Shown: in pieces, positions 1 to 44,246 of the stretch
Position numbering within the stretch: position 1 is the first letter of the stretch
Layout of the letters: the number at the start of each line of letters is the position of its first letter
Assembly: GCA_024279675.1 (NCBI GenBank)
Contig: JAJRRG010000225.1
Coordinates: 1-44,246 of the forward strand
Direction: 5' to 3'
Length of the DNA stretch: 44,246 bases
Source: Alphaproteobacteria bacterium
GTDB taxonomy: Bacteria > Pseudomonadota > Alphaproteobacteria > Rhizobiales > Devosiaceae
Notes under the pieces: model-generated
The model's input: only the letters and a program-made list of their open reading frames with translations
Told to the model about the DNA's origin: nothing
Database searches by the model: none
Translations under genes and position numbers: made by a program

Positions 1-1
1 A

Positions 2-451
2 ATTGCTGGCAAATTTCTAGCGGACTATGGGTTTGAATTAAGCCGTGGCTTTAAGGCGCTCAAAATTTGGATGTCCCTCAAGGAAAATGGTGTTGAGAAA
101 TTTGGTCGCTTGATCGACCAGAATATCGAGCAAGCTAAATATCTAGAACAACTTATTCTGCGCAATTCAAAGTTGCAAATCGTCGCCCCAGTGGGGCTGA
201 ATATTGTGTGCTTTCGATATGCAAATCAGATCACTGATGAAGCGCTCCTGAAAGAAATTAATACGGAAATCATGTTGCGGATTCAGGAGTCCGGGTTCGC
301 AGTTCCCTCTGACACAACGGTTGCTGGAAAGCACTGTCTGCGCGTGGCGATCAACAACCATCGCACGACGCGGCTGGATTTAGATCTTTTCATCGACGAA
401 GTTCTGCGATGTGGTGATGATTTGGTAGCTCAAAACCCAAATGTGTCCTAG
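2..451 (+). CDS. PLP-dependent (group II) amino acid decarboxylase, C-terminal part
   Basis: The window opens inside this gene. The frame is open from base 2, upstream of the ATG at 71 used by the ORF track, and gives about 149 residues to the TAG at 449-451. The piece LSRGFKALKIWMSLKENG matches the conserved segment after the PLP lysine in DOPA/aromatic-L-amino-acid decarboxylases (pfam00282). The later stretch ending in RVAINNHRTTRLDLDLF matches the usual C-terminal strand and helix of that family. The PLP lysine and the other active-site residues lie outside the window, so the substrate cannot be judged. It is not in an operon with the minus-strand transporter genes that follow. The family call is confident; the exact amine product is unknown. 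Confidence 0.85.
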   Translation: MAGKFLADYGFELSRGFKALKIWMSLKENGVEKFGRLIDQNIEQAKYLEQLILRNSKLQIVAPVGLNIVCFRYANQITDEALLKEINTEIMLRIQESGFAVPSDTTVAGKHCLRVAINNHRTTRLDLDLFIDEVLRCGDDLVAQNPNVS

Positions 452-550
452 GTGGACTGCTTCACACCCAATAGGATGTTCTAAAGTGCAGCAAAATGGC
501 TAAGAAATTGGGCGCATGCTATAATTTTGATCTATGCTCAATATTGCCTT

Positions 551-595
551 AAAAAAACCCGCTGCGATCCCGTTATTAAACGAAAATCGCAGCGG
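551..595 (-). terminator. Rho-independent terminator of the CUT1 operon
   Basis: Arms CCGCTGCGAT (559-568) and ATCGCAGCGG (586-595) pair perfectly over 10 bp around a 17-nt loop. Read on the minus strand the stem is followed by GGG and seven T residues (551-557). It sits just past the stop of the last permease gene and has no T-run in the plus direction, so it serves the minus-strand operon. Confidence 0.9.
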
Positions 596-631
596 CTCCA
601 GGAGAAGAGTATATGTTGTAGCCGTCTATGA

Positions 632-1465
632 TTACTTGATGGCACCGGCTGTCATGCCTGCAATAAAGCGTTTCGACTGAACGATGAACACGATTACCAC
701 CGGTAGGGCAGCCAAAGTCAGGCCGGCATAAAGCACGCCAAAGTTGACACTGTATTCCCCAAAGAAAGAAGTTAGACCCTGGGCTAACGTTTTCATTTCC
801 GGTGTTTGGATAAAAATCAGAGGGAAGAAGAAATCGTTCCATATGGGCACAGCGTTATAAATTCCTGCAATCACCATGGCGGGGGTAATAAGCGGCACCA
901 TAATTTCCACCATTATCCGAAATTCAGAAGCGCCATCTACCCTTGCACTATCTTCAAGTTCAGATGGAAGTGCGCGCAAAAATCCAGTTAGAATAAATAC
1001 GGTGGAGGGCAGGCTCATGGCTATGTAAATGAATATCAGGCCGAGCAAATTATCAATCAGCCCCATGAATTTGAGTTGGATAAACAGCGGGATGATGGCA
1101 AGTCGTAGGGGCAACATCAGTCCGGCAAGAAAAAACAGGGAAACCATAATGGAGCCGCGAAACCGATAGCGTGAAATTGCATAGGCGGCCATGGTCCCGG
1201 TCACCAGCAATATGGCAACAGAGGCAAGTGTGACGATGGTTGAGTTTAGTAAAAATCTGGGGACGTCGGTCGTATTCCATATCACCAAATAATTGTCAAA
1301 ATTCAGGCTTTTGGGCAGAGCAAACGGGTTACCAAAGATTTCAGCGTTGGTTTTAAAGCCTGACATTGCCATCATAATGATGGGATACAAAACAACGATT
1401 GTAGTGGCGATCAGGAATATCTGGACAAGCCAAGCTTCGTAGCCGGCGTTTCTTTTGGTTTGCAT
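632..1465 (-). CDS. CUT1 sugar ABC transporter permease (MalG-like)
   Basis: A 277-residue inner-membrane permease, the last gene of the minus-strand sugar-uptake operon. It shows about six hydrophobic segments, the first near residues 12-34. The cytoplasmic EAA loop has the signature EDSARVDGASEFRIMVEIMVP, which docks on the ATPase subunit. Its length and EAA motif match the MalG branch of carbohydrate-uptake (CUT1) permeases. The start is supported by a strong ribosome site, GGAGG five bases before ATG, which overlaps the TAG stop of the upstream permease. Translation of the two permeases is therefore probably coupled. The substrate is not encoded in this subunit; the neighbouring murQ suggests an amino-sugar such as MurNAc or a muropeptide sugar (inference). 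Confidence 0.92.
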   Translation of the reverse strand: MQTKRNAGYEAWLVQIFLIATTIVVLYPIIMMAMSGFKTNAEIFGNPFALPKSLNFDNYLVIWNTTDVPRFLLNSTIVTLASVAILLVTGTMAAYAISRYRFRGSIMVSLFFLAGLMLPLRLAIIPLFIQLKFMGLIDNLLGLIFIYIAMSLPSTVFILTGFLRALPSELEDSARVDGASEFRIMVEIMVPLITPAMVIAGIYNAVPIWNDFFFPLIFIQTPEMKTLAQGLTSFFGEYSVNFGVLYAGLTLAALPVVIVFIVQSKRFIAGMTAGAIK

Positions 1466-1474
1466 CGTTGCCTC

Positions 1475-2428
1475 CTAATTCATTTCAACTTCGCGACTGG
1501 TCAAATATTTTGTCGCGATAATTGAGAATACAAAAATGAAGATGAACATCAGAACAGCAAGGGCTGAACCACTGCCGAAATTGGAACCGCCGGCGCTGAC
1601 CGAACCAAAGGCCGTCCGATAAAACATGAGGCCAAGCATATCAGTGGAGCCCGCAGGAGAGCCTTCCAGCCCATTCATGATGTAGGGAATTTCAAACCAA
1701 TTAAACGATCCGATGAATGTTAACACCGTAATAATCGTGATTGCCGGCGCCATTAGTGGCCATATTATCTCGCGGGCTATTCTCCATTCCGAGGCGCCAT
1801 CAAGGCGCGCCGCTTCGATGAAATCTTTTGGAATTCGATGTATTGCCGCTAAAAATACCAGTGTGGGAAAGCCAAACCAGTGCCAGGAGTTCACCAACAG
1901 CATGGAATTAAGGGCCGTTTCAGGAAGTCCCAGCCATGGCAAAGCCCAATCATGCAGTCCAATATTGTGCAGAAATTTATTCACCAGACCAAAAACAGGA
2001 TTAAGGAATAGCTTCCATTGAAATCCGATGATTACTGTTGATAGAATAACGGGAAGGAAGAATACGACCTGATAAAACCGATACCCTTTTGGATTGCGAG
2101 CCAATAACAGCGCGATTACCAGGGCGATGCCATTTTGAACCAGCATCAACGAAACGAACACTTTTACATTATTCATAAACGCGTTGAATAAAACTTTGTT
2201 TTTCAAGGGGTTGAATAAAATGTCCTGAAAATTTGCCAGGCCGATAAATTCCTTGCGCACCAAACCGTCCCAATCAAATACGCTGTACCAGACGGCGCTT
2301 CCCATCGGAACGAATACAAAAACAATCAAAATGGCGGCGGGTGGAAGAATTAGAAACAACAGCCAAAGTTTTAATTTGAGCGTTCTGTTTCTTTTCGCCT
2401 TCTCATAGTCTGCATTGGTCATCGACAT
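1475..2428 (-). CDS. CUT1 sugar ABC transporter permease (MalF-like)
   Basis: A 317-residue inner-membrane permease, partner of the MalG-like gene 9 bases downstream. About six membrane segments are visible, starting near residue 22. The EAA loop reads IEAARLDGASEWRIAREIIWP. It lacks the large periplasmic insertion of true MalF, as is usual for general CUT1 permeases of about 300 residues. A GGGGG ribosome site lies a few bases before the ATG, and the gap to the preceding ATPase gene is only 12 bases, so the genes are co-transcribed. It should form the heterodimeric channel with the next gene. Confidence 0.92.
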   Translation of the reverse strand: MSMTNADYEKAKRNRTLKLKLWLLFLILPPAAILIVFVFVPMGSAVWYSVFDWDGLVRKEFIGLANFQDILFNPLKNKVLFNAFMNNVKVFVSLMLVQNGIALVIALLLARNPKGYRFYQVVFFLPVILSTVIIGFQWKLFLNPVFGLVNKFLHNIGLHDWALPWLGLPETALNSMLLVNSWHWFGFPTLVFLAAIHRIPKDFIEAARLDGASEWRIAREIIWPLMAPAITIITVLTFIGSFNWFEIPYIMNGLEGSPAGSTDMLGLMFYRTAFGSVSAGGSNFGSGSALAVLMFIFIFVFSIIATKYLTSREVEMN

Positions 2429-2440
2429 AATTGCCCCCTT

Positions 2441-3526
2441 TTAGCGAACGGCATCGCCATGTGGTCCAAATAAGTAAGATTGCTTTAGTGAGAACCCGAT
2501 TTCTACCATGTCGCCGATGGCAATTTTTTGATCCCCGGACATATGGGCCACAACTTCCTTTTGGTCTCCAACATAAAGGTACAGATAGGTTTCACCACCC
2601 AGCCGTTCCACGGCATACACTTCACCAGTAAATGTGCCTTGGTTTGTGTTTCCAATGGTAAAATGCTCCGGGCGAACACCAAAACTTACCTTGTCGCCAG
2701 TGGAAAGATTTGAAGGTTCGTTTAAGGGAAATTTGATTTTCACACTGTCTTTAACGTCGATTTCAACATCAGTGTTGCTCGTGTTTATAACTGTTCCATC
2801 AAAAAAATTCATGGAAGGAGAGCCAATAAACCCCGCAACAAACAAGTTGTCAGGCGCGTTATATAAGTCCAATGGAGCGCCGATTTGCTCGACTTTGCCG
2901 TCCCGCAGCACCACAATTTTATCCGCCATTGTCATGGCCTCGACCTGATCATGGGTCACATAGATCATGGTTGCATTTAGGGAACGGTGCAATTTGGTCA
3001 GTTCGATGCGCATTTGAACCCGTAGTTTTGCATCCAGGTTTGACAGGGGTGCGTCAAACAAAAATACTTTTGGGTCACGCACAATCGCGCGACCAATGGC
3101 GACCCTTTGCCTTTGTCCACCGGACAATGCTTTAGGTTTTCGTTCTAGGTATTCAGTTAGTTGTAAAACGCTGGCCGCATCATTTACCTTTTTGGCAATT
3201 GTTTCTTTGCTTTCCTTGGCCACGCGAAGCGCATAACCCATGTTTTGTCGTACCGTGAAGTGGGGATAAAGCGCATAGGACTGGAAAACCATGGCAACAC
3301 CCCGTTTGGATGGCGCAAGGTGATCAACGCGTTCTTCTTCAATGTGGACTTCGCCCGATGTGAGGTCTTCCAACCCAGCAATCAGTCTCAGGAGTGTGGA
3401 TTTTCCGCAACCCGATGGCCCGACAAAAACGACAAACTCGTTATCTTCAACAGTCAGGTTTACATCTTTGATGACTTTCACTTCACCAAACTGTTTGTTT
3501 ACTGAGCGCAATACGACATTGGCCAT
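2441..3526 (-). CDS. CUT1 ABC transporter ATP-binding protein (UgpC/MsmK/MalK type) with atypical Walker B
   Basis: A 361-residue cytoplasmic ATPase for the adjacent sugar permeases. Walker A is GPSGCGKST (residues 36-44), the signature is LSGGQRQ (about 134-140), the D-loop is SNLDAKLR, and the switch histidine is in YVTHDQVEAM. A C-terminal TOBE-type domain follows residue 240. The length is normal for the family. The oddity is in Walker B: the motif reads VFLFDAP instead of VFLFDEP, so residue 159 is Ala (codon GCA, bases 3050-3052). This is the position of E159 in E. coli MalK, the catalytic base, and one base change from GAA would produce it. Every other ABC ATPase in this window keeps the glutamate. 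It lies between the binding-protein gene and the permeases, with a hairpin upstream. Confidence 0.93.
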   Translation of the reverse strand: MANVVLRSVNKQFGEVKVIKDVNLTVEDNEFVVFVGPSGCGKSTLLRLIAGLEDLTSGEVHIEEERVDHLAPSKRGVAMVFQSYALYPHFTVRQNMGYALRVAKESKETIAKKVNDAASVLQLTEYLERKPKALSGGQRQRVAIGRAIVRDPKVFLFDAPLSNLDAKLRVQMRIELTKLHRSLNATMIYVTHDQVEAMTMADKIVVLRDGKVEQIGAPLDLYNAPDNLFVAGFIGSPSMNFFDGTVINTSNTDVEIDVKDSVKIKFPLNEPSNLSTGDKVSFGVRPEHFTIGNTNQGTFTGEVYAVERLGGETYLYLYVGDQKEVVAHMSGDQKIAIGDMVEIGFSLKQSYLFGPHGDAVR

Positions 3527-3586
3527 AATTTTCCAACTTTTGTTAGAGTTATCTTGTTCGTGCGAACCGGTCCGGCTCTATGCGAT

Positions 3587-3618
3587 TAAATAAAACCCGA
3601 GGCGCAGGACGCCTCGGG
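3587..3618 (-). terminator. Intercistronic hairpin after the binding-protein gene
   Basis: CCCGAGGCG (3596-3604) and CGCCTCGGG (3610-3618) form a perfect 9-bp stem with a 5-nt loop. On the minus strand it is followed by TTTTATTTA. It lies between the binding-protein stop and the ATPase start, so it is best read as a partial terminator or an mRNA 3' stabiliser that raises binding-protein levels over the other subunits. Confidence 0.8.
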
Positions 3619-3635
3619 ACTTGTTGTGGATTTAA

Positions 3636-4850
3636 TTATTCAGCGGTTTTGATGCCGTTGCTAACATCCGCTGCAACTTCAGCTGCGGTTTTGGCACCTG
3701 TCATCAACTCTTGCAGACCCGATTGAAGAAGGGTCGAGCCTGTTGGTGTATCGAAACGGAAGGCAACCAACATGATGTATGGTGTCGCGGCAGAATGGAA
3801 ACTTGACACTCTGGACAAGGTTGCATCTGAAGACATGGCACCATCAACGGCGGCAACATTGTTCAACTCATCCGTCAACATCTGAGCAAACGGTGTTGTT
3901 GCTGTGAAACGGATGAACTCTAGCGCATCTTCTTTGTTTTCGGAGGCAGCATTGACGCCATATCCGCCATCAAGCCAAGTTGCAACCATGCGTTCGCCAC
4001 CAGCTTCAGCAGCGGGGCCAGGCATAATTTCAAAGTTAATGCCGGCATCTCTGAAACCGTTGATTTCCCATGAACCGCCAATAAACATCGCGGCGGCACC
4101 AGAGGTAAATAGCGCTTTCATCGTGGCATAGTCGACGCCTTCAAATCCTGTAGGCATAAATTCAGCCAGTTCGGACATTTTTTCAAGGGCACCAACATAG
4201 CGTGCATCCTCAAAATCGGTTGCACCGGATGTAACTTCCCCAAAGAACCCACTGCCATAGAAATTTGGCATAATAGCACCGGACATAATTTCAACAGTCC
4301 AGCCATCGGCAGTTCCGTTGGCAAGTGGTGTAATGCCCGCAGCTTTAAGTGCAGTGGAGGCGGCTTTAAATTCCTCAAAGGTTTCAGGTACTGTGATGTT
4401 GTTCGCGTCAAAAATATCTTTGTTGTAATAAACAACGACAGTTTGTGATGCGAATGGAACAGCATAGATGCGGCCATCTGCGCGAAGCGTTGTCCCTAAT
4501 AGTTCGTCGGCGCTTAGCAATGACAGGTCAACTTGGCCATCAAGGGCTTCAAGATACCCAGCCCCCGAAATGGCTTCCAAACTTCCATATGCACGTGTGT
4601 GGATAATGTCAGGGCCTGAACCACCAGCAAGAGCCGTTGTTAGAATGGTATTGTAGGCTTTTGCTTCGTGGGCCGTGTAGGTAATTTTAATGTCGGGGTG
4701 CGTTGCTTCAAAAGCGGCTATAATTTTTTCATAGGCCGCAATATCTTCCTGACGCCAACTCCAAAAATTCAATTCACTGGCTGCGAGCGTTGATACGCTT
4801 GCTGACAAAGCAGCGGCGACTAAAAGCGCCCTTGTTGTAAATTTTCTCAT
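3636..4850 (-). CDS. CUT1 extracellular sugar-binding protein
   Basis: A 404-residue periplasmic solute-binding protein and first gene of the transporter operon. The N-terminus MRKFTTRALLVAAALSA followed by STLAA is a Sec signal peptide with cleavage expected near residue 23. Mature protein starts with ELNFWSWRQED, typical of family 1 binding proteins. The segment GGSGPDIIHTRAYGSLEAI matches the conserved GPD block. A GGGAGAG ribosome site precedes the ATG. The gene has its own promoter at 4938-4966, overlapped by a pseudo-palindrome also found at murQ, and it is flanked upstream by the RpiR regulator gene. The ligand cannot be read from sequence; a MurNAc-type or other amino-sugar ligand is inferred from context only. 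Confidence 0.93.
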   Translation of the reverse strand: MRKFTTRALLVAAALSASVSTLAASELNFWSWRQEDIAAYEKIIAAFEATHPDIKITYTAHEAKAYNTILTTALAGGSGPDIIHTRAYGSLEAISGAGYLEALDGQVDLSLLSADELLGTTLRADGRIYAVPFASQTVVVYYNKDIFDANNITVPETFEEFKAASTALKAAGITPLANGTADGWTVEIMSGAIMPNFYGSGFFGEVTSGATDFEDARYVGALEKMSELAEFMPTGFEGVDYATMKALFTSGAAAMFIGGSWEINGFRDAGINFEIMPGPAAEAGGERMVATWLDGGYGVNAASENKEDALEFIRFTATTPFAQMLTDELNNVAAVDGAMSSDATLSRVSSFHSAATPYIMLVAFRFDTPTGSTLLQSGLQELMTGAKTAAEVAADVSNGIKTAE

Positions 4851-4935
4851 TTGTTTCTCTCCCGTTTAAGATATCAATGGTCCCGAAATTTCAACGGATG
4901 AGATCTCCCTCACACATCAAACTCCAAAACTAGTT

Positions 4936-4950
4936 GGAATTTAATATTCG
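4936..4950 (-). promoter_or_regulatory. Candidate RpiR operator over the -10 box of the binding-protein promoter
   Basis: Read on the minus strand the site is CGAATATTAAATTCC. It is a pseudo-palindrome and matches 12 of 15 bases of the site at the murQ promoter (GGAATATATAATTCC). Both overlap a -10 box and both flank the RpiR gene. The assignment to RpiR is inference from position and similarity. Confidence 0.6.
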
Positions 4951-4966
4951 TAAACGTATCTGTCAA
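4938..4966 (-). promoter_or_regulatory. Sigma-70-type promoter of the CUT1 operon
   Basis: On the minus strand TTGACA (4961-4966) is separated by 17 bases from TAAATT (4938-4943). The predicted start lies about 80 bases upstream of the binding-protein ATG. The -10 region is inside the candidate operator, the usual arrangement for repression. A second similar site lies just upstream of the -35 box at 4969-4983. Confidence 0.65.
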
Positions 4967-4968
4967 TC

Positions 4969-4983
4969 ATTTTTTATTATTCA
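4969..4983 (-). promoter_or_regulatory. Distal candidate RpiR half-site upstream of the CUT1 operon promoter
   Basis: The minus strand reads TGAATAATAAAAAAT. The core GAATAATAAA is identical to the core of the distal site in front of murQ. Centre-to-centre distance to the proximal site is 33 bases (32 at murQ), about three helical turns, so two dimers could bind the same face of the DNA. Confidence 0.45.
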
Positions 4984-5023
4984 CGGGGCAGGGCGACATT
5001 GGTTTGGGACCTTAAATTGGCAA

Positions 5024-5869
5024 TTATCGAATTTTTCTCACCAGTTCCTGGCTGGTGGAAATACGTTCGGCGGCATCATCGCGCCTCTGTACCAACAAAA
5101 CAAACAATAGGTCTGTTATGGCGAACTGGGCCGTTCTAGTTGCAATGGACGAGCTTCTAACGACGCTTTCATCCGCGGCACAATGCAGCAACACATCAGG
5201 TGGATTGTCCCCATAAAACCCGCCAACGAATACGACGGGAATATTATTCTCCTTGGCAAAGTCAACCGCAACACTAATTTCCCGGGTCTTTCCGGAATAG
5301 GATATTGCTACAAGTAAATCATCGGGGCGAAAACTTGCAAGATTTGCCAGTTGAATATGACTATCACCCGAACTAATCACGGATTTTCCAAATTTTGTCA
5401 GTTTCAATGTCATATCTTGTGCAACAAGGGCCGATCCGCCGATGCCCATGATGAGGATACGATCTGACTTTTCAATCAATCTGACAGCCTCGTCCAACTT
5501 CTCGTTAGAGTTCATTTTCATCGTTTCGGACATTGCCGACACTTTGCTGTTGAAAAGTTTTTTTGCCACCGACCCTAGGGAATCATCGCTAAAAATCCCC
5601 GCATGGATTTGTTGAGCGTTTTCGCTTCGCGCCATTTCCGCGCTTAGAGTGATTTTAAGGGCAGGGAAACCGCGAAATCCAATTTTTTGACAAAACTTAA
5701 TGATGCTGGATTGGCTCACATTGCATTTTTGCGCGAGCGTTTGCGATGACATCTCTGTAATTTCCTGGGGCGAAAGAATTATAGTTTCGGCTATGGAGCG
5801 CTCGATTTTTGACATCCGCTCAAGATCAGAGCTTAGGCGGGAAATTAGGCTGATTTTAGAATTTTTCAT
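5024..5869 (-). CDS. MurR/RpiR-family transcriptional regulator (HTH plus SIS domain)
   Basis: A 281-residue cytoplasmic regulator. Residues 1-80 form the RpiR helix-turn-helix region (LAQKCNVSQSSIIKFCQKIGF followed by PALKITLSAE). Residues about 125-260 form a sugar-isomerase (SIS) domain with the phosphosugar loop ILIMGIGGSALVAQD and a second loop LVAISYSGKTREI. Members of this family bind sugar phosphates and usually repress the genes next to them. It lies between the transporter operon (same strand) and murQ (divergent), the standard position for a regulator of both. Because MurQ acts on MurNAc-6-phosphate, that compound is the most likely effector (inference). A candidate operator at 5921-5935 could also mediate autoregulation. 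Its own promoter is not clear. Confidence 0.92.
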   Translation of the reverse strand: MKNSKISLISRLSSDLERMSKIERSIAETIILSPQEITEMSSQTLAQKCNVSQSSIIKFCQKIGFRGFPALKITLSAEMARSENAQQIHAGIFSDDSLGSVAKKLFNSKVSAMSETMKMNSNEKLDEAVRLIEKSDRILIMGIGGSALVAQDMTLKLTKFGKSVISSGDSHIQLANLASFRPDDLLVAISYSGKTREISVAVDFAKENNIPVVFVGGFYGDNPPDVLLHCAADESVVRSSSIATRTAQFAITDLLFVLLVQRRDDAAERISTSQELVRKIR

Positions 5870-5920
5870 ATGTTCTTCTGTCTGTTAGAGGCAGAGGCTA
5901 ACATTATTTTGGCACCAAAA

Positions 5921-5935
5921 CGAATAATAAATTAT
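5921..5935 (+). promoter_or_regulatory. Distal candidate RpiR site upstream of murQ
   Basis: CGAATAATAAATTAT matches 12 of 15 bases of the site at the CUT1 promoter (CGAATATTAAATTCC). Its GAATAATAAA core recurs exactly at 4969-4983 on the other strand. It abuts the murQ -35 box and lies between rpiR and murQ, so it could act on both divergent genes. Confidence 0.5.
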
Positions 5936-5964
5936 TGACGGGGCGTGGTTTTGGAATATATAAT
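5935..5964 (+). promoter_or_regulatory. Strong sigma-70-type promoter of murQ
   Basis: TTGACG (5935-5940), an 18-base spacer and a perfect TATAAT (5959-5964). The expected transcription start, about seven bases after the -10 box, falls on the A of the murQ ATG at 5971. The ORF-track start at 5935 is actually this -35 hexamer read as a TTG codon. Confidence 0.8.
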
Positions 5965-5967
5965 TCC
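5953..5967 (+). promoter_or_regulatory. Candidate RpiR operator over the murQ -10 box
   Basis: GGAATATATAATTCC has perfect 5-bp arms (GGAAT/ATTCC) around ATATA and covers the -10 box. The matching site at 4936-4950 covers the -10 box of the transporter operon. Bound repressor would block RNA polymerase at both promoters. Confidence 0.65.
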
Positions 5968-5970
5968 AAT

Positions 5971-6924
5971 ATGATGATTGAAATTAAAAATGAATTGGTT
6001 GCGCTTTCTACCTCCCTAGAGGGGTTGAATTCTGAAAAAACCAACATTCTATCGAGCGAGCTGGACAAACTATCCGCCTTAGAAATTGCGCAGTTGATGA
6101 ATGCTGAGGATGCAAAAGTGTCGCTTGCCGTCTCAAAAACGCTGGGCCCAATCAGCCAAGCGATCGAAGCTGCCGCGCGGGCATTGAGGGTTGGTGGCAG
6201 AGTTATCTACATTGGTGCTGGCACAAGTGGGCGCTTGGGAATTTTGGATGCGTCTGAAATTCCTCCAACTTTTTCGGCCCCCCATGATTTATTTGTTGCC
6301 CTCATCGCCGGGGGTAGGGATGCAATGTTTCGGTCCAAGGAAGGCGCTGAAGACGATGCATTGCAGGGCGTGGCCGATTTACGTGAAATAGGCTTAAGCA
6401 AAGAGGATTTTGTTGTTGGCCTTGCGGTATCGGGACGCACACCATACGTCTTGGGCGCAATTAAATATGCTCTAGACCTCGGTGTCGTTACAGCAGGGGT
6501 TTCTTGCAATGGGGGGAGCGAACTCGATCGAATTTCCGACATCGCCATTACCCCAATCGTTGGCCCTGAAATACTCACCGGGTCAACCCGGTTGAAATCC
6601 GGCACTGCACAAAAGCAAGTTCTCAATATGATCTCGACGGGCGCGATGGTTCAAATTGGCAAGTGCTTTGGAAACAGAATGGTCGATATGAACGCTTCAA
6701 ATGAAAAATTGAAAGCGCGCGCAATTAACTTGGTTACAGATTTGACTTCTTCAACAAAAGAAGCGGCGTTAGATGCGCTGACTTATGCAAATTGGGATAT
6801 TAAATCTGCCATTTTGATGGAAAAAACCGGTATGAATGCTAAAGACGCGACCAAAATGATAAAAGAGCAAAATGGACATCTTCGCCATGCTATTGCAGCG
6901 TTTGAATCCGAGAGTAATTTGTAA
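5971..6924 (+). CDS. murQ: N-acetylmuramic acid 6-phosphate etherase
   Basis: MurQ cleaves the lactyl ether of MurNAc-6-phosphate to give GlcNAc-6-phosphate and D-lactate, a cytoplasmic step of peptidoglycan-sugar recycling. From the ATG at 5971 the protein has 317 residues, against about 300 in E. coli. The SIS-type active site is intact: GAGTSGRLGILDASEIPPTF (about 82-101) carries the glutamate that acts as catalytic acid/base, and KEGAEDD (about 123-129) carries the second conserved glutamate. The C-terminal helical region ends with QNGHLRHAIAAFE, as in the family. The upstream TTG start is rejected because it is the -35 box. The promoter places the transcript start at the ATG and there is no Shine-Dalgarno, so the mRNA is probably leaderless. 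No kinase that would make MurNAc-6-phosphate lies nearby. Confidence 0.93.
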   Translation: MMIEIKNELVALSTSLEGLNSEKTNILSSELDKLSALEIAQLMNAEDAKVSLAVSKTLGPISQAIEAAARALRVGGRVIYIGAGTSGRLGILDASEIPPTFSAPHDLFVALIAGGRDAMFRSKEGAEDDALQGVADLREIGLSKEDFVVGLAVSGRTPYVLGAIKYALDLGVVTAGVSCNGGSELDRISDIAITPIVGPEILTGSTRLKSGTAQKQVLNMISTGAMVQIGKCFGNRMVDMNASNEKLKARAINLVTDLTSSTKEAALDALTYANWDIKSAILMEKTGMNAKDATKMIKEQNGHLRHAIAAFESESNL

Positions 6925-6960
6925 AGTTGGGCATGTCACGGTTTAGTTCCACTTCTTTAA

Positions 6961-7122
6961 GCGCCTATTGTATCGAGTGCAGACCAAGGGCTTAAAGAAC
7001 TTGAGCGGAATGTTGGATACAGGCGTGTCGGGCGTATAATGCGTCAGAACGATATATCGGTTATTCACGGAGATGATCGATATTTGACTTTACCCATTGC
7101 TGGCGCTCCTATGCTGGGGTAA
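6961..7122 (+). pseudogene. IS3-family transposase (OrfB) fragment
   Basis: A 53-codon open stretch with no start codon. The segment LKELERNVGYRRVGRIMRQ followed by NDISVI resembles the HTH-like region in the N-terminal half of IS3-family OrfB transposases (typical form: ELGLNVGHRRVGRLMRENGI). The remainder after about codon 37 does not resemble transposase, and neither OrfA nor the DDE catalytic core is present. No clear terminal inverted repeats or target duplication were found. It is a deeply decayed remnant; the match is from memory of the family and could be confirmed by blastx. Confidence 0.55.
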
Positions 7123-7230
7123 CAGCCACAGTGCTGATATTTAGCGATAATCGTTTAGAAGATGTGCGTGGCTAAGATACTGGAAAACCGCTGTTTTCCG
7201 TAGTGTTGACAAGAAGCGCCTAGATAATTA

Positions 7231-7281
7231 CGGATGACTATAATCCGCGTGTTGGGGGCTCAAGCCCCTATCCCGCTACCA
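7231..7281 (+). pseudogene. tRNA-Met(CAT)-like 3' half, degenerate
   Basis: The bases CGGATGACTATAATCCG form a 5-bp anticodon-type stem with an altered loop. They are followed by a T-arm-like stem GGGG, loop GCTCAAG, stem CCCC, and then TCCCGCTACCA. The last part is what I recall for alphaproteobacterial elongator tRNA-Met (ending CCCGCTACCA with encoded CCA). No D-arm or 5' acceptor strand (AGCGGGA or GGCGGGG type) exists upstream, and position 33 is not T, so it cannot be a working tRNA. tRNA 3' ends left behind like this are typical of integration or deletion scars. Confidence 0.55.
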
Positions 7282-7323
7282 AATATTTTGTGTGTTTTTT
7301 GAACAAAATTTGATGGGTGAACG

Positions 7324-8292
7324 ATGCGTATTTTAATGACAGGGGCAAGCGGTTTTGTTGGCATCGGCCTTGGTGATGTTTTGGCACATGCGGGTCAAGA
7401 TGTTGTTGGCGTCAGCCGCACTGTGCCAAAATATTTGCCCACGAATTGCATTCACTTCCAAGTTGACATTCAAGCGAAGACGGATTGGTCTGAGCACTTG
7501 AGCGGTGTTGAAACGGTTGTTCATATGGCCGATGGGTTTAATGCCTTTGAGCATATTTCAGACCCAGGGAATTTTGCTGATCTTACCAATGAAACGCCGG
7601 ACATTTCTAAGGCCCGAGAGCGGTTGGCGGCCACGCTTAATCTAGCTAAGCAGGCCCTTGAAAACGGGGTGAAGCATTTTGGTTATCTTAGTTCAATCAA
7701 GGCCATGTGCGGCACTTGGTCGCCAGAAGTTCTGGATGAAAACTCCGTTCCCAAACCTGACAGTCTGTACGGACGACTTAAACTAGAAGCTGAACAGGCA
7801 TTGTTTCGCATGGTTGAGGGGCGGGAAATGAATGTTACAGCCCTTAGATTCCCCATTGTGTTTGGAGCTAAGGCTGATGGGAATTTTATGCGTTTACTCA
7901 GGTTTGCTGATAACGTTTGGCCGTTGCCATTTACAGGGATAAACGCCAAGCGTTCCATGATTTCGCAAACTTCGTTGATCGATGCTATTTCCCGCGTGGT
8001 CGAAACGCCCACTGGGTCATCGGGGCATTATTTGGTGCACGAGGGGGCCATGAGCTTACCTGAAATTCTAACGAATATGCGTATAGGGTTGGGCCGTCCT
8101 ACCCGGATTTTTTCCGCTCCCAGACTGATACTTGAACTGATGATTCAGATACCAAAAGTCGGCGCATCGGCATCACGAATTCTTCGGCCTCTGGAACTTG
8201 AGGACAACAAGTTTCGCCAAGAATTTTCATGGGTACCACCGGTGCAAATGGAAAAGGAAATGCAAAAAATTGCGGCTGCTTACAAAGGCTGA
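7324..8292 (+). CDS. NAD-dependent epimerase/dehydratase (extended SDR)
   Basis: A 322-residue cytoplasmic nucleotide-sugar-type enzyme. It starts with the Rossmann motif MRILMTGASGFVGIGLGD and has the catalytic Tyr-x-x-x-Lys as SLYGRLKLEAEQ (about residues 155-166), preceded by the SSIKAM serine strand. The family includes UDP-glucose/GlcNAc 4-epimerases, dehydratases and reductases acting on sugar nucleotides. It lies 69 bases before a polysaccharide-export ABC pair on the same strand, so it probably makes or modifies a sugar of the exported glycan (inference). A GGGTGAACG ribosome-site-like sequence precedes the ATG. The exact substrate is undetermined. Confidence 0.85.
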   Translation: MRILMTGASGFVGIGLGDVLAHAGQDVVGVSRTVPKYLPTNCIHFQVDIQAKTDWSEHLSGVETVVHMADGFNAFEHISDPGNFADLTNETPDISKARERLAATLNLAKQALENGVKHFGYLSSIKAMCGTWSPEVLDENSVPKPDSLYGRLKLEAEQALFRMVEGREMNVTALRFPIVFGAKADGNFMRLLRFADNVWPLPFTGINAKRSMISQTSLIDAISRVVETPTGSSGHYLVHEGAMSLPEILTNMRIGLGRPTRIFSAPRLILELMIQIPKVGASASRILRPLELEDNKFRQEFSWVPPVQMEKEMQKIAAAYKG

Positions 8293-8361
8293 GCTGGGTT
8301 GCAAATTGTGAGGTAATTTGACTGGTTTACTCAACAAGCTAACAGGTTGTATAGGTGAGCC

Positions 8362-9147
8362 ATGAGAGAAGAACTTGGAGAAATATTTAACGGCATTCGC
8401 CAGTTTGAACTTTGGTCAACTTTTGCATGGAATGACATAAAGGCCCGCTATGCCCGCTCAATATTAGGTCCCATATGGATGGTGTTGTCCATGGGTTTCA
8501 TGGTGGCGTCCCTTGGTTTGGTCTATGGCGCGATTTTTGGCGTGGAGCTGTCCTCTTACTTTCCATATTTAACGATGGGATTTATCTCATGGGGGCTTAT
8601 TTCAAGTTTTTTTCTTGAGGGCAGCAATATATTTGTTGAAGTTGCGAGCTTGATTAAGCAGATCAAAATTCCCCTTAGTGTGCATGTGGCGCGCATGAGC
8701 ATGCGTGTGATGGTGGTGTTTTTCCACAACATGCTGATTTTTGTTTTTGTGGCGGTTTATTTTTCGCACAATCCGGGGGTTAACGCCTTTTTGTTGATAC
8801 CGGCTTTATTTCTAAGCGTCTTAAATGGCACCTGGATTATTATGTTATTGGGCGGTTTGTCTGTTCGATTTAGGGATTTGCCCTATGCAATTGCCTCAAT
8901 TTTGCAGTTGGCGTTTTTTCTAACACCCATCATCTGGCAACCCAGCATGCTGAGTGGACGCGGACGGTTTTTCCTAACGGACGCTAATCCGTTGTATCAT
9001 GCGGTGGAAATAATCAGATCGCCGATGCTTGGGCAGGCGCCAGCGATGCTCTCTTGGTATGTGATGGGTAGTGCGGCAGTTGTTGGTTGGTTTGTGACAC
9101 TGTTATTCTTGAAATATTGGCGCAAACAAATACCGTTTTGGGTTTAA
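8362..9147 (+). CDS. Polysaccharide export ABC transporter permease (ABC-2, Wzm/KpsM/RfbA type)
   Basis: A 261-residue inner-membrane protein with about six hydrophobic segments. The N-terminal amphipathic part LWSTFAWNDIKARYARSILGP followed by WMV is characteristic of Wzm-type permeases, as is the segment RFRDLPYAIASILQL followed by FFLTPIIW near residues 173-195. With the ATPase encoded 24 bases downstream it should export a lipid-linked O-antigen, capsule or related glycan from cytoplasm to periplasm. No glycosyltransferases are in the window, so the glycan cannot be named. The next gene completes the transporter. Confidence 0.9.
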   Translation: MREELGEIFNGIRQFELWSTFAWNDIKARYARSILGPIWMVLSMGFMVASLGLVYGAIFGVELSSYFPYLTMGFISWGLISSFFLEGSNIFVEVASLIKQIKIPLSVHVARMSMRVMVVFFHNMLIFVFVAVYFSHNPGVNAFLLIPALFLSVLNGTWIIMLLGGLSVRFRDLPYAIASILQLAFFLTPIIWQPSMLSGRGRFFLTDANPLYHAVEIIRSPMLGQAPAMLSWYVMGSAAVVGWFVTLLFLKYWRKQIPFWV

Positions 9148-9171
9148 GCCTCAACTTTTAGGATACACGAA

Positions 9172-9915
9172 ATGGTTCATGTAATTGCGAAAAATATTTC
9201 CCTTGATTACCGGATTTACGGGAATGGGGCGCGCTCGTTACGCCGGGCAATTGTGAATATTGGAAGCGCCGGCAAGATTGCCCGTGACGCCAAAGACGTT
9301 GTCAAAATCAGGGCGCTAAATAGCATCTCCTTTGAAGCGCATGAGGGGGACCGGGTTGCGATAATTGGAAGTAATGGGGCGGGGAAATCGACCCTGCTTC
9401 GTGTAATATCCTCCATCTATGGAGTAAGTGAGGGCAGCCTTTCCATTGATGGGCATTTGGTGCCTTTGCTTGATGTATCTTTGGGTATTCAAGAGGAGGA
9501 AAGTGGGCGTAAGAATATATATTATCGCGGGCTTATGCTTGGCATTTCGCGCAAGGAAATTGAGGCAAATGTGGATGAAATTATCGCGTTTACCGAACTT
9601 GGTGACTATATTGATTTGCCGGTGAATACTTATTCTTCGGGGATGAAAGTGCGGTTGGCTTTCGCTATTTCAACGGTTATACGACCTGAAATTTTACTCA
9701 TGGATGAATGGATTGGGGCGGGGGATGCCAAATTTATTGCCAAGGCTGAGGCCCGTGTAAATGGAATGGTTGATTCTGCAAAAATACTGTTCCTTGCTTC
9801 CCACTCAATGGCCTTGGTACAAAATATTTGCAACAAGGCCATGGTGTTAAGTCAGGGAGAAATGATTTATTGGGGCGATGTTGAGGGTGCTATTGCGGCC
9901 TATGAGGCGCTCTAG
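9172..9915 (+). CDS. Polysaccharide export ABC transporter ATP-binding protein (Wzt/KpsT type)
   Basis: A 247-residue cytoplasmic ATPase. Walker A is GSNGAGKST (residues 66-74), signature YSSGMKVRLAFAIS, Walker B ILLMDEWIGAGDAKF with the catalytic Glu present. The DEW-x-GAGD form is specific to polysaccharide exporters. It has no C-terminal carbohydrate-binding extension, so it belongs to the short KpsT/RfbE-like class and not to the O9a-type Wzt. It follows its permease gene closely. Its TAG stop shares the tetranucleotide CTAG with the stop codon of the convergent glpD gene, and no terminator is visible between them. Confidence 0.92.
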   Translation: MVHVIAKNISLDYRIYGNGARSLRRAIVNIGSAGKIARDAKDVVKIRALNSISFEAHEGDRVAIIGSNGAGKSTLLRVISSIYGVSEGSLSIDGHLVPLLDVSLGIQEEESGRKNIYYRGLMLGISRKEIEANVDEIIAFTELGDYIDLPVNTYSSGMKVRLAFAISTVIRPEILLMDEWIGAGDAKFIAKAEARVNGMVDSAKILFLASHSMALVQNICNKAMVLSQGEMIYWGDVEGAIAAYEAL

Positions 9916-11447
9916 GTTCGTGAATTCTTGCTAATCCCTATTCCTTTTTTAATCAAATATCCATCAAGGATTTTGACTTCATTTGCGGATAATCTTAAGC
10001 CCATTTTTGTGCGTCTCCATAAAATGTCTTCGGTGGTCATGGCCCACTCATTTTTAATGAGATGAGTTACTTCAAACTCATAAAAATTTTCACCAAATTG
10101 TTGTCCCAGATCGGCTTCCGATTTGGCTTTCCCCAACATCTGTGTGGCGATGGTACCATAAAGCCGCACCAGTCGGCGCGCGTGGATGGGGTTTAAAAAA
10201 GAGTATTTTTTCTTTAGTTTTTCGACTTCTTGTTCAAATTTTGTTTTGGGAAAATCGCCGCCGGGCAGGGGTGCTGTTGCTGTCCAGGAGCCCCCACGTG
10301 GCTCGTAAATTTCTTCGATGGTTTTAAGGACGGATTCAGATAGTTTGCGATAGGTTGTGAGCTTGCCCCCATAGACGCTGATAAGGGAAGCGCCGGCATT
10401 TTTTTGTACACTTAGTACATATTCGCGGGTGGCTTCCTGAGCTTCGCTTGTGCCATCATCCATTAGGGGACGTACAGCGGAATAAGCCCAAATGACCTGT
10501 TCGGGGACAATGGGAGTGGCGAAATATTCACTCGCCGCATCACATAAATATGACGTTTCAACATCAGAAATTTTGACTGCGCTGGGGTCACCATCATAAT
10601 CTTGATCGGTGGTGCCAATAAGGGTGTAATCCTCCTCATAGGGAATGGCAAAAATTATGCGGTTGTCAGCATTTTGGAATATGTAGCATTTGTCATGGTC
10701 AAAGATTTTTTTGACCACAATATGGGAACCTTGTACCAGCCGAATACGTTTGCCGTCGTCTTCTTTGACTGCGTCGGCTAAAACCTTGTCGACCCAAGGG
10801 CCTGCGACATTGACCAGTACTTTTGTCAGGATTTCCCGGGTCTCACCGTTGCTTGTTTGCACTGTTATGTTCCACACTTCTGCGCCGTTTAATTGGATGC
10901 GTCTGGCGGCAACCACTTTAGTTCTTGAAAGGATGGTAGCGCCACGATTGGCCGCATCGCGGGCATTGAGTACCACCATGCGCGCATCATTGACCCAAGC
11001 ATCAGAATATTCAAAGGCGCGGGTATAAAGAGGTTTAAGTGGATCGGCGACCTCATCGGTTTGCATGTTTAGGGTTTTGGTGGCGGGAAGAAGTTTACGT
11101 CCCCCCAAATAGTCATAAAGAAATAAGCCCAAGCGCAAAAACCAGGCGGGGCGTAACCCTTTGTGAATTGGTAGAACAAAGCGCAACGGCCAAATGATAT
11201 GGGGGGCGATTTCCCAAAGACGTTCCCGTTCCATAAGCGCCTCGCGCACCAGACGAAATTCGTAATGCTCCAAGTAACGTAAACCGCCATGAATAAGCTT
11301 GGTTGCCCCCGATGAAGTGCCGCTGGCAAAATCATTCATTTCAGCGAGGCAAACGGAATATCCTCTGCCCACCGCGTCGCGCGCAATGCCGCAGCCATTT
11401 ATGCCGCCGCCAATGACAAATACATCAAAGGGCTTATCGTTATCCAT
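9912..11447 (-). CDS. glpD: Aerobic glycerol-3-phosphate dehydrogenase (FAD)
   Basis: GlpD oxidises sn-glycerol-3-phosphate to DHAP at the inner face of the cytoplasmic membrane and passes electrons to quinone. The protein has 511 residues, the usual length. The FAD Rossmann motif is DVFVIGGGINGCGIARDA (about 8-25), followed by the family block SGTSSGATKLIHGGLRYLE. Later blocks include RLVQGSHIVV, AIPYEEDYTLIGTTD and the C-terminal GGKLTTYRKL. It stands alone: glpF, glpK and glpR are not in the window. The start ATG is preceded by a weak AAGG site. It ends convergently against the export ATPase with overlapping stop codons. Confidence 0.95.
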   Translation of the reverse strand: MDNDKPFDVFVIGGGINGCGIARDAVGRGYSVCLAEMNDFASGTSSGATKLIHGGLRYLEHYEFRLVREALMERERLWEIAPHIIWPLRFVLPIHKGLRPAWFLRLGLFLYDYLGGRKLLPATKTLNMQTDEVADPLKPLYTRAFEYSDAWVNDARMVVLNARDAANRGATILSRTKVVAARRIQLNGAEVWNITVQTSNGETREILTKVLVNVAGPWVDKVLADAVKEDDGKRIRLVQGSHIVVKKIFDHDKCYIFQNADNRIIFAIPYEEDYTLIGTTDQDYDGDPSAVKISDVETSYLCDAASEYFATPIVPEQVIWAYSAVRPLMDDGTSEAQEATREYVLSVQKNAGASLISVYGGKLTTYRKLSESVLKTIEEIYEPRGGSWTATAPLPGGDFPKTKFEQEVEKLKKKYSFLNPIHARRLVRLYGTIATQMLGKAKSEADLGQQFGENFYEFEVTHLIKNEWAMTTEDILWRRTKMGLRLSANEVKILDGYLIKKGIGISKNSRT

Positions 11448-11628
11448 TTGGTTGAACCTTTTTTAACTAGAAAATATCGCTGTCGGTAATTTAGCATGCC
11501 TAGAGCGTGAGGGATGATCAAAATATAGGGAATTTGTTTTTAAAGTACGAAAATTAGCTTGTTGGTCAATGGGGTTAGCAAGGAATTCCTTAGATTTTGC
11601 AACAAGTTTTTATATCCAATTTTTTATA

Positions 11629-12753
11629 TCATAGTACTTTTTCATAAATGCGGTGGGTTTTATAGCGTTTGCCCCCCATTAGTTTTGCTGCCCGGTTCAT
11701 CATTGTGTTGCTTTCAAGGATTTGACTCATTTCTGCTGTTTGGTAGCCCTTTTCTAGCGCTGCGCGATATTGATGATGATAAAGTACAACATCGATACCT
11801 CGCCCGCGATATTGCTCAAGCACGCCCATTATCATGACGCGAATTGAGCGAATGGCACCGGGGCGCGAGTGCCATAATAGTTTTAATAGTCCAAAGGGAA
11901 ACAAACGGCCGTTGCGGATTTTAATGATAGCTTCATTCAGGTTTGGCACGGCGATTGTAAATCCAACGAGTTCACCCTGCGCGTTTTCAGCCAAATACAG
12001 CAGATCAAAATCGGCGATAGGCTCTAGATTTTTAACAAGGTGGGCAAATTCTTTTTTCGAGGCAGGAAGCCAAAACCAGTTTTTCTTCCAGGCTTTGTTA
12101 TACACGTCCCAAATTTTCAAGGCATCTTCTTGCAGAGTTTTTTTGCTCATTTTTCGGATGGTTATGTCAAGCCGCCTCTCTATTTGTGGTGCGGTGGTGA
12201 GCAGTCTTTTGCTCATTTGACCGGCATCGAGCATATAGCAATATAGATCCATGCATTTGCCATATCCCGCGCCGGTGACCAAAGCACCGTAATAGGAAGG
12301 ATTGCCCGGAATCATAATGAAATTGGGTGTGTCGAATGCGTCGATCTGTAGACCAATTTCTTCATTTACCGAGTGATTAAAGGGCCCGCGCACAATGTTA
12401 TGGCCCCATGAATGGGCAGTCTTTTCCACTTGACAAAATAGGGCGTTTGCCGTGTCCTTGTCGTCAATGCACTCAAAAAAACCAAAATGCGTTGTGGTTT
12501 CATGGTGGATTTTATTATGTTTGGCGTCGTTTATGGCCGCTATGCGCCCGACAGGACGTCCCTCTGAATAGGCGACAAAAAGCTTTATTTGTCCGTGCTC
12601 GAAAAACGGGTGCTTTTTGGAATCTAGCATTTCTTTTTGCTGAATTCGTAAAGGGGGCGCCCAAAATGAGTTGTTAGCCTGCACTGAATAGGGAATATCT
12701 ATGAAATCTGAGAATTGTTTCCCTTTGTCTGCGGCCAGAATCTCAAGTGCCAT
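11629..12753 (-). CDS. GNAT-superfamily acetyltransferase-like protein (about 375 residues)
   Basis: A 374-residue soluble protein. The C-terminal third has the acetyl-CoA-binding signature of GNAT enzymes, MGVLEQYRGRGIDVVLYHHQ, followed by NRAAKLMGGKRYKTHRIYEK. An N-terminal half with PYSVQANNSFWAPPL and an N-x-E/G-rich central part (GPFNHSVNEEIGLQIDAF) is typical of a widespread bacterial family of this length with no assigned substrate. I place the start at 12753 (MALEIL), because GAGGG lies five bases before it, while the ATG at 12765 in the ORF track has its GGG too close. A single-gene unit between glpD and a cytochrome cluster. Function unknown beyond likely acyl transfer. Confidence 0.8.
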   Translation of the reverse strand: MALEILAADKGKQFSDFIDIPYSVQANNSFWAPPLRIQQKEMLDSKKHPFFEHGQIKLFVAYSEGRPVGRIAAINDAKHNKIHHETTTHFGFFECIDDKDTANALFCQVEKTAHSWGHNIVRGPFNHSVNEEIGLQIDAFDTPNFIMIPGNPSYYGALVTGAGYGKCMDLYCYMLDAGQMSKRLLTTAPQIERRLDITIRKMSKKTLQEDALKIWDVYNKAWKKNWFWLPASKKEFAHLVKNLEPIADFDLLYLAENAQGELVGFTIAVPNLNEAIIKIRNGRLFPFGLLKLLWHSRPGAIRSIRVMIMGVLEQYRGRGIDVVLYHHQYRAALEKGYQTAEMSQILESNTMMNRAAKLMGGKRYKTHRIYEKVL

Positions 12754-12859
12754 GATGTCCCTCATTCCCTTTTGAGTTATGATATTAGGGGAGTTGTTGG
12801 GATTGTCGAGGGGGCGATTTAGGGGAATATGGTCAGTTTGTGCTCGTTACCATATGCAA

Positions 12860-13198
12860 TTATTGCCAAGTACAATTATCGAAACTGGAATAGTCAGTCA
12901 GGATATGCATTTGGCCGGATTTTGCCAGTCGTGTGCATCCTTCCATGGCTAACGGGCTTTCAAAGACAGCGACTGTTCCGGGGTGGCCCGTTTCTGTGCC
13001 TTGGAGGCATAATCTTTCGTCAGTTTTTAGGACGCCAGTGGTGCGCGACACATTATTCAGGCGGAGCACAAAAAACAATTCCACATCGCTCTGGTTGTGA
13101 ACACAAAGCGATGTGGATGATATTTCATCAGACGCGTGCGCGGACAGGCTAAGACAAACCATCCACATGAAACCTAATAATAGGCGCACGGAACCCAA
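12860..13198 (-). CDS. Small secreted cysteine-containing protein, unknown
   Basis: A 112-residue protein I do not recognise. Residues 1-22 (MGSVRLLLGFMWMVCLSLSAHA) are a Sec signal peptide. The mature part of about 90 residues has four cysteines, in the contexts SLCVHN, RLCLQG, EGCTRL and DNCTW, which could form two disulfides in the periplasm. It starts six bases after the stop of the cytochrome c gene on the same strand, so it is co-transcribed and probably translationally linked. The N-terminal part (CVHNQSDVELFFVLRLN) looks like beta strands. A structural or assembly role near the cytochrome is possible but unproven. Confidence 0.75.
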   Translation of the reverse strand: MGSVRLLLGFMWMVCLSLSAHASDEISSTSLCVHNQSDVELFFVLRLNNVSRTTGVLKTDERLCLQGTETGHPGTVAVFESPLAMEGCTRLAKSGQMHILTDYSSFDNCTWQ

Positions 13199-13204
13199 AA
13201 TATA

Positions 13205-13627
13205 TTAACTTGAGAGCGTAGCTAGATAGGCTGCTACGTTGGCGCGGTCTTCTTCTTTGCGTAATTTGAAAGACATTTTTGCTCGTGCTCTTGGATTATC
13301 AAGATATGCGCGCAGGAATGCGCGGGGGTCGGTAATGTATTCCTGAACATTTTCTTCGTCCCAGACCAGTCCCGCGGCACCAGCGGCGACCATGTCATCT
13401 CCATATCTAAACCCTCCATAGGTGCCTGCTACGCGGCCAATGACATCATTCAGAACGGGGCCAGCGCCGTTTTTGGCGTCTTCACCAACCTTGTGGCAGC
13501 TTTGGCATTTGCGGAAAACATTTTCGCCAGCTGCTGCATCACCCTCGGCCTGGGCTGGAGAGATGGAGGCAAGCAATGAAAATGCAAGGGCGATTGCGGG
13601 GAGTAATTTTGTGGTGCTGGAGGACAT
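13205..13627 (-). CDS. Class I c-type cytochrome (periplasmic)
   Basis: A 140-residue cytochrome c. The N-terminus is a signal peptide ending near SPAQA (about residue 27). The heme-binding site is CQSCH (41-45) and the sixth ligand is the methionine in ARAKMSFKL near residue 117. The C-terminal helix EEDRANVAAYLATL is typical of cytochrome c2/c-552-like proteins. It carries electrons in the periplasm. It heads a two-gene unit with the small four-cysteine protein and is divergent from a cytochrome P460 gene across 232 bases, which suggests a shared redox task. No oxidase or dehydrogenase partner is in the window. Confidence 0.92.
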   Translation of the reverse strand: MSSSTTKLLPAIALAFSLLASISPAQAEGDAAAGENVFRKCQSCHKVGEDAKNGAGPVLNDVIGRVAGTYGGFRYGDDMVAAGAAGLVWDEENVQEYITDPRAFLRAYLDNPRARAKMSFKLRKEEDRANVAAYLATLSS

Positions 13628-13859
13628 AGTTGATAACTTTCTTAACTGTTAAAACGAGCGTAACATACGATAATTATGTAAAAAAACCAGTAATGCGCAA
13701 TCAATATGTCGCGACAAAATCGCGCATATGAGGACGTTTCAACTTTTACGCACATTCCACAATTCACCTCACTCGTTTGTGAATAAGTGTGTTTGGCAAC
13801 TATCTCAGAAAAGTGATTTCTGTGTGATATCGAAAACAATGAGTTGAGGAATTATTATT

Positions 13860-14420
13860 ATGAGTATTTTTAAGCGGATAACCAAGTTTGCTGGTGTTGT
13901 GGCAATCGTTGGCTTGAGTGCAACTGCGGCACTTGCTCAAATGGATGCGCCCTTTGGCAATGAGCACGATGTAGATTATGCGGCTGATTTATGGGCTGCA
14001 ATGATCGACATGAATATGGCTGGCCCCGATGCTATCCGTTCTTTCCCCTATGAAGGCGTCGAGCCACACGGGTTTGTTCTTGAAACATTTTATACAAAAG
14101 CAACCCTTGGTGGCCATACGGGCGATCTCGTAATCAAGCGCAATTATGGTCCTACAGGGGTGGAAATTGAAGAGGTTCAGGCTGACCCCGCTGCCCATCT
14201 TGGTGCCATTACCGTGATGTTTAAGCGTGAAGCGGGTTATGATGATGAGGGTAATAACTGGTTCTATGCCAAGTATTTGCCTGATGGATCCTTGGATCAA
14301 AATGGTAAAGGAATGGCCCTAGCAGGTCTTGTTGCCAAAGGGGCCGATCAGGGTTGTATTGCGTGTCATAGCGCTGCGCCCGGGGATGATTTCCTCTTTA
14401 CCACTGACCACATTAAATAG
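13860..14420 (+). CDS. Cytochrome P460-family heme protein
   Basis: A 186-residue periplasmic protein. Residues 1-26 (ending in ATAALAQ) are a signal peptide. The body matches cytochrome P460: YEGVEPHGFVLETFYTKA near the middle, VMFKREAGYDDEGNNWFYAKY, and the C-terminal heme site GCIACHSAAPGDDFLFT. P460 proteins oxidise hydroxylamine or bind NO; the unusual Lys-heme cross-link needs a lysine such as the one in the FYTK or MFK segment, but which applies here cannot be decided by eye. A GAGG ribosome site lies about ten bases before the ATG. Its divergent neighbour is a class I cytochrome c, a plausible electron acceptor (inference). Confidence 0.88.
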   Translation: MSIFKRITKFAGVVAIVGLSATAALAQMDAPFGNEHDVDYAADLWAAMIDMNMAGPDAIRSFPYEGVEPHGFVLETFYTKATLGGHTGDLVIKRNYGPTGVEIEEVQADPAAHLGAITVMFKREAGYDDEGNNWFYAKYLPDGSLDQNGKGMALAGLVAKGADQGCIACHSAAPGDDFLFTTDHIK

Positions 14421-14518
14421 TTTCGACTGATAGTTGTTCTGTTTTTCGCCGGGGATGCACTTGCGTCTCCGGCGTAATTGTTTTTATCAATAGGTATATT
14501 TGAAACAGGGGTATAATT

Positions 14519-15748
14519 ATGTCGCAAAAAACATCACGTTTTACATTTACAGGGGCCAGCGGTTTAGAATTGGCGGCGCGGCTTGATTTACCTACCGGTA
14601 AGGCGCGGGCCTACGCTCTGTTTGCCCATTGCTTTACCTGCACCAAGGATATTTTTGCTGCAAACCGGATTTCGGAATGCCTCAACCGCGAGGGGATCGG
14701 GGTATGGCGGTTTGATTTTACCGGGCTTGGGGCCAGTGAAGGGGAATTTGCCAACACCAATTTCACCTCCAATATTGATGATTTAGTGGCCGCTGCCGAT
14801 CACATGCGGGATAAGGATATGGCGCCGCAAATATTGATCGGTCATTCCCTTGGGGGCGCCGCTGTGCTTGGGGCCGCCGCCCGCATCCCCGAAAGCAAAG
14901 CCGTCGCAACCATTGGCGCGCCGGCCAACCCGGCCCATGTGGCCCATATATTCCAGAGTTCCAAAGCTGAAATCGAGGCAAATGGGGAAGCCGAAGTTTT
15001 GCTGGCCGGGCGACCGTTCAAAATCCAAAAACAATTTCTGGATGATATCTCAGAGCACAATCTTGATCAGGCGGTGAAAAAACTAAACCGTGCCTTGCTT
15101 GTTCTTCATAGTCCCATTGACCAGACGGTTGGCATTGAAAATGCCAGCGAGATTTTTGGCGCGGCCAAGCACCCCAAATCCTATGTGTCCATTGATAATG
15201 CCGATCACCTCCTCTCCAAACGGGCCGATGCCCATTACGCAGCGGAAATGATTGCGGCGTGGGCCGGGCGTTATATTAGCGTCGACGAAACTGCGTTTTC
15301 GCCCCCAAAATCCATCGAGGGAAGCGTTGTGGTCGCTGAAACCGGCACGGGCAAGTTTACCAATTATGTGGTGACAGGCACCGGGCATTCTCTAAACGGG
15401 GATGAGCCAGCGAGTGTTGGCGGCGACAATACCGGCCCCACCCCGTATGATTTTTTACTGGCGGCCCTTGGCACCTGCAAATCCATGACCATGCGTATGT
15501 ATGCACAGCGAAAGGGTTATAATCTGGAACGGGCGGAGGTGCGCCTCAGCCACGACAAGGTTCACGCCAAGGATTGTGCTCAGTGCGAAACAGAGAGCGG
15601 CAAGGTGGATGTTATCGACGCGCAAATCAGCATCACTGGAGATTTGACCGAGGAAGAGCGGCAGAAAATCTTTGAGATTGCTGAGCGTTGCCCGGTGCAT
15701 CGCACCATCACCAGCGAAGTGATTATCAAGGCTGAGTTGAAGGGGTAA
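14519..15748 (+). CDS. Bifunctional alpha/beta-hydrolase - OsmC fusion protein
   Basis: A 409-residue cytoplasmic fusion. Residues 1-250 are an alpha/beta hydrolase with the nucleophile elbow GHSLGGAAVLG (about 106-116) and a late histidine in NADHLL. Residues about 270-409 are an OsmC/Ohr-type domain with its two redox cysteines in LGTCKSMTMRMYAQRKG and ERCPVHRTI. OsmC domains reduce organic hydroperoxides with thiols. The fusion would couple ester or peroxy-ester hydrolysis to peroxide reduction, but no substrate is proven. Such fusions recur in alphaproteobacteria. The gene is monocistronic; the next gene is convergent. Confidence 0.93.
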   Translation: MSQKTSRFTFTGASGLELAARLDLPTGKARAYALFAHCFTCTKDIFAANRISECLNREGIGVWRFDFTGLGASEGEFANTNFTSNIDDLVAAADHMRDKDMAPQILIGHSLGGAAVLGAAARIPESKAVATIGAPANPAHVAHIFQSSKAEIEANGEAEVLLAGRPFKIQKQFLDDISEHNLDQAVKKLNRALLVLHSPIDQTVGIENASEIFGAAKHPKSYVSIDNADHLLSKRADAHYAAEMIAAWAGRYISVDETAFSPPKSIEGSVVVAETGTGKFTNYVVTGTGHSLNGDEPASVGGDNTGPTPYDFLLAALGTCKSMTMRMYAQRKGYNLERAEVRLSHDKVHAKDCAQCETESGKVDVIDAQISITGDLTEEERQKIFEIAERCPVHRTITSEVIIKAELKG

Positions 15749-15751
15749 CCT

Positions 15752-16207
15752 TTAACCCTCGTTAGGGGGAATCACCCCCTTAATGAAAATAAAGCATCCA
15801 TAAAAGCGCCGTTCACCGGTTTGCACCACGCAATAGGCGCTTTTAGCCCGTTCATAAAAATCAAAGCGCTCGATGGAACCAAGGGGCAAGCTTTTACCTT
15901 CGGCGGCGTCGATCTGCTTCTGCACCTCAGTCTGCACCGGCATGAGCTGGTTGGGGTTGTCCACCACTTCCATGCGTAGCGCTGGCTTTTCAACAAAACT
16001 ATCCAGTGGCATCACGGAGAGAATGGCTTTGGTGGCGCGCGCCGCATCAACATTATCGATGCGAATAAGTTCGCCAAGCGTGGTTTCCTTGGCTACGGAA
16101 TCGGCGGGAAAATTGGTGTCGCATAATACCAGTTCGTTCCCGTGGCCCATGGCGGCCAATGCATAAAGAACATCTGCGTTGAGGAATGGGTCAATATTTT
16201 TAAGCAT
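15752..16207 (-). CDS. RbsD/FucU-family sugar mutarotase
   Basis: A 151-residue cytoplasmic protein. MLKNIDPFLNADVLYALAAMGHGNELVLCD is the family N-terminus (split here as MLKNIDPFLNADVL and AMGHGNELVL), with the catalytic histidine in GHGN. The C-terminal FYERAKSAYCVVQTGERRFYG matches FucU-type members. These enzymes interconvert the anomers of pyranose sugars such as fucose or ribose. The length fits FucU (about 140-150) better than RbsD. It ends three bases from the hydrolase-OsmC stop on the other strand. No fucose or ribose pathway genes are nearby. Confidence 0.9.
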   Translation of the reverse strand: MLKNIDPFLNADVLYALAAMGHGNELVLCDTNFPADSVAKETTLGELIRIDNVDAARATKAILSVMPLDSFVEKPALRMEVVDNPNQLMPVQTEVQKQIDAAEGKSLPLGSIERFDFYERAKSAYCVVQTGERRFYGCFIFIKGVIPPNEG

Positions 16208-16311
16208 GTTGGCGTGCCTTTTGAGTGGTTTGTGGCTTTGTGAATAGGTTAGACAAAGATGGGATAGGGGACAAGGTGGCTAATTTGTGGGAGCGAAATT
16301 ATATTTCAACC

Positions 16312-16482
16312 TCGTCATTGCCCGACTTGTTCGGGTAATCCAGCGCATCACTTCTGTGATGCAAAATACTCCTAATCACCGCAACTGCGGTGAACTGGAT
16401 CACCCGGATGAACCGTGTGATGACGAACTGTTGTTACTCAGACTCACCTTGTTTGGTCCCGGCGTTCACCGGGATGACATAA
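16312..16482. repeat. Cluster of palindromic (REP-like) repeats
   Basis: A 315-base intergenic stretch (16208-16522) holds no gene. Its core is an imperfect 115-base palindrome (16312-16426) that starts TCGTCAT and ends ATGACGA, with internal perfect hairpins: CCCGA/TCGGG (16321-16335), GCATCAC/GTGATGC (16345-16362) and TCACCGC/GCGGTGA (16376-16393). A further hairpin TCCCGG/CCGGGA lies at 16457-16474. Elements of the form GTCATTGCCCG...GGATGAC are widespread dispersed repeats in alphaproteobacterial genomes. The 92-residue ORF called here (16287-16565) is an artefact of this repeat. Confidence 0.8.
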
Positions 16483-16522
16483 GAGGTTGGGATGACGTGG
16501 GGGAGACAAACGTGGGTGGAGC

Positions 16523-17413
16523 CTACCCCTTAACCCCGCCGGCTGATAGTCCGCTCACCAGATAGCGTTGCGCCAATAAAAACACGAACGTTATCGGTAA
16601 TCCAGAAAGAATAGCGGCGGCGGCGAAGTCCCCCCACAGATATTTCTGTTCGTATAGATATTGGCGCGCACCCGCGGCCAAAGTCATTTGTGATGTTTCC
16701 TGTAACAGGATGGAGGCCACCGGGTATTCGGTCACCAAATAGATGAAACTTAGGACAAAAACCACCGCCAGAATGGGAATAGAGAGGGGCAGGAACACGT
16801 GGCGGAAGGTTTGCCAGGGGGTTGCCCCGTCAATCTGGGCTGCCTTGTCCAGTGCCGGGTCGATGGAATCGAAATAGCCCTTGATGGTCCAGATGTGCAA
16901 CGTGATGGCGCTGAGATAGGAGAGGATCAGCGCCCAATGGGAATTGCGACCCAAGATTGGCGTGATGGCCCCAAGGGAATCAAAAATCGCGTATAGCGCG
17001 ATCAAGGTCAGGGCGGCGGGGAACATCTGAATTATCAATAGAGAATCCAGAATTCCTTGCTTGTAACGAAAGCGCATGCGGGCGAAGGCATAGGCGGCGG
17101 TGGTGGAAAGCACCAGCACGCCGGCCGAGGCGATGAGGCCGACCTTGATGGAGTTCCATAACCAGAGCATCACCGGGAAGGGGGGCGTCAGGATGGTGCC
17201 GTCGGCGCGCGTGAAGGGAATGCCAAGGGCCAACGACCAATGTTCAAGGGTTGGGTTCTCAGGGATGAGGGAGCCGGTGGAAAAGTTGCCTTGCCTGAGA
17301 GAAATCGAGAGCACCATCAAAAACGGAAACAGGATGATGATCAAAAACAGGATTAGAAACCCGTGGGCGAGGAATTTTTTAACCCGTAATTCCTTTGGAT
17401 GTTCAACGATCAT
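16523..17413 (-). CDS. malG: Maltose/maltodextrin ABC transporter permease MalG
   Basis: A 296-residue inner-membrane permease, same length as E. coli MalG. About six membrane segments; the first spans residues 15-37. The EAA loop is [20 protein letters not shown] followed by LPLS. The N-terminal region with [20 protein letters not shown] is typical of MalG. It overlaps the end of malF by four bases (ATGA), so translation is coupled. It pairs with MalF as the channel for maltodextrin imported via MalE and energised by MalK, encoded divergently at 23166. Confidence 0.94.
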
Positions 17414-18993
17414 CTGGCGACGCCTTTTTTCTTGGCATAGTTGCGCATGGCGGTGAAATTTACATAGGCAATGATGGCAACGATAATGAATATCAGTGTT
17501 GATATGGCCCCGGCCAGTCCAAAATCCTGTCCTGAATCTGAAAAGCTGATGCGGTAGGTAAAAGAGCCTAGAATATCGGTCTGCCCGGCGGGAATTGTTG
17601 TACCTACAATGTCTGGTGCCCCACGGGTAAGCAACAGGATAAGTACAACATTGTTGAAATTGAACGAGAAGTTGGCGATCAACAGGGGCACGAACGGGGG
17701 CAGAATTTGCGGCAAAGTGATGGAGAAAAATGAGCGGATTGGCCCGGCCCCCTCAAGGGCGGCGGCCTTATAATGTTCCTCAGGAACCGATTGCAAATAC
17801 CCCATCCCCAGCAACATCATGTAGGGATAACCAAGCCATGTGTTGACGATCAGGGTGATGGCGCGGGCCAAATTGGGATCGGTGAACCAGTTGGGTTTGA
17901 TACCAAAAACCGCATTCAGAATGAAATTAATTTCACCGAAGTTTTGATTAAACAGGCCCCGGAACACCAGAATAGATATGAAGGCAGGCACCGCATAGGG
18001 CAGAATAAGCAAAATGCGATAGGCGGAACGAAACCTGAGATGTGGCCATTGCAGGATTGAAGCCAGCAATAGACCAAGGGAGAAGGTGAACACCATGGAA
18101 AGGGTGGCAAAAACCACCGTCCAGAGAAAAATCTGCACCATGGGTTCGCGGATACCATCGGAGAACAGGATGCGGTTGAAATTTTCAAAGCCAACCCCAA
18201 CGCGCCATCCGGGGGCCACGGGTTCGCCCGTATCATCGACGTAAAACCCTTGTTTCTGATCGGGGGTTAAACTGGTGGCGTCGATGGTATTTAGCAGGAC
18301 ACCATCGGGCTGAAGTTCATAGACATTTTGTTGGGCGGCAAAGCTTCTGAGGCCCGAAGGCTGTAATTCTGTTCCGTCCGGCATGACGAGGGTGATTTGT
18401 GCCAGTTGCGTGCGCAATTTAATCACCTCGCGCATGGCCAGAGGTTCGTTGGTGGGAGCCGGGGCGATGCTAAGGGACAGTTCAAGTGGGGTGCTGTCCA
18501 GCAAAATGCTCTGACTTAAAAGCGTGTTGTCCCCATCGGTTATCAGGACTTTATAATTGTCCCCATCAGAGATGATTTTGAAGGGACGTTCGGTGGATTT
18601 GTCCACGGATACGTCGCGCAAGAATTGCCCTGTGACGCGCTCAAAGCTGAGCAGATTACGCGAACCAAAATTAGTGAACCCTATATATGAGGTGTAGATC
18701 ACCGGCAAAACAATGAATATGCCAACCGCGGCGATGGCGGGAAATATGAAGCGGGCCGTGTAATATTTGGCTTGGCCGAAAACGGTGACAACGCCAACGC
18801 AAAGGGCGAGTATGACCACGGCAAAAAGCGGTTCGCCTGCAAGGTAGAGGGCCCACACCATATACAGTAATGCCAAGGAGAATATCCCTAGGGCGCTCCA
18901 TTTAAGCAGGTTTTTCATGGTGTAGGGATTGGGGGAAATCGAATTTGAGGATATTGAGTTTGGGGCTGAAATTGACTGGTTGGAAATGGTCAC
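17410..18993 (-). CDS. malF: Maltose/maltodextrin ABC transporter permease MalF
   Basis: A 527-residue inner-membrane permease, close to the 514 of E. coli MalF. It has hydrophobic segments near residues 30-48, 53-70 and 80-100, then a large periplasmic P2-type loop (about 115-270, from [17 protein letters not shown] onward), then the core permease domain with EAA loop [21 protein letters not shown]. The large loop marks true MalF and not a general CUT1 permease. The GTG start at 18993 is supported by a GAGGGG site about nine bases upstream; an ATG at residue 26 (18918) lacks such a site but is possible. Downstream overlap with malG is four bases. Confidence 0.93.
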
Positions 18994-19025
18994 GCTTCAA
19001 ATGCCCCTCATGTTTTATACAGATT

Positions 19026-19049
19026 GGGCCGGGAAAAATTCCCCGACCC
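19026..19049 (-). repeat. Intercistronic hairpin between malE and malF
   Basis: On the minus strand GGGTCGGG pairs with CCCGGCCC (eight pairs with one G-U) around an 8-nt loop. No T-run follows, so it is more likely a 3' stabiliser of the malE transcript than a full terminator. It lies between the malE stop (19072) and malF start (18993). Confidence 0.7.
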
Positions 19050-19071
19050 TGTTTATTTACCTTAGTAAGAT

Positions 19072-20247
19072 TTACTCAGCAAGGATGCGTTCAGCGGCGT
19101 CATTGAGTGCATCTTCAACGGATTGTTGTCCGCCTGTGATGTTCTGCAAAGCCGGGCCCATGGCACCCCAGAATTTACCCATCGCAGGGGTCGAAGGCAT
19201 GGCAATACCGGATTGAGCATTGGCCAAAGTTGCTGCGACATTTGCATTTCCAGCCAGAGATGCGGCAAAAGTTTTGTCCGCTACAGCGCCCAAAGCAACA
19301 TCATCATTGATCATTTTGAGGCCATCATCTTGCAACAGATAGTTTTCGATGAACTCTTTAGCCAAATCAGCGTTTGGTGATGCTGCGTTTACAACTGCGC
19401 CAAGAACGCCAACAAATGCCTTGGAAGCATTGCCGTTGATTGAAGGAATGGGAGCCACACCAAAGTTAATGCCGCTTTCTTCAAGGTTTGACCAAGCCCA
19501 AGGGCCGTTGATGACCATGGCAATTTCGCCTTTGTTGATGGCGGCGTCCATCACACCATAATCTACACCGGCGGGCATAATACCATCATCAATCAAAGAT
19601 TTGATCATGGCGGCACCAGCGATAGCACCGGCATTGTTTACGCCTGTGTCGGTATCATCATAGGAGCCATCAACCTTCTGGAATGCATATCCGCCATTTG
19701 CCATCAAAAGTGGCATGGAGAAATATGTGTTGTTGTAATCCCACATGATGGCGCCAACGCCCTCGGGCAGTTCAATGGAACCCATTTCTTCAAAGGTTGC
19801 CGGGGGAGTTGCCACAAGGTCTTTGTTGTAAATCAGAGCAACGGCTTCAACAGAAATCGGGTAGCCCCAGGTTTTACCGTCAAATGTCATGGAATCCCAT
19901 GCGAAATCAAAGATGCCATCGCGGATTTCTGCGGAGGGGTCAACCGGGGTAATCAAACCGCCAGCGGCCCATTCGCCAAAGCGATCATGCGCCCAGATGA
20001 AAATATCGGGGCCATCGCCGGATGCTGCAGACTGTTGGAATTTGTCGGTGACGGATTCTGGATGCTCAACAACAACTTCAACGCCAAGTTCTTCGGTGAA
20101 TTTGTCGCCAAGGGCTTGCAGGCCGTCAAAGCCTTTGTCACCATTGATCCAGATGAGCAATTTGCCGTCGTCAAGTGCGGAGGCAAATGTTGTGGAAGCC
20201 AGCAGTACGGCCAGCGATCCTGCGATAAGTTTGGTGGTTTTCTTCAT
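19072..20247 (-). CDS. malE: Periplasmic maltose/maltodextrin-binding protein MalE
   Basis: A 391-residue periplasmic protein. The signal peptide ends near STTFASA (residue 24). The mature start KLLIWINGDKGFDGLQALG and the block GDGPDIFIWAHDRFGEWA are diagnostic of true MalE and not of a general sugar-binding protein. Its length equals that of E. coli MalE within a few residues. An excellent AAGGAG ribosome site precedes the ATG. The gene lies 26 bases after the alpha-glucosidase gene on the same strand and before malF, so the order is aglA-malE-malF-malG. It delivers maltose or maltodextrins to MalFGK2. Confidence 0.95.
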   Translation of the reverse strand: MKKTTKLIAGSLAVLLASTTFASALDDGKLLIWINGDKGFDGLQALGDKFTEELGVEVVVEHPESVTDKFQQSAASGDGPDIFIWAHDRFGEWAAGGLITPVDPSAEIRDGIFDFAWDSMTFDGKTWGYPISVEAVALIYNKDLVATPPATFEEMGSIELPEGVGAIMWDYNNTYFSMPLLMANGGYAFQKVDGSYDDTDTGVNNAGAIAGAAMIKSLIDDGIMPAGVDYGVMDAAINKGEIAMVINGPWAWSNLEESGINFGVAPIPSINGNASKAFVGVLGAVVNAASPNADLAKEFIENYLLQDDGLKMINDDVALGAVADKTFAASLAGNANVAATLANAQSGIAMPSTPAMGKFWGAMGPALQNITGGQQSVEDALNDAAERILAE

Positions 20248-20273
20248 GTCCTTCTCCTTTGGACTGTTTGGTT

Positions 20274-21953
20274 TTAGGCGGGTTGGAGCTGAGTTTTAGG
20301 CTTAAACTCAACATTGGGTAATTTTGTAATTTGTGGCGGTATGTCGAACAGAGCAAAGCCATTGGCTTCCATGTGTAACTTTTCACAACCCGAATGGGCG
20401 CAGGTGGTCGAAGCGGCATGGCTAAGCGGCGACAGGGTGAGTTTCTTCACGTCGTCCACGACGACTTTAACTTTGGTATTGGATAGATTGAATATACAAA
20501 GTTGGGCATCCCTACCTTGAATACGTCGAAATGCGAGCACCGGCTCGGAGGTGTCAATGAAATCAATGTCACCTGTGACCAGCGCCGGGCGCGTACGCCG
20601 ATAACCCAGAATATCCTTATAGAAATTTAGAACTGAGCTCGGGTCTTGCGTTTGGCCTTCAACATTGAGCGCCGCATGGGGGAGTTTAACTGGCAACCAT
20701 GGGGTTCCCGTCGTAAAGCCATTGGGCGCATGGCCCTTTTCCCATGGCATGGGTGTGCGACATCCGTCCCGCCCCTTATATTCCGGCCAGAAACGGATGC
20801 CAGGAGGATCGGTCAGTTCTTCAAACAGGATGTCAGCTTCGGGCAGTCCCAATTCTTCCCCCTGATAGATGCAAATTGTCCCCCTTAGGGTTGCAAGCAG
20901 GGCAATTGTCTGTTGTGCAAGGGCGTGCCGCGAGGATGCATGATCTGCCCAGCGCGTCACATGCCGCATCACATCATGGTTCGAAAAACTCCAGCAAGGC
21001 CAGCCATCGGGCGCGCCGTTTTGGAAGTTCTCAATTTTGGAGCGGAAATGTTTCGCACAAAATTCAGGACCCAGCATATCAAAGGAATAGGCCATATGCA
21101 GTTTGTCATTGTCTTTGGTATAGTCAGCCATGAGTTCAATGGCGCGCAGGCTATCACCGATTTCGCCAACGCTGGTTATGGCATCAAATTCATCCATTAA
21201 AGTGCGGACGCGTTTTAAGAAGTCCAAGTTTTCAGGCTGGTTTTTGGAGTAGGTTTGCACCTGCATTTCATAGGGGTTGATTTCGGGCCGGTTGCTCTGG
21301 CGGATCAAGCCTTCATTGTTGCGCAATTGCTTGTCGTGGAAATAAAAGTTAACCGTGTCAAAACGAAATCCGTCGACCCCGCGTTCAAGCCAGAACCGCA
21401 ACACATCAAGCATGGCATCCTGAACCTCAGGGTTGTGAAAGTTGAGGTCGGGCTGGGAGCCCAGGAAATTATGCAAATAGTATTGGCGTCTCGAAGTGTT
21501 CCATTCCCATGCGGGGCCGCCAAATATCGACAGCCAATTGTTGGGGGGCGTGCCATCAGTCTTGGGGTCGGCCCAGACATACCAGTCGGCGCGAGAATTT
21601 GTGGCGGAAACTTTACTCTCGGCAAACCAGGGATGATGGTCTGAGGTGTGGCTCAGCACTTGATCAATGATGACTTTTAGACCAAGCTGATGGGCACAGG
21701 CCACGATCTGATCGAAATCTTCAAGGGAACCAAAGAGCGGGTCTACGTCCTTATAGTTGGATACGTCATAGCCCATATCAGCCATGGGGGAAGTGAAAAA
21801 TGGGGATAACCAAACCGCATCCACACCGAGGTCCGCCACATGTTGCAACCGGTTTAGAATGCCTGCGAGATCGCCCACGCCATTCCCATTGGAATCTTGA
21901 AAGGAGCGGGGGTATATCTGATAGATAACGCAACCGCGCCACCACTCATTCAT
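20274..21953 (-). CDS. Alpha-glucosidase, GH13 family (oligo-alpha-glucosidase)
   Basis: A 559-residue cytoplasmic glycoside hydrolase that would cleave imported maltodextrins or other alpha-glucosides to glucose. GH13 blocks in order: MADMGYDVSNYKDVDP (substrate pocket), GVDGFRFDTVNFYFHD with the nucleophile Asp, TSVGEIGDS with the acid/base Glu, and SFSNHDVMRHVTRW with the transition-state Asp. The start is taken at MNEWWRG (21953), with GGGAG about nine bases before it, and not at the longer 22010 start, which would run into the control region. It is the first gene of the mal operon, controlled from the LacI-type operator at 22015-22028. Confidence 0.93.
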   Translation of the reverse strand: MNEWWRGCVIYQIYPRSFQDSNGNGVGDLAGILNRLQHVADLGVDAVWLSPFFTSPMADMGYDVSNYKDVDPLFGSLEDFDQIVACAHQLGLKVIIDQVLSHTSDHHPWFAESKVSATNSRADWYVWADPKTDGTPPNNWLSIFGGPAWEWNTSRRQYYLHNFLGSQPDLNFHNPEVQDAMLDVLRFWLERGVDGFRFDTVNFYFHDKQLRNNEGLIRQSNRPEINPYEMQVQTYSKNQPENLDFLKRVRTLMDEFDAITSVGEIGDSLRAIELMADYTKDNDKLHMAYSFDMLGPEFCAKHFRSKIENFQNGAPDGWPCWSFSNHDVMRHVTRWADHASSRHALAQQTIALLATLRGTICIYQGEELGLPEADILFEELTDPPGIRFWPEYKGRDGCRTPMPWEKGHAPNGFTTGTPWLPVKLPHAALNVEGQTQDPSSVLNFYKDILGYRRTRPALVTGDIDFIDTSEPVLAFRRIQGRDAQLCIFNLSNTKVKVVVDDVKKLTLSPLSHAASTTCAHSGCEKLHMEANGFALFDIPPQITKLPNVEFKPKTQLQPA

Positions 21954-22014
21954 CTCAGTATTCTCCCTTTTTACGGCATTTACACTTCCGGGGCGTTCCC
22001 TTTTATGCAATTAC

Positions 22015-22028
22015 TTAAACCGCTTTAA
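22015..22028 (-). promoter_or_regulatory. LacI-type operator at the mal operon start site
   Basis: TTAAACCGCTTTAA is a near-perfect palindrome with the central CG typical of LacI-family sites. It lies just after a likely minus-strand promoter (TTGACT, 22058-22063; TTATCC or TATCCA near 22034-22040), so it covers the expected start of aglA-malEFG transcription. Its twin is at 22091-22104. Confidence 0.8.
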
Positions 22029-22073
22029 CTATTTGGATAACTGAAAATAGGCGTATGAGTCAATTGTAATTTG

Positions 22074-22079
22074 TATAAT
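22074..22079 (+). promoter_or_regulatory. -10 box of the lacI-type regulator gene
   Basis: A perfect TATAAT on the plus strand with a poor -35 region. The expected start is about 22086, immediately before the operator at 22091-22104, which fits autorepression. Confidence 0.55.
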
Positions 22080-22090
22080 CTTGTGTATTC

Positions 22091-22104
22091 TTAAAGCGCT
22101 TTAG
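22091..22104 (+). promoter_or_regulatory. LacI-type operator at the regulator-malK start site
   Basis: TTAAAGCGCTTTAG contains a perfect 12-bp palindrome (TAAAGCGCTTTA). It differs from the site at 22015-22028 at two of 14 positions. It lies between the -10 box and the start codon of the regulator gene. Confidence 0.8.
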
Positions 22105-22125
22105 GAAAATTGGAATGGAAACACT

Positions 22126-23172
22126 TTGGCAAAACTAAAGGATATTGCGGCGCATTTGGGCCTTTCACCGGCAACGGTTAGTCGGGCTTTGAATGGCTTC
22201 CCGGAGGTTGGGGCCAAAACGCGTGCGCGAGTGTTGGCGGCGTCAAAGGAATTTAATTATGCCCCCAATACAAATGCCAAACGTTTGGCAACCGGTAAGT
22301 CGGGGGTTGTGGGCATGGTGTTCCGGTCGGGGCGCAATCTGTTGCTTGATCCCCATTTTGTGGATTTTCTTGCAGGGCTGAGTTTGGTTTTGTCCGAACG
22401 CGAAATAGATTTAACCATTCGCGTTGCGCCCCCCGGCCAGCAACTTGCTCATTATAAGAGGTTTGTTCAGTCGGGATCAGTTGATGGTATGATCATCAGT
22501 GCGCCTGAGGTTGATGATGAACGAATAAGAACTTTGCTGGAGGCTGATTTCCCGTTCGTTGTGCATGGATGTACACAAAAATCTGCCCCTTATGCTTTTT
22601 ATGATATCGACAATGACGGGGCGCTCACTGACGCGGTTCAACTGCTCGATCAGATGGGACATAAACGGATTGCGTTTATTAACGGGCCACAGGATCTGGT
22701 GTTTGCGCAACAGCGACTTGATGCATTTATGCGCGAAACTAGTAAGCGCGCGCATTCGGTGCCGGACCAATTTATTGCCCATGATGATATGCGTGAGGAT
22801 CTGGGGTATTCGCAGGCGGCACAAATGCTTGATGGGGACGCTAAAACCCGTCCGACGGCGTTCATATGTTCGTCAACCTTGCAGGCTTTGGGGATTATGC
22901 GGGCGGCTTCAGAGGCAGGGCTTGTGGTGGGCAAAGACCTCTCGATTGTCGCCCATGATGATGTTTTGCCGCATTTTCGCAGCGAGCATTTTTCTGTGCC
23001 TTTAACGGTCACACGTGCGCCTATTCGTGATGCGGCAACACATTTGGGTAAGATGATTAGTGCAGTGGTTGAAGGTGTTAAACCAAGTAAATTACAACAT
23101 ACAGAAAAAACTGAATTGGTTGTTCGCGCCTCCACCGGTGCCGCGCCTGAGGGAGGGGAAAAACCATGGTAA
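22126..23172 (+). CDS. LacI-family transcriptional repressor of the mal genes (AglR/MalR-like)
   Basis: A 348-residue cytoplasmic regulator. The N-terminal HTH LKDIAAHLGLSPATVSRALNG is textbook LacI, followed by the hinge APNTNAKRLATGKSG that inserts a helix into the operator centre. Residues 60-340 form a sugar-binding periplasmic-protein-like domain. The start is TTG at 22126; the only nearby ATG (22115) is out of frame. It is divergent from aglA-malEFG, and the intergenic region carries two matched operators. The gene overlaps malK by seven bases, so regulator and ATPase are made together. The likely inducer is maltose or a related alpha-glucoside (inference). Confidence 0.92.
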   Translation: MAKLKDIAAHLGLSPATVSRALNGFPEVGAKTRARVLAASKEFNYAPNTNAKRLATGKSGVVGMVFRSGRNLLLDPHFVDFLAGLSLVLSEREIDLTIRVAPPGQQLAHYKRFVQSGSVDGMIISAPEVDDERIRTLLEADFPFVVHGCTQKSAPYAFYDIDNDGALTDAVQLLDQMGHKRIAFINGPQDLVFAQQRLDAFMRETSKRAHSVPDQFIAHDDMREDLGYSQAAQMLDGDAKTRPTAFICSSTLQALGIMRAASEAGLVVGKDLSIVAHDDVLPHFRSEHFSVPLTVTRAPIRDAATHLGKMISAVVEGVKPSKLQHTEKTELVVRASTGAAPEGGEKPW

Positions 23173-24299
23173 CAAATTCTAAACACGAGAAAACGCCCTC
23201 ATTTGCTCTTGATATTGTCGGGCTAAAAAAGAGTTATGGGCCGGTCGAGGTGCTCAAATCAATCGATGTTTCAATGAAGAAGGGCGACTTTCTTGTGCTT
23301 GTAGGCCCATCGGGATGTGGGAAATCAACTTTGCTAAATTGCATTGCCGGTCTTGAAGAGGTGAGTGCGGGTACGATCTCAATCGGGGGGCGTGATGTCA
23401 CTCAAATCCCCCCCAAGGACCGCAACATCGCGATGGTTTTTCAATCCTATGCGCTTTATCCGAGCATGACGGTGGCGGAAAATATCGCCTTTGGCATGAA
23501 GGTGCGCCATGTGGCCAAGGATGAAAGCAGGGCTAAAACTCTGGAGGTGGCACGCGCTTTGCAAATTGAACCATTGCTGGACCGCAAGCCGGGTCAATTG
23601 TCCGGGGGGCAACGCCAACGGGTGGCCATGGGACGGGCTCTGGTGCGTGATCCAGAGCTGTTTTTGTTTGATGAGCCGCTTTCAAACTTGGATGCAAAGC
23701 TGCGTGTGGAAATGCGTAGTGAAATCCGTGGGCTGCATGAGCGGCTTAAGGCCTCAATTGTGTATGTGACCCATGATCAGGTTGAAGCGATGACGTTGGG
23801 CACGCGCATTGTGGTGCTTAAGGATGGCATTGTGCAACAAAACGGGACGCCGGATGAAATATATAACAGGCCGGACAATTTATTTGTGGCCGACTTTATG
23901 GGTGCGCCACCAATGAATCTGGTGCCAGCAATTGTTCGACACGAGAAGAAAACGACCTTTCTAGATTTTGTCAGCGCAGAGGGCGAGGAAAAAATCTCGC
24001 TCAAATTGAAGGCTAATTTAAGTGCGCTAAATTCCCACATTGGCAAGAAAATTATTGTTGGTATGCGCCCTGAGGCCCTTGGTGCTCAGAGTTCGGTGAA
24101 AAGTGATTTCAGCGTTGTGGTGAGCAGTACAGAACACGCGGGTTCCGATGTTTTTGCTGAGTTTGAACTTGGGGGGATGCGCGCCACAGCGCGACTCGCG
24201 GGGCGTACAAAAATTGGTGTAGGCGATACCTTGAACCTAACGATAGAACCGGATGATATTTGCTATTTTGACCCAGAAAGTGAATTGGCGATCCGCTGA
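23166..24299 (+). CDS. malK: Maltose/maltodextrin ABC transporter ATP-binding protein MalK
   Basis: A 377-residue cytoplasmic ATPase that powers MalFG. Walker A is GPSGCGKST (about residues 46-54), signature LSGGQRQRVAMG, Walker B LFLFDEPLSNLDAKLR with the catalytic glutamate present, and switch YVTHDQVEAMT. The C-terminal regulatory/TOBE part begins near residue 250. A GAGGGAGGGG ribosome site lies in the end of the upstream regulator gene. It is on the opposite strand from malEFG but shares the control region, so its level is set by the LacI-type repressor. Its intact Walker B makes a useful contrast to the ATPase at 2441. Confidence 0.93.
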   Translation: MVTNSKHEKTPSFALDIVGLKKSYGPVEVLKSIDVSMKKGDFLVLVGPSGCGKSTLLNCIAGLEEVSAGTISIGGRDVTQIPPKDRNIAMVFQSYALYPSMTVAENIAFGMKVRHVAKDESRAKTLEVARALQIEPLLDRKPGQLSGGQRQRVAMGRALVRDPELFLFDEPLSNLDAKLRVEMRSEIRGLHERLKASIVYVTHDQVEAMTLGTRIVVLKDGIVQQNGTPDEIYNRPDNLFVADFMGAPPMNLVPAIVRHEKKTTFLDFVSAEGEEKISLKLKANLSALNSHIGKKIIVGMRPEALGAQSSVKSDFSVVVSSTEHAGSDVFAEFELGGMRATARLAGRTKIGVGDTLNLTIEPDDICYFDPESELAIR

Positions 24300-24875
24300 T
24301 TAGTCCCCTGAATTTATTCGCTTGGTGCGCCGGATGGATGAGGGCGGCCTGCCGTAAAGTTTGAGAAAAACCGCATTGAAACGCCGTACACTTTTGAACC
24401 CGGATTCAAAGGCAATTTGTGCCATGGTTTGGGTTGTATCACTTAATAGATTTTTTGCCCGTTGCACGCGAAAGGTTTGCGCTGTTTGGATGGGCGTTGC
24501 GCCCACATGCTGTTTGAACAGGCGGGCCAATTGTCGGGGACCAATCCCCAAACGTTCAGCGAGCTGGGTGACGTTTCCCATGTCCAATGCCCCCTCTTTA
24601 ATGAGTGTCAAGGCGCGGTTGACGCTTGATTTGGTGCCGATCCATGCGGGGCAAAAGGGGGCGGTGTCGGGGCGGCATCTGAGACAGGGGCGCAAGCCCG
24701 CAACTTCTGCTGCCGGGGCACTGGGGTAAAAAGCAACATTTTTGGTTAGGGGTTGTCGTGCCGGACACACAGGGCGGCAATATATTCCCGTGGTTTTGAC
24801 ACCAATGAAAAATACTCCATCAAAGGTGGCGTCCCGTTTAAGGCGTGCGGTATTGCATGTGTCAAAATCTAACAT
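24300..24875 (-). CDS. AdaA-like methylphosphotriester-sensing AraC-type activator
   Basis: A 191-residue protein with two parts. Residues 1-75 are an Ada N-terminal zinc domain: cysteines in GIYCRPVCPA and PCLRCRPD give the four-Cys site of Ada, including the one that takes a methyl group from DNA phosphotriesters. Residues 95-185 are an AraC-type HTH pair (LAERLGIGPRQLARLFKQ and IAFESGFKSVRRFNAVF). It lacks the O6-methylguanine transferase domain, as in AdaA of Bacillus. AlkA or Ogt is not in the window. Its stop is immediately next to the malK stop on the other strand. The role is alkylation-response activation. Confidence 0.9.
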   Translation of the reverse strand: MLDFDTCNTARLKRDATFDGVFFIGVKTTGIYCRPVCPARQPLTKNVAFYPSAPAAEVAGLRPCLRCRPDTAPFCPAWIGTKSSVNRALTLIKEGALDMGNVTQLAERLGIGPRQLARLFKQHVGATPIQTAQTFRVQRAKNLLSDTTQTMAQIAFESGFKSVRRFNAVFLKLYGRPPSSIRRTKRINSGD

Positions 24876-25004
24876 GACAACATCAAAGCAAAATCTGACT
24901 TTGAGGGGAAATAGAAAGTTTCAATAGCGTCCGTTAATGGCCAGAGATAATTTGTAGTTTGACCTATCTGCTTGTTGGTAAATTCATCAAAAGGAGTTGA
25001 TTTA

Positions 25005-25775
25005 GTGATAATTAGTCAGGCTGAAAAAGCACAAAAATTTAGAAAATTACACGTCAAAGGCGAACCGTTAATGCTGACCAACATATGGGACGCGGGAAGC
25101 GCAAAAACAGTTGCAGGAACTGGCGCGCAAGCCCTTGGCACAGCCTCCTGGGCAGTGGCCGCCGCCCATGGGTATGAGGATGGGGAAAATATGCCGTTCG
25201 AGCTAGTGCTTGAAAATTTTAAGCGGATTGTAGGGGCCGTAGATTTGCCCGTGAGCTTTGATCTGGAGGCGGGATATGCCCGGCCGGCTCAACAGGTTGC
25301 ACAGAATGCGAGCCGGGCGTTGGCGATTGGTGGAATTGGACTAAATCTTGAGGATCAGATTGTAGGGGAGGGTGCCTTGTATGACGCTGAGGAGCAAAGC
25401 GGGCGTCTGCGTGCTGTTCGCGACGTAGTTAAGGCGCGGGGGGATTGTGCTTTTATCAACGCTCGATGCGATGTCTTTATGTTGTCTCAGGATAAGCGAA
25501 ATATGGATGATTTGGTTGACGAGGTCATTGCACGGGGGCGGATGTATTTTGAAGCGGGGGCGGACGGATTATTTGTGCCTGGGTTAGATCATATAAAATC
25601 TATAGAACGTATTTGTAACGTCCTTGATATGCCGATCAACATTATGGCGGGAATTGATGGGGCGAGCATAGCGCAACTTAGCCGAGCCGGTGTTGCAAGA
25701 ATATCCGTGGGGCCGGGGCTTTATCAAGCGGTGAGCGGATATATGAGTGATGTAGCCGGTGCGCATTATCAATAA
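25005..25775 (+). CDS. Isocitrate lyase/PEP mutase superfamily protein
   Basis: A 256-residue enzyme of the phosphoenolpyruvate mutase/2-methylisocitrate lyase fold. Typical blocks are PLMLTNIWDAGSAKTVAG near the start, LPVSFDLEAGYA with the metal-binding acids, GGIGLNLEDQI, and FINARCDVFML. These proteins cleave or form C-C bonds in carboxylates, but this short subgroup (about 255-270) has no agreed substrate. The start is GTG at 25005 with AAGGAG eight bases upstream; the longer ORF-track start at 24972 precedes the ribosome site. A single gene; its neighbours do not define a pathway. Confidence 0.85.
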   Translation: MIISQAEKAQKFRKLHVKGEPLMLTNIWDAGSAKTVAGTGAQALGTASWAVAAAHGYEDGENMPFELVLENFKRIVGAVDLPVSFDLEAGYARPAQQVAQNASRALAIGGIGLNLEDQIVGEGALYDAEEQSGRLRAVRDVVKARGDCAFINARCDVFMLSQDKRNMDDLVDEVIARGRMYFEAGADGLFVPGLDHIKSIERICNVLDMPINIMAGIDGASIAQLSRAGVARISVGPGLYQAVSGYMSDVAGAHYQ

Positions 25776-25786
25776 ACGCAACATAA

Positions 25787-25812
25787 CAATTGTCAAATAA
25801 TGTTGACAATTG
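25787..25812. promoter_or_regulatory. 26-base perfect inverted repeat upstream of the peptide-uptake operon
   Basis: CAATTGTCAA and TTGACAATTG are perfect 10-bp arms around ATAATG. No T-run follows in either direction, so it is better explained as an operator than a terminator. It lies upstream of a possible promoter TTGACT-17-TAACCT (-35 box near 25838) that would serve the M20-ABC operon. The binding protein is not known; no regulator is encoded beside it. Confidence 0.55.
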
Positions 25813-25897
25813 AACTCGAACGTTCGTGTTAACGGTTGACTTGAGCGCGCTGGGCAAGTAACCTGCGTCTGAAATAATTCAAGATTTGCAGGTTGTT

Positions 25898-27187
25898 ATG
25901 TTGGAAATTAAGCAAAAGTTGCGGGATGAGATTGCCGCCCGGCGCGATGATTTGATTGCGTTGACGCAGGATTTGGTGCGTATGCCAACGCTTAACCCGC
26001 CAGGGCATGGCTATCTTGAGATTTGTGAATACCTGCAAGTTCGCTTGCAAAAATCCGGTTTTGAGACCGAACTTGTGCGCGCCCATGACACCCCAGGTGA
26101 TAGCGAGAAATACCCACGCTGGAATGTAGTTGGCCGGCGTGATGGAGCGCATTCCGGGGAATGCGTTCATTTCAATTCCCATACTGATGTGGTGGAAGTG
26201 GGCCAGGGCTGGACGTTTGACCCGTTCGGGGCTGAGCTTAAAGACGGTAAGATTTATGGACGTGGCACCTGCGATATGAAGGGTGGTTTGGCGGCCTCGA
26301 TTATTGCGGTGGAAGCGTTCATTGCGATTGTTCCTGACTATGCTGGGGCCATTGAAATTTCAGGCACCGCGGACGAAGAAACCGGCGGTTTTGGCGGCGT
26401 GGCCTATCTCGCAGAGCAGGGATATTTCACTCCGGAAAAAGTACAACATGTGATTATCCCTGAACCCTTGAACAAGGATCGTATTTGCCTTGGACACCGT
26501 GGGGTTTGGTGGGCAGAAATTGAAACCAAAGGCCATATTGCCCACGGGTCGATGCCGTTCCTTGGGGATTGTGCCGTGCGTCACATGGGTGCGGTTGTGC
26601 ATGAGATGGAAGAGAGCCTTTATCCGACGTTGGCCAATCGCACGACGACCATGCCTGTGGTACCTGAGGGGGCCAAACAATCGACGATGAACTTGAATTC
26701 GTTTCATGGGGGACTTGCTGAGCCAGAAGAAGGGTTCACTGGTTTTCCGGCAGCCATTGTCCCCGATTCGTGCCGAATGATTATTGATCGGCGTTATCTG
26801 ATCGAAGAAACACCTGAGCAGGTGGCGCAAGAGGTGGTAGACCTGTTAGAGAAGGTAAAATCAGAGCGGCCCAAATTTGACTATGTTCTCAATGAAATGT
26901 GGCAGGTTGCGCCAACAATGACGGAAAAAAGTGCGCCGGTCGTGACATCTGTTGCCGGGGCCATTGAGGAAGTACTGGGCAAAAAGCCTGAATATGTGGT
27001 TTCCCCCGGCACCTATGATCAAAAGCATATTGATCGGATAGGGCGGATGAAAAACTGCATCGCCTATGGGCCGGGCATTTTGGATTTGGCCCATCAGCCA
27101 GATGAATATGTGGGGGTTGAGGATATGATTGAAAGCGCACAGGTTATGGCTTTAACTCTTTTTGACCTTTTGGTAAATAATGATTAA
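25898..27187 (+). CDS. M20-family (ArgE/DapE/ACY1-type) metallo-deacylase or peptidase
   Basis: A 429-residue cytoplasmic zinc enzyme, first gene of a long same-strand run with a family 5 ABC importer. The metal site is seen as HFNSHTDVVEVGQGW (His and Asp), GRGTCDMKGG (bridging Asp), and TADEETGGFGG (catalytic Glu-Glu). The C-terminal His lies in the GTYDQKHIDR segment. The family removes N-acyl groups from amino acids or cleaves small peptides. The ATG at 25898 is chosen, with CAGG upstream; a TTG at 25886 is in frame. With the transporter downstream it probably processes the imported compound (inference). Confidence 0.88.
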   Translation: MLEIKQKLRDEIAARRDDLIALTQDLVRMPTLNPPGHGYLEICEYLQVRLQKSGFETELVRAHDTPGDSEKYPRWNVVGRRDGAHSGECVHFNSHTDVVEVGQGWTFDPFGAELKDGKIYGRGTCDMKGGLAASIIAVEAFIAIVPDYAGAIEISGTADEETGGFGGVAYLAEQGYFTPEKVQHVIIPEPLNKDRICLGHRGVWWAEIETKGHIAHGSMPFLGDCAVRHMGAVVHEMEESLYPTLANRTTTMPVVPEGAKQSTMNLNSFHGGLAEPEEGFTGFPAAIVPDSCRMIIDRRYLIEETPEQVAQEVVDLLEKVKSERPKFDYVLNEMWQVAPTMTEKSAPVVTSVAGAIEEVLGKKPEYVVSPGTYDQKHIDRIGRMKNCIAYGPGILDLAHQPDEYVGVEDMIESAQVMALTLFDLLVNND

Positions 27188-27211
27188 GCTCGCAATGAGG
27201 GACTAAAATGT

Positions 27212-27270
27212 AAGGCGTTAAGCCTTTGAAGTTGGGGCGTATACCCCGGTAAAATGAGACTTCTGTCTCA
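27212..27270 (+). other. Three short hairpins in the leader of the ABC binding-protein gene
   Basis: Between the M20 gene and the binding-protein gene are three consecutive perfect stems: AAGGC/GCCTT (27212-27226), GGGG/CCCC (27234-27247) and TGAGAC/GTCTCA (27255-27270). None has a T-run. They may separate or stabilise the two parts of the transcript. No known riboswitch is recognised. Confidence 0.45.
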
Positions 27271-27289
27271 ATAAAATAGGGAAGAAAAA

Positions 27290-28774
27290 ATGAGAAAACC
27301 AAGTTTTTTAGTGGCTTTGGGTACAGCGTTGTTGCTGGCATCCAGCCTAACACCGGCCATGGCCGCACAGACGGATATTACCGTTGGAATGGTTCTTGAG
27401 CCCCCCAACCTTGACCCGACAGCGGGAGCTGCGGCGGCCATTGATGAAGTGGTTTATTCGAACCTTTTTGAAGGTTTGATGCGTTTTGATAGTACTGGTG
27501 CTGTTATTGCTGGACTGGCGCGCAGCTGGGATATTTCGGACGATGGTTTGGTTTATACATTCCACCTTCCATCCGGCGTGACCTTCCACGATGGTACAAC
27601 CTTTGATTCCGAGGACGTAAAATTTTCCCTTGATCGGGCACGTGCCGAAGATTCAACCAATGCCAAGAAAAATATCTTTGAAGGTATCGATACGGTTGAA
27701 GCAATCGATCCGACAACGGTTCGCATAACATTGTCAGCCCCTGATGGGTTGTTCTTGTGGCAAATGGCCAAAGGTGACGCGGTAATTGTGGCGCCTGAAA
27801 GTGCGGCTGATAATGCCACCAACCCAATCGGCACTGGCCCATTCAAGTTTGTAGACTGGGTACAGGGTGACCGGGTTGAGCTTGCCAAATATGATGGTTA
27901 TTGGGGCGATGCAGTGGCACTGGATAGTGTAACATTTAAGTTCATTTCTGATCCAACAGCTGCCTTTGCAGCGATGATGGCTCAAGATGTGGATGCGTTC
28001 CCTAACTTCCCAGCACCTGAAACTTTGGCTCAACTGGATGCGGACCCACGTTTTGCGGTTGTTGTTGGCGCTACAGAAGGGGAAACTATCCTTTCAACCA
28101 ACAACCAAAGCCCACCTTTGGATGATGTTCGGGTGCGTGAAGCGATTGCCCATGCCATTGATCGTCAGGCAATTATTGATGGGGCGATGTTTGGGTATGG
28201 TACGCCGATTGGCACGCACTTCAACCCTTCAAACCCTGATTACATTGATCTAAAAGCTCAATCCAATTATGACCCGGAAAAGTCCATTGCGTTATTGGCT
28301 GAAGCGGGTGTTACCGATCTGGTGTTGCAGTTCAAACTTCCCCCCCCGACCTATGCGCGTCGTGGTGGTGAAATTATTGCCGCTCAATTGCGTGCCGTTG
28401 GTATTGAAACAGAAATTACCAATTTGGAATGGGCACAGTGGTTAGACGAGGTCTACAAGCAAAAAGACTATGATTTGTCGATCGTATCTCACACTGAACC
28501 ATTTGATATCGGCATTTATGTGCGGGATAATTACTACTTCAATTATTCCTCGGATGCGATGGAAGCGATCATGACGGAGTTGAACAATACAACTGACCCG
28601 GCGGCTCGTACCGCTCTTGTTCATAAAGCTCAGCAACAAATTGCTGATGATTATGTGAATGGGTTCCTGTTCCAACTGGCAAAAACCGGTGTGGCAAACT
28701 CAAAGATCAATGGCCTTTGGGAGAACTCTCCAACTCAGGCTAATGATATGACTGGCGTATCCTGGTCTGACTAA
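27290..28774 (+). CDS. ABC transporter substrate-binding protein, family 5 (peptide/nickel type)
   Basis: A 494-residue periplasmic protein. The signal peptide ends near LTPAMAA (residue 26). The mature start TDITVGMVLEPPNLDPTAGA and the block VVYSNLFEGLMRF are the family 5 (SBP_bac_5) signature; YTFHLPSGVTFHDGTTFDSEDVKFSLDR is a further conserved stretch (cited in part). Family members bind di- or oligopeptides, but also opines, glutathione and some sugars. The gene is followed by a hairpin and then by the two permeases and the fused ATPase. The ligand is unknown; the M20 enzyme upstream and aldehyde dehydrogenase downstream argue for a catabolic substrate. Confidence 0.93.
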   Translation: MRKPSFLVALGTALLLASSLTPAMAAQTDITVGMVLEPPNLDPTAGAAAAIDEVVYSNLFEGLMRFDSTGAVIAGLARSWDISDDGLVYTFHLPSGVTFHDGTTFDSEDVKFSLDRARAEDSTNAKKNIFEGIDTVEAIDPTTVRITLSAPDGLFLWQMAKGDAVIVAPESAADNATNPIGTGPFKFVDWVQGDRVELAKYDGYWGDAVALDSVTFKFISDPTAAFAAMMAQDVDAFPNFPAPETLAQLDADPRFAVVVGATEGETILSTNNQSPPLDDVRVREAIAHAIDRQAIIDGAMFGYGTPIGTHFNPSNPDYIDLKAQSNYDPEKSIALLAEAGVTDLVLQFKLPPPTYARRGGEIIAAQLRAVGIETEITNLEWAQWLDEVYKQKDYDLSIVSHTEPFDIGIYVRDNYYFNYSSDAMEAIMTELNNTTDPAARTALVHKAQQQIADDYVNGFLFQLAKTGVANSKINGLWENSPTQANDMTGVSWSD

Positions 28775-28792
28775 AAGTTGTTTATGTTGATC

Positions 28793-28816
28793 AAGGGGCC
28801 GGGAAACTGGCCCCTT
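28793..28816 (+). terminator. Intercistronic hairpin after the family 5 binding-protein gene
   Basis: AAGGGGCC (28793-28800) and GGCCCCTT (28809-28816) form a perfect 8-bp stem with an 8-nt loop, followed by ATTTATGTTT. It lies between the binding-protein stop and the first permease start and is probably a partial terminator or stabiliser, as in the two sugar operons here. Confidence 0.7.
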
Positions 28817-28843
28817 ATTTATGTTTGAAAGAATGAATTCCTA

Positions 28844-29791
28844 ATGCTCGTATTCATCCTCAAAAGAATGATCTCCTTGCTGCTGACGCTTGTTGCGGCC
28901 TCTGTGGTGATATTCTTTGTGATAGAGGTAGTACCGGGTGATCCAGCTTCCTTCATGATGGGGTTTGAGGCTTCAGAAGAAGCCATCGAGGCTCTGCGCG
29001 AGCAATTGGGGTTAAACGCTCCCCTGTGGGAGCGCTATATCAGCTGGATATCAGGGCTGTTGCAGGGGGATTTTGGCACCTCTTATACATACAAAGTACC
29101 CATATCGGATTTGATTGGGGACAGGATCTGGATTTCGTTACCTTTGGCGTTTTATGCGCTTGCCCTTTCGATGTTGATCGCGTTTCCGGTGGGGGTTATT
29201 GCTGCTGCAAAACGTAATTCTGCCGCCGATGTTTCTATTATGGGGGCAACGCAATTGGGTATTGCCATTCCCAATTTTTGGTTTGCTATGATTTTGGTGT
29301 TATTTTTTGCCATTCAAAATCACTGGTTTTCCGCCGGCGGTTTTCCGGGATGGGACGATGGATTTTGGGTGGGTATGAAAGGCTTGACCTTGCCGGCAAT
29401 TTCCTTGGCCCTGCCACAGGCTTCGATTTTAGCGAGGGTGATGCGCTCAAGTCTACTTGATACGCTGGATGAGGACTATGTACGCACGGCCCGGGCCAAG
29501 GGCCTGTCGCGTCGCCAAGCCCTATGGCGTCATGCATTGCGAAACGCCATGATCCCTGTGTTAACAATCATTGGTTTGCAATTCTCATTTCTCATGGCCG
29601 GGTCGGTGATAATCGAAAAAGTTTTCTTTTTGCCCGGCATTGGGTCGTTGGTATTTTTAGGCATCACACAGCGGGATTTGATTGTGGTGAAATCCGTGGT
29701 GATGCTGCTTGTGTTTGCGGTTATTCTGGTGACATTTCTGGTGGATATTGCCTATGCGTTTGTTGATCCTAGATTGCGTAAGGGGCGCTAG
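28844..29791 (+). CDS. DppB/OppB-like ABC transporter permease
   Basis: A 315-residue inner-membrane permease of the peptide/opine/nickel class. The first membrane helix (about 9-29) is followed by VPGDPASFMMGFEASEEAIEAL, the periplasmic signature of DppB (quoted in part). The EAA-type loop is DTLDEDYVRTARAKGLSRRQA. About six membrane segments are visible, and the C-terminus ends YAFVDPRLRKGR, as is usual. It starts 69 bases after the binding-protein gene and ends three bases before the partner permease. Confidence 0.94.
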   Translation: MLVFILKRMISLLLTLVAASVVIFFVIEVVPGDPASFMMGFEASEEAIEALREQLGLNAPLWERYISWISGLLQGDFGTSYTYKVPISDLIGDRIWISLPLAFYALALSMLIAFPVGVIAAAKRNSAADVSIMGATQLGIAIPNFWFAMILVLFFAIQNHWFSAGGFPGWDDGFWVGMKGLTLPAISLALPQASILARVMRSSLLDTLDEDYVRTARAKGLSRRQALWRHALRNAMIPVLTIIGLQFSFLMAGSVIIEKVFFLPGIGSLVFLGITQRDLIVVKSVVMLLVFAVILVTFLVDIAYAFVDPRLRKGR

Positions 29792-29794
29792 AGC

Positions 29795-30667
29795 ATGAGC
29801 AATTTGGCCACAAATGATGACCCGCGTGACAATCTGTTTCTGGTTGCGATGAAATCTCCCAGTTTTGTTATTGGGTTGATATTGACATTGATGTTCTCCA
29901 CTGGGGCGGTGGTGTCGTTTTTCTGGACACCGTTTGATGTGACGGTTTTGGACATTGCTAATAAGTTGAAGGGCCCCTCGGACATTCACTGGTTTGGCAC
30001 TGATCATTTTGGTCGGGATATGTTTTCCATGATTCTTGTGGGTGCGCGCACCTCCATTGCGGTGGCGTTTATCGCCGTTGGCATTGGTATGGTTATTGGG
30101 GTGCCGCTTGGTTTGGCGGCTGCGGCAAAGACGGGTTCCATGATTGATGAGTTGATCATGCGCACGAACGATTTGGTGTTGGCATTTCCGGCCCTGTTGA
30201 TCGCCATTTTGATCACAGCGGTTTATGGGGCGTCCGCGACCAACGCGATTATTGCCATTGGTATATTCAATATCCCCGTATTTGCCCGGCTCACACGTGG
30301 GGCGGCCCTGTCGTTATGGACACGTGAATTTGTGCTGGCGGCGCGGGTGGCGGGCAAGGGGGCAACGCGCATATCTGTTGAGCATATTCTGCCCAATATT
30401 TTGAACCTGTTGATTGTGCAAAGCACCATTCAGTTTTCCCTAGGGATATTGGCTGAGGCGGGCCTGTCCTATGTGGGACTTGGGGTGCAACCTCCGCTTC
30501 CATCATGGGGGCGCATGCTCGCGGATGCGCAAACGATGATTTCTTTTGCGCCTCATATGGCTTTGCTTCCGGGTATGGCCATTATTTTGACAGTGCTTGG
30601 CCTAAACCTGATGGGGGATGGCTTACGCGATGTGTTTGACCCCAAATTGCGGCGGAACCGGACATGA
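29795..30667 (+). CDS. DppC/OppC-like ABC transporter permease
   Basis: A 290-residue inner-membrane permease. The motif HWFGTDHFGRDMFSMILVGAR near residues 66-86 is the DppC/OppC hallmark (GTDxxGRD). The EAA loop is REFVLAARVAGKGATRISVEHI. The C-terminus reads LMGDGLRDVFDPKLRR. It overlaps the following ATPase gene by four bases (ATGA), so the two are translationally coupled. Confidence 0.94.
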   Translation: MSNLATNDDPRDNLFLVAMKSPSFVIGLILTLMFSTGAVVSFFWTPFDVTVLDIANKLKGPSDIHWFGTDHFGRDMFSMILVGARTSIAVAFIAVGIGMVIGVPLGLAAAAKTGSMIDELIMRTNDLVLAFPALLIAILITAVYGASATNAIIAIGIFNIPVFARLTRGAALSLWTREFVLAARVAGKGATRISVEHILPNILNLLIVQSTIQFSLGILAEAGLSYVGLGVQPPLPSWGRMLADAQTMISFAPHMALLPGMAIILTVLGLNLMGDGLRDVFDPKLRRNRT

Positions 30668-32271
30668 GCCTGCTCACCATAAAAGACCTGTCCTTAAAAA
30701 TCGGAGATGCGGAAATTCTTGAGGACGTTGATCTGTCTGTCGATGCGGGGGAAATTCTTGGCATTATCGGGGAAAGCGGGTCGGGGAAATCCATGACTGC
30801 GTTGTCAATAATGCAACTTTTGCCCTCAGGCTCCACAAGTGCAGGCTCGATTCGGCTGGATGGGGAAGAATTGCTGGATAGAAACGAAAAGCAAATGTGT
30901 GCTCTTCGTGGTAACGATATCGGAATGATTTTTCAGGAACCGATGACGGCGCTTAATCCAGTCAAAACCATTGGCGATCAGGTGGCGGAGACCATTCTTA
31001 TTCATGGTAGTGCATCACGGGGTGAAGCGCGTGAAATTGCGCAGCAAACCCTTGAACGGGTAGAATTGCCTGCGGACAAATTTCCCATGGGACGATACCC
31101 GCACGAACTTTCGGGGGGGCAACGCCAACGGGTGGTGATTGCCATGGCGATTGCTTTGCGTCCCCGCCTGCTGATTGCCGACGAGCCAACAACGGCCCTT
31201 GATGTGACCACACAGGCGCAGATTTTAACTCTGTTGAAAAAATTGGTAGATGAGGATGGGATGGGGCTTATTCTCATTACCCATGATTTAGCCGTCGTCG
31301 CTGACTTGGCTGACCACATTGCGATTATGCAAAAGGGTGTTGTGGTTGAAGCTGGGGAAACGCTGAGTGTTTTTCGCCATATGCAACACCCTTATTCCAA
31401 GACGCTTTTTTCTGCCTCCAACCATGTGCCAAAACGCGCCGCAAATCGCACAATTGATCGGGATGATATTGTACTTCGCGTCAATGGGGTTGTGCGGGAT
31501 TATCCGGGACAGCGGGTTTCTTTGTTCAAGAAACCAGAGGCGTTTCGTGCGGTGGATAATGTGAGTTTTTCCATTGGTCGAGGGGAAAATGTTGGCCTTG
31601 TGGGGGAAAGCGGATGCGGGAAATCCACATTAACGCGGTCTATTCTGGGCCTCAATCCTATTCAGGGCGGTGAAATTGATTTGTTTGGACAGCCCGTTAA
31701 CACAGATATGCCCAATTCTCTTCGGGCCGGTATTCAGGTGGTGTTTCAAGATCCCTATGGTAGTTTTAATCCGCGCTGGAAGGTTGATCGTCTGGTGTCT
31801 GAACCCTTTTATTTGATGGGCAGTTTTCCCAAAGATACCCATCAACGGGTGGCTAAAGCGCTGGTTGAAGTGGGTATGGAAGAGGCGGATATGGATAAAT
31901 ATATCCATGAGTTTTCCGGGGGACAACGCCAGCGTATCGCCATTGCCCGGGCGTTGATATTGGAACCTGACCTTATTGTGCTGGATGAAGCGGTTTCGGC
32001 ACTCGATGTTTCTATCCGGGCGCAAATTCTAGATTTGTTGGCCGAGCTTTCTGACAGGCTTGGATTGTCTTATTTGTTTATCTCCCATGACCTTGGGGTG
32101 GTGCGTGCCATCACAGATCGGGTGTTGGTAATGCGCGACGGGGTAATTGTTGAGGAAGGGGATTCGCAAGATGTGTTTAATAATCCCCAGCACGAATATA
32201 CCAAAGCCTTGCTTGGCGCGGCGCCAGACATTGAGCAAGCCTTGGCTGCGCGGGAAAGCGCTAAGAACTAA
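30664..32271 (+). CDS. Fused DppD-DppF-type ABC transporter ATPase (two nucleotide-binding domains)
   Basis: A 535-residue cytoplasmic protein with two complete ATPase domains. Domain 1 (about 1-260) has Walker A GESGSGKSM, signature LSGGQRQRVV and Walker B LLIADEPTTALDV. Domain 2 (about 275-535) has Walker A GESGCGKST, signature FSGGQRQRIA and Walker B LIVLDEAVSALDV. The oligopeptide-type QDPYGSFNPRW segment is in domain 2. One polypeptide therefore supplies both ATP sites for the DppBC-like permeases. Such fusions are common for family 5 importers in alphaproteobacteria. Both domains look catalytically competent. Confidence 0.94.
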   Translation: MSLLTIKDLSLKIGDAEILEDVDLSVDAGEILGIIGESGSGKSMTALSIMQLLPSGSTSAGSIRLDGEELLDRNEKQMCALRGNDIGMIFQEPMTALNPVKTIGDQVAETILIHGSASRGEAREIAQQTLERVELPADKFPMGRYPHELSGGQRQRVVIAMAIALRPRLLIADEPTTALDVTTQAQILTLLKKLVDEDGMGLILITHDLAVVADLADHIAIMQKGVVVEAGETLSVFRHMQHPYSKTLFSASNHVPKRAANRTIDRDDIVLRVNGVVRDYPGQRVSLFKKPEAFRAVDNVSFSIGRGENVGLVGESGCGKSTLTRSILGLNPIQGGEIDLFGQPVNTDMPNSLRAGIQVVFQDPYGSFNPRWKVDRLVSEPFYLMGSFPKDTHQRVAKALVEVGMEEADMDKYIHEFSGGQRQRIAIARALILEPDLIVLDEAVSALDVSIRAQILDLLAELSDRLGLSYLFISHDLGVVRAITDRVLVMRDGVIVEEGDSQDVFNNPQHEYTKALLGAAPDIEQALAARESAKN

Positions 32272-32358
32272 AGCTGTGGACTTATAAATTGTGGATTTGG
32301 GTTTTTAACCTTGGGTAGGGCCGGGTGAAATTTCATGTTACTTAAAGAGGATATTCAG

Positions 32359-33801
32359 ATGTGGTTTGATACCGATAAATGCTTCATTGCCGGGGAATGG
32401 GTTGATGCGATTGCGGGGCAGGTTCTTGAACTGGAAAACCCATCGGATGGGTCAGTTATTTGTAAAATCGCCCGGGGGGAAGTTACAGATATTGACCGGG
32501 CCGTGAAGGCGGCCCGGGCAGCCCTTCACGGAGATTGGGGCAAAATGAGCGCCGTAGAACGCGGGCGTATCCTCACAAAGATGGGAATTCTGGTGCTGGA
32601 GCGTGTCGATGAGTTGGCCAAAATGGAAGCTCAGGATGTGGGCAAGCCTTTAACCCAGGCCCGTGCGGATGCGGTGGCACTTGCCCGGTATATGGAATTT
32701 TACGGGGGCGCGTGTGACAAGGTTCACGGTGAAACCATCCCCTATCTGGATGGCTACACGGTTTATACGATGCGCGAACCCCATGGGGTCACCGGGCATA
32801 TTGTCCCCTGGAATTATCCGATGCAGATTATTGGTCGCTCGGTGGGGGCGGCTTTGGCCATGGGTAATGCATGTGTCTTAAAACCTGCCGAAGAAGCGTG
32901 TCTGACTGCGCTGGCATTTGTTGATATTGCGCGCGAGGCCGGTTTGCCCGCCGGGGCGCTGAATGTGGTGCCGGGGCTTGGCAGCGAGGCGGGGGCGGCG
33001 CTTACGGCACACCCCGATGTCAATCACCTTTCGTTCACCGGCTCTGTGGGTGTTGGTACATTGGTTCAGGCGGCGGCGGCAAACAACATCGTGCCTGTGA
33101 CCCTTGAACTTGGGGGAAAATCCCCACAAATCGTGTTTGATGATGCGGACTTGGATGCGGCCCTGCCATTTCTGGTCAATGCGGGAGTGCAAAATGCAGG
33201 GCAGACCTGCTCGGCATCCTCTCGTATTTTGATGCAGGCAGGGATTTATGACAAATTGCTGGCGATGATGGTGGCCAAATATGAAGCGCTAAAGGTCGGC
33301 CCGGCGGAGGCTGATCTAAATGTGGGGCCGCTGATTTCGGGGCGGCAAAAGGATATTGTTACCGGTTTTTTGAGCCAAGTCGAAGGCAATGCAAAAGTGG
33401 TCGCGCGTGGGAGCATTGTTTCTGATGCGCCAGCCAACGGGCATTATGTGGCGCCGGCATTGATTGCCGGTGTTGAAGCTTCCCATGCCTTGGCTCAGGA
33501 TGAAATTTTTGGCCCTGTGCAGGTGGTTATTCGCTTTGAAACCGAAGAAGAGGCGATTGCCATCGCCAATGGCACGGACTACGGGTTGGTTGCGGGGATC
33601 TGGACGCGCGATGGGGCGCGGCAAATGCGGCTGGCCAAGGCCATCCGCTCGGGGCAGGTTTTCATCAATAATTATGGGGCCGGGGGCGGTGTTGAACTTC
33701 CTTTTGGCGGCATGGGAAAGTCAGGTCATGGGCGTGAAAAAGGTTTCGAGGCGCTCTATGGATTTTCCGTTGTGAAGACTGTTGCTGCGTTTCACGGATA
33801 G
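32359..33801 (+). CDS. NAD(P)-dependent aldehyde dehydrogenase
   Basis: A 480-residue cytoplasmic enzyme oxidising an aldehyde to the carboxylate. Conserved parts: VPWNYPMQIIGRSVGAAL, the cofactor motif FTGSVGVG, the general-base Glu in TLELGGKSPQIV, and the nucleophilic Cys in NAGQTCSASSR. The C-terminal PFGGMGKSGHGREKG is normal. The start is the ATG at 32359 with AGAGGA upstream; the ORF-track start at 32335 is unsupported. It follows the transporter ATPase by 87 bases on the same strand, and is likely the last metabolic step of this uptake cluster. The specific aldehyde (for example an aminoaldehyde) is not determined. Confidence 0.93.
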   Translation: MWFDTDKCFIAGEWVDAIAGQVLELENPSDGSVICKIARGEVTDIDRAVKAARAALHGDWGKMSAVERGRILTKMGILVLERVDELAKMEAQDVGKPLTQARADAVALARYMEFYGGACDKVHGETIPYLDGYTVYTMREPHGVTGHIVPWNYPMQIIGRSVGAALAMGNACVLKPAEEACLTALAFVDIAREAGLPAGALNVVPGLGSEAGAALTAHPDVNHLSFTGSVGVGTLVQAAAANNIVPVTLELGGKSPQIVFDDADLDAALPFLVNAGVQNAGQTCSASSRILMQAGIYDKLLAMMVAKYEALKVGPAEADLNVGPLISGRQKDIVTGFLSQVEGNAKVVARGSIVSDAPANGHYVAPALIAGVEASHALAQDEIFGPVQVVIRFETEEEAIAIANGTDYGLVAGIWTRDGARQMRLAKAIRSGQVFINNYGAGGGVELPFGGMGKSGHGREKGFEALYGFSVVKTVAAFHG

Positions 33802-33807
33802 GGGATA

Positions 33808-34971
33808 GTGCGCCCTTTATCCATATCAAACAGGGATGCCCGCCGGCTCTGGTTGTGGACGAATGGGCTGGCCAAATCACCCACCGGTGCGTTTGATCTC
33901 ATCACATTGATTAAGCGTTTGGGTTTTGTGCAAATTGATACCATTCGCAATGTGACGCGTGCACATCATCATATCTTATGGAGCCGCAACCAGAATTATC
34001 GCGAGAAAATGCTCTGGCGAGAACTGCATGAAACCCGTGCCTTGTTCGAGCATTTCACCCATGATGCTTCGCTTATTCCGATGGAATTTTACCCCATGTG
34101 GCGGCGGCGCTATCGCTTGATGGGGGAAAAAGTTATGGCCAATAAATGGTATCGCTCAGATCTTTCTCCCTCTGAGGTGATAGCTATAAAGGCCCGAATT
34201 GAAAAGGAAGGGCCGCTTTCAACCCATGCCTTCGATACTAAAATCAAAGGTAAGAAAGCCATGTGGGCCCGTCCGCCCCATAGAAAAGTGCTGGACCAAA
34301 TGTGGTATGCGGGGGAGTTGGCAACTTCAAGACGGGAGAATTTCGTTAAATACTATGATTTGGGAAGCCGCGTTTTTCCCGCCGAACTGCAAGCAATTGA
34401 ACATAGTGATCAAACTCAGATTGACTATCTGTGCGCCGGGGCGCTGGATCGTCTGACCTTTGCAAGTGTTGGAGATATTCAGCGGTTTTGGGATGGTGTG
34501 AACGCGCGTGAGGCGCGGGCCTGGGTTGAAAGCCAAACCGATTTGGTGCCAGTGGAAATAGAAGGTGCGAACAAGGCGACCTTTCTTGCTTTGGCACCTG
34601 CGGATATTGAACAAAGACTAGCTGAAGCGCCAGAACCAAGCTCACGGATGCGCATTATCAATCCGTTTGATCCGGCAATCCGTGACCGTAATCGGCTTGA
34701 ACGTCTGTTTGGTTTTGAGTACCGCAATGAAATGTTTGTCCCCAAAGACAAGCGTATCTGGGGATATTATGTGTACCCTTTGTTAGAGGGTACACGGTTT
34801 GTGGGGCGCATAGAAATCAAAGCCGACCGGGCAAAAGGGGAGATGTACGTCACAGGGTTTTGGCCCGAATCGGGTGTCAAATGGTCAAAAGCCCGTCAGG
34901 AAAAGTTGAACGCCGAATTGGATCGATTCGCACGGTTTGTCGGATTGAGTGTTGAGAATTTTGCCGGGTAA
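33808..34971 (+). CDS. YcaQ-family DNA interstrand-crosslink glycosylase (winged-helix)
   Basis: A 387-residue protein of the HTH_42/AlkZ superfamily. The motif RLGFVQIDTIRNVTRAHHHI with the Gln-x-Asp (QID) triad is that of the YcaQ/AlkX branch, whose glycosylases unhook alkylated bases including crosslinks; AlkZ proteins carry Gln-x-Gln. The family segments LLWRELHETRALFEHFTHDA (seen here as MLWRELHETRALFEHF), NPFDPAIRDRNRLERLFGFEY and GRIEIKADRAKGEM are all present. It starts with GTG, six bases after the aldehyde dehydrogenase stop, with a GGGGATA ribosome site. Its presence in a nutrient operon may be incidental. Full length, so presumably active. Confidence 0.88.
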   Translation: MRPLSISNRDARRLWLWTNGLAKSPTGAFDLITLIKRLGFVQIDTIRNVTRAHHHILWSRNQNYREKMLWRELHETRALFEHFTHDASLIPMEFYPMWRRRYRLMGEKVMANKWYRSDLSPSEVIAIKARIEKEGPLSTHAFDTKIKGKKAMWARPPHRKVLDQMWYAGELATSRRENFVKYYDLGSRVFPAELQAIEHSDQTQIDYLCAGALDRLTFASVGDIQRFWDGVNAREARAWVESQTDLVPVEIEGANKATFLALAPADIEQRLAEAPEPSSRMRIINPFDPAIRDRNRLERLFGFEYRNEMFVPKDKRIWGYYVYPLLEGTRFVGRIEIKADRAKGEMYVTGFWPESGVKWSKARQEKLNAELDRFARFVGLSVENFAG

Positions 34972-34993
34972 TTCTGCTTTGTAATTCTGCTTT
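34968..34993 (+). repeat. 13-base tandem duplication at the ycaQ-like stop codon
   Basis: GTAATTCTGCTTT occurs twice head to tail (34968-34980, 34981-34993). The first copy contains the TAA stop codon of the glycosylase gene. Probably a recent replication slippage, with no effect on the protein. Confidence 0.8.
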
Positions 34994-35009
34994 TCCCTTG
35001 ATGCCTTTA

Positions 35010-35624
35010 CTAATTGGCGTGGGGGTTACCCCCCGTTGCCATCATCCAGTGATGGGCCTGGTGGTGCATGCCGCTGGCCAACACCCCATAAAAGCCGAGT
35101 GCGTTGAGTTTGGCTATGTCAGCCTCAGGCACCATGACCGTCATTATTGCCCCGTTTTCAATGATTTCAGTGCTATAATTCCAGTCACCAACACCGTTCA
35201 TGACACTGGCGTGGGCTTCAACCATACGTTTGATTGACGGGGAAACATATGGCGCGCCCGTAATAGTGAATTTCAACCCGCCTGAAACTGTCTCAACGCT
35301 TGCAACGGAATCAATGGTAACGATGTCCATGTCGCGCAAATGTTCACGCAGACCTGCAATGTTAACCGTTGACCAATTTGTGTCGGGTTCAGCTTCCAGT
35401 TTTGCAACAATTTCCGCAATGGCGGCAAAGGCACCTTGTCCCGGTTCGCTGACGGCACTTGTTTTCATGCCAGTTTCATCCATGGAGTATTGCATTTGAT
35501 CATGATCCATAGTTTCCGCCTCTACATATAGGCTTGGTGTATCCGCCGGGATTGTGAGATTACCTTGTGCCAAAACCGGCATGGAAAGGGTTGTAAATAC
35601 AGTCAAGATCAAAATAGGACGCAT
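35010..35624 (-). CDS. Periplasmic protein with His/Met-rich C-terminus, unknown
   Basis: A 204-residue protein I cannot assign to a family. The start is the ATG at 35624 with GAGG six bases before it; the longer ORF includes non-signal sequence. Residues 1-19 (ending SMPVLAQ) are a Sec signal peptide. The body has a segment MDHDQMQYSMDETGM near residues 38-52 and ends with SGMHHQAHHWMM, both rich in His and Met, which is suggestive of metal binding (inference). A central part from GLREHLRDMDIVTIDS onward looks like alternating strands and helices. It is divergent from a short Crp/Fnr-like regulator 87 bases away, which may control it. Confidence 0.75.
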   Translation of the reverse strand: MRPILILTVFTTLSMPVLAQGNLTIPADTPSLYVEAETMDHDQMQYSMDETGMKTSAVSEPGQGAFAAIAEIVAKLEAEPDTNWSTVNIAGLREHLRDMDIVTIDSVASVETVSGGLKFTITGAPYVSPSIKRMVEAHASVMNGVGDWNYSTEIIENGAIMTVMVPEADIAKLNALGFYGVLASGMHHQAHHWMMATGGNPHAN

Positions 35625-35683
35625 GGGATACCTCGGGTTGGTTGAGCATTTGCCTAAGGATGGCACGGTAATGTGAATTGCGG

Positions 35684-35699
35684 CATGACAATAATCATG
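35684..35699. promoter_or_regulatory. Small palindrome in the divergent regulator/periplasmic-protein control region
   Basis: CATGA and TCATG flank CAATAA. It lies 12 bases before the regulator start chosen here. It could be the regulator's own operator, but the arms are short and this is weak evidence. Confidence 0.3.
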
Positions 35700-35711
35700 T
35701 TTGAGTTTTTT

Positions 35712-36242
35712 ATGACAAAAACCTTTTTAGATTATCTCACAGGATTAAATTTTGTTCTTAAAACAGTCTCGAAGGGGGCGTTGATTTTTGAGCGTGATGA
35801 TCCGGTTAGATCATTTTTTCAGGTTGAATCAGGGTTGGTGCATCTGGTGCGACGTCAGGAGGATGGAGTCGAGTTTATTCTTCAACGGGCATTGAGCGGC
35901 GATGCTCTGGGAGAGGCTTCTTTGTCGACACAAAACTATCATTGCTCGGCGGTGGCAATGGGGGCAACCAGGTTGCGGATTTATCAGGCATCACATGTTA
36001 ATGACCTACTGGCGCGGAATATCGAAGTGGCCCATGCCTTTGTGCATCATTTGGGAGTTGAGTTACGGCATGCGCGTCTTCGGGCGGAAATTGTCTCACT
36101 GCGCCGGGTTGCGGATCGACTGGATGCGTGGCTAGTTTGGCATAAGAATGACATGCCTGAAAAAGGGGAATGGCATCGCGTTGCGGCAGAGATTGGTGTC
36201 AGCCCGGAGGCCTTTTATCGGGAGCTTGCGCGGCGACGATAA
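35712..36242 (+). CDS. Short Crp/Fnr-family regulator lacking the C-terminal wing
   Basis: A 176-residue protein from the ATG at 35712; longer GTG or ATG starts (35673, 35685, 35697) are possible. Residues 1-105 are a cyclic-nucleotide-binding-type beta barrel (GALIFERDDPVRSFFQVESG, GDALGEASLST). A long dimer helix with RHARLRAEIVSLRRVADRLDAW follows. The last 25 residues, WHRVAAEIGVSPEAFYRELARRR, are a helix-turn-helix that ends right after the recognition helix; typical Crp proteins continue 20-30 residues into a wing. No conserved Fnr iron-sulfur cysteines are seen. It is divergent from the His/Met-rich periplasmic protein gene, its most likely target. Confidence 0.8.
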   Translation: MTKTFLDYLTGLNFVLKTVSKGALIFERDDPVRSFFQVESGLVHLVRRQEDGVEFILQRALSGDALGEASLSTQNYHCSAVAMGATRLRIYQASHVNDLLARNIEVAHAFVHHLGVELRHARLRAEIVSLRRVADRLDAWLVWHKNDMPEKGEWHRVAAEIGVSPEAFYRELARRR

Positions 36243-36288
36243 AGCGTGGCACTATCACGTGGATTTAATAGATGTTTTGGAAATTCAA

Positions 36289-37035
36289 ATGAGATTAGAG
36301 AATAAAACGGCCATTGTTACGGGCGGTGCGTCCGGTGTTGGGGCGGGTATTGTGCGCAAATTTGTAGCCGAAGGTGCGCGGGTGATGATCGCTGATATCA
36401 ATGGGGATGGGGCAAAGAAACTTGCAGATGAATTGGGTGATATGAGCATCGCGCAACAGGTGGATGTGGCCAGCGGGCCAAGCGTTGAAACCATGATGAA
36501 AGCTGCAACTAGTGCGTTTGGCCAAGTTGACATTGTGGTCAATAATGCTGGAATTACCCATTTGCCCAATGCGCTTGAGGAAATTTCTGAGGAAGATTTT
36601 GACCGAGTGTTGGCGGTGAACGCCAAATCGGTTTATCTCAGCGCAAAATATATTGTGCCCCATATGAAGGCGAACGGGTCGGGTGTGATTTTGAATGTGG
36701 CTTCTACCGCTGGGGTTTCTCCGCGCCCGCGCTTAAGCTGGTACAATGCATCCAAAGGCTGGATGATTACCGCCACTAAATCCATGGCCGTTGAGTTGGC
36801 TCCGGCGGGCATTCGTGTCAACGCGATCAATCCAGTGGCGGGGGAAACGCCGTTGCTAAAAACTTTTATGGGGGACGACACCCCAGAAATTCGTGCTAAA
36901 TTCCTCTCAACTATTCCCATTGGCCGGTTTTCCGAGCCTGAAGACATGGGCAATGCGGCGTGCTTTTTATGTTCGGATGAGGCCAGCATGATCACCGGAG
37001 TGGCCATGGAAGTGGACGGTGGGCGTTGCATTTGA
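36289..37035 (+). CDS. Short-chain dehydrogenase/reductase (classical SDR)
   Basis: A 248-residue NAD(P)-dependent oxidoreductase. Cofactor motif TGGASGVGAG (about 13-22), NNAG, catalytic Ser in LNVASTAGVSP, and YNASKG with the Tyr and Lys. The C-terminal GVAMEVDGGRCI is usual for FabG-like SDRs. The start is the ATG at 36289; the ORF-track extension to 36148 overlaps the regulator gene. It overlaps the cupin gene by four bases, so both are made as a unit. Substrate unknown. Confidence 0.9.
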   Translation: MRLENKTAIVTGGASGVGAGIVRKFVAEGARVMIADINGDGAKKLADELGDMSIAQQVDVASGPSVETMMKAATSAFGQVDIVVNNAGITHLPNALEEISEEDFDRVLAVNAKSVYLSAKYIVPHMKANGSGVILNVASTAGVSPRPRLSWYNASKGWMITATKSMAVELAPAGIRVNAINPVAGETPLLKTFMGDDTPEIRAKFLSTIPIGRFSEPEDMGNAACFLCSDEASMITGVAMEVDGGRCI

Positions 37036-37382
37036 CCAAGGTAAATCTCGCCGATAAATTATCCAAGTTTTCCGAACATTGGTCCCCAAAAATCGTTGCC
37101 AATTACAACGGCAATGATGTGATGGTGATCAAGGTGCAAGGGGAGTTTGTGTGGCATAGCCATGCGGAAACGGATGATTTGTTTCTGGTGCTTTCCGGCG
37201 AAATTGATATTGAATTGCGCGATCAAACTATCACACTTGGAGTGGGGGAAATGTTTGTGGTTCCCGCTGGCGTTGAACATCGGCCAGTTGCCAAACAAGA
37301 GGCGCACCTGTTGCTCATTGAACCGAGCGGTACGCCAAATACTGGGAATGTGAAAACCGCCGCATCAAAAGTGATAATCTAA
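37032..37382 (+). CDS. Small cupin-domain protein
   Basis: A 116-residue single-domain cupin. The metal-binding motif 1 is FVWHSHAETDDLFLVLSGEI and motif 2 is VPAGVEHRPVAK, giving His, Glu and His ligands. The start TTG at 37032 overlaps the SDR stop codon (TTGA); a TTG at 37026 is also in frame. Small cupins of this type are isomerases, dioxygenases or ligand sensors, and this one has no assigned substrate. It is co-expressed with the SDR. Confidence 0.85.
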   Translation: MTKVNLADKLSKFSEHWSPKIVANYNGNDVMVIKVQGEFVWHSHAETDDLFLVLSGEIDIELRDQTITLGVGEMFVVPAGVEHRPVAKQEAHLLLIEPSGTPNTGNVKTAASKVII

Positions 37383-37403
37383 CGATTTGGCTTCCGGCTT
37401 GAT

Positions 37404-38204
37404 TTAGAGCGGATGGCTGTCAAAAAAATCAACGATCAATTGACCAACGGCTTGGGGATTTTCCCAGTGAATGGAGTGAGCAATATTGTCCAACGTGATA
37501 AACGTTGCATGGGGAAGATTGCTCAGTGCAGATTTTACAACATCGGGGGGAAATGCCAGATCAAGCTCCCCGGTGACGGACAAAATCGGCGTGGTGATGG
37601 TGTCCAGATTTAGCGGTTTGATTGTCTTGAACATTTGCACTTGGCGCTGGAGATTTTCCGGGGATTGGCAATAGGTATAGGCGGCTGCCGATGCAGCTGT
37701 TGCATTTAGCGCTTCTTCAGAGGCAAAAAATCCGGGTGAAAACAGGGTGGGTAAAAGCAGTTTGAACCAGTCCGTTCGTGGCATATCGGATTTATATAGC
37801 TGGGTCATCTCTTCAAAATAGGTGATGGATTGGATGCTTGGAACAGTTGCTGCGGCCAACGTGACAAATGCACCGACACGTTCTGGATGAGTTTTGAGCA
37901 TTCTTAGCCCGATCAACCCGCCTAGGGAGTGACCCACGAGTTGGGTTTTTTCGATTTTGTAATGATCGAGCACGGCAATGGCATCCTCCACCATGTCGTC
38001 GATGGAAAAGTCGTCCCTTTGTAAGGTCGTTCGCCCGGCCCCACGATTGTCAAAGCTGATGAGTTGGTAGGCATCCCCAAGGCATGGTTTTAGAGGTGTC
38101 CAGCTTGCCACATCACTGGCCATGCCAGCGATCAAAAGCAAAGGTTCTCCTGTGCCCTCGGACTGGGTGAATAATTCAGCGTTGGGTACTGATAAGATTG
38201 ACAT
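37404..38204 (-). CDS. Alpha/beta-fold hydrolase
   Basis: A 266-residue hydrolase. The oxyanion-hole region is LLLIAGMASDVASW, the nucleophile elbow is LVGHSLGGLIGLRM, the acid is in GELDLAFPP, and the histidine in DNIAHSIHWENPQAV. Closest in style to 3-oxoadipate enol-lactonase/esterase-type proteins, but no pathway context supports that. The start at 38204 has a perfect GGAGG five bases upstream, better than the ATG at 38216. It is divergent from the TPR gene across 80 bases. Confidence 0.9.
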   Translation of the reverse strand: MSILSVPNAELFTQSEGTGEPLLLIAGMASDVASWTPLKPCLGDAYQLISFDNRGAGRTTLQRDDFSIDDMVEDAIAVLDHYKIEKTQLVGHSLGGLIGLRMLKTHPERVGAFVTLAAATVPSIQSITYFEEMTQLYKSDMPRTDWFKLLLPTLFSPGFFASEEALNATAASAAAYTYCQSPENLQRQVQMFKTIKPLNLDTITTPILSVTGELDLAFPPDVVKSALSNLPHATFITLDNIAHSIHWENPQAVGQLIVDFFDSHPL

Positions 38205-38284
38205 ATTTGCCTCCAATAAAATCTCTGATGGGCTTGGTAATTCCGCGCTCTAGGGGTAAACTCCTTAGCATAGTGGAGGATATA

Positions 38285-39640
38285 ATGGCACAGGATTATC
38301 TGGGGAATGAAGTTACGGGCGCGGGGGATGAAACTCTTGTGTGCATCAATGAATTTATTAGGGGTTTTTTGGGATATCAAAAATGCGCGGCCAATATTTT
38401 GGTGGCGGCGGATGATGATCCAGAATGTGTTTTGGCCAACACCTATGCCGGTTTTATCTGGATGTTTCTTGAGGCATGCGAAGCGCCGCAAAAAGCGATG
38501 AAGTATTTGATTCGTGCACAAAAAAATGCACACCTAGTGACGGAACGTGAGCAGATGTTAGTGCAAGTTCTGGCCCATTGGATTGCCAACGATATTCCTC
38601 AGGCCTTACGGGTTGGCGATGAAATTGCCCGTGCGTATCCGCGGGACTTGGCTTTGGTGAAGTTGCACAAATATTTCAGTTTTAATCAAGGTGACGCCGC
38701 GGCAATGCTGCGCATCGTCAATATTGTTGCGCCGCACAATCAGGGAAATGCAAACTTTCATGGCATGGCTGCCTTTGCCTATGAACAGTGCCATTTGTTG
38801 GATAAGGCAGAAATGTCGGCGCGAAAGTCGCTTGAACTTAATGCTGATGAACCGTGGGCCCAACATGCAATTGCCCATGTGATGTTGACGCAGGGGCGCA
38901 TCCGCGAGGGGGCGGACTTTATGAAAAAGTCTTGCACCTCATGGCAGGATTTAAGCTCGTTTATGTTTACCCACAATTGGTGGCATAGCGCATTGTTTGA
39001 CTTGTCTCTTGGCGATTATCAATCGGTTTTTAATACTTATGATAACAAAATTTGGGGTGTTGAAAAAGATTATTCACAGGACCAAATCGGCGCGGTGGCC
39101 ATGCTGGCGCGTATGGAAATCGCCGGGCTTGATGTGGGGGACCGTTGGGAGGATGTCGCCAGACACCTCAAGGCGCGGGCGACGGATACCGTGCAACCGT
39201 TTTTATCGATCCAATATTTATATGGCTTGGCACGCGCGGAATGTGATGAGGCGGATCAGTTGATGGCAGCGGTTGAAGACAAGGCCGCCACCGCTGACGA
39301 ATTTGAGCGGCATGCCTGGGCCAACGTTGCGCTGCCGGCCTGCCGGGGTGCATTGGCTCTGGCTCGGGGGGATGCACAAAAGGCTATTGCAAACCTAGAA
39401 ATAGCCTTGCCACGCATGGCGGCTATTGGGGGAAGCCATGCCCAACGTGACCTGTTTGAGCAATTATTGCTTGATGCGCATATGAAAAGCGGAAATTGGA
39501 GTATTGCCCAACAGATGATGGAAATGCGCCGGACGTTTGACCCGGACGGAGTGCCACTAAATAATATGCTGGCGGGGGTTTACGACAAGCTGGAATTGCC
39601 GCAAGAAGCTATTGAAGCGCGGGCACGTCATTATACCTGA
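38285..39640 (+). CDS. TTC38-like tetratricopeptide-repeat protein
   Basis: A 451-residue cytoplasmic, all-helical protein without a signal peptide. Blocks such as AIAHVMLTQGRIREGADFMK and THNWWHSALFDLSLGDYQSV match the tetratricopeptide repeat protein 38 family, found in bacteria and animals. Several TPR-type helix pairs are visible from about residue 60 to 440 (for example HLLDKAEMSARKSLELNADEP). The start is the ATG at 38285 with GGAGG upstream; the ORF-track start at 38198 runs into the divergent control region. The molecular role of the family is not established. Confidence 0.87.
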   Translation: MAQDYLGNEVTGAGDETLVCINEFIRGFLGYQKCAANILVAADDDPECVLANTYAGFIWMFLEACEAPQKAMKYLIRAQKNAHLVTEREQMLVQVLAHWIANDIPQALRVGDEIARAYPRDLALVKLHKYFSFNQGDAAAMLRIVNIVAPHNQGNANFHGMAAFAYEQCHLLDKAEMSARKSLELNADEPWAQHAIAHVMLTQGRIREGADFMKKSCTSWQDLSSFMFTHNWWHSALFDLSLGDYQSVFNTYDNKIWGVEKDYSQDQIGAVAMLARMEIAGLDVGDRWEDVARHLKARATDTVQPFLSIQYLYGLARAECDEADQLMAAVEDKAATADEFERHAWANVALPACRGALALARGDAQKAIANLEIALPRMAAIGGSHAQRDLFEQLLLDAHMKSGNWSIAQQMMEMRRTFDPDGVPLNNMLAGVYDKLELPQEAIEARARHYT

Positions 39641-39690
39641 CGCGATTCTATGACCGTCAAAAATTATTCTATGAGCGTGCGAAAGGGCCA

Positions 39691-40710
39691 ATGATGAAAC
39701 CGGGTAAGAACAATCTCATCACTGATGTTCCCGGCATTATTGTGGGCAATGCAAGTAATCAGAAAGTCAAAACCGGGGTGACATTACTCACGGCTGGGGT
39801 GCCATTTGTTGCTGCGGTTGATGTGATGGGTGGCGCGCCAGGAACACGCGAAACCGATCTTTTGGCGCCGGATAAGTCGGTGGATCGAGTTGATGCGTTG
39901 GTGCTTTCCGGTGGCTCGGCCTTTGGCCTTGATGCGCCCGGTGGGATTGTTGATGAATTGGCGAAACGCGGACGCGGGTTCAAGGTTGGCCCGGCGATTG
40001 TGCCGATTGTTCCCGGGGCGATTTTGTTTGATCTGGTCAATGGGGGCGACAAGAATTGGCGGCAAAATCCCTATCGAGCATTGGGCATTGAGGCATTGAA
40101 TGATGCGGCACAAATATTTGAACTTGGCTCTGTTGGCGCGGGGGCGGGTGCAACCTCTGCTTCGCTTAAGGGAGGCTTGGGTTCAGCCTCGATTGTGCTT
40201 GAAAACGGTATTACAGTGGGGGCGCTGGTTGCGGCTAACCCAACGGGGCAGGTGTGCGTTGGGGACCACCCCCATTTCTGGGCCGGGGCCTTTGAAATGG
40301 GAAATGAGTTTGGCGGTCTTGGTACATGTGCCGGATCAATTCCCTTTGAACAGAGTGCGCGTACCAAACAGGATTTTGTCACTCAAGGGGCTAATACGAC
40401 GATTGCAATTATTGCAACGGATGCACAATTGACTAACGCGCAAGCCAAGCGCATGGCTGTGGCGGGACAAGACGGGATTGGACGGGCTGTTGTTCCGGCT
40501 CATACCCCTGTTGATGGGGATTTAGTGTTTGCCGTCTCTGCGGGGACCCGTCCCTTGACGAATCCAATTATGGATCTGGCCATGTTGGGCCATGCGGGGG
40601 CGGTATGCCTATCGCGGGCTATTGCACGGGCTATATATGAAGCTAAGTCTATGCCCGGGGATGTGTTCCCCACCTGGCAAGATAAGTATTCCACACATCA
40701 TTCTAAATAG
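39691..40710 (+). CDS. P1-family peptidase (DmpA/BapA-type aminopeptidase)
   Basis: A 339-residue member of the self-processing N-terminal-nucleophile aminopeptidases. The family start NNLITDVPGIIVGNA, the block ALVLSGGSAFGLDAPGGIVDEL and the processing region LKGGLGSASIVLENGITVGALV are all present. Cleavage is expected in the GLGSAS segment so that Ser becomes the N-terminal nucleophile. Known members release N-terminal D-, L- or beta-amino acids. It lies 50 bases after the TPR gene and just before the ThuA gene, so it could be in one transcript with them. Likely cytoplasmic (no signal peptide). Confidence 0.9.
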   Translation: MMKPGKNNLITDVPGIIVGNASNQKVKTGVTLLTAGVPFVAAVDVMGGAPGTRETDLLAPDKSVDRVDALVLSGGSAFGLDAPGGIVDELAKRGRGFKVGPAIVPIVPGAILFDLVNGGDKNWRQNPYRALGIEALNDAAQIFELGSVGAGAGATSASLKGGLGSASIVLENGITVGALVAANPTGQVCVGDHPHFWAGAFEMGNEFGGLGTCAGSIPFEQSARTKQDFVTQGANTTIAIIATDAQLTNAQAKRMAVAGQDGIGRAVVPAHTPVDGDLVFAVSAGTRPLTNPIMDLAMLGHAGAVCLSRAIARAIYEAKSMPGDVFPTWQDKYSTHHSK

Positions 40711-40719
40711 GAAAATAAA

Positions 40720-41505
40720 ATGAAATTACGCGCAACTGTTTGGGGCGAAAATGTCCATGAAACAACTAACCAAATCGTTTCGGAAGTCTATCCTGAGGGC
40801 ATGCATAACCAAATTGCTAAAATGTTAAAGCTTGATGGCGACATTGAAACGCGTACTGCAACCTTGCAACAGGATGAGCATGGGTTGAGTGATGAGGTGC
40901 TGGCAAATACGGATGTTTTATTGTGGTGGGGGCATGCGGCCCACGGGGACGTGGATGATGCAATTGTTGAACGGGTGATGCGGCGGGTTTGGCAGGGTAT
41001 GGGACTAATTGTTCTGCATTCGGGGCATTTCTCAAAGATATTTAAGCGTCTTATGGGCACACCATGTGCCTTGAAATGGCGCGAGGCGGGGGAGCGGGAA
41101 CGCATTTGGGTGGTTAATCCTTCCCATCCAATCGCCAAGGGATTGCCAGAGCATTTTGAACTGGAAAACGAAGAAATGTATGGGGAGCCGTTTTCCGTTC
41201 CCGAGCCGCTCGAAACGGTGTTTATATCCTGGTATCAGGGGGGGGATGTTTTCCGCTCAGGCCTGACCTATCGGCGCGGGGCGGGCAATATTTTTTACTT
41301 CCAGCCGGGGCATGAAACCTACCCCACCTATTATGATCAAAATGTCGGCACAGTTTTGCGCAATGCTGTGCGGTGGGCCCATAATGAGGAAGCCCATGCA
41401 AATGACCCAAGCGATGCACCTAATGTTCCGGTTGGGGAAGCTCTTGAGCCGATAAAAGAGCGGGGACCGCGTTTACACAAGGATGGGGAAGAAGGCCTAC
41501 GCTAG
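40720..41505 (+). CDS. ThuA-domain protein (trehalose-utilisation type)
   Basis: A 261-residue protein with a class I glutamine-amidotransferase-like ThuA fold. It shows [52 protein letters not shown] and [17 protein letters not shown], all regular family blocks. ThuA works with Gfo/Idh/MocA-type ThuB in trehalose and other disaccharide use in rhizobia via 3-keto sugars. A Gfo/Idh/MocA gene follows two genes on (42653). The start has an AGGAAAATAAA leader with AGGA as ribosome site. It begins nine bases after the P1 peptidase stop. Confidence 0.9.
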
Positions 41506-41611
41506 TTTTTAGTGATCCCATAAAAACGCAATATATGAAAATTTGTATATAGATTTGTGAAACCTCATTTGTAAAAAGAAAAACTTGATACTTAAAAAGG
41601 ATATTTAGAAT

Positions 41612-42577
41612 ATGTGGGATTTCAAATTAATGCAGGCCATTGGCCTTATGACAAAAACGATGCCGTTTATTATTATGCGGCTGGTATTATATTTTGGCAT
41701 TACGTTGGCTTTCATTTTGGTTACAGGAACCGGGGCTGGCATTGGCTGGGGGCTTGGTTCCTTTGGCGGTGATGTGGAATCTAGTGCGACATTTAGCATG
41801 TGGGGCGGTATTGTTGGATTTGCCTTGACCGCCGGGGTAATTTTCCTGGCGCGCGAATACCTGCTTTATATGGTCAAGGCGGCCCATATTGCGGTGCTGG
41901 TTGAATTGCTTGATGGCAAGGAAATGCCCGATGGTCGTTCGCAAATCGAGCATGGTCGTAAAGTTGTGGCTGAACGCTTTGGCGAGGCCAATACGCTGTT
42001 TGTGTTGGACAGAATTATTCAAGGGGTCTTGCGGGCGATTACGGGCCTTGCGCAGGGAATTGCTTCAATTATTCCTATTCCGGGTTTGCAACAATTGATG
42101 GGATTGGTGCGTGCATTCCTCAATATTGCCGTGGGTTATATTGACGAAGTTATTCTGGCCTATGGCATTCGCACACGGGCAAGTAACCCTTGGGCTTCTG
42201 CTCAGGATGCATTGGTGCTTTATGGGCAGAATTATAAAATTATGCTCAAGAACGCTGCTTGGTTGACAATCATCATGTATGGTTTGTCGTTTTTGGTATT
42301 TTTAGTGTTGCTGGCACCTGCCGGAGCAATCGCGTTTTTTATACCGGGGCCTGCTTCGGCTTTTGGCGTTGTGATTGCGTTGTTGTTGGCTTGGAGTATT
42401 AAGGCGGCCTTGCTTGAACCTCTTGCGATTACTTGCATGATGCAGGTGTATTTCCCAGTAATACAAGGGCAGACCCCGAATCCGGAATGGCAAGAAAAGC
42501 TAAGCGGTATGTCCAAAAAATTTCAGCAATTGGGTGAAAAAGCTGCTGGATGGATGGGCGTTGGCAATAAGGCCTAG
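41612..42577 (+). CDS. Multi-pass inner-membrane protein, unknown
   Basis: A 321-residue protein I do not recognise. Hydrophobic segments lie near residues 19-48, 60-82, 140-165, 205-235 and 240-270, so about four to six membrane spans. There is no signal peptide and no catalytic motif. A soluble loop of about 40 residues with DGRSQIEHGRKVVAERFGEA lies between spans two and three. The C-terminal part with NPEWQEKLSGMSKKF is soluble. The ribosome site is AAAGGATA. It lies between the ThuA and Gfo/Idh/MocA genes on the same strand. A transport or membrane-organising role is possible, but nothing in the sequence proves one. Confidence 0.8.
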   Translation: MWDFKLMQAIGLMTKTMPFIIMRLVLYFGITLAFILVTGTGAGIGWGLGSFGGDVESSATFSMWGGIVGFALTAGVIFLAREYLLYMVKAAHIAVLVELLDGKEMPDGRSQIEHGRKVVAERFGEANTLFVLDRIIQGVLRAITGLAQGIASIIPIPGLQQLMGLVRAFLNIAVGYIDEVILAYGIRTRASNPWASAQDALVLYGQNYKIMLKNAAWLTIIMYGLSFLVFLVLLAPAGAIAFFIPGPASAFGVVIALLLAWSIKAALLEPLAITCMMQVYFPVIQGQTPNPEWQEKLSGMSKKFQQLGEKAAGWMGVGNKA

Positions 42578-42652
42578 CTCAAAAAACAAGATTATAAATT
42601 GGGTCGTGGATTTTGAAAAAAATGCCGCGACCTGTCATATGGAAGATTTCAA

Positions 42653-43696
42653 ATGCGTTTGATTATTGTAGGTACTGGTGGGATGGCAAATGCCCATGCG
42701 GAGAAATTTGGCCTTGTTGAAGGTGTGCAAATTGTGGGAGCTGTGGATTTGGATGCGGCTCTTTTAACTACATTTTGCGACAAGTTTTCCATTGAACATA
42801 GGTTCAATTCGCTTGAGGAGGCCCTTGAATGGGGCGCATTTGACGCGGCGGCAAACGTTACCCCAGATCATGTGCATTATCGCACCAGTCTAACTCTGCT
42901 TGATGCGGGTAAGCATGTGTTTTGTGAAAAACCCTTGGCCACAGATTATCCCAAAGCGCTGGAAATGACACAACGGGCGGAGACCTTGGGACTTATCGGC
43001 ATGGTTAACCTGTCCTATCGTGACGTGCCTCATCTTCATGTGGCGCGCGCCATGATTATGGAGGGGGAAATTGGATCGTTAAAACATGTGGAGGCCTCCT
43101 ATTTACAAAGCTGGTTGGTTTCCAACGCCTGGGGGGAGTGGGACAAGGAAAGCCAATGGCTATGGCGCTTGTCTAAAGATCATGGTTCCAACGGTGTGTT
43201 AGGAGATGTGGGCATACACATTCTTGATTTTGTGAGTTTTGGGGCCGATCAGGACATCAAAAATATTGATTGCCGCTTGCAGACTTTTCATAAGGCTGAG
43301 GGTGACAAGATCGGTGAATATAAGCTGGATGCCAATGATAGTTTTACCATGGGTGTGGAATTTGAAAACGGTGCGCTCGGGGTTGTGCATGCGTCGCGCT
43401 GGGCCACAGGGCATCTGAATGAGTTGCGTTTGCGCGTGCATGGGGACAAGGGTGCGCTTGAAATTGTGCATCGCCCGGACGCTACGGTGCTTAAAGCATG
43501 TGTTGGCGACGATGTTAACAACGCTATTTGGCGAGAGATTGATGTTGCACCGGGGGAAAATAATTACCAGATTTTTGCCCAAGCTGTTGCTGTGGGCAAA
43601 CAAAAAGAACCCTCATTTGCCCAAGGGGCCAAGCTGCAAAAAGTGCTCGACCTGTGCCTTGTGGCTGATGCGGATGGGCGGCGTCATGGGGTGTAG
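42653..43696 (+). CDS. Gfo/Idh/MocA-family oxidoreductase
   Basis: A 347-residue NAD(P)-dependent sugar-type oxidoreductase. The N-terminal Rossmann fold has LIIVGTGGMANAHAEKF, and FCEKPLATDY is the family EKP motif with the catalytic lysine. GDVGIHILDFVSFGAD matches the usual C-terminal catalytic histidine region. It may act as the ThuB-like partner of the ThuA protein encoded 1.9 kb upstream, oxidising a sugar hydroxyl to the keto form (inference). GGAAG lies before the ATG. It ends 12 bases from the convergent deaminase gene. Confidence 0.9.
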   Translation: MRLIIVGTGGMANAHAEKFGLVEGVQIVGAVDLDAALLTTFCDKFSIEHRFNSLEEALEWGAFDAAANVTPDHVHYRTSLTLLDAGKHVFCEKPLATDYPKALEMTQRAETLGLIGMVNLSYRDVPHLHVARAMIMEGEIGSLKHVEASYLQSWLVSNAWGEWDKESQWLWRLSKDHGSNGVLGDVGIHILDFVSFGADQDIKNIDCRLQTFHKAEGDKIGEYKLDANDSFTMGVEFENGALGVVHASRWATGHLNELRLRVHGDKGALEIVHRPDATVLKACVGDDVNNAIWREIDVAPGENNYQIFAQAVAVGKQKEPSFAQGAKLQKVLDLCLVADADGRRHGV

Positions 43697-43708
43697 CTTT
43701 GGCCGATA

Positions 43709-44242
43709 TTATGCCAAGGGAATTTCACTGTCGTTCTTGTTGGCCTGATAAATATCGGACATTTTTGCGTAGGTGCCGTCTAGTTTTTTTACCCTGTCAT
43801 GGAGCGCGCTTTTTTCCGCCTCTGGCAATTGGTCAATCATGCTCATTAGATTGTGGGATTTCCAAAATTCATTTTCTTGTGCATAGCCCCCCTGCTCAAG
43901 GGTGAAAACTTCCTTGAGGATTTTAAGGTCATGGGGGATGGCAAAACTATCGCGGGTGCTTTCATAGGAAAACAGATAATAAAAATTGTCGTACCCGGCC
44001 CACGTGATGGCAGAGAGGCATAGGGAGCATGGCTCGTGGGTTGCAAGGAATATGCAATCCTGCGGCTTGGGCAATGTGGCACGGTTGCGTTCATAGAGCT
44101 TTTTAATGGCGTGCATCTCCCCATGCCAAAGGGGGTTTTCAATCTCGTTATTGGTTTCTGCAATAACCAGTGACAGGTCACTTTTTAGCAGAATTGCGGC
44201 CCCAAAAATTTTATTGCCGCGCAGGACTTCCTTTGCGGTCAT
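43709..44242 (-). CDS. Nucleoside/cytidine deaminase-family protein, possibly 5'-truncated
   Basis: A zinc deaminase of the CDA/tRNA-adenosine-deaminase superfamily. The zinc and catalytic site is WHGEMHAIKKL (His and Glu) plus HEPCSLCLSAITWAG (two Cys). About 177 residues are in the window from the ATG at 44242. In most relatives 20-30 residues precede the GNKIFGAAIL strand, and here only eight do, so the true start may lie beyond the right edge. The C-terminal part after residue 110 is a helical extension not seen in short deaminases. Function unknown; guanine or nucleotide deamination are options. Confidence 0.85.
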   Translation of the reverse strand: MTAKEVLRGNKIFGAAILLKSDLSLVIAETNNEIENPLWHGEMHAIKKLYERNRATLPKPQDCIFLATHEPCSLCLSAITWAGYDNFYYLFSYESTRDSFAIPHDLKILKEVFTLEQGGYAQENEFWKSHNLMSMIDQLPEAEKSALHDRVKKLDGTYAKMSDIYQANKNDSEIPLA

Positions 44243-44246
44243 CGGG

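Follow-up and report, generated by a model that had tools for sequence, protein, structure and literature searches.

The window, by which we mean the whole 44,246-nucleotide stretch of DNA that was analysed, is a single contig (C237) of a 2.89-Mb draft genome from a family that includes Maritalea and Devosia. It carries an ABC sugar transporter operon and an RpiR-family regulator gene, both on the minus strand, followed by murQ on the plus strand; the intergenic regions hold two promoters, each accompanied by two 15-bp sites (Table 1).

Table 1. Genes, promoters and proposed operator sites at the murQ locus.
Feature	Position	Strand	Description
ABC sugar transporter operon	632..4850	-	Binding protein, ATPase and two permeases
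Transporter site over -10 box	4936..4950	-	CGAATATTAAATTCC; perfect half-sites
Transporter promoter	4938..4966	-	TTGACA-17-TAAATT; promoter scan, 10/12 consensus bases
Transporter second site	4969..4983	-	TGAATAATAAAAAAT; 5/8 half-site bases, one good half
RpiR-family regulator, MurR/YfhH clade	5024..5869	-	HTH_6 and SIS domains; would bind all four sites
murQ second site at -35 box	5921..5935	+	CGAATAATAAATTAT; 7/8 half-site bases, near-palindrome
murQ promoter	5935..5964	+	TTGACG-18-TATAAT; promoter scan, 11/12 consensus bases
murQ site over -10 box	5953..5967	+	GGAATATATAATTCC; perfect GAAT-N5-ATTC 15-mer
murQ, N-acetylmuramic acid 6-phosphate etherase	5971..6924	+	TIGR00274, 363 bits (cut-off 302)

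The start codon of murQ is the ATG at either 5971 or 5974. Because 6 bases separate the end of the -10 box from the first ATG (5959–5974), a short distance that is kept in 13 of 13 relatives compared, the murQ mRNA is probably leaderless. The window cluster contains no BadF-type kinase; AnmK is encoded in the genome, as are several BadF-type kinases, whose genes lie on other contigs. In relatives, a BadF-type sugar kinase is found beside murQ or in the transporter operon (L056 5047–5943, L070 6022–6894, L173 3038–3946 and L176 4770–5759). Some relatives also encode a beta-lactamase-fold serine hydrolase after the permeases (L041 12125–13078 and L056 12286–13338). Its best NCBIfam match is PBP4B, below the cut-off, and it resembles E. 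coli yfeW, which lies behind murQP; the window operon does not contain it.

The protein encoded at 5024–5869 belongs to the RpiR family, with matches to PF01418 (HTH_6, 81 bits) and PF01380 (SIS, 60 bits) that are both above the cut-off. Its best NCBIfam model is that of YfhH (PRK11557, 240.4 bits, below the cut-off of 355), and its score against the MurR equivalog PRK15482 (165.9 bits, below the cut-off of 408) rules out a strict MurR orthologue. Phylogenetically, the window regulator, MurR and YfhH fall into a 22-row clade apart from other RpiR proteins (support 100/100), in a tree that has four outgroup rows only and does not settle the inner branching order. The best solved matches of the regulator are the SIS domains of E. 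coli MurR (7en5 and 7en6), and the two proteins have in common a loop, RSSSxxTRTAQ, that V. vulnificus NanR does not have. Because the protein scores below both NCBIfam cut-offs and shares one clade with both MurR and YfhH, we describe it as a MurR/YfhH-clade regulator that would work like MurR, not as MurR itself.

At murQ, the first 15-mer covers the -10 box TATAAT (5959–5964) and the second abuts the -35 box TTGACG (5935–5940), giving a centre spacing of 32 with 17 bp between the sites (layout 15-17-15). At the transporter, the first covers the -10 box TAAATT (4943–4938, minus strand) and the second, which is weak, ends 2 bases ahead of the -35 box TTGACA (4966–4961), giving a centre spacing of 33 with 18 bp between the sites (layout 15-18-15). 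The locus therefore has the two-site layout of adjacent 15-bp sites over the -35 and -10 boxes, roughly 17 bp apart. A previous sequence-only reading of this stretch had reported the sites over both -10 boxes, identical at 12 of 15 bases, together with the two centre spacings, and all of these sequences, coordinates and counts were confirmed. Its description of a second site near each -35 box can be refined: the 10-mer GAATAATAAA is exactly common to both promoters (nine occurrences in the whole genome) and the murQ copy is strong, but the transporter copy is only half conserved.

On its own, a perfect 15-mer is not unusual, with four seen against 1.3 expected per window. A perfect site in both intergenic regions arose in 1 of 10,000 simulations (1e-4), and 0 of 200 simulated windows had a perfect site joined by a 7/8 partner at an offset of 31–33. 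As we read it, the case for an operator rests on paired geometry together with conservation, and conservation in relatives is decisive. One alternative is that nothing more than a pair of good sigma-70 promoters in A+T-rich DNA underlies the similarity, with no operator present. There is indeed overlap between the sites and the -35 and -10 boxes, and DNA of this composition often yields promoter-like matches; however, the GAAT and ATTC arms reach beyond the boxes. Chance promoter similarity had been called a poor explanation from the outset, and on this point the simulations and the conservation described below agree.

Phylogenetic footprinting in related genomes, a check that had been named beforehand, found the sites to be strongly conserved. 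The murQ -10 site is kept in 13 of 13 murQ promoters of close relatives, in which its arms are nearly invariant and its spacer drifts. In relatives that share the gene order and have regulators 53–68% identical, the murQ -10 box is covered by GGAATAyATAATTCC, and the murQ -35 box has a near-perfect second palindrome; the Maritalea counterpart of this second site is fully palindromic (AGAATAATAAATTCT). On the transporter side, the -10 site is conserved among relatives, and the second site is degenerate in close relatives too. The same sites are present at loci from Devosia, Rhizobium, Mesorhizobium and Enterobacterales with regulators only 34–43% identical to that of the window, and no perfect site was found at four loci of other RpiR proteins from the same family. 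We further determined partner offsets for 194 distinct perfect sites from Devosiaceae, other Rhizobiales and Enterobacterales: strong partners (at least 7/8 bases) lay at an offset of 31–33 in 97 of 98 cases, and the remaining one at 60. The recurrence of the arms at constant distances in diverged genomes, with spacers that vary, counts against promoter similarity.

We also searched with a sequence model of 51 positions, much of whose training set comes from the window's own family. In the window's own genome, only the two window promoters score (E values of 2.1e-8 and 1.2e-4), and subsequent matches (E values of 0.35 and above) were treated as noise; the absence of the sites elsewhere in the genome is a further point against promoter similarity. 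Across 71 genomes of the family, the window's own included, the model matches 26 of 26 genomes with an orthologue of the regulator versus 2 of 45 without one. The two exceptions are G043, in which the matched murQ sits at a contig end, and G024, whose match (E value of 0.008) is likely a false positive, since its one perfect site falls within sequence that can also be read as an open frame. All six matched genomes outside the training set that have the regulator or murQ score (G007, G020, G036, G043, G051 and G057). Separately, one Devosia genome (G063; L172 3468–3684) has an extra operator pair ahead of two genes, one for a GNAT protein and one for a nagZ-type GH3 protein, the latter just under the NCBIfam cut-off (197 versus 207 bits). 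This gene pair is likely a further regulon member, which would fit cell-wall recycling.

We also performed a search that was blind to proteins, using the exact paired DNA pattern alone in 119 genomes of Enterobacter soli's family; the plain pattern replaced the alphaproteobacterial model (R1), which performs poorly in Enterobacterales. The exact pair was found in 39 of the 119 genomes, at a single place in all but one genome, which had two copies, and the reversed-pattern control gave 0 matches in the same 119. Each of the 30 loci examined adjoins a yfhH orthologue (29), murQ (22) or both. At one enterobacterial locus (L212), a paired site lies beside murQ with no yfhH in the 3 kb examined. 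No match to the exact paired pattern turned up in 289 genomes sampled from across the window's own class; a pattern this strict misses the window, given the imperfection of its upstream sites. That a protein-blind search should arrive at pairs beside the regulator or murQ is again contrary to promoter similarity alone, which we reject as extremely improbable on the basis of the fixed partner spacing, the genome exclusivity, the footprint and the blind search.

These data also bear on the possibility that the sites are operators of another regulator that likewise controls murQ, a reading that draws on the fact that the sites were assigned to the RpiR protein from sequence only. Against it, the sites co-occur with the RpiR regulator, they remain ahead of yfhH orthologues at loci that lack murQ, and no other regulator gene is common to the loci, and we consider it very unlikely. 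The original proposal that the sites are the operator of the 5024–5869 protein is thus supported by co-occurrence, genome exclusivity and conservation, with the sites following the regulator across families, even at loci without murQ.

We consider it highly probable that the locus is controlled by a MurR/YfhH-type repressor acting through paired sites. The 5024–5869 protein would be this repressor, with a dimer binding each 15-bp GAAT-N5-ATTC site and a tetramer bridging two sites on the same face of the DNA, separated by about three helical turns. With the sites on the -35 and -10 boxes, binding would exclude RNA polymerase at murQ and, more weakly, at the transporter. Accumulated MurNAc-6-phosphate would then bind the SIS domain and lift repression, and upon derepression the etherase and the importer would be made together. 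MurNAc-6-phosphate is the predicted inducer on the grounds of gene context and one conserved loop, and the pathway genes support this choice but do not prove it.

A variant of this model is that the same sites are bound but with a different action, in which the inducer is another phosphosugar or the regulator has a partly activating role at one promoter. Consistent with this are the scores of the regulator below both NCBIfam cut-offs, the degenerate second site of the transporter and the example of S. pneumoniae NanR, in which an RpiR protein can activate and ligand binding need not release DNA (PMC12713135). However, sites covering both the -35 and -10 boxes form a repressor arrangement, the MurR-type loop is kept, and murQ is the conserved target across families. 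We regard a different action as unlikely, albeit with an appreciable probability, and favour repression relieved by MurNAc-6-phosphate.

The enterobacterial loci suggest a role for YfhH, an E. coli transcription factor that a 2022 paper (PMC9308461) lists among those of unknown function and for which we found no function in the non-subscription literature searched. Upstream of yfhH, E. coli K-12 carries the pair GGAATTTTTAATTCA, 17 bp, GGAATATAAAATTCA (L120 3658–3672 and 3690–3704), and the 121-bp region with this pair is present in 5,395 of 5,426 E. coli genomes, at an identity of at least 99% in 4,971. The surroundings of yfhH are preserved in Enterobacter soli and Serratia, for which gene names were read from the sequences and not via database search: the orthologue lies between a pgpC-like gene and the acpS/pdxJ/recO side, and murQ and a murP-like PTS gene run divergently from it. 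Where enterobacterial yfhH orthologues lie beside murQP, the paired site lies between them. The arginine of the SIS loop is no longer present in E. coli YfhH, whose ligand response may have decayed for this reason. On balance, we lean towards one operator code, GAAT-N5-ATTC pairs at 31–33, for the whole MurR/YfhH clade in alpha- and gammaproteobacteria, with YfhH as the orphan left from an ancestral murQP locus, a regulator that would still bind its own upstream pair.

Other characterized RpiR-family regulators resemble the window system in part. RccR and HexR of Pseudomonas also use short pseudo-palindromes, and RccR has two 15-bp copies before aceE (PMC5489143); however, their half-sites (TGTAGT/ACTACA for RccR and TTGT/ACAA for HexR) are unlike the GAAT/ATTC of the window, and they differ in spacing, in their ligand KDPG and in their central carbon targets. 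The NanR proteins of S. pneumoniae and V. vulnificus have near-palindromic or paired sites and a phosphosugar ligand. Unlike the proposed window repressor, S. pneumoniae NanR is an activator that recognizes TCTGAAAGTACTTTTAGA without adjacent paired sites and responds to ManNAc-6-phosphate. In the non-subscription literature searched, we found no published GAAT-N5-ATTC consensus; an earlier prediction may exist in subscription papers or in regulon databases such as RegPrecise.

E. coli MurR belongs to the same family, is 35% identical to the window regulator and, like it, is encoded divergently from murQ. According to a 2025 preprint, which cites Jaeger and Mayer (2008), a proposed MurR tetramer connects two 15-bp sites, one over the -35 and one over the -10 box, with 17 bp between them and a total span of 47 bp (PMC12713135). 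The murQ pair of the window has exactly this geometry as given there, so that the sequence-only reading, which knew of no published form, has to be corrected: this kind of operator is already known from E. coli MurR. At the corresponding place, the E. coli murQ promoter reads AGACTCAATGATTCC, 17 bp, GGGATATATGATTCC, the latter being identical to the window murQ -10 site at 13 of 15 bases; from the geometry, we infer that these are the published MurR 15-mers. The window sites are more symmetric than those of E. coli, and the importer differs as well, being an ABC transporter with its own operator in the window and a PTS permease inside the murQ operon in E. coli. E. coli YfhH is 38% identical to the window regulator, and its gene has the same 15-17-15 GAAT-N5-ATTC pair upstream; enterobacterial yfhH orthologues adjoin murQP, whereas E. 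coli yfhH has no adjacent murQ. What is added here is the wide conservation, the ABC importer as a second target and, for YfhH, a concrete prediction. Together, these provide a precise predicted operator through which Devosiaceae and other Rhizobiales would control the recycling of cell-wall sugars, extend the layout of E. coli MurR to two classes and offer a specific candidate binding site and function for E. coli YfhH.

What the first reader, a model, noticed from the sequence alone, without database searches (positions are those of the whole stretch)
7231..7281. Half a tRNA: degraded elongator tRNA-Met 3' end
A 51-base piece has the anticodon-type stem CGGAT/ATCCG, a T-arm-like hairpin and an acceptor end TCCCGCTACCA, but the 5' half is absent and the anticodon loop is altered. 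tRNA 3' ends are the usual attachment sites of integrative elements, so this could be a vestigial att site. It lies 42 bases before an unrelated gene start.
Basis: partly seen in the sequence, partly recalled or inferred. Interest (0 to 1): 0.5.

Follow-up and report, generated by a model that had tools for sequence, protein, structure and literature searches.

The report
Decayed island attachment site from tRNA-Met
A 42-base leftover of the methionine tRNA gene marks where a mobile DNA element once inserted in this bacterium; such scars are common and well understood, and this one is old and decayed.

Summary
Window 7240-7281 (not 7231) is the 3' part of an elongator tRNA-Met(CAT) gene, from inside the anticodon loop to CCA, identical at 38 of 42 positions to the intact gene of relatives. 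The bases upstream are not tRNA-derived. In nine relatives of the same family a 3' half of the same kind (starting at tRNA position 28-33, ending at CCA) lies 8-89 kb downstream of the intact tRNA-Met on the same strand. In the five inspected, tyrosine-integrase genes lie between, and three carry two successive halves. So the family uses tRNA-Met as an integration hot spot with crossover in the anticodon loop, and the window holds a displaced, decayed attR-type fragment. The intact gene is missing from this draft assembly: its usual upstream neighbour (yfbK-like) is cut by a contig end, so the tRNA probably sits in a gap. No partner site and no integrase occur in the window, so the element itself cannot be shown. 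The phenomenon is textbook (Islander: 3760 of 3919 islands have a 3' tDNA fragment).

The parts
7240..7281 (+). displaced 3' part of elongator tRNA-Met(CAT), from the second anticodon base to CCA; decayed att (attR-type) core
   Evidence: 38/42 identical to intact tRNA-Met of relatives; no 5' half; two of the four substitutions hit T-loop and T-stem positions
7231..7239 (+). junction bases of the former element side; resemble the 5' strand of the anticodon stem only by chance or by integrase core-site symmetry
   Evidence: no similarity to tRNA 5' half beyond shuffles; in relatives this side differs from element to element
6925..7230 (.). intergenic stretch on the expected element side; no integrase remnant recognised
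   Evidence: tblastn of reading frames at about 30 integrase loci of own genome and relatives: nothing better than E 0.029
5935..6924 (+). SIS-domain gene (GKRP/MurQ-like), end of a sugar-ABC-transporter/RpiR gene cluster (632-6924), expected element side
   Evidence: Pfam; the same cluster lies away from a tRNA in G004 and G022
7324..8292 (+). NAD-dependent epimerase gene starting 42 bases after CCA; expected chromosome side (or next island)
   Evidence: Pfam; best matches in congeners only 24-37% identity

Best explanation
Window 7240-7281 is the displaced 3' fragment (attR side) left when a tyrosine-integrase element inserted by crossover in the anticodon loop of the elongator tRNA-Met gene. 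The element restored the tRNA with its own copy of the 3' half, so the original 3' half was pushed to the far end, freed from selection, and has since changed at four positions. It most likely has no function now. The element should lie, or have lain, on the left (5') side; the right side is the former downstream flank or a further island. Shown: the identity of the fragment, its truncation point, and the same arrangement in relatives. Inferred: the integration event in this genome and the left-hand position of the element.
For: 38/42 match to tRNA-Met(CAT) of relatives, starting in the anticodon loop. In 91 family genomes at least 14 other 3'-half copies in 12 genomes start at positions 28-33 and end at CCA; in nine genomes where both lie on one contig, all 11 copies are on the same strand and downstream of the intact gene, 8-89 kb away. 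Integrase genes lie within these stretches in G005, G011, G022, G028 and G033, and the three scanned have Phage_integrase domains. G011 has a second, also decayed, half copy. The yfbK-like gene that precedes tRNA-Met in G001, G004 and G005 is cut by the end of contig C45 in this genome, which explains the missing intact gene.
Against: No integrase or integrase remnant near 7231 and no second att copy in the window. The intact gene was not found in the assembly. The flanking genes are not those flanking tRNA-Met in congeners, so the site may have been rearranged, or an element may have carried the half tRNA to another place.
Confidence: 0.88

Rival explanations
1. The half tRNA was brought as the attP end of an element that inserted at a secondary, non-tRNA site, or was moved by later rearrangement; it never marked the tRNA-Met locus at this place.
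For: Flanking genes differ from those at tRNA-Met in congeners, and the left gene cluster sits away from any tRNA in G004 and G022.
Against: Downstream flanks of tRNA-Met differ between congeners too (G004 versus G005), as expected of a hot spot; no integrase nearby.
Confidence: 0.1
2. An ordinary tRNA-Met pseudogene: a full duplicate copy that decayed by mutation, without any mobile element.
For: Four substitutions; no integrase in the window.
Against: The match stops abruptly in the anticodon loop while the 3' part is 90% conserved and the 5' part is at chance; the same break point recurs in relatives.
Confidence: 0.02
3. A functional half tRNA: one piece of a split or trans-spliced tRNA-Met, or a tRNA-like 3' element in the mRNA of the upstream gene.
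For: The intact elongator tRNA-Met is missing from the assembly.
Against: No separate 5' half was found in the genome; T-arm positions are mutated; the missing intact gene is explained by the contig break at C45; relatives have intact genes.
Confidence: 0.005

Closest known systems
tDNA fragment at the distal end of a tRNA-borne genomic island (Islander database, PMC4383910; anticodon-loop sub-site A)
   Same: 3' fragment from anticodon loop to CCA; tyrosine-integrase islands at the same tRNA in relatives, with correct orientation and distance; tandem arrays
   Different: In the window the fragment has diverged at 4 of 42 positions, and neither integrase nor intact tRNA is visible on the contig
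tRNA-Met(CAT) prophage integration sites of Paracoccus (PMC6536676)
   Same: tRNA-Met(CAT) is the most used tRNA target there (10 prophages), also in Alphaproteobacteria
   Different: Those are prophages with identified ends; the exact crossover point was not compared here
tRNA gene fragments in prokaryote annotation (PMC9897764)
   Same: Partial tRNA copies produced by mobile-element integration
   Different: Here too short and decayed to be called by ARAGORN or Rfam

Membership tests
displaced tDNA fragment (attR) of a tRNA-integrated island | identity to the 3' end of a tRNA gene, starting at a known crossover sub-site | tested here: met
   positions 36-77, 38/42; break in the anticodon loop
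displaced tDNA fragment (attR) of a tRNA-integrated island | intact tRNA on the same strand, on the 5' side | tested here: inconclusive
   met in nine relatives; own intact gene probably lies in an assembly gap
displaced tDNA fragment (attR) of a tRNA-integrated island | integrase gene between tRNA and fragment | tested here: inconclusive
   met in G005, G011, G022, G028, G033; none in the 7.2 kb available in the window
functional tRNA gene | complete cloverleaf | tested here: not met
   no ARAGORN or Rfam match

The most novel reading that the evidence does not exclude
The genome really lacks an intact elongator tRNA-Met and uses a split or otherwise unusual one, of which this is the 3' piece.
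Probability: 0.005. Interest if true: 0.85.

Novelty: new member of a known kind. Interest (0 to 1): 0.12.

Why it matters
It is a good example of a decayed island boundary that standard tRNA finders miss, and it shows elongator tRNA-Met as a recurrent integration hot spot, with crossover in the anticodon loop, across this bacterial family. It has no wider novelty.

Tried and rejected
Two-piece (alpha) tmRNA: rejected, because the genome has its own on contig C130 and nothing matches here. Comparison with the genome's own tRNAs gave only chance-level scores, because the elongator Met gene is not assembled. The weak own-genome match G000:C227:68-87 is a 21-base match next to a tRNA-Leu-like sequence, taken as chance. 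The Rfam CRISPR-DR64, HOTAIR and isrF matches are far below threshold and spurious. Second att copy in the window: none. A genome-contig search with the epimerase protein found no relative.

Full report
Observation. Bases 7240-7281 on the + strand read ATAATCCGCGTGTTGGGGGCTCAAGCCCCTATCCCGCTACCA. No tRNA, tmRNA or Rfam family is called in the window, nor in the piece searched alone. Against the genome's own assembled tRNAs the similarity is only at about chance level. Against the relatives it is unmistakable: one search finds the same 42 bases, at up to 91% identity, in most of 100 related genomes, and ARAGORN of the 19 relative loci fetched complete tRNA-Met(CAT) genes. The consensus gene is GGCGGGGTAGCTCAGCTGGTTAGAGCAGCGGAATCATAATCCGCGTGTCGGGGGTTCAAGTCCCTCTCCCGCTACCA. 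Judged by its sequence (own knowledge) it is the elongator type; the initiator (L020) and an Ile-type CAT gene (L016) of this genome are different.

Where the similarity ends. It begins at the second anticodon base (position 36) and runs to CCA with four substitutions and no gaps. The 40 bases upstream align to the tRNA 5' half no better than shuffled sequence, p=0.80. The 3' strand is tRNA; the 5' strand is foreign, with a spacing two bases longer. It may be chance or the core-site symmetry of an integrase; this was not tested.

Why it is an att site. In 91 genomes of the family, at least 14 other half copies occur in 12 genomes, all starting at tRNA position 28-33 and ending at position 77 (the printed list is cut, so this is a lower bound). 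In the nine genomes where a half and the intact gene share a contig, every half (11 of 11) lies on the same strand downstream of the intact gene: 7.8 kb (G005), 11.7 (G035), 15.5 and 24.8 (G028), 20 (G048), 22.8 (G033), 33 (G011), 42 (G101), 54.5 (G016), 77.6 and 89.3 (G022). Integrase genes lie inside these stretches in G005, G011, G022, G028 and G033; in G005 the integrase reading frame begins about 60 bases from the half copy. G022, G028 and G011 have two successive half copies, that is, tandem islands; one of G011's is itself decayed (GTGAAACTATTTCTGCGAGTCGGGG...). Upstream of the shared core the sequences differ between elements, as expected.

Mechanism. From established knowledge of tRNA-targeting tyrosine integrases (Islander, PMC4383910: 3760 of 3919 islands have a 3' tDNA fragment, and the anticodon loop is one of the recognised crossover sub-sites), the element supplies a new 3' half to the tRNA, and the original 3' half is displaced to the far end, where it is no longer under selection. 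That fits the four substitutions here, which include a T-loop and a T-stem position. The element side is the left of the window. The 306 intergenic bases to the left show no integrase remnant, and the next genes are a sugar ABC transporter/RpiR/MurQ-like cluster that in G004 and G022 lies away from any tRNA.

The missing intact gene. One search finds no complete elongator tRNA-Met in this 282-contig draft. In G001, G004 and G005 the gene just upstream of tRNA-Met is a yfbK-like vWF-domain protein. In this genome only its N-terminal part is present, at the very end of contig C45. In G001 the contig ends one base after the tRNA's CCA. The intact gene thus most likely falls in an assembly gap, and a biological absence need not be invoked.

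Limits. Neither partner site nor integrase is on this contig. The right-flank genes have no partner at tRNA-Met in congeners, but congeners also differ from one another there. The element that used this site cannot be named.

Literature. tRNA-Met(CAT) is the commonest tRNA target of Paracoccus prophages (PMC6536676), and tRNA fragments from integration are a recognised annotation problem (PMC9897764).

Noticed in passing
window 1-13000 versus 14000-44246: G+C steps from about 0.46 to about 0.50 near 13-14 kb; the low-G+C stretch spans both sides of the half tRNA, which might mean tandem islands, but no second att copy was found at the step.
   Followed up: partly
G022:C44:50419-139873 (L138, L139): Intact tRNA-Met followed by two half copies 78 and 89 kb downstream, with integrase genes near them: a tandem island array of up to 89 kb.
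   Followed up: partly
G011:C1:199901-199934 (L096): A second decayed tRNA-Met 3' half, altered in the anticodon stem, between two islands; a parallel to the window's copy.
   Followed up: partly
G000 contigs C200, C47, C90: Contigs end inside tRNA genes (Lys-CTT, Arg-ACG, Trp) that also occur elsewhere in the assembly: either assembly overlaps or further tRNA-borne repeats.
   Followed up: no
window 632-6924: Sugar ABC transporter, RpiR regulator and MurQ/GKRP-like SIS protein cluster conserved (55-88% identity) at other loci in G004 and G022.
   Followed up: partly
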